A stretch of DNA of 64,000 nucleotides from Hypomesus transpacificus (taxonomy: Eukaryota; Chordata; Actinopteri; Osmeriformes; Osmeridae): the NCBI RefSeq assembly GCF_021917145.1, contig NC_061063.1:5026510-5090509 (forward strand). Direction: 5' to 3'. The position numbers were made by a program, and so were the translations under genes. Shown in pieces: positions 1 to 64,000 of the stretch (its first letter is position 1; each line of letters starts with the position of its first letter). The notes below the pieces were generated by a model. That model was not told where the DNA came from and did no database searches. It saw only the letters and a program-made list of their open reading frames with translations.

Positions 1-3000
1 TATTATATTCTTTTTAGGATATTTATAAATATGCTTTAAAAAGGCCAGGTAGACCCTGACTACTTTGAACATATTTAACAAATCCTCCATCCATGTCAAA
101 TAAGGCTAACATGTAAATAAGCAAAATACTGTCTGTTGGGGCTGGTTGGGCATTGTCTGGGGTGTGTGCAAGCGGCTAGGGTTACTTGACAGTTACTTGG
201 TATGTATTATATAGATAAATAATGTATATTGCATGTTACGCACTTTGGAATATTTAGTAAATTCCTGTAACTACAGTGTCAAAACATCTGATCACCGGAA
301 AGTCACTGAAAACACAGTAATATACCCGTGATGATATCATAGATATTGACACACACACTAAAAGCCATAAACAGATTGGTCTTTAAGTCACGGGTGTCTC
401 CTGGGGAGTATTATTTCCCCCTGAGATCACCCTGGCCTTTAAGGGGAAGGTGCCCCAAGCCACTGTCTTCCTCAGGTAACTCCGTGTAGCTGGGGACATC
501 TGGCTCAGGCCATCATGTCATTCCAGGCCCTGTCCCAGGCTAGAGAGATTTCTGCCTTCTGAAAACTGAACATGACCGGCTCTGAACCCCCAAGACCTTA
601 AGTGATCAATCAAGCAGGGAATAAATATATGGCAAAAGCCTTCATCAGGTCTAAATGGGAGGGAATGGCTCAGAGTGAGGCAGAATACTCTATTGTACAC
701 AGGGAAACTAGATAAAGGAGAGCCAGCAACTGATGCTTTGTTCAACGAGGGATGATTATAAGGGCCAGGTTAAAAGTCCATATAAGGAAGCAATATATTA
801 TTACGGATACAGCATCGGATCCATTGACCTGCTTGATCGGAGACAAGATATTTCCCCATGGATAAAGATTGGAATTTTATTAGGGCTTGGCACATTTGGT
901 TAAAAACCTTTCAACATTGGAAATAATATTTTGAACATTGACAGAGTAACCTCAACAAAATAGACCCTGCTTTGGGTGAGTTTACATTTATATTGGTCAA
1001 GAGGGGGATGTTTTCATTTTTGGATATTAGTTATTTTTGTGTTTAAGACTAAATGCATAATTTTAGTTTTAAAGCACTGCATGAATTATTAGTACTTTGA
1101 GATTGTGTTTGTAGACACTGTTGAGAATCTAGTAGTAGGCCTGGCAGTAAAGACTGAGGTTGGCATCATTGTTTGAATTGGAAATAAGAGTTAAGTAATT
1201 CATTGACCTGTCAGGCACGTTGACTCATAAACTCATAAATACAAGTAGTGACTTGGATATACATTTGATCAAATTGGATGACAAATATTTGCGCAAAGGA
1301 GGGAGTTTGAGGAATATATTTTCGTTCACAAAGACCTGACAATCCTTAATGATTATTGAAAACACATATAAAGACGACGAGGGTTGAGAGAAGGGAGACA
1401 CATCTGGACTCATCTTTTTAAATGTATTTTTTTATTATAAGCAACAGTTGTAAAATGTTACTTAGTTGTATTGAAAGGAATTCAGAAATGCGCAAGAATA
1501 AAATAGATCTTTATTGTCATTGTCACAGGTACAACGAAATGTAAGTGCTTCAAGTGCTTTAAAGTGGCTTTATGAACGTACAACACAATACCAAGATAAA
1601 GAAGGGAGGATGCGGCAACGCAGATATTCGGACACCAGGCCAATTTAAAAGAACAGATTGCACAGTATTGACTTTGAGATGTTGTGTCTGACATATACTT
1701 GACAGTTTGTCTCTTAAATCCTCCAAGGTTACAACAACCAGATTAGATTATGGTGAGGACATCACCTCATTTTAAAAGTTAAACTGGTATCAGGAGCCCT
1801 TTACAAGCAGATTTGCCTCAAATGGCTTTGCTATTAACAGCTGCTATGTGTTGATCGTGTTACTGTCTTATCCACAGTGTCTGATCTGGTAGAAGACTTT
1901 TGTGTGAGGCCACATTTTGCTAATATACCGAATTCCAAATACCCATTTGAAATTGACCGCAACATATTTATGAAAGCGATGCATCGCTCTGTGGTATATC
2001 TCGGGTTATTTGTCAAAACAGATGTTGGTACCTACACATATCTAAACCATGTAAGGTACAAGCTTCATAACAGGCCCTGCACCTAGGTTTAGGATATACA
2101 GACTATATAAATATATAAAAAATATGTATTTATTTATTTCAGGATCAAGCTTTAATCCTGTAACATAATAGAGGAATTTAAATTAGTTGTTACCACATGT
2201 CCCAAATGTTGTTTTTAACCCTCCCATAAGGCTTATTTTATGAATCATCATCAATATGGCAGAAGAAAGATTAACTGTAAATGTTAAACATTTTAACAGA
2301 TTAGACAATTTAGTCAAATGTAGGCTAGTTGTAAAATGTTAACTGTTGTCAGTGTATTTTACAATTATTTTAAACTTGTTAAACTAATTCACTCTTAGTT
2401 AACTATAGTATCACACATTTAATACTTTAGTGTTGTTAACCAGTCTGATACAAAAGTAGTTAGGTGCTGTTGCTGAGATATGTTGATATCAGGTTGAAAA
2501 GAGTAATAGTAATTAGTTGTGTTGTCTGTCAGGTGTAATCCGTAATTTCTTTTAAATGTGCTTTTATTCACAATTAGGTTGGAAGTTTCATTAAAAACAT
2601 CTGGTTATGCACAGACCTTATACTTCACTCATTAAGTTGTAATAAAATATTGCATCTTACCAAAGATACATTTACATTTAAAGATACATACTTAAAATAA
2701 TGCAAAAAGCTTTGAGTTTGAATACTTGCTTGCTTTGTTATCTTGAATGGAGAGACCACAGGAAGTCTTACATTGTCATATCTGTCTTACATGGTGCTGG
2801 GATATTACTACAGTAAAGATCCATATTGAAATGTCAAATAAAAGGACCTTAAGGTTCTAATTAGGTGCTTGGACTAGTATACCGAGGAGGTTCACAGCCA
2901 GACCGCCAAATATTGATTACTCCACTGTCCAGACTGTTGTAAGTACCTCAATCTTCCCCAAAAAGTTTTAGGGATTGATTTTCTATTCTTTCCTCGTTAT

Positions 3001-3197
3001 ATTTGCTTGGGCGACACTTGAGATGGCAGTAAGGTACATTACGCAAAAGCTTTAATCTATGACATCGCCTTTGTCTGTTCCACTTCTAGGATTGGTAGTG
3101 TCAGATTAGAACCTCACAGTACACCCTCATAAATCTCTTTCCCAATTCGACGGTGTGGTGGCGGGTGGAGCAGTAACTAGGGGTGGACCGAGGACTC
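1..3197. other. Region upstream of thrb, no coding exon recognised
   Basis: This 3.2 kb is AT-rich and I see no conserved protein in any frame; the open frames are short and unrelated to known families. It is either 5' flank of the TRbeta2 promoter or, if a TRbeta1-type transcript starts further upstream, part of a long first intron. A short stretch at about 1496-1560 (TTTATTGTCATTG followed by ACAACGAAATG) resembles the 3' end of common fish LINE-type repeats. GATTA and TAATC cores, which resemble OTX/CRX homeodomain sites, occur near 2917 and 3053. They are only suggestive, because such short words are frequent by chance. Confidence 0.5.
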
Positions 3198-3198
3198 A

Positions 3199-3207
3199 CT
3201 ATATAAG
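3199..3207 (+). promoter_or_regulatory. thrb: TATA box of the TRbeta2-type thrb promoter
   Basis: CTATATAAGG lies about 270 bases before the TRbeta2 start codon at 3475. No acceptor or coding exon lies between them, so transcription probably starts near 3230 and leaves a 5' UTR of roughly 245 bases. The position is inferred; no transcript evidence is available here. Confidence 0.5.
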
Positions 3208-3474
3208 GGTCCATTCTCCAACATAAGGGCTGCCTCTGTAAACCCAAGTTTCTTTGTATTGAACGTTTTATTTATATTCTACTTCGTGTTACAGCATCGA
3301 TTTAGCCTTTTGTTAACGCCTAACCTTAATTCTAAAGATTAATTTGTAAGTTTTAATTTAACACTTAATTTTAAGTGTTGAAGATTTTTTTGTTGTTGAA
3401 TAGTTCTGGAAGTCCCTTTTTTTTAACCTTTCTTTACCTTTTTTATGTGGGTGCCTTTGGCATAACTTTGCGTA

Positions 3475-9397
<5,923 letters not shown>

Positions 9398-12349
9398 GCT
9401 GTGTGTGTGTGTTAATGTGTGTGTGTTAATGTGTGTGTGTGTGTGCCTGTGAGAGCATGGATGGAGGGAACAGCTGCACATCTCGACACAGTGAACTTCT
9501 ATTAGCACTACTGAGTGTCACTTCATTCCATAGTTTAGGAGTACCTTTTGGCCTAATCTAGAATTGGAACCATTCCTTACGATGCGGGTACATGTGAATA
9601 GAATTTGGGGTCTCTGTTTTTAAGATGTCCTCTCTCAGTTACAATTTGTGTTTGTTTTGTTTTAATTGTACAGTGGCTTATTGTTGATAATATTGACTCG
9701 ATGTTGACAGCACTTATTTGGTCACAGGAACCATGCAAATGTTGTTTCCTTTTGTATTCCGTTTAAAATGGACAGACTCCAGCCTGACAGTCTAGTCTAG
9801 GACAGACAGGACATGTGGATTTGCCAGTTCACCTGTTACCTGTTTAGACCTGGTAGTAAGTAACACTACTCAAAAACTGTGCTTGCACTGTACCGAGCCT
9901 CACGCATTTCTTTACAATTTGCCAGGCGTGGAACAGATCATCCACTGACAATCACAACTCAAGGTTTGTTTCTCAGCTTGTCCCTCACACGGATGCAGGA
10001 ATTAAGACAATCCTGTTGATGTTGTGTCTGTTTTGTGAGTGATGCCACACAGTGCCAAAACATTGTTCATCATACCTAATTATTGGTACCTTAATTGTAA
10101 GGTCCCGGATGCATCTTTCAAACTGTCAGTCTGTAGAAATGTGTTTTTCTGCCATTATAATACACTCACTGTGACAAGACAGGTGTGTTTTAGTCCCACG
10201 AGCTGCAACACCTAAATGTGATGTCATGGAGCTAGTGTTGGACTGGTGGGGGGCCAGGAACTCACTGACATGGGACATTTGCAAGTGGTATTCAAAAGCA
10301 ATGTTGCCCAAATAAAATCACATGCAGACAGCAGACTACAGTAAGAAAGCTATCGGGTAAAAACAAACCGTTTCGTTTGTGTTTCTTTTGTTGTTTTTCT
10401 ATAAAACTTAGTATGATGTTATTTGCAAAATGACAAAAATTATAGGCTTCATGTAAATTAATGTATTTGAACTATTCTAGCTTCATACTACTCCTTAAAG
10501 CAGCTTGTGTTTTCTTTGAAGTGATGCCTTTAATTAAGCAATAGATTTGCTGCAGTGTTTGAATGACCAGGACCTCATACACCACACAAACCGTTTCTAC
10601 TCAAAAGCAAATGCACAGACAATCAGAGAGCGAGAGAGAGAATAGCAGGGTCCAAGAGAACTCACTGGGCCAGTACTTTCAGTATAGATGAGTGCGACAG
10701 GTGACATTAACTCCTTCTGGAGATTTGTTTTACGACAAAGCACAGGGACAATCATGTGAATTCAGCACATATGTATGTGTATTCTAACAGTAAACAAGTT
10801 TTACCAAGCCTGCAGATGTTCTATACGTTAACTGAGGTAAAGGTCCATTTGTAGCAGAACACAAGTTAAATATCGAATAACAATAAAGTTCAAGCAATTC
10901 CATTATGAACAACTGAACAAGGTGAGCTGGATTGTCTTTCAGAAAATGTCACCTATTTTGAATAAGGCATCTTACTAATGTGACCATGTGGTACTTTCTC
11001 TCATAGGACAGTTTTGTTAAAGTTACTCAGTTTGCATACACACCAATAACAAAGGTTGCACCATAGAAAAGCTATTTTACAGTACAAAGGAAAAAGGATG
11101 TATATTTTCAGACTGCAGGATTTTTTACATATATTGTTCATATTATGATTATTTTATTGTTTTACGTAAGAAAATAAAGATATCTTTCTCTCAAATGAAT
11201 TTTGAAACAACATTGTAGAGTCAGGCATACCAATCCATACCAATATTTGTCCACAAGGGTATACTGAGCATAGAACTTTACTGTTAGTGCAAAACAGATA
11301 CAGCCACTACATCTGGATGATTACTGATAATGAAGAGATTAATAAACAAACTCCAATATGTAAGTATATACAAACAAAACAACCCACCATAAAAATAACA
11401 CAATCGCAAGTGTTGTCATGTCTGCCAGACCATTGTTTGTGATGTATTGATTGTCCTTGATCATTTTATTTGGATAACAGTCATGTAAAGAAAGGGAGTG
11501 TGTATGGGCATGTTTTGAGGTTAAATCTGGCTGGAATTATTTGGTTTCATAGCAAATATGATGTTTTATTGCGCATGGCTTTCATGCCAGAGCATTGCCC
11601 ATATTTCATGTTTAGAAGGTGCTATAGCTTGGGTACCCTGGAAAAATAAGAAGTTGCACTTGCAGAGATCATTTACTGATACTTTGGTCCTCATGAATAT
11701 GTTTGCACTTAATGTGAATGGGCTCTGAAGAATAAAGACGGTTTTGGGAAATGTCTTCAGTTTTGTTGTTGTTGCTGAAACCCTATTTATTTTTTTGCTC
11801 AGGATGCATCATCACCAGAGATCAATCTGGGACCAACATGACTTGGATGTAAGTGCAACACTACACCCTGCTGGTTAAAAATGACAATGTCAGAACCCAA
11901 CGTGACTTAACATACAGACAAAAAACATGAGAATTTTACATTAGCTTACAGAGATGCTACTGACTCAGATCTTTATTAAGAATTGGTTACATTTCTGACT
12001 TGCTCTCATAGGCTCTCTTTTCGTTCCAATGGATTACTGTCAAAATACTTTTCAATGTGAAAAATCACTGCTGCACGTTTAAAGGTACAATACTTTAAAT
12101 TCACATGGGTTTAACAGCAATAATCTAAGGATTTCAAATGAAAGGGAGGAAACCATCTAACACTTCTCCAGGTAGATACTGATGTCATGTTTATTTGAAC
12201 AGCTTCACACATTTTCATTCTAGTGAACATGAAGCATATTTTGCAGAACAGGGGGTTCACAACAGCATAAAATGTATTTCTGTGGCTTGTTCACACACAC
12301 AACTGTGAAGTAAAAAATAGTTTTTTGACTTATTTGACTGTCCAGGCCA
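9398..12349. other. thrb 3' UTR and convergent intergenic region
   Basis: The thrb 3' UTR begins with a GT microsatellite (about 9402-9445). Candidate AATAAA signals for thrb are at 10311-10316, 10882-10887 and 11173-11178. On the other strand, TTTATT at 12190-12195 could end utp23, whose stop codon is at 12350. No further gene is seen. Confidence 0.6.
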
Positions 12350-13375
12350 CTAAGGATTTGGAACAGGGTTAACTGATAACCCCTCCCCTCCGGCTGACTT
12401 GCGTCTACGATTCCTGGTGCGTTTCTTCTCCTCGCCCTCCGTCTTCCTCTTATTCAGCGGCTGTGTGGGCAGCTTCTTCCTCTTCTTCTTCAGGCAGCTG
12501 AGAGGGTTAGGGTTCACAATTTTCCTCTTCCTCTTCTTGCCACGCCGCTCCCCATCCTGCCCGATGCCCACTTCCTCCTTCAGGCTGCGGATGCTCTGCT
12601 GCTGGGCAGGGGTGACCAACTCCCCAAGCTGCACAGCCTGGACGTGGTTTAGGGATGCCTGGCTGGGCTTGTCAAGCACTATAGTGTTGAGGATAATATA
12701 GAGGAGAGGTACACCTGGGATCTTCTTTAAGCCTTCTGTTACTGCACGGTCCTAGAAATGAGATAGATGCTCGTAAGCGAAACCAATGAACACATGCTTT
12801 ATAGCTAGGTGGCACTATTGCCTGCAGACAACAAATACCAAGCTGGTATACCAAATACCGGCTCTGGTGTGGTTAAACAACAGCACTTACCTGGGTGGCA
12901 ACAAAGTAATGGTGATGATTGGCCCCTTCCAGCATGGACAGCAGGCACTCTGAAGCTGGCACTGGGTTCTTGAAGTGCTTGCAGTTTCGGACCTGAAACC
13001 GTTGCAGTATGAGTTTGGCTCCGTAAAGCTCTTTGCCGAGTGATTCCAGTTCCTTCATTGCGCAACTGTAGAGAAATATACAAAAGCTCAATGCAGATAA
13101 CGTTGGACGCTAATGTTATGTCGTGAATGTGTCTTCTTGACTCACCTTTTGTTAGTGAGGATTTTGTAAACTAACCTAGCTACTTACTTCGTTGTACAAA
13201 GTTGCACTTCTCCCATTAAATACTTTGGCATTTGCTCTTTAATCTGAATCTTGTTTCTTAATGCTGCTTGACAGAATGTCCCATCGATGAGAATTTGAAA
13301 AGGCTCCCGAAAACTGAAGTTGAATTTATGGAAGCTTATTGTTTTCTTGGCTTGCTTTTGCCGTTTAATCTTCAT
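12350..13375 (-). CDS. utp23: rRNA-processing protein UTP23 (SSU processome)
   Basis: Three exons read on the minus strand: 13188-13375, 12891-13065, 12350-12751, in phase, giving 254 aa (human about 249). UTP23 is a nucleolar component of the small-subunit processome needed for early 18S rRNA processing and release of snR30/U17 in yeast. The N-terminus starts MKIKRQKQAKK and contains ILIDGTFCQAAL and MGEVQLCTT, hallmarks of the degenerate PIN domain of the UTP23/FCF1 family. The Cys/His positions around CKHFKNP match the zinc-binding part. LLYIILNTIVLDKPS follows, then a lysine/arginine-rich tail carrying nuclear localisation-like clusters (KKRKRK, KKKRKK). It is head to head with rnf5, 796 bases between start codons, and tail to tail with thrb. 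Confidence 0.95.
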
Positions 13376-14171
13376 TTTGATTTATTTAACAGTGTCCACC
13401 TCAGAATTGAAGATCAGAAAAATTACTAATTCAAGATGGAAATCTCGCATTCATATGTTAATAACTTACAATTTATTGTCCGTTTCTACACCGTGATAAA
13501 TGTGAAATAATAAAAGTACCAGCGTGGAAACAGGAGGATAAATGACACGAGAACGACATCGTGTTACATTAATCGTGACCGTGTAGAATGTTGTCCTTAG
13601 GAAGTAATGTTCCACGCAGTTTTACAAATTAAACCATCCTGGCCAACAAAAATTAAAAGAATAACAGAATATATTTACAACAAAGACAACGTTTAATTAA
13701 TAGTTACAGCAATATTAATATTATTAACAATTGTAGAGTTGAAAGGGAAACGTTTTTCAGCCACCAAATTAGCCCCATGGATATGAATGGGCCTACATGT
13801 TTAAGCATGTGATTACTCAATTAAAGTGTTTAAACGATTACCGTAAAAGTATTTAGCACGAGCCTTCCCTAAGTATATCTAAAACCCAATATCAAGCGCA
13901 GAGTGTTTGTAATGATGTTGTATCATTATTAATGATACATTTAATGAAAGTGTCTGCATTACATGCATGTATGTTTAATAGTTACTTAAATCATTACAAT
14001 GATTACGCTATATTAATTAATAAGAACGCTTTCTGTATAAACAGTTTGCTTCCTCCCCTCGCCTGATGTTTCTTCTACGGAAACGGAAGTTGTGGTTTTC
14101 AGGTACAGACAGCAGTCAAGCTTCGAGCTCACGCCCGCCTGGTAGTGGCTTATTACTTTCAGTAAACAACC
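13376..14171. promoter_or_regulatory. Divergent promoter region, utp23 / rnf5
   Basis: The 796 bases separate the two start codons of oppositely transcribed genes, so both promoters must lie here. An ETS/GABP-type site CGGAAGT is at 14084-14090, about 80 bases before the rnf5 start. No TATA box stands out at either expected position. Both neighbours are housekeeping-type genes, which fits a shared TATA-less promoter. Confidence 0.6.
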
Positions 14172-17100
14172 ATGGCAGCCGCAGATCCCCGGTGCTCGAG
14201 TGACGGAGGACCTGCCAGCAGAGGAGGGTTCCCGGCCGAGGACAACAGTAATGAGCGCAACGGTCCCGGAGGTGGCGGTGGAGAGGGGGAACGCGAACGA
14301 GATCGTGCCACGTTTGAATGCAACATTTGTTTGGACACAGCAAGGGACGCTGTCATCAGTTTATGCGGCCACTTGTTCTGGTACGAGGCGGGGTAAAGCT
14401 AGCTAGCTAACTAACGAACCACAAAATGTCATGTTTTGCAGAACGAGCCAGCGCAAACTACAGTACACGGCGAAATGACGCCCTACCGAATTAGCTCGTT
14501 TGCATGAATGTCAGCCACATATCAGTGTACTGTAACATGACTTTCCCATATCATCTCATAAATGATTAGCTAGGTCCCATACAGACCAACGTAGGGGTTA
14601 GCAACTGAGGCCAGTTCACACTGCCCATTATACTAACACCAACAACAGGATTAGCGTTATATTGTTTTGGTGTGATATATCTGTTGGCGTTTGTTGAAGC
14701 AGTGTGAAAATTATAGTGAGGAGAAGTTCTTCTTTATTACCCCCGTGGGGAAATTTGTTAGTTATATTTCAAAACATTCTAAACCCAACAACAGCCAACA
14801 GTACTACAGTGTTTGTAATGTTTGGTGTTCGTTTGGTGTTTGTTGGACATGACTAGCTTGCTTGGAGTGGGGGTTTGTTTACCGATTTGCTGCTGAGCTA
14901 TTCGGGTGCTAGCTAGTCTGACATCCGTAATGACTTTGGCATTCGTTTCTCTGTTTAACCGAATTTAACGATTCAGACCTTCACACAATCGTTATAGCAT
15001 GGTTATACCTTATTGCCATTCGACTCAATATCGTTTTTACGAGATGTAGCCTATCATTGGACTCTTCAATTCTTTATATCCCGCTCTCGAAGGATGTGTG
15101 TGTGTGCGTGTGTGAGCGTGCGTATCAATTTATGTTATGATGCGCGTTCCACACGACCGTGGTTTGGAGGGTTAATTTGAGATTATGAGCGAGTGGGATT
15201 GGGGTCAGTAGCACGAGCCAGTCCATAGTGGAAGAGTAAGAATAGACGCAAAATATCCTCAAAAGCAAAGACGTTGTCTGCTCATCGCATATGATGATTC
15301 TCAGCTGTCCTACGCAGTGTAATACTTAACAGATGTTTATGTGCATCCAGTTGAATTGTAAACTATTTTTGTCATAAAAAAGAAAGTCAGTATTTGAGTG
15401 TATGGCATTGCCTGCTGTCTGATTTGGTTTGATGTCAGCACAGTCCCACATCAATCCGACAAGCACCTGTCCAAACACCACATTTGAACAACATAATGTG
15501 TAAGGGTGGGAATCGTTTGATACCTCACAATTCGACTCGTATCGATTCTTGGGTTCAAGAAATCGATTTAAAAAATCAATCAATCGCTACAAAAATAAAT
15601 CGCAATTCAAATGTGAGTCGATTTTTCCCCCACGCCTTAAAATGTGTGAGGCATATGGCAACACTAATCGTGTCAATGGCTCCAGACAGGCTGTGACAGT
15701 AGTGGAGGGTCCTCTTAGGCTGAATTTAATGGAAATCCTTTCTCTGTCCCATATTGTCTATATATTGTCTATATATTGTATATTGTCTTGAATGTTTAAG
15801 GCCTGCAGTTTGTCTTATATTCTGTGTTATTTTATATGCTAGAAACTTTTAACCATTCATGTCTTGATTGATAGGGTGTTTTCTAATTGATTTTACAGAT
15901 AGTTTAACAGGTCACTGCTTCTATCTGTTTCATGTGTTAAAAGTGTTCTCAATCTATAAAGCCATTTAAACATGCTAACAAGTTAAGAACTTTTGGAAGC
16001 TGATAATATCCAAAACAGGGTTTTCCAGGTTATCAATGTGAAATATCTTCACGTTTGAGTCTCAAGCCTCATTTTCTAGATGGCCAAAAACAAATTGATC
16101 CCCTCCAAAACGAAAATAAAATTCATTCATTCTCATTTATTCTTTGATAACCAGATTGGATTACAGCCACCATTCTGCTCTCATGCACTCTGTGGTGGTA
16201 AAGTAATCATGGTTTTTGGAACCACCAATACAGTGGCAGGCGTTGCGTGTACCATCCTGCCCTCACTCAAATCAGCAGGGCTAGCTGGCTGCAAAAGGCA
16301 ATAGATACACTGACAGATGGAAGTAATTAATAGGAGCTGTGGGAAACGAAACATATTTTAATCCTTCACCTCCAATAAGGATTGGGCAGCCAGCTGGGTC
16401 TCCTTAGGTAAGGGCTGTAGTATGGCAGTAATGTAGGGACGCAATTAGGCCAAAATCAAATCAGATTTAAGGTATTTTCGAATTGCATGCTGAAAAATGT
16501 AGTTGGCAAGGTTTCTGGAAAATGTTTTTACTGTGCCATTATTGATATCTCTCTGTTTTTCTGCTTTCAATAGCTGGCCCTGCCTCCACCAGGTAAGCCT
16601 ATGTCCTCTGTGAAGTTCTCTCTGGTTTCTTATCAGTGGTAAACGTTAGCACTAGACATTACCTGTCTGAAACCAGACTTTCTCAATGTAACATGGCTTT
16701 CCTGTTACAGTTGACTGTATGCACTGCTTAAAGCTTACAATGTCCTCATGGTCTCTGAACCCCACTAATTACTAGAATGCTTCCTAACTTTGTTTAAGGT
16801 AATGTATCATACCCTTAAAAAGCATTTCACCTCTACCTGGAGTACTGCTAATGCCTAAAATATCTTTTTAAATAATTAATTCAGCAGCAAGATCAATTCC
16901 TTGGCTACAGTGAATTATTCTTTTTGTTTTTGTATCATCACAACAACAACAAAATGCTTGGCTAACACTAACATAGATTTAGTTGGCCCCTATGAACACA
17001 TTCTGACAGCCTTCTCTGGAAAACCAGTCATTTTAGGCACTGTGCGGATCATTGTTAATGGCCTGGTTGTTAATAACACATTGGCCAAGGTGTCTCTGTG

Positions 17101-18081
17101 TTTGTAGGGATGAATCCACGTAAGATCATTCCACACACTCACTATATTTGGACTCTGCACTCTCCCCTCTGCCTTCCTCTCAGTGGCTGGAGACACGACC
17201 CAGCAGACAGCAGTGTCCTGTGTGTAAAGCTGGCATCAGCAGAGAGAAAGTCATCCCTCTCTATGGTAGAGGAAGCTCCAGTCAAGAGGATCCCAGGTAC
17301 TGTGTGTGTGTGCGTGTGTGTGTGTGTGTGCGCGCGCGCGCGCGCGTGGGGGTGTGTGAACCTGAGAAGGAGCCGAGAAGCTATTTGTTTTAGGTCATAC
17401 GAGCGAAAGTGAAAAGGGAATTTGCGTTCAGTCTGAGTGAGGACATAGAAGAAACGGATGTTGTTGTTTTGATTCTATCCAGGTTGAAAACTCCGCCCAG
17501 GCCACAGGGTCAGAGAACAGAACCAGAAAGTAGAGGGGTGAGCATGTGTTTATGTGTGACCTCATATCTTCCTGAGCACTGACATGTATAGGTACTTAGA
17601 CTATGTGTATGAGTGTTTGCTGGAGGTCCATGGGGCGCCCCAGGTAGGGACCTTGGGAGGCATCATCACACCCTCTTCTGCCTCCTAGTCCCATCTGTCC
17701 TCTTTGACCTCCTCATCTTGTTTTTTCCTCCTCCAGCCCTTCCAGGGATTTGGGGACACTGGATTCCACATGTCGTTTGGGATTGGTGCTTTCCCATTCG
17801 GTTTCTTCACCACAGTCTTCAACACCAATGACACCTTCCACAGACCAGGTACAGTACACACACACACACACCTACACACACACATACACCCTCTCTCTTC
17901 TTCTCTTTCAAATGCACACAGTTTATCATGCAGACTTAATAAAGTATTTCTCTCCACAGATCCTCAATTTGCGGATGATCTCCAAGGCAACGGTAACCCC
18001 AACAACGGCAACAACAACTGGCAGGACTCCCTGTTCCTGTTTGTGGCCGTCTTCTTCTTCCTCTGGCTGCTGAGTGTGTGA
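14172..18081 (+). CDS. rnf5: E3 ubiquitin ligase RNF5 (RING, ER membrane)
   Basis: Six exons: 14172-14380, 16574-16592, 17184-17296, 17483-17537, 17737-17848, 17960-18081, giving 209 aa. RNF5 is a membrane-anchored RING E3 ligase of the ER that acts in ER-associated degradation and limits signalling adaptors. After a disordered Gly/Glu/Arg-rich N-terminus, the C3HC4 RING runs from C50 ([18 protein letters not shown]) to C90 (CPVC), followed by [10 protein letters not shown]. The hydrophobic C-terminus [15 protein letters not shown] is the membrane anchor. The close paralogue RNF185 was considered. The WQDSLFLF-type C-terminus and [11 protein letters not shown] fit RNF5 better, although [17 protein letters not shown] is RNF185-like. 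Exon 2 is only 19 nt and encodes the RING core CWPCLHQ together with exon 1. It pairs tail to tail with slc44a4. Confidence 0.92.
15501..15639. mobile_element. Probable short TIR element in rnf5 intron 1
   Basis: The sequence opens TAAGGGTGGGAATCG and closes with imperfectly complementary sequence (CGATTTTTCCCCCACGCCTTA). It is rich in ATCGATT words, like a widespread fish MITE. Flanking bases TAATGTGT and AAATGTGT may be a decayed 8-bp target duplication. The family is not certain. Confidence 0.5.
17301..17347. repeat. (GT)n-(CG)n microsatellite at the rnf5 intron 3 donor
   Basis: The repeat begins a few bases after the donor at 17297 and changes from GT to an alternating CG tract of about 16 bases (17330-17346). 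Alternating purine-pyrimidine DNA of this kind favours the Z form. It is intronic. Confidence 0.9.
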
Positions 18082-18153
18082 TGGAGGGAGGGAAAAGGAA
18101 GACAGCTGGAGGGATGGAACAATATAGGGATGGAGAAATGGCCGAGGGAGGGA

Positions 18154-18190
<37 letters not shown>

Positions 18191-20714
18191 CCTAGACAGA
18201 CTTTGTGTCTGGGATTTATCCAACAAAGCTGTACCAGTATTTTGACAAGGGATAGGAAAAGACTAGGACATTATTTTGCTCTCTTACAGGAGAATAGATT
18301 CAGTACCAGAAGCTATTTGGCACCCCCAAATGTGTGTTTGATCTCTAGAGAAGAGTCCTGTCTAGATACTGTCAGAGAAGGCACATCTCAATCCACCTCC
18401 CCTTCCTTTTTGGATGCACTTGTATGTATGCACACGCACTCCCGCACACACACACATTATAGATGCACATTATGGGTGGTGGTGTTGGGGGGAGGGGGGG
18501 GGGCTGGATTTAATAGATAAACTGGAATCTTTGTAAAAACAGTCATTGTAGTCAGTATTAAATTATTGGAATGTGTCCAGCTGAACATTAGTGAGTGTTC
18601 TACAGTTTGTGTGGCTACCTACTCTGAGTCTGACTTTTCAATAGAGACATAGAGCCACAAGTTATAGTAAGATATAGCCCACATAATATCAAGAATCATA
18701 GCTCATTTGGCTTTTCTTAATAAGTAAAACATTAATACAGTTATTTTAACCCCTTTAAGGGATTTCCGTGTTGAATTCTCGTATATCAGTGACTCAGGAC
18801 TGAAACCTTGCCAGAAAAAGACACTGTTGACTTCTAAAGGCCAAAGACTAGCAACACATTTGGGTAGTTCTGTTTATAATGTAAACAATTATGGGAATAA
18901 TTAATCGTCCATAAATAACAAACTCATAATTTAAGAACACTGTTGATCCTATTGTACTGATATATCCACATTTTATATATATTCTCTTAACAAACTGCCA
19001 TTGCACTGTGAAGCTATGTGGACAGAATTAGTAATAATGATGACAACAACTGAGACAATGGACTACACATGGGTATTATATGTAGTTAATTCTCTCTTCA
19101 GTAGGTCATTCCGGCAGTTTAATGCTGTAGAAACAGATAGGGCGGTGTGCTATGGATGGAATAGGCTGTGTACTGTACCTGTGTAGACAGCTGGAACTGT
19201 AGGAGCAGATTTCAGCCCCAGACCAGCCAGTATTACTGTGCTGGTCGCTGTTTCAGGAGCTCTAGATAGAGGATGAGTGCAAGAAGGGGTGAGACGGTAC
19301 AGTGTTCATCTGCAGTTTGGTGTTGATGAATGCGTTTTAATTCCAAGTAAGAAATATGTTGATTTTGAACGCCTGAATTTGAATGGTAATTATGAATTGT
19401 GGTGAAATTGCCCATGTGGCAAAACAAAAACAAAACTAGATCTTATTGTAAAGAGTTTTCTCCTGATTGTATGTCTTGTGTGTCAGTGGGGTGTGTGTGT
19501 ATATATCTGTATTTGTACATATTAATATTGTAAATGCTGTTTCTATATGTTTTTGAACTACCAGCCATGGAAATTTAACAAGATAACGTTTCAGGGTGGG
19601 ATCTCAAAAGTCTTTTTATGAATCCTCGTATGCCCTCTCTGAGTTTAAGGAAGAGGTTTTTGAGATGCTTGATCCCAGCTGAGCCAATGGTCTGACAAGC
19701 TCCTGCAATGTTAGGTTGCACCCAAGACTCCTTCTAGCACTCTATGAAAGGCTAGTTACCTTCCTGCACACTAACTAGCCTCACATCTATCGATGCAAAA
19801 CATCTGATGCTTATGAGCCAATCGGAGGCTAGTGGGTCGTGCATGGACAGAAAATTGTGATCCCTGTAAAAACCTTTTTTTTAACCACTATAAAGTACCT
19901 TAAAATTGCTCCAGAGCTATGGCCAGGTAGCCTGACAGATTGATCCACAGCGTCAGAAAATGTATTGTGCAAAAGTGCAGTTTAGTCTAGGCTGCTTGGC
20001 CTGAACTGTGTTAGAGAAGACTGGCTTCAAGAGTTAGTGGCATCTGTAGCACTTTACTGAACCAACATTCATGTGAGGATGGGGAATGGGTTTGCCCCTG
20101 ACAAGGCACTGGCCATGATGCATAGGTGATTGGGGGGGTAATCATTTCTTCCATTTCACAGTCTAATTCATTGGTATTTGTATTAACAGTCTTTTGTGAC
20201 ACTAAGAACCATGAGAAGACATGTATTTTGAGTCTTTGAGTAGGCTCACAGTGGAAGTGTGCAAAACCAAAAGGCCATGGAGATGGTTGTTTTCCTGCAA
20301 ATCTGAATAAATAGTTGTTTATTACAGTTGTCATGTGGTGTGTCTGGTGTTGATGTTTAAGGCACATCCTGGCTTGCCAATTTGTCATAGTTTTAAAGGA
20401 GACATTTATTGCAATACAAAACAGGTAGGTGTCAAAATGTGAGACACTAGCTGGACCATGAGAACAGCACATGGTTAGTTGTTTCATTGTAGTAGGTCTT
20501 ATGACCTAGCACATGATTCCAGAATTCTAAATGCATTCCTTTTGCAGCTCCAGATACAGCAGTTTGAGGGATGTGGAGTAGGCTAGTTCAGATGTTCAGT
20601 TACAGGTATTAGGACTAGGATGTCTAGTTCCTAGGTCAGAGCACATCTAACAGAAGTGGCTTGTTCATGCTTGTCAAATGCACAGTGGAAAATATACATG
20701 TGTGTATTATGTAC
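18082..20714 (+). other. rnf5: Probable rnf5 3' UTR and flank
   Basis: No coding exon is recognised. A CA microsatellite lies at about 18155-18187 and a G-rich run at about 18485-18502. The first well-placed strong AATAAA near the slc44a4 side is at 20715-20720, which would make a 3' UTR of about 2.6 kb. An earlier AATAAA occurs near 20307, so a shorter form is possible. Confidence 0.45.
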
Positions 20715-20730
20715 AATAAATATCTTTATT
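20715..20730. terminator. Back-to-back poly(A) signals of rnf5 and slc44a4
   Basis: AATAAA at 20715-20720 on the plus strand is followed after four bases by TTTATT at 20725-20730, which is AATAAA on the minus strand. It lies between the convergent genes rnf5 and slc44a4, about 590 bases past the slc44a4 stop, and could end both transcripts. Confidence 0.5.
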
Positions 20731-21320
20731 ACTTAAAAAATAGGCACTTTTATAAATCAGTAAATTTACATTTGGGTTTTGTTCAATCTGCTTAATTTTT
20801 GCATTATTGTTCACACTGCAAAAACTAAACCTTATTTTATAATCTTTAATTGTAATATTACAAGCACAGAAAGAAAATAGTCACTTGTACCAGCTAGTGA
20901 GTTTACTAGAATCAAAATGATACAAACTACATCCAATAAAAAATAATTTACGTCCTTAAAACCTTTCATGGCAACTTCTCACATAGACTTGATAAAATAA
21001 TATTGACACCAGATGTGCAGATACGCACATGCATGCACACATCCCCCCCTACATAAAATAAAGTGATTCAGTTTGTGTAAACTTTGGCATCTTAAAGCAT
21101 ACAGCAGAAAGAGTGATGACAATGTAAAATGCTACAAACCTGTACAAGGAGAGGAGAACAGTTAGATCTGAGAGTCTGTGCAGTTACTAGACAGTTGATT
21201 GCGACACTGTCTCAGTGTTTAAATCATAAGGCACTGGGTGGGAGGAGGTAAAGAGTAATATTTCTTACAGATAGGGAGGGTGAAAGAGAGCTGATGTTTT
21301 GGAGGAGGTACTTGGCTTCA

Positions 21321-24300
21321 TCAATTCTTTCCCTTCTTAGGCTGCTTGTTGGATTTGTTGAGGATTTTCATCAGGTTCTTGGACATAAAGTAGGGCTTCT
21401 GGATGCTTCCATCATGGCGCTCCAAGTCCTCCACTGAGAGAGTCGGACAGCGAGAGAGACCAAGATCATTTGACTGAAACATCTCATCATTCATAGAAGT
21501 CCCAAATGAGTTTCTGTGTGAACGTGTGTAGTGCGTGTTGCACAAGGTCACGGATCAACATTTAATCATTCATCAGATATGAGAAACACTACTCACAGAA
21601 GCAGAGGAAGAGAGTGTCCACACCCATGTTGTAGACGCTGAAGAAACCATGAGCGATAAGGTAGGATCCCACCACAACCGTCTGGCGGCAACAACAACAG
21701 TTCACCAGCCTACCTAGTCAGCCTACAAAGCCACACATACAGTCCTACCCTGTAAGGAGCCCTACAATGGTAACTGGGTTCCTTTCACACTTACAATAAT
21801 GGGCATCCAGTAGTAGTTGAGTGTCTCGAAGCGGAAGGTGTCGTTTGGTAAAGGTATTCTACCTGAGAAAAAAAAGAAGGATAGGATCCCTAGGGAGAAG
21901 ACAGATAGAGATGGGGGGGTTAGAGGTCAAGCCGTTCAAATGCACAGAAAAAGCTGCCATTCAGTGTTTAAGATTAGCTTTTTATTGGAACTGGAAGTCC
22001 ACATCCTGACCACCTCTGACAATTTTACCACATGATGATATGGGGATATCCTTACCGACTCCTCCGACCACTAACAGCTTCCCAAAGAACAGCAGCAGGT
22101 CTGTCACTTTGTCCAGCACCACCACCCTGAGGGGAGTTAACATATCAGGACAAAATCTACCCATCTCACAGCCATGGCGCCACTCATTTAAATACATGCA
22201 AATGGTCTTGTAGATATTGTAAACCAATCTCGACAAACACGTGAATTCCCAGGCACACGCTAGCACACACACACACTGACATGACCTGAAGCTCTCACCT
22301 TATGATGTTCCTCATCAGGAGCATGAATGCATTTTTGGCAGAGACACAGAAGTTTTTACCGTATATGGCCACCTGAGAAGGAAGAGCAGGGCGGTGTGTG
22401 ATGGAAGCAGGAAGAGGCTGTATATTCAACGGGATCAATGAAGACACCATGACTTGCACCCACCATGATGTAGGCATTCCTGTTGAGGAACTTGATGAAC
22501 TTCTCCAGGCACCAGAAGCAGCACTTGAGGCAGCACATGAGGAACCTGGCACACGGGTTCTGGGCGGCTGGGGGAGGACACAAGCAACTGTTAATACACG
22601 CATGAAAGAGATCACCAGGATTCCTTCTTATGAAGCCTGACAGTGGGTCGAACAAGCCGAGAGATAGGAAGGTGTAGCCTGAAGTGATCCACGGTTAGCT
22701 AGTAAAACAAGGATGCTTTTAAATCCATTTTAATTTGCCGAAATGATAAAAGCCAGCTTGATTGATTGATAGTGTGAGATGGCCAGATGGGGTGGAGGAT
22801 GACATTGAAGCAGGCCAGTGTGATGAGATTATATAAGATGTAGAGCAGCCTTTCTGAATCCTGGTCCCCCCTGGATCTCGGTAAAATGGGATATATAAAT
22901 AAAGAAACTAAAGTACCTCTGGTCTTGTGGTCCAGGTACTCCAGGATGATTCGGACCATCTGGACGAGGGTCAGAATCAGGGCGCCAAATGCCAAGGAGC
23001 CAACATGGTATCTGACATGACCAGAGGATGACAATAAAAGATCAACATCCATAACCATAGAAAATTACCCCAAAAAGGGGAAAAAAAGTATATATACATA
23101 TTTATATATAAAAACCGAGAAGCTACTGATGTCTCTACCTCAGTGTGCGGATGAAGGCCTGGGAGAGAGGGAAGGTGGGGATGTCAGCAGGCTTGCTGAA
23201 GGCCCAGTAGTAAGAGGCGAACGCCCCAGCCAGGGTGCACTGTCCCAGGGCCAGCACAAAGTTGACACACCAGAGGAAGGCCACCACGTTGTAGATTTGC
23301 AGGTTGAACAGGTTCCTCTGCAGCAGGCCCTCTGTGTTGTACTTGATAAAGATGCACCGCGCCGACGAACAGAACTGGTAGGTGGTGGAGTTGAAGGTCT
23401 GAGGGAGATAGAGAAAGAGGAAAGATAGAGAGACTGAATACGACTCCTGACTCATTGAAACTGACACGTACATTTATGACACAATCAAAAACATGTTGCA
23501 TGTCATTTAAAAACACACACCGGCTACCAAGATAAGGCAAGTCCAATAAAGATTTTTACAACAACCGAATAAATACTTAAAGACACGTTACCTCCACACA
23601 CTGGAGCTCTACTCACCAGGGGATCGCAGTCCTCAGTGCCATTGATGCTAGAACAGCCCTCCTGAGAGGAGTTGAGAGCCACCACTTTGTACACGGGCCC
23701 CCCCGATGTGGCAAGATATCTACCCAGACAGTCAAGTCAAATCCCTGCCAGACTGACAAGGGAAGGAGGGACCAGAATGGATGGAGGAGACAGAGGAGTA
23801 CACAGGCTGAATTCAGAGAAGAGCAGAGACAGGGTGACTTCATCATGTATGCACACACACACAGCCACAAACACGATGAAAGGATACAGGGCGGTAGTGC
23901 CCCAGTAGGCCACACAGACAACAAGGAGAATGAAGGTGACGAGAGGGTACAGTAGTGTGGACATCATGTGGCTGACAGCCCTGAGGAGAAGAGACAGAGA
24001 ATCAGTTAAAACAAAAAAACTATTAGAACACTATCTCACACAGTCTGTCTTGGTGTCAGATGACAAGTATACTCAAGTGGCTGGCTACAGTAACCATGCT
24101 CTGAATGGATTGAATATGATTCACTGTGATGATAGGCTGCGCTAGGTATGCTACGGTGTGAGGAATGGAGAGTGTGGCGGGCGCTCCCTCGTCGCGTACT
24201 TGCTGGACTCCTGGATGAGAGCGATGGCGATGAGAATCCTGGTCCGCAGGAAGATGAGAGTCAACAGGATGACGGCCTCCGCCACACACAGGATGATCAC

Positions 24301-27300
24301 TGAAGGAGGGAGAGAGAGACAGAGAAAAGGAGAGGAGAGAGAGAGGGTGTGAGAGAGAGACAGAGAAAAGGAGAGGAGAGAGAGGGTGTGAGAGAGAGAT
24401 AGAGAAAAGGAGAGGAGAGAGAGAGGGTGGAGAGAGACAGAAAAAAGGAGAGGAGAGAGAGAGGGTGTGAGAGAGAGACAGAGAAAAACAGAGAAGAGAG
24501 AGAGAGGGTGTGAGAGGGAGAGCGAGCAGGGAGGAGGAACCAGAATGGAGGAAGGAAGGGGAGGATGATCCTAAATCACACTCTACATGGTTCAGAGACT
24601 ATCACTAAATGTCTAGCACAACAATGTCATCAATAAAACCCTTCATTCGACCCTTGACCTCAATACATATTAAATACTACTCACAGAAGGCCAGCCATGT
24701 CTCCTTCACCTGCAGGTAAACGTTTAAGTTGGTCGTGAAGCCCACACTACTGATGGAGGCCGAGGCATAGTTGGTGTATTCCCAGTAGCAGTGCCAGATA
24801 CCTACAGAGAGAAGGGCCCACACAGTTATAATACGTACTACACTACTTAACTGATAATTCCCAGTAAACGTGCCCACATTTCCTGTCAAAGCTTTGGGAT
24901 AAACTATTGACGGTGTGTACTTTGGACCTACCATAAGCCCCGGCAGCTAGCACTCCAAAGATCAGCACCCACACCATGACTGGAGCAGTGAACCTTAGCA
25001 GCAGCAGAAACAGCAGGCTCACCAGCATGGCTATCAGCAAGCCCCTGAGAGGAAAGGAGAGATGCATTTCAAATATGCTTTGGAAATGTTGTTCAACAAC
25101 TACAGGTTTATCCTGATTTAGTACGTTATCTCAAACTCAACCACACATCCCCATCTCACGTATCCTTTTGATACGTGAGGAATTCAAGCAAGTCAAGATA
25201 AAGCAGAGCTCAAGTACAAACTGTACAACACTGGAAGTGTCTCCGTCATGCAGTTATGCATTTCAGCCAATAGGGAGCAGTGAGGATAGAAGACTATGGA
25301 TACTCACAGAAGGATCCACGGCCACGATGAAGCAAAGTCCTCAAAGATCCTCACGCCGACCTCTCTGGCGTTGAAGCCATTTATCACGTCCCTGACCGAG
25401 ACACAGACAGAGGCCACGTTAGAACAAAGTGCTCACTCATGACCCCAACTGGTACAGAAGCACAGCCTCAGTGACTGTTGACAGGGAACTGAATCGTCAA
25501 AAGTCAATGAGACTGTACTTTAGTCCAGGACATACAACACAGACATGCGTTCAGCAGGTAAAGAGCTTGAAGCAGTATATGGGGTGAGCTCCTACCAGTT
25601 ACACTAAAAGTAGGACCAGAAGACATGTTCCAGAACAACAAGACACGTGTGCTACTACAACAAACTGGCTGGATGTCTACGTCTACGGGCTGCCTGGTAT
25701 GGCTACATAGCTGCCATGAGGAAGAAGGACACATGCAAGAAGAAAGTATATCTAAACAGTCAAGAGACTGGCCAGTACAGTAACTCACGCCAAAGGTGAA
25801 CCTGCACTGGAGGTCAAAAATACAAATAGATGAAGGGTTAGTTAAGGATGCAGAAACATGGACAGAAACACAGGCAGACAGACAGGCCAACAGACAGACC
25901 GACCAACAGAGGCAGCCATCTTTACCCTGTGGCGTTCTTGATGCCGTTAGCGGTTTCATTGATGCTGTTTGGCAGGCCAGGAACACCGCTGAAATCATTT
26001 GGGATATTTCCCAAAGCCGTGATGTTGGGTAAACATCTCCCCAACACTATACATGGAAAGAGACCCAAACTTCAAGAGTTGGATGATAGAGAAGCAGAGC
26101 GTGTGTGTTCATTTCTCATGTGCTAATGTTAATCACAATCAGTACATCAACTATTGCCTTATCTATTCATGTATTCTATCATAGGTATTCTATCGTGATA
26201 GAAGACATGAACAGAACAGTATATAACCACGATATAGGTTACAGTTGGAACCTATATTGACAGTCACGGACAGTCAGGGAAATCCCAAACCTGAACTGAC
26301 GGCCACACTGAAGATGGACAAAACCTCCAAACAATCACATGCACGCTGAAATATTTTTGGGAAATGTGAAACGCTGGATGTTTGGAACCTTGCTCACCTG
26401 AGGTCGTTGGACTGAAGAAGAACGGACAAAGTTCTCTATCCACTATTTCTTTCACTGTCTGTCGGCCAACAAGGAAAACGTAGGCTTAACCTCACAGCAG
26501 ACAAGTGAGAATTATCATCAGGCTTGTGTCCAGAACAGAACCGATTTCCACTCACCAAGGTAGTGGTGTTAAGATTGAAGGAAGGCACACAGAGGGCCTG
26601 CTGGAACACTGCTCGTGGTTTCTTGCCATAGTCTAGAGGAGTCACGAGCCAGAATGTGTTGGGGCATTCTTTCACACACACCTGTGAGGGAAAGTCAAGT
26701 TAGTCTGCGATTGATTGCTTAAAGAGGGTGTAGGCAATGTTTTTTGGCTTTTTGTCATATTTGCCTAAATAAACTTCACATCTTGATAGTAACCCATCCA
26801 TCTGACGATAATATGAAATCAATACAACATCTGTGGGCATCGCAGGATGGTAATAAACACGACAAATGATTAAGACCGTTCTGAGACTAATGATTGGACG
26901 GGCTACCCGTCTGTTTACCTACCTACCTGCGCGCACTCTGCCCCTGCACTCAATGCTCATTACTGTTGTTTTCAACCTGGCTAGGCAGAGGTATTCTAAA
27001 CAACCGAGCTAGAGGCACAAGAATGGCAAAGAAAGAGCAGGCAATAAATCCAGTTCTAGGTTGTACCTGTACGGTGGGGCATTGCAGCCCGTTTAATGCG
27101 GCAGCCATTATGTTGGTGCTTGTGGCACATTTTAAGATGTCAAAGTAGAACACACTAGGCAGATCCCTGAGACAGAGAGACACACACAGAGACACAGAGA
27201 CAGAGAGAGAGACAAAAGGCCAAAACAACTGTTTTGATTAACACGTTTCAAACTATTTGCTTTGAGCACATTTGGGCCCAGTAATTATGAAATACAGACA

Positions 27301-30300
27301 CAAGGGCGTGGCTTACTTATTGGCGCCGATGCCACAGAACATTCCGGTGGAGTTCCGGGCGTATAAAACATGCCGAGGGTCCCCATAGAGCCAGGCTGAG
27401 GAGATATGCAAGTCAGACTGACAGGTCCATATCTTCCATACACAAACACATTGTTGATAACTGATTGCTGCGTGATATCGTTACACAACCCTTTGTCCCA
27501 AGACAGACTTCTGCACTGAAAAGCCACTGAGTAAACAAACCTTTTTGGGGCTTTAATAGTTATCATGCAAATGTAAACACAAATCGAGTGGTGTATCAAC
27601 TTTCATCACAGCCTCCAAGCTGTTCACACTGGCCTTATACTCCTATGACCTTCTGCCATATTTGGTCGCTCTGTTGACTCTAGCTGAGCAGAATGTTTGC
27701 TAGAATGTGCCTGGTGACAGGTCACATGGGAGGAAGTGCAGGAGAGCCACTGGGAGAAGGAGGCAGACTCTCTTGACTTCATGTTCAGAGGGGGAAAGAC
27801 AAGAGTCCTCTCATGAGCGAAGGAGAACAGCGGGATGAAGGGGGACAGTAATAGAATGAGTGATAGCAGGGGCAAGAGAGAGGGTGTAGACAGGGTGGGG
27901 AGTAGGTGAGGAGGATGGGGAGGTGAGGAGAGGGTAGTGGGGTGTGCCATTTGCCACTGTTTGCCACCTCACTGCTGTTTGAGGTGGGAGGGACTATGTG
28001 TTTCATGGCTTAGATTTGCATATGACATTCTGTTGAGAGTTGCTGCTTGGAGTCATAAAGAGATACTGACTGGCAGAGAGAGATAATGTCAAGAATCTGA
28101 TGTTACAGAAAGCAAACTGACACTAAAGAGAGAGAGAGAGAAAAGAAGAGTAAGACAAATAGACAGGCAGAGGGCATAGACAGAGAGAAAGAGTAAGACA
28201 GAAATAAAGACGGAAAGAGAGTGAGAGAGGGTGTACAGAGAAAAGAGCAAGGCAAAGTGTATGTGGAAGTGGCCCGTCTTACCCAGAATTCCAACGACCA
28301 TGTAGCCCAGAATGACAGCCATGAAGAGAACACAGCAGATGATATCTGTGCAGCCTCTGAGGAAGAGCAGAGAAAACAGACATTCCCTCAGGGCCCCTTC
28401 TCAAAGCATGGCTCTGGGCTCACAAATATCACCACACAGTGTTTTTGCACAGACTTTGTGCGAAAACATACACACTGTCAGAGAAAAAACAGACCTAGTA
28501 CAGCCTTTAGCCATTACACACAGAGAAACACACACATTAGGGGACGCCCCAGTGGCCAGGCCTTGCCGCATTCCTGGATGTTCTCCCCTCTATCTCCCCT
28601 CTATTTCCCATCCCTCGAATATCATTCATTATCTCTCAATAAAAGCTGAATTGCTGTAAAAACGATATAAATAAAAGAAACACACTGACCTTTTCCGTAT
28701 GGGACCATTGAAGGTGGGGTCAAACTGGGCAGGCTCTCCTGAAGGGGAAAGGTAAGGAAGTAATGACATCTATACTGAAGGTTTGTCTACAGAGTATGTA
28801 AAATTGTCAAGCTGCTGTTTCAACAATAACATTAAGCATGTGCTCTGGAGGAGATGCTGTCAGCATTCTGAAAGTGTTGTGCCAAACATGACGTCTCTTC
28901 CCACAAGCCCCATCACTTAGAACTTGTCACTGAGGAGTGAAGCTTTGATGATGAAAGATGAAATATATACACTGATAGCCCCTAGAACCTACAGTTCACA
29001 TAACCAAGAAGGATAATGTATTTCAATTTTCAGTTTGCTTTGGCCAAGGAACGGGAAATGTGCGTCTAGCATTAGTCAATTACTTGTTTGCACTTCTTCT
29101 AGTTTTGTAGAGCTAAAACAAGCTGACAGTTAAAAGTATTCCAGGCCAGGGTGTGCACGTCTGTGATTGGAAAATATGTTTTGCTTGAGAATTTGAAGGA
29201 CCAATAAAAAAAAAAAAGGTAGGTGGTGAATTTTAGACCTGCACTAGCAACCATCACAAGTCAGAACATGAGGAAGCAGTAATTCCAGTTTAAATGTTTA
29301 ATGAAAATCCACACGGACAATTCCACTTTATCCAATATTAATTGTGGCTATTTAGTTGCACACAATAACATAGAGACAGAGAGCATTTTGCAGGTGTGCA
29401 CCTTGTAAGGTGCAGAAAAGAGAACACGGGTGAGAGGAAAAAGAGCTGAATGGTTCATTAATGAGCACTTGATGTGGATTTAATGAATAAACAGGGTTTA
29501 GGAATAACTTCAAAATCTAATCCCTTCCTGGAACATGTAACCAATCTGAGTTATAACAATAAGCGAGGAAGAGAAAAGAAGACTGAAGCTGTGGGTTAGA
29601 AGGTTCAAATGTCGAAAGTCCCAGTGCACCTTGCTGATGCCATGTCTCCTGATTCCTCTCTGCCCTCTACGCTGGACATACAGAAGATGACCAGTCATGC
29701 ATGGACTTCCTCTATGACTACAGCCTCAGAAATACTGGTTTTGTTGAGCTCCAAATGCCAACATGAATCACTTGTCATTATAAAACATGTACTGATTGTG
29801 GCTCATAATAAAGTGAATAACTGGAAGCCACCTAATCAAGATTGATAAAGAAACGCCATGATTCACATTGCGCCATATATATATAGATACCGCCATTGTT
29901 ACACCTTTGAGAAATGTTTTACAGAGTGTACTTTTCTTTGGAAGTAACAACTTCCTGGAGAGAGAGGAGAGGGAGGGTGTTTGAGTAGAGATACGTAAAA
30001 CTAAATATACCGTATGTGTTATGCTAAGTAACGCATACAAACATTGCATTAGCACTGTATTTGCTTTGCCAGTGATGTTGATATTGGAGGAAATATAACC
30101 TCTGTAGAGTTTGGGGGTTGGCCGAAAGCACATCCCTAGCAAGATGTAAAAGAGCATTGACGACTCTGATGTCAACATAAGCTACCCAAGGTTTGAAATT
30201 CAGACAAGCGGTATCTATGGTACGGTCCCCAAACAGACGAACCAGTTTCTCTGCTAACTGTAGTATGAGTATCATATTACAACGGGACACAGTTTGAGAA

Positions 30301-32707
30301 AACTGTGAATAGAAATGTGAAACTCCTTGACTGTGACCTCCTTCTGAATCAGGCATTTATATTGTTCCCACGACTGTTCAGTGTGTATAATGGTGCCATA
30401 AAAAACAGACTGTTGAACCCTACAAAACTTTGGACACCAGAAATAAAGACATAACATGGAACAGGTTTAGTGAGAAGGCTGAGCAGGAGGAAGTCATTGT
30501 GGATTATGGATCCTTGACATCTAGTTCCAGTTTGGGAGGAGTCGAGTGATGCAAGTTACAGCAGATTTTTCACATAAGATTTCTCTGACGCATATCTCTT
30601 ATCTTTGTACGTATCGGTATGTATGGATGTGTGTGTGTGTTACCCATGTACAGTACCAGTCAAAAGTATAGACACTCTGGGAAAATGTGTCCATACTTTT
30701 GACTGGTACTGTATGTCTGTGAGCTCAGGAAGTAGTCAAAGTAAACTACGGGTCATATGACAGGTCAAATTAATTTAAACTTATGAGTCTCTGGCTAAAG
30801 GTTATACACACCACACCCTCATCCACAAGGACAGAGAGGAAGACGGTACACTTGTTAAAAATCAATCAAAAGGCCAGTGTGCTCTGGTCTACCAGCATGG
30901 GCTGCAGCTGACGTTTCCCTTCATTAACGCCCCCTAACATTAAGGGGTTATTCATCCCCCATTTCCTAGCATCTTCTCCACCTCAATTCACTTCTGTGAA
31001 ACATTTATACAAATCTGTTGATGGTAAAAATGTAGTCAACTTTGTCCTGCTTGTGGACTGGTGAATTAATCACAAGCTCAGCCACACTCCAGAGCTTTGG
31101 GTCACCACGGAGACTTGTTGCTAACAGCATCACACAGGCTAAGGAACACACTATAGGAGGTCATTATAGTCACACAAACATAGCGACCCTGGGGGAAGAG
31201 GACAATGTAATACACCTCAATGTCTCTTGAGTGTCAAGGCTAATTCCATTCATCTTTAGCCTTGGTTTTTTATTTGTTAGTTAGTTAGTTAGGCATGCAA
31301 GTCACTTGCTAGTCAATAATTTGCTTAGGATGGCTGCCAGTAAGTCTTGGTTGAATGGAAAACACCCGTGGCCTTGTGTATAGAAGTCTTAATGCAGAGA
31401 CTGGTGATGTGGACAAACCAGCTGACCAGGAAAAAGCCCTTCTAATGCTTGACCTTAAGGGAGTGGCCTTATTTAAAAAGGAATGCGGTGTCCAGTGAAG
31501 ACACAACCTCAACTCCTGATAACAGTAATGCATGACAGGCTATTACACAAACAATTTCCTGTTTCTGACTAAGCAGGGATGGAGACCACGAACACCAATT
31601 CATGGAACCCTCTTCCTTAACAAATGTGTTGAACCATGAGTAGACCTACCTGTGGCATACAAACAGGTAGTACAGAATTTACATGAGATGTATTATTGTG
31701 TACAGCCCATTCAGAGCCGTTTAAAGCATCCAACTTGACTATTTGCAAACCAAAGCAATTTTTTTTTCTTTACACAAGCGAAAGCCCATGTGGTTGTATG
31801 ATTAGGCTTCGAATAGGCTACATCCTAGTTATGAGGCACTGCGGCTCGTCAGTGGATGTAAGACTAGGTAGCCTACTGGTAAGCCTTGGCAGGATCACAA
31901 TCAATGCAAACACAAGAACCCAGTGACACGAGTCCTCTTAGACACCACCGCGCCAACATCACATTCAGTATGTGACCTTTATAAAACTACACTGAGAATA
32001 TAGACCAGCAAAATCTCGCTAGTGCTGTGTTACATCAAATGTACTTGACCCTATCTACTAAATGTCCTCATTTCATTCAAATTTGGCTCTGACCAACTGA
32101 ACTCATGCCAATGTTAGTATTGTGTCTACCTACTGGACTAACTGGACTAGCACCACTGTGTTACACACAGTGTAAAATGGTGTGTAACCTATTGTGCATG
32201 TGCTGCTAGGAGTCAGGTGGCTGAGCGGTTAGGGAATCGGGCAAGTAATCAGAAGGTTGCCGGATCGATTCCCCGCTGTGCCAAATGACGTTGTGTCCTT
32301 GTGCAAGGCACAATCTCCATGTACTTACTGTAAGTCGCTCTGGATAAGAGCGTCTGCTAAATGACTAAATGTAAATGTAGCCAACAAACTTGCTGAAATC
32401 ATCATTAGCAATTCAAAAATTGATCCAACATCATAAATACATTTTAATATGATTATTTAACCGTTGAGAGCCTACTTGCAAGTAAGAATTTACTGTTCTC
32501 TGTATACATGTAGGCATACAATAAAAAAATAGAGTCACGAAATATGTGTCGGAGAGCGTAATAATTCAAGTGTCCCATGTCCGCATCTTAATTGATGAAG
32601 ATTAACCGCTAATAAAGAACAGACCACACAAAACAACGGCTTGTGATGTCAAACAATGAGATGAGATACTCACCATACTCCGAGCTATCCTCTTGTTTTT
32701 TGCCCAT
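21321..32707 (-). CDS. slc44a4: Choline transporter-like protein 4 (SLC44A4/CTL4)
   Basis: Twenty-two minus-strand exons: 32674-32707, 28690-28738, 28283-28356, 27317-27395, 27067-27166, 26556-26681, 26398-26458, 25926-26046, 25308-25391, 24932-25044, 24685-24801, 24200-24299, 23888-23980, 23617-23719, 23139-23398, 22917-23011, 22464-22567, 22299-22372, 22056-22126, 21795-21889, 21597-21681, 21321-21433; 716 aa (human 710). This is a plasma-membrane carrier of the CTL family; human SLC44A4 carries choline and thiamine pyrophosphate. Visible marks: N-terminal [12 protein letters not shown], the first helix around [18 protein letters not shown], a cysteine-rich N-glycosylatable outer loop with LGRCLPN, and the family block [18 protein letters not shown]44A2 was the alternative; the N-terminus and the ehmt2 neighbour favour SLC44A4. 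The exon 13 donor (GTATCC) is weak but gives the expected ALYLATSG join. Intron 1 carries a SINE and a MITE. Confidence 0.93.
24301..24535. repeat. GA-rich minisatellite in slc44a4 intron
   Basis: Several imperfect copies of a unit of about 55 bases follow each other, built from GAGAGAGAGGGTGTGAGAG and GACAGAGAAAAGGAG. The tract starts directly beside the acceptor of the exon at 24200-24299. On the transcribed (minus) strand it is pyrimidine-rich. Confidence 0.85.
30649..30713. mobile_element. Short palindromic Tc1-like MITE
   Basis: The 65-bp near-perfect palindrome begins TACAGTACCAGTCAAAAGTA and ends with its complement, framed by TA on each side. A TA target site and this terminal word are typical of tiny Tc1/mariner-derived foldbacks common in fish. 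It lies in slc44a4 intron 1. Confidence 0.75.
32206..32378 (+). mobile_element. tRNA-derived SINE with pol III promoter
   Basis: An A-box-like TGGCTGAGCGGTTAG starts near 32218. A B-box-like GATCGATTCC, one base off GTTCGATTCC, lies near 32263. The 3' tail ends GAGCGTCTGCTAAATGA and ATGTAAATG. This order is that of a tRNA-headed fish SINE. It sits in slc44a4 intron 1, antisense to the gene, about 300 bases upstream of exon 1 in genomic terms. Confidence 0.85.
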
Positions 32708-33595
32708 GTTCTCGCCCGTTCTCCTCCTCCCTTAACCAAGAAAAGATCTCCTAAATGCTAATCGATAACAGAATGTAAAAGTAGCCTACTTGCTAACCCT
32801 GTTTGGGGACGCAACTAAAGTTGTTCTGTAGAAAATCTCTCCTCCTCCCTCCTGTAACTAGGTAGTGACATCACAAGTGCACCTGTTGAGGATGCGCACC
32901 TGTAGCGCTGGCTGGAGCTTCCCCGCCCAGTATTATCCCGTATTGCCAGGTATCCCATTATTGCCCTCTACCGTGGGATACAGAAACTGACAGAAATATA
33001 TGAGCCACCTTACTGCCATCCTCTTTATCAGTACATTATTATGTATCTTGCCTTTATATTCTAATGAAGGTTGGCCCCACACGTTTGCCAAGGCTACAAA
33101 ACCAAGTCTGTGTTTTATAGAAAATGTATAGAACAAAGATCAGCCCATTCCACAGCCAATTTATACTCAAATTTATTACATTTTGAACAAAACAAATGCA
33201 TGTATATATATATAAAAAAACATGAAGCAGACATACTGAATATGACCTTAATGCAACCCTTAGTTCCATAATGTAATGAGTTTCACAGCAGTGGACTGAT
33301 GTGTTCCTGTAGAGTTCCATAAAATACACTGCGCTATTTGGCACAGCAAAAACCTTAGCACACCTGGTATTTCATAGTATAGCTGTGCAACTGAATGATT
33401 TTTCTTGCAAAAGAGCAGAGCACCATTACAGTAAAGATATACTGTATTTATTGTCCTAGTCTTTCACGTCCCGTACAAAGGTATGAAGGCCTCACTTGTG
33501 CGATTCATCTAAACAGTAACTGCACACACTGACAGGGAAATTAAAGTAACATGACAAAATAGCTAACAGAACATGCTACAGGCCTCAAGCGATGC
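32708..33595. other. slc44a4 promoter region and ehmt2 3' flank
   Basis: Both genes are transcribed leftward, so these 888 bases hold the ehmt2 3' UTR and then the slc44a4 promoter and 5' UTR. TTTATT at 33447-33452 (AATAAA on the minus strand) lies about 145 bases past the ehmt2 stop and is the likely poly(A) signal. No TATA box is evident for slc44a4. Confidence 0.6.
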
Positions 33596-42854
<9,259 letters not shown>

Positions 42855-43695
42855 GTTTTCACTTTGCATTCAACGTAGTTCACGTAGAGTTGCGTTCATT
42901 GCACGCAGGGAGGTTAGGTTGCACGTTGTCGACGTGACACGCCCCGCCTGTAACTGCCGTGCCCTGTTAACCGTAGCTGCTGGTCCTGCATCAGTCTCAT
43001 TCCGCTGAACTCATAAAACGAAACGGGGAAATCGAATTAAGGACTGAATCACAGTCAGCCCATAGTAAAATAAGGGAAGTAAAATGTCCTTTCAGACCAA
43101 ACGTAAACACAGCCAGCTAACTTAGCTCCTAATACATCAACAAGTTATCGAACGAAATTTGTATGTACTGGTAAGTAGATTGAAATGAGCGACACATCTA
43201 AAACATGTATAAGAAACTGAAAAGCTAGACGACAGTTATTAACAGTTTAACGCCAGTCAGAAGCATGACAAGAGAAACCCCTTGTGTTTTAGCTTGCTAG
43301 CTAGCTTGCTACTAGTAACGTACCTGGTTACTGATTCTGCCTAACAATACATGTCTTTTAAATCTAGGTTGTCTAGCCAACCAACTACAGTACATGTAAA
43401 GTAATGCTAAGGAACGACTGCTTAGTTTAATCTTAAAGTGTCGATACAACAAGGAAGGCCTAGCATTAGACTGGCACTACATTTCAAAACAATAAAGCAA
43501 GTCCTTTTGGGAAATTACAAGGAAACATAGCCTAGAACATTTTTCAGTTATTTCATGTGTTACGTAATTCTTCTACAAAGTAGGTTGCCATTATTTAATT
43601 TGAGTTGTTTCGCTAAAACTTTGCTGTCACCCCCCTTCTTTCATCCCTCCCTTTCTTTTCTTTCCATCCCTATTTTTCTATCTAACCTCTTCCAG
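42855..43695. promoter_or_regulatory. Divergent promoter region, ehmt2 / zbtb12
   Basis: The ehmt2 start codon (42854, minus) and the first zbtb12 coding exon (acceptor before 43696) face away from each other. A strong donor GTAAGT at 43171 suggests a zbtb12 5' noncoding exon ending at 43170 and spliced to 43696. Both promoters then fall in roughly 300 bases (42855-43170). No TATA box is apparent. Confidence 0.55.
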
Positions 43696-43734
43696 GATTT
43701 TACACACACACATATTCTGCCAGAGACTGTGAAG

Positions 43735-46322
43735 ATGGGGATGCTGTGTTTCCGGTTGCCCGGTCACGGTGACACCACCCTGAAGCACATGAACTCGCTG
43801 AGGTCCAAGCAGCACTTCTGTGATATCACCATTGTAGCGAGCGGCAGCCAGACGTTTCGGGGACACAAGGTGGTGCTGGCTGCCTGCTCTCCTTTCCTCA
43901 GAGATCAGTTCTTGCTCAACCCTTCCTCAAAACTACAGGTACAACCCATGGTCTAAAACAAGTCTCAATATGTAGCCTTCCTAATACAGTATAGGGGATA
44001 ACATCATCCACTAATAGCATATCCAGTCATTCTGTATAGGCTGATTTCATATCTGAGGCAGCTAGACAGGAGTACACCGTTTTTGGGTTGTTTGGGCTAA
44101 TCCATCCAATTTCCTGGTAGGGGATGCCAGCCTAATACTTTCACTTCTCCATCCAGATCTCCAGAAGGTCACAACGGCCCGGGATGGTGCTATAGTCGTT
44201 GGCTCTGTTCTTATCAGTGTTACACAGACATAGTTTGAGGCATATTACAGCAGCAAAACATTATGATAGAATATTTGAACACATTTAGTACTGTGACCAA
44301 CAGACATATTTAGCATACTACCTGACAGATCCCCCCCCCCCTCCCAGGTGTCAGTGCTTCACAGTTCCAGTGTGCTGTGGGATCTGCTCCTGTCCTGTTA
44401 CACTGGGGTGCTGCAGTTCAGCCACAAGGAGATCGTGAACTACCTGACAGCCGCTAGCTACCTGCAGATGGAGCACGTTGTGGAGAGATGTCGAGGAGCC
44501 CTGAACAAATACATGCAGCCGAGGAACCCCAGTCCACCCCAGGTGAGCTGTAGTCTTCAACATGATCATCTCATGGCCCGAGGAACCCCAGTCCACCCCA
44601 GGTGAGCTGTAGTCTTCAACATGATCATCTCATGGCCCGAGGAACCCCAGTCCACCCCAGGTGAGCTGTAGTCTTCAACATGATCATCTCATGGCCTCGG
44701 AGGTTGTTTGAAGTCAACAGCTGACTGAATGCAGTTTACGATCCCGATTGTGATGGCCTTCAGACGTGGAAATTCAATGAAAAGTCTTTAGATTACTGAT
44801 TATACTTTAGCTTTGTGATATAGCTTATTAAATAAGGGTTCCTATGTGGTCAGGCCATTTCTCAAAATGTTTAAGTGCACCTCATCTTCAAATATTAACT
44901 TGACAGCAGAACTGTTAAATAACCTACATTTTGAAAAATCTAAAATGATCTTTACATCTTTCTTTTTTTAATCCTTGCTTCTTTTCAGAGCATAAAAACA
45001 GAGGAGGGCTATTCGCTTCCCTCTATGTCACCTGTTGACCATTCCTCTTCTGCACAGTCCCCGGGTGATACCACTGACACACATACCCAGACAACCAACG
45101 ATACCTGCGGCTCACTGGATGATTCCCTGATAAAGGTGTGGGTGTGTTCACCTGCAAAACAATGGATGCATCTGTCTGGCTAGTGCCAGTGCAATGTTCA
45201 GCAGTTAACATGATGGTCAAATTTGCACCACTCATTCCTAGTGTCTGGTTGTTTCAGGTGAATATCTTAGAAGATGAGGAGTCCAGAGAAGACTATGGTG
45301 TCGACCAGGTGTACATTCAGGAGACCGGGCAGGTGATAGTCACCAAAAGAGAGGCAGAGGGTGACGAAGCCGACCCCACGGAGGAGCATGTTTACCTGGG
45401 GACGGACAGCATCATGGTGGAGGGTGATAGGGCAGAGGGAGAAGGGGAAGACACCGCCTCAACAGCAACAGATCTGTGTATTAGCGGATTCATGAGGGAG
45501 GGGCTCAACGCTCTGAGACGCCGTCTCTCTGAGCCTAAAGGGGGTCGGGGGAGAGGAAGGGGGAGGGGGTTTAAGAAGAGGAAATGGAGCTCCTTCAACG
45601 AGAGGAGGTCTGTAGGGGTTTCCTTTCCAGAAGAGTGGCCCTTTCCTACCGCAGGGGACATCACGGGGCAGGGCTTCGGCCTGGACTTCAGCCAGGAGGC
45701 ACTGAGGGCGGCCTACCTGGCTGGCGAGCTCCCCCAGCTGGACTTCAGGGTCGGGGAGACTCAAGGAGAGGAGGCCACCCCTGGAGATGCTGGTGGTACA
45801 GCCCATTATAGCTTGGATGAGGAAGGTCGACTGGAGATGGGGGCCTTACCAACGGACGAAGTGGGTGACGAGTCCGTGGCAGTGGTAGGGTCCACTTCCA
45901 GCGGCGCGGGGCCAGTGGCATGTGAGCACTGCGGACTAACGTTCCCCTCGGCCCACTCGCTGGCCGTCCACTCCCGCTCCACCCACCTGCTGTACGTGTG
46001 CCCTTGCTGTGGGAAGCACTTCCACCACTCCACCAACCTGGACCGTCACATGAGCGTCCACCGGGGGGCCAAGTCCCACAGCTGCCCGCTGTGCTTCAAG
46101 ACCTTCACCCAGAAGTCCACGCTGTGCGACCACATGAACCTTCACAGCGGCGAGCGGCCGCACCACTGTGCCTACTGTCACGCTCGCTTCGCCCACAAGC
46201 CCGCCCTGCGGCGCCACCTGAAGGAGCAGCACGGGAAGACGACGGGGCAGAACTCTCTCCACGAGCAGGCGGAGAAGCAGAGGGAGCAGGGGGAAGGAGG
46301 GGGGGGGGCTGCCTCTCAATGA
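43735..46322 (+). CDS. zbtb12: BTB/POZ and C2H2 zinc-finger protein ZBTB12
   Basis: Four coding exons: 43735-43938, 44348-44542, 44989-45135, 45258-46322, in phase, giving 536 aa. It is a nuclear DNA-binding regulator of the BTB-ZF family. The BTB domain covers about residues 20-125 ([52 protein letters not shown]). An acidic and basic linker includes [15 protein letters not shown]. Four C2H2 fingers start near residue 404 ([29 protein letters not shown]) and end [10 protein letters not shown], the sequence that marks ZBTB12. The exon at 43696 begins with a short 5' UTR; the ATG at 43735 was chosen because MLCFRLPGH aligns with the family N-terminus. Exon 2 ends inside a 59-bp triplication that repeats its donor. 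It is convergent with nelfe and divergent from ehmt2. Confidence 0.94.
44521..44697. repeat. zbtb12: 59-bp tandem triplication over the zbtb12 exon 2 donor
   Basis: Three practically identical copies begin at 44521, 44580 and 44639. Each starts GAGGAACCCCAGTCCACC and carries the exon end CCCCAG with the donor GTGAGC. The same donor therefore occurs at 44543, 44602 and 44661. Confidence 0.95.
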
Positions 46323-46977
46323 GGCGGAGAGGTCTGGCATGACGACGTGAGACAGAGACAGGCAGATCAGCTAGCCCTTGTTGGTGTTGTGGGGGTGGGG
46401 GATGAAATGTTACTTGGGATTTAAAGTGTGATTTTGGAACAGGATGAGTGTGTGTGTGTGTGTGTCATGAAGGGAATACTACTGTTTTATTTTTAGACCC
46501 TAGAGACCTCCTTTAGACTCCTAGTATTCACTGGTTTACCAATAAAATATTCTGTATTTATTATTAAATGATTTTAAACAATGTGAGTTTCTTGTTATGA
46601 ACTGAAAAACCAAATGCCAATTAAACCATCTGCTAAATGAATAAGATGGGAGTGTTAGTATAGATAGACACTGTCACATTATTGGCAGACTAAGTGTAAT
46701 TGACTCTTATGCAAAACAAGGACCTCAAACTACTCAACGGAAAAAGGTATTGATGTGATTTATTGACCGTCTCAAAACAACTGAGTACAAAAGCAGACGT
46801 ATTGTTGACCTCGTCCTCATCTAATAGCACACAAAAGAAAAAGCATACAATATGAGACTGACACACAGTGCAGTTCATAGCTAACACAATTGACAACAAA
46901 AACTAAAATGCAGAAGAGAAATAAAAACAAAATGCTCTGTTCTTCTCTGGTCCACAGGGTGGCAAGACTCCTCTGGT
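46323..46977. other. Convergent 3' ends of zbtb12 and nelfe
   Basis: AATAAA at 46541-46546 suits zbtb12, about 220 bases past its stop. TTTATT at 46759-46764 (minus AATAAA) suits nelfe, about 215 bases past its stop. A GT microsatellite is at about 46449-46465. No coding sequence is seen, and no complement C2/CFB gene lies here. Confidence 0.65.
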
Positions 46978-49265
46978 TCACAAGAAATCTTCACTGTAGA
47001 CAACTTGATTCCTCTTGTCCCTGTACGAACCTTTGGCACTGTTCTGAACAGCTGGGAAGAGGAGAAAACATACGATTTGTTGACAATTAGCACATAGATC
47101 AGATGCCATACTCAGAAAAGGATTTTCGTTTTTGCTGGGTAATTTAACAACCCTATGGTGTACGACCTAGTGATACTTACCCAGCGAGGCCCAGACAGAT
47201 TTGCCAGTAGCTGCATCCAGCATTGGTTGCTTTCTGGCAATGCTGACTTTGATAGGGATCTCCCCTACTGTACTTCCATTCAGCTGAGAGACAGGAGAGA
47301 GACAGCAGCACCTCCAGGTCAGATGAATACCATGTGGGATACAGTGATGTGAGGACCCTAAACCGGCCTACAGTGCCTCACCTCAGCAACCACCTGATCC
47401 GCTGACTCCATCTTCTCAAAGGTGATGAACGCGCAACTTAAGGTAAAAGTGAGAAGGGATATGAGTAGGAGAAAAACCGACCACATACAAGTTCAATTCT
47501 TCAAAACCATGTGTTTGCACTGTAATCAAGTATTTTGTCGCTGTGCTGTCTTACTTGTGCGGGTTGTCCATTGTGAGGTCTATGATGTTGCCATGCAGTG
47601 AGAAGGCAGAGCGCAGGCTGTCCTCCACCAGGCCAGAGCCATACACGTACACTGTGTTCCCCTTCCTCACCCCCCGCCGCTCCGGGTATGAGTCCGATCC
47701 TGGCACAGGAGAATTGAAAGGCAGAAGAAGAAAGTCTTCATTTGATTCATTTAGCAGACGCTTTTATCCAAGTGACCATTGAATAGTGATATACTAAGTA
47801 AAGCTGATCATCAAGGACAAAACCATGGAAGGAGAGTAAGAAATAAATACAATGTTTTATGGTCAGTGATTAAAATAAGCAATTTGTGTATAGGATTACG
47901 AACATGACATTATAAAATATGGGCAGCCGATAGGGCGGCGACTCACGTCTGAACGGTCCGTCTCTGTCTCTCTCCCGGTCTCGTTCCCTGCTCCTGTCCC
48001 TCTCTCTGTCGTGCTCCCTATCCCTGTCCCTCTCTCTGTCGTGCTCCCTATCCCTGTCCCTTCCTCTGTCGCGATCTCTCTCCCTGTCCCTCTCTCTCTC
48101 TCTGTCTTTCTCTCTGTCCACCTCCCGTTCGCGCTCTCTGTCCCGGTCCACGTCCCTGCTGGTGAACACGACACCGGGGTCCTCGTCGTCACGGGAACGC
48201 TCCCGCTCGCCTGGGCTGACAAAGCTGACGCAGAGGAAGAGATGTTAGGAGGAGGGATGTTTGACTTCCAAGCAGAGGAAACAGAGAGTAGAAAACACGA
48301 TGCCGTTAATTATTCACAAGAGCTTTTAGGGTTACCTCTCATACAGAGATTTTCTGCTGGCTCTCTTGCCGGACTAGAGGGAAAAATTTTAAAATTTAAA
48401 AGAGAACAGATTCTGTTATCTTCTGAAAAGATTTTTACGCCATGTTGAAATACTACGGAAATTTGAACCCTAAAGGAGGATTCTATTCCGTTATTAGGAT
48501 TTTCCCTTGTAATCTTAGTACCTCAGGTAGCTCTTCATCAATGGAGACGCTCCTTTGGAATGGTAGGAAGGCTGGAATTGGGCCTTTTTCTGGGTCCTTG
48601 AGGAAGAACAGATTTGAACTGATAAGTGCTGGTTCATAAGGGTAATACCCGTAAGACAGTTATGTACTATTTATGCTTGTACCACATGTATCCACCTTTA
48701 GTTTGATCTCTAGTGTTCTGGAGCGTTTAAAGCCAGAGTTTTTGTTTTCTGACTTGATTGCACTTATGGCTCCGGACTTGATCAACATTTTAGCCTGCTC
48801 CGTAGCTGTCGCTGTGTCGACTACAGGCTGGTCTGACAGGGCTAGGAAAAGTAAGGAGAGAGAGAGCACAGTGAGAGACAAGCTAATATGCAGGGATTCC
48901 ATGGAAATAGGCACATCATTTTAAATGAATATTTGTATTTTGAAGAGAAAACTATGATCAGTGAAAACACACATACTCCGTTTTAAACCACTCTGATTCG
49001 TCTGGCTTGTTGAACTCTGCTTTTTCAAAGCCATTAGGGCTTTTTTCTTGAGGAGAGAGAAAATACATTGTAAATAGGGAAAATAGGCTGGTTATTGGTC
49101 TACTGAATACCACACCCATACTTTTTTACAATTAGTAATGGTATCGCAGTTTTTTCTTGAAAAAAGTGATGTTTGTTTCTATTTAGATACCTTCTTTTTG
49201 AGTTTGGCATATTTTTTCTGCAACGACTCCTCTTCCTCTGTCAGAGAGCTAGGGAAGACCACCAT
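46978..49265 (-). CDS. nelfe: Negative elongation factor subunit E (NELF-E, RD protein)
   Basis: Ten minus-strand exons: 49191-49265, 48977-49046, 48696-48841, 48522-48596, 48336-48373, 47947-48224, 47555-47699, 47382-47436, 47181-47283, 46978-47051, giving 352 aa. NELF-E is the RNA-binding subunit of NELF, which with DSIF holds RNA polymerase II in promoter-proximal pause. The N-terminus has a coiled-coil-prone [16 protein letters not shown]. Then come [18 protein letters not shown] and [19 protein letters not shown], conserved in NELF-E. Exon 6 (about residues 135-227) encodes the Arg-Asp/Arg-Glu dipeptide tract that names the protein. The RRM runs from about 238 (KGNTVYVYG) through [15 protein letters not shown]. 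The end keeps [15 protein letters not shown] and [14 protein letters not shown] 5' noncoding exon is likely, since an acceptor TTCACAG precedes the start exon. It is divergent from skiv2l. Confidence 0.96.
47748..47777. repeat. Fish retroposon tail fragment in nelfe intron
   Basis: CATTTAGCAGACGCTTTTAT followed by CCAAGTGACC is the same tail core, in the opposite orientation, as that ending the SINE at 32206-32378. Confidence 0.7.
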
Positions 49266-49905
49266 GGCAAACCTTTCTGTGAACACAGAGATTAATTCAT
49301 GATATCAGTAAACAGTAGCTAGCCAACAAGTATATGTTTAAAAGCAATATATGTTTGCAGCTAGTTAATTTTCTAACTAGTTATCTAGTTAGCCAGTCAA
49401 GTATAGTGCCTAGTCTATCTCGATTACCACTCATTCACAATGAAAACAACCTCTTGCAACGCTGTCGTTTTGTTAGCAGGTATGATCAAGAAAAACCATA
49501 CGATACATTAATTTTACTACACAACTACACATAGACCAAAACACAAATTGAGAATTGTTATGATGTTGATATAGTACCAGTGTATCCGTCTCTACAGTCT
49601 GTTTTCTCCCGACTCCAAACTTGACGAAACACTTGCGCATGAATATGACGTAAAGTGTCTTTGTTGTCTGGCGAGGATATTGTAAGAATGTCTTATACAA
49701 GTAAATAAATAAATTAGGTACTATTTAAAAATACGAATAGATGCATGTCACTAAGTATTATATTATTATGTTGTCTACAAGTATTTTTTTGTTGTTGTAT
49801 CGTTTCAAATACACTTCCGCTAATCACAACTGTAACTTCCGACGCGACGCGACACAGTACTGACAGTGTTGCAGCTGCACAGAAACTTATACTTGCGGAG
49901 GAGAC
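49266..49905. promoter_or_regulatory. Divergent promoter region, nelfe / skiv2l
   Basis: Only 640 bases separate the two start codons. Two ETS-type sites on the minus strand, ACTTCCG near 49812 and near 49835, lie within 100 bases of the skiv2l start, next to a CpG-rich GACGCGACGCGAC. No TATA box is seen. The 5' noncoding part of nelfe probably begins around 49600. Confidence 0.6.
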
Positions 49906-53580
<3,675 letters not shown>

Positions 53581-53680
53581 NNNNNNNNNNNNNNNNNNNN
53601 NNNNNNNNNNNNNNNNNNNNNNNNNNNNNNNNNNNNNNNNNNNNNNNNNNNNNNNNNNNNNNNNNNNNNNNNNNNNNNNN
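53581..53680. other. Assembly gap (100 N) inside skiv2l
   Basis: Exactly 100 N, the usual placeholder for a gap of unknown size. The left edge ends in a GT microsatellite, a likely cause of the break. Exons for about 600 residues of Ski2 are missing between 53428 and 53914, so the real gap must be several kilobases. Confidence 0.97.
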
Positions 53681-53913
53681 CACGGTTTTCTCTCAAATAT
53701 GTGTGTGAAAGTGGTGGTGTTAGTGTGGCTGGATAAGATGCTTTATGATGTTTACAGTACATCTGGGAATATTGTTAGTGTGGGGAAAGGTCTTGTACTG
53801 TAAACTTGAATATCCCCAACTGTCTCTTCCCCTTCCTTTTGTCGCTATCTCTTTCCTCCACCTTTTACCCCCCCCCCCTCCATCTTTCTCTCCCTCTCTC
53901 TCCCGTGTGTCAG

Positions 53914-56511
53914 TTCATCCGGGTGCAGGAGAGGATGAAGGTGCAGGAGGATCTGGACAAGCTCCTCTTCCTCACCTCCGACCAGTCTCTGTCTCTGCTG
54001 CCAGAGTACCACCAGAGAATCGAGGTCTGTCCCCCCCACCAACCTCACCGCCCATACTTCTGGCTCCCCCCCCCTTCCTTCTGTCCCTCTGGCTCCCCCC
54101 CCCTCCTTCTGTCCCTCTGTCGTCGTCCCCCATCCTTCTGTCCCTCTGGCTCCCAGACCCCAGCCCCTCCCCCCCATGGCCCACTCACCGCATGCTAGCG
54201 GAGCCACGCCTCGTTCCCTTCACACTGTCCTTCCCGCTGAACCTCCCATCATCCACCGCTCAACACAAACACAGCAGCATTACCTGCCTGTCATATCTCT
54301 GTATCAACGTCACAAATACACGTCATTACTCTGTCATTACCGCGTTCTAACTGCAGAACAGGGAGGTAGGGACAGCGTGACAGCAGAGTGACCCAGATAC
54401 GTCTCTCTCTCCCCCCCCCCCCCCCCACCGTCAGGTGCTCAAGTCCCTGGACTACGTGGACAAGGGCGGGGCGGTGCAGCTGAAGGGCCGCGTGGCGTGC
54501 CAGATCTCCTGCCACGAGCTGCTGCTGACCGAGCTGCTGTTTGAGAACGCCCTGAGCCCCCTGGCCCCGGAGGAGAGCGCCGCCCTGCTGTCCTGCCTGG
54601 TCTTCACGCAGAAGACCCAGGTGGAGCCCCACCTCACCAGCACCCTGCAGGAGGTGAGGCGCACGCTCCTTCACCCGCAGCAGCACCAGGAAGTGCATTG
54701 GGTATATTCGTTTGAATACATTTGAATGGATGGCCGTTGCGGTGTGCCGTTTCCCACCGAGCCTTGTCTGCATGCGCAGGGGTGGAGAGAGGAGGAGGTA
54801 CCTCCGTCATGTGAGCCAGGTTCCATTTGACCTACTGTAAAATGTTTCATGGAGGGCCAGTGTGACTTTACTGGTGACGCATACGCACAGGACAGGACCC
54901 ACTCCACTGGCTTTCCCCGGGGCAAGGGCACCTTACCTGAAGTAACACACATACAGACAGACACACACGCACATACACTGTGTCTGTGTCCGAGACCCAC
55001 ACAGTGTCGGTGTGGGTTGTCAAGCGGCCCAGGGACATGGAAGTGCTTTCTAGAAGCCTGAATTAGTGATGACTCGCCGTGGCATCCCAGGCTGTTTGTA
55101 CAGGAAGGCTGTAACACTTTGAGTGGACACTGAACGCGCTCCCTGAACACAGGTAGTGGGCTTCTTCACTGCACATCGAGGAGGAAACGCCGGCCGAGGT
55201 CTCGGAGCCTTGGCGGGAGGGCCCAGGGCATGTTTTATGTTCAAGAGCTCCTCGCGGGACTCATCTGTTGGCGTGCGTGCGTGAGCGAGCTTTTTCGTTT
55301 GACCTCTCCTTCTCTCTCTCGTATCCAACTCCCTTTCCCTCCCTCTTTTCCTCCGCCCCTCCCTCCCTCCCTCAGGGTATTGCACGCGTGCTGTCTGTGG
55401 CCCAGCGTATCGGCGAGCTGCAGAGGAGTTTTGGGATAGCCCAGACGGCTGAGGACTTTGTGTCCCAGTTGAAGTTTGGTTTGACCGAGGTGGTTTACTG
55501 CTGGGCCAGGGGCATGGTGAGACTAAATGCACCACTCACCCTCCACATCTCATCTCACAGGCACCATGATATCTGGGAAATGTGGTAAACAATGGAATGG
55601 CTAAGCAGGATGACATGTTTCTGTCACTGCACAAAAAAAGTGTCTGTCCTGAGGTTTTCCTCTCCTATAATTACTTCACCTACTGTCCTCTCTTCTTCTC
55701 CCGCCTTTTTCTCCCGCTGCTTCTCCTTTGGTCTCCTTTCATTCTCCTCTTCAACCTCTGTCTCGTCTCCTTCTGTCTCGTCTTCTCCTGTCTCCTCTCC
55801 CCCTCCCCCTCTCTCCTGTCTCCTCTCCCCCTCCTCTCTCGTCTCCTCTCCCCCTCCCCTCCTCTCCTCCTCTCCCCCTCCTCTCCCCCTCCTCTCCCCC
55901 TCTCTCCTGTCTCCTTTCCCCCTCCTCTCCCCCTCTCTCCTGTCTCCTCTCCCCCTCCCCTCCTCTCCCCCTCTCTCCTGTCTCCTCTCCTCCTCTCCCC
56001 CTCCTCTCCCCCTCTCTCCTGTCTCCTTTCCCCCTCCCCTCCTCTCCCCCTCTCTCCTGTCTCCTCTCCCCCTCCCCTCCTCTCCCCCTCTCTCCTGTCT
56101 CCTCTCCCCCTCCCCTCCTCTCCCCCTCTCTCCTGTCTCCTCTCCCCCTCCCCTCCTCTCCCCCTCTCCTGTCTCCTCTCCCCCTCCCCTCCTCTCCCCC
56201 TCTCTCCTGTCTCCTCTCCCCCTCCCCTCCTCTCCCCCTCTCTCCTGTCTCCTCTCTCTCATGTCTCCTCCCCTCCCTCTGTCTCCTTGCCTCCTGTCCT
56301 CCCCTCTCAGCCATTTGCAGAGATCGCCCAGCTGACTGACGTCCAGGAGGGCACGGTGGTGCGCTGCATCCAGCGCCTGGACGAGGTGTTGAAGGAGGTG
56401 CGCCAGGCGGCTCGCATCGTAGGAGACTCAGTGCTGGGCAGCAAAATGGAGAAAGCCTCCCTGGCCATCCGCAGAGACATCGTCTTCACCGCTTCACTCT
56501 ACACACACTGA
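53914..56511 (+). CDS. skiv2l: Ski2 RNA helicase, C-terminal part after gap
   Basis: Four exons: 53914-54024, 54435-54653, 55376-55516, 56311-56511, all phase 0, encoding the last 223 residues and the stop. This is the DSHCT (Ski2/Mtr4 C-terminal) helical domain. Marks are [38 protein letters not shown], the [14 protein letters not shown] helix, [14 protein letters not shown], and [20 protein letters not shown], ending [11 protein letters not shown]. The identical gene order and strand, and continuity with the family protein, show it belongs with the part at 49906-53428. Poly(A) signals follow at 56713-56718 and 56870-56875. Confidence 0.95.
55790..56280 (+). repeat. skiv2l: 38-bp all-pyrimidine minisatellite in last skiv2l intron
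   Basis: A unit of about 38 bases (TCTCCTGTCTCCTCTCCCCC plus TCCCCTCCTCTCCCCCTC) repeats roughly a dozen times with length variants. The plus strand is almost free of A, and G occurs only in the CTGTC step. It runs up to the last acceptor at 56310. It keeps long frames open on both strands, which are artefacts of composition. Confidence 0.92.
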
Positions 56512-57358
56512 GGGAAAGGAGGGATGAATAAAAAGAGGGGGGGGGGGGGTTGTGTGTGCGTGTGAAGGTGCCTGCTGCCAAGCATGTTTTGGTTCTCGAT
56601 TTGGTGTGTGAGCATGTGCCAAAGAGGTAGAATGAAAGAGAGAGAAAAAGAGAGAGAAAGATGGAGAGTATGTATGCGTGTGTGTTTGCGTACATTTATG
56701 TGTGCACACAAGAATAAAGACAGGGAAAGAATATGAACATACTAATTTGTTTGTGTATGTTGTTTACATGTGAGTTTGGGCAATTGAAGGGAGTGGTCCC
56801 TTCAATTGCCACTTGGAATGTGACCAAAATTGGAATGACAGTAAAATGGTTTGTAATTTACTGTACAGAAATAAAATCCACGTATTGCTTACTGTTGTCC
56901 TACACATTTTGATCATGTCTGTGAAGTCGGTTCCTATAAAATGTCGTGTTTAATAGTTTTCAACTTCATACCAATGGCATATCAAGCTTACAGTATTTTC
57001 AAACTCGGCTGTCTCTTTAAGACAGCGATAGCTGTGTGTCTGATTAATTCAATGTAACGCGATGCGTTAGTGGAGAAACCTGTTTTCTGCTGTTGCGGTG
57101 GATGTACCAGCTGCAGACTGGGGGAAATCTGATTTTTTACATTGGGACATAATAACAGTTAAACTACTTATACACAAAGTTATTGCTCTAAAAGACATTA
57201 CGTTTGGATCGTAAAATGAAAATTATTTAAGAGATGGGTTATAATTAGCTGGAAAAGTCTCCACCATTGTGAGAGGATTAAAACCAAGTCACACGAATTG
57301 GAATAATAGTGTTTGTACTACATATTTGGGTGAGAGGAGAGCATTATCTCTGCATAAA
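56512..57358. other. skiv2l 3' UTR and prrt1 promoter region
   Basis: The first part is the skiv2l 3' UTR with AATAAA at 56713 and 56870. Between the two signals lies a perfect 14-bp hairpin: arms 56779-56792 and 56797-56810 (GGCAATTGAAGGGA and complement) with a 4-base loop. The rest, to the prrt1 start codon at 57359, should hold the prrt1 promoter and 5' UTR; no TATA box is obvious. Confidence 0.6.
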
Positions 57359-61661
<4,303 letters not shown>

Positions 61662-64000
61662 ACACACACACGCCACGCGCTCACACACACTCACACACAC
61701 ACACACACACATTCAGGAACATACAGTACAGCCTAGGTAGAGACACTTACTGACTTACTTATACTGATATTCTGGGGTGTGCTTGACTGTACGTATGTGT
61801 TCTACCTACAGTTCTGACCCTACCAACTGACTATGCCATCTGACTGGCCAATAACCAATCATTTCCAATCTTCAAACACTAATGGGACTTGGGAACCTAT
61901 AGAGGCCAGTATTAATGTTACCGTGGCAACTATCTTTCCATTCAGATATCGCTTATTAGGGATTAAAACGAAGCACATATCTGACATAACATTAATTTGA
62001 TACTAGTCTAATCTTGATTTGATATTAACTATTCATTTTATGTTAATCACTGATAGATGGATTTATTGATGGTCCCATCAAATCCACTGTAGCTGCGAGA
62101 CCAAAACATGAGTCACACACTGTATTTAAAGTGCTTCAGCCTTGTCATGACTGCCAAACGGAAGACAAACCATAGTGGCTACTTCTGTACACAAGGAGGT
62201 ATTTTGAATCACTGACTATGTTTTACTTACACACAGAAGTCGAGTATTATAATGTTTTGCTTCAAACAGTAAATCAATTACTTTTTTTGTAATTGATTTA
62301 CAACATATTATTAGGAACAATTACAAAACAAATTGCCAAATGAACAAATAGTTTAGACACATAAGATCGATAACGAATTACACACCTACTGGCAAGTAAA
62401 CGGATACCATAACAAGGTCTAACATAACCAAACATGAAATATTTATCAGAGGCTGGACTTTGTGTCATGGTTGGATAATACTGTATTGGTTCACTTTACT
62501 AAATTTGTTTATTTATTAAGATATACTATTTATGTATTTATCTATTTGTTAATTTATTCAATTCCTACCGTAGTGTGTTTTTAATTCAGTAGATAAGCTG
62601 TTCTGTTTAACTGCCCCTATATCAATAGCTTTTTGTAGCTAGCTATATTACACTTTGCGGCTAGCAAAAATGTGAAATTTCTGTAATGATTTGCACATTC
62701 CAACACTAAAATGGCATCAAATTTTTGTAGTTTATAATCCTTAATAGATATCAGTTGTCTTAGAGGTAGTCTCTCTGCACTTAACAACAGAGTAGACATC
62801 TTGAATAAAAAAACTGCAGATGGCTTGAAGTGGTTGAAACATCTCATAAATGTTCTGTATAGAACAGGCAATAGTGAATGAAAAAGCAACAATTTAGACA
62901 AGCTATTTTATAGCCTCTCAATCTTATTCACAGCGACCCTGATGATGCTCAGAACTGAACTGTATTCAGACAGACCTGTTCATCTTAGACAGCCGTAAAA
63001 GCTGGGCCACATAAACATGACTGCTTTCTGAAGCAGCCCACCACCTGGTATTATTAGTTGTGCTGCTTCCTGTGTTTGGCCACAGAAGCAGGGTACATAG
63101 TGTAAACTGGATGTCCAGAACAGTGGAATTGAAAATGAATGTTTCTGTGGAGAACAAAAGTCAATGCCTATATTCTGCATATTGTGGCACTTTCCTCTCT
63201 ACAATATGTTTGTTTTGTTAACCCTATCCTCCCCCCTCTCTCTCTCTTTCTCTCTCTCTCACTCTGTCTTTCTCCCTGCCATGCAGGTTGAACATGTCTT
63301 ACCTGTATTGACAACATATCTTTCTTGCTTCACTCTCTTTCCTCTGTTATTCTTAAGATGCTATTTTTGAGAGAATCCTGAATCTGCTTAGAGATATTGA
63401 ACATGTATTGTGTGTTGTGAGGGACCATGATAACAATGTAAATATTGTATTAGGCTGTATAAGGTTATCTTCAGTAAGTCTGATTCTAATTATGATTATT
63501 GTTACTAAGTGATGATGGCTTTGATGATCACTACCATAGGCTATGGCATTTCAGCTAATGTCCTGTCCTTATTTCAAAGACAGTATTTTAGAGATGATAA
63601 ATTCAGAGAATCTAAGTGAGCTCAGTGCTGTATCCTTTAATGCTGTCACTCTCCCCTTTGTACAACAGAGCTATTCTGGGATGTGTGCGTGTGTCTTTGT
63701 ATGCTTTAGACTCACCCCTGACATATCTAGTTTAGCTAGCTCTACGCTAAACCCAACCTATGTGTACTTGCTTTCCTAGGTGATGGTTCTAAGTCGTTAC
63801 AGATGCCCTTGGCTAGGCAGACGAAACTCTAAACTGCTTTTATGGTTTGGAGACGCTGTACACCTCCTCTCCTAGCCTGATAATGCGAGGGATTGCTTGT
63901 TCAAAGAGGCTGCTGTGTACACGTGCTTTTTCTCTGGGGGATATTCTGTTCGTGGATGTTACACATGCATTTGTTGTGTATGAAATCAGTTGTTTGAATA
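61662..64000 (+). other. prrt1: prrt1 3' UTR and downstream sequence
   Basis: A CA microsatellite follows the stop codon (about 61664-61711). A candidate AATAAA is at 62804-62809. A perfect 13-bp hairpin lies at 62269-62301 (arms GTAAATCAATTAC and complement, loop of seven T). A CT-rich simple tract is near 63229-63260. I see no further gene to the window end. Confidence 0.5.

Follow-up and report, generated by a model that had tools for sequence, protein, structure and literature searches.

The zbtb12-like gene of Hypomesus transpacificus contains a 59-bp unit repeated three times, head to tail and with zero differences, across the border between exon 2 and intron 2, and each copy carries its own splice donor. 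This triplication is present in the assembly, in the 64,000-nucleotide stretch analyzed here (the window), and it looks real: a young and exact triplication of a segment that holds a splice donor, of an ordinary kind. The array is read here, with moderate confidence, as a young minisatellite-like triplication that is mostly silenced through the use of donor 1, and not as a switch. The preliminary description had proposed a built-in switch between the full factor and a form with the BTB domain but no zinc fingers; that reading lacks support.

The period-59 identity spans 44519 to 44696, giving an array of 178 bp in total (Table 1). Each 59-bp unit starts with the final 24 nt of exon 2, crosses the border at the donor CAG/GTGAGC and continues for 35 nt into intron 2, and the end of exon 2 together with GTGAGC is seen in all three units, as had been described before. 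The copies had also been called near-identical and placed at 44521–44697; their number and length hold, whereas the copies are in fact identical, and the earlier span, although in the right place, is off by one to two bases. The 119 bases matching at period 59 constitute the longest exact tandem match of the window (periods 10 to 1000 scanned), and the array is the only one listed in the window under a complexity filter (periods 20–1000). As head-to-tail copies of a unit of 10–100 bp, it has the form of a VNTR or minisatellite, and with an AG/GT in every unit of a tandem repeat, it also has the form of the repeats with dual-specific splice sites. On the plus strand of the window, CAGGTGAGC occurs at the three array places only, and two further occurrences lie on the opposite strand. 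Furthermore, a 401-bp query around the array finds one matching place in the 437-Mb genome (376 contigs), in a search that skips simple repeats and very common words. The single genomic match gives no sign of a spread element, and a dispersed repeat or mobile element was rejected.

Table 1. Coding exons, repeat units, donors and nearby motifs of the zbtb12-like gene, in window coordinates.
Feature	Position	Strand	Description
Coding exon 1	43735..43938	+	ATG to CAG/GTACAA
Exon 2 as set by donor 1	44348..44542	+	195 nt, phase 0
Exon 3	44989..45135	+	147 nt, phase 0
Last coding exon	45258..46322	+	four C2H2 patterns; one stretch passes Pfam zf-C2H2
Unit 1	44519..44577	+	exon 2 end (24 nt), donor 1, intron 2 start (35 nt); exact tandem copy
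Unit 2	44578..44636	+	identical to unit 1; holds donor 2 (44602) and in-frame TGA 44603–44605
Unit 3	44637..44695	+	identical; holds donor 3 (44661), the donor adjoining the remainder of intron 2
Donor 1, CAG/GTGAGC	44540..44548	+	sole donor keeping the full frame on direct splice to exon 3
Donor 2, CAG/GTGAGC	44599..44607	+	also AG/GT acceptor candidate; +59 nt, 154 aa, TAA in exon 3
Donor 3, CAG/GTGAGC	44658..44666	+	also AG/GT acceptor candidate; +118 nt, 153 aa, TGA 44603–44605
Intronic near-complement	44708..44725	+	15/18 to the first 18 nt of each donor; can pair locally with donor 3
CCTCGG at array end	44695..44700	+	inverted copy of CCGAGG opening each unit

Joined together, the four coding exons form one frame of 536 codons plus a stop, and each of the three introns has GT at its start and AG at its end. 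The N-terminal part contains a BTB domain (Pfam PF00651, E 6e-23, residues 19–121, scored in the 153-aa form), and four C2H2 patterns are located at residues 404, 430, 458 and 486 of the 536-aa protein, of which one stretch only passes Pfam zf-C2H2 at E<=0.001. A BTB domain followed by four C2H2 patterns fits ZBTB12 as it is described in PMC9911396. No ZBTB12 chain stands among the best 60 of the 84 PDB sequences matched. The name zbtb12 is putative and leans on the domains and on the neighboring genes. Six of the ten other open frames of the window matched something in Pfam at E 0.01, including a choline transporter, ankyrin and a DEAD helicase, the last of these below the Pfam curated cut-off. 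Such neighbors (slc44a4, ehmt2, skiv2l) would suit the class III block, a conserved part of the major histocompatibility region. The DEAD-helicase-like frame, which we take to be skiv2l-like, is situated at 52881–53261 near a 100-N gap (53581–53680), and a 43-bp two-copy repeat at 53443–53529 adjoins the same gap. On the minus strand, an open frame at 47870–48244 is rich in RD/RE repeats with a DNA period of 30 bp and resembles NELFE. Pfam matches at 5393–8114 to zf-C4 and Hormone_recep mark DNA-binding and ligand-binding parts of a nuclear receptor, presumably a thyroid hormone receptor.

The three donors lead to different coding outcomes when spliced in silico to exon 3. By an approximate consensus all three score as strong donors: 6 of the 3872 GTs on the plus strand score as high, the three of the array included. 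Donor 1 (44543) yields a 1611-nt frame encoding 536 aa with the BTB domain and all four C2H2 patterns. With donor 2 (44602) the product is cut to 154 aa by a TAA whose final base is base 7 of exon 3, and 140 nt separate this stop from the junction that follows. With donor 3 (44661) the product has 153 aa and terminates at the TGA at 44603–44605, the following two junctions lying 55 and 202 nt further on. The T of this TGA is the second intron base under donor 2; hence, the codon is read only with donor 3 or with a retained intron 2. Skipping of exon 2 in silico keeps the frame and leaves 471 aa. The donor starts and the start of exon 3 (44989) had been given correctly from the sequence in the preliminary description, and its statement that donors 2 and 3 leave a BTB domain without zinc fingers is borne out, the BTB domain being retained (PF00651 at 6e-23 in the 153-aa form) and no fingers remaining in the short forms. 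Its further statement that the frame from either donor runs into a TGA inside the second copy holds for donor 3 but not for donor 2, which stops at the TAA in exon 3. A stop lying 50–55 nt or more before a junction marks an mRNA for decay, and both short forms are predicted decay targets by this usual rule. The decay-targeted fate suggested earlier thus agrees with the distances found, whereas decay-bound forms make poor dominant negatives.

In a teleost zbtb12-like gene, a 59-bp piece across the border of exon 2 and intron 2 would have been tandemly duplicated and then triplicated, recently and probably in two steps. The pre-mRNA would carry three equal donors 59 nt apart, and donor 1, which is transcribed first and borders on the complete native exon, would be used in most transcripts to form the normal mRNA and the 536-aa protein. 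Occasional use of donor 2 or donor 3 would add 59 or 118 nt, shift the frame and bring a stop at 153–154 aa, followed by nonsense-mediated decay. The array would then be a nearly neutral and probably length-variable repeat, slightly lowering the zbtb12 output without any regulated choice. The unit length of 59 cannot be divided by 3, and there is thus no hint that selection favored an insertion in frame.

The donors are identical, and therefore position and wider context should decide between them. A reporter library on 81 native tandem 5' site contexts indicates (PMC6783452) that the first site is predominantly used when both sites match the consensus, and this result is said there to resolve earlier conflicting evidence. 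Donor 1 is favored here because that test covered many contexts in cells. The opposite outcome, in which the intron-proximal donor 3 wins and most mRNA gains 118 nt and decays, would make the array a recent loss-of-function or hypomorphic zbtb12 allele. Such an allele is unlikely, though it keeps some weight, as PMC6002489, citing Roca 2013, states that the intron-proximal of two comparable 5' sites is favored. In the same paper the footprint of U1 is put at 23 nt on the upstream side and 12 nt on the downstream side; the 59-nt spacing exceeds it, and therefore all three donors could be occupied at once, which also suits donor 3. However, this outcome runs against the library result, and the remainder of the gene is an intact frame, though that would be true of a young allele as well. 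According to PMC5861446, both alternative 5' sites could be occupied while one alone was used, and in the case of DOK7 (PMC5585400), SRSF1 moves the choice to the intron-proximal site.

RNA structure was rejected as a donor selector. The array region folds no better than its shuffles (z -0.84; 34 of 200 shuffles as good), and the predicted unpaired probabilities of the donors overlap at 0.26–0.47 over three span limits and two contexts. The intronic near-complement downstream of the array can form a duplex of -18 to -19 kcal/mol with a donor, matched by 1 of 300 base-shuffled introns. With a span limit of 70 nt, this segment pairs with donor 3 only, and longer spans shift the pairing partly to donor 2 or donor 1. 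The complement was not built on as a selector, as its partner varies with span; it has no clear effect on the predicted donor access.

An assembly artefact, in which the true copy number is one or another and the unit was repeated by the assembler, appears fairly improbable. The copies are perfect and are known from one assembly, and the 100-N gap lies in the same window. However, this gap is the only N run of the window and is 9 kb away, while the array measures just 178 bp. In addition, no second copy of the locus was found with the 401-bp query in its own genome, and an array of exact 38-bp units runs for 709 bp elsewhere in the assembly, which suggests that long reads were used.

That longer array (L010:8561–9269; 18.7 copies) belongs to a comparison of 23 other loci of the assembly, namely 20 loci and 3 neighbors, with 222,110 non-N bases in total and parts of two loci reading N. 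Exact high-complexity arrays (periods 20–500) occur in 2 of the 23. Within the same 10 kb of L010, two further exact arrays are situated at 5791–6594 and 7022–7184. Taking about 200,000 donors per genome, positions no more than one unit away from a donor make up approximately 2.7% of the genome. A very rough hand extrapolation from the two loci gives some thousands of exact arrays per genome, and in order of magnitude a hundred array-on-donor hits would be expected before selection, again from these two loci. The repeat itself is certainly beyond chance, but the coincidence of repeat and donor is not clearly so; given that 2 of the 23 loci hold such arrays, it would not be remarkable for one to fall on a donor by chance. 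Regarding age, zero substitutions in 177 sites bound the divergence to ~1.7% per copy, and within this bound an array called young may still be as old as millions of years. Regarding origin, the period-59 identity comprises three units plus one base; therefore, the microhomology at the junction is at most about one base. One unit with the CCTCGG flank, folded as DNA, reaches -9.9 kcal/mol (z -1.95; 9 of 200 shuffles as good), and an origin by replication fold-back followed by slippage is possible.

Each unit reads CCCCAG/GTGAGC, and its AG/GT is a candidate acceptor as well as a donor. It is highly improbable that these sites work as dual-specific recursive sites, with the AG/GT serving also as an acceptor and the extra units leaving as 59- or 118-nt introns from an unchanged mRNA. 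Unit removal in silico does give back the exact full frame, and a CTCAT branch-point candidate is located 28 nt upstream of the AG. Under an approximate consensus, 219 of the 4431 AGs score as high as the unit AG or higher; for the gene's own acceptors the corresponding counts are 121 (exon 4), 11 (exon 3) and 8 (exon 2). However, the pyrimidine tract is weak, two earlier AGs follow the branch-point candidate, and only 30 nt separate donor and branch point. An intron of 59 nt is very short for a vertebrate. Recursive splicing was rejected as the main reading on the weak acceptor, the earlier AGs and the very short intron. The human UBC gene is spliced in this way within a tandem repeat, and VCX3A shows an extra-copy polymorphism (PMC10809524), but dual-specific sites tend to have weaker motifs in that report and are underrepresented among annotated sites, whereas the array donor is strong. 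Since each additional unit begins with GT and finishes with AG, a copy-number-proof donor, from which units are stripped one or two at a time as mini-introns, is conceivable; it would represent an intermediate of intron birth at an existing donor, and its chance is slim. In that event, the array may grow or shrink while the mRNA stays constant.

Although the 153-aa form retains the whole BTB domain, a regulated switch between full ZBTB12 and the BTB-only protein is the most remote of the readings, with donors in identical surroundings, overlapping predicted accessibilities, both short forms predicted to decay, a unit out of frame, and the nearest known array, UBC, spliced without tissue-specific or feedback regulation (PMC10809524).

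A real array would provide a natural test of an old dispute, that over the spliceosome's choice among several equal donors. Because the copies are identical over 59 nt, they differ mainly in position, and the frames make the choice readable as full protein versus premature stop. If the last donor wins, the allele is damaged. A real array would also add a fish case to the AG/GT tandem repeats, where repeat growth may seed introns.

Among the titles listed in literature searches, none concerns a tripled donor in zbtb12, which is not a claim of absence from print, and several known systems share parts of its architecture. Human UBC and VCX3A (PMC10809524) likewise contain a head-to-tail repeat with one AG/GT per unit, and the span from site to site equals whole units. 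In contrast, the zbtb12 unit spans an existing exon/intron border, its 59 nt are not a multiple of 3, and its acceptor use is a candidate only. Intron gain by duplication of AGGT-bearing segments is represented by the Rogers model, ATP2A1 and a potato RdRp variant (PMC4974935). As in the Rogers type, one doubled AGGT yields a GT and an AG, and removal of the copy leaves the peptide unchanged; however, the AGGT of zbtb12 was already a donor before duplication. The potato RdRp variant also crosses an intron–exon border, but its donor comes from the exon and its acceptor is inherited. In DOK7 intron 4 and in the library of PMC6783452, nearby donors compete for one acceptor, and in DOK7 one donor choice shifts the frame (PMC5585400). 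The DOK7 donors are 11 nt apart and unequal, whereas those of zbtb12 are three, identical over the 59-nt unit and made by the repeat. Distal exonic recursive splice sites (PMC10156609) similarly have an AG/GT at the exon end that may act as an acceptor; there, the upstream intron and the exon leave together, whereas zbtb12 would lose the repeat units alone.
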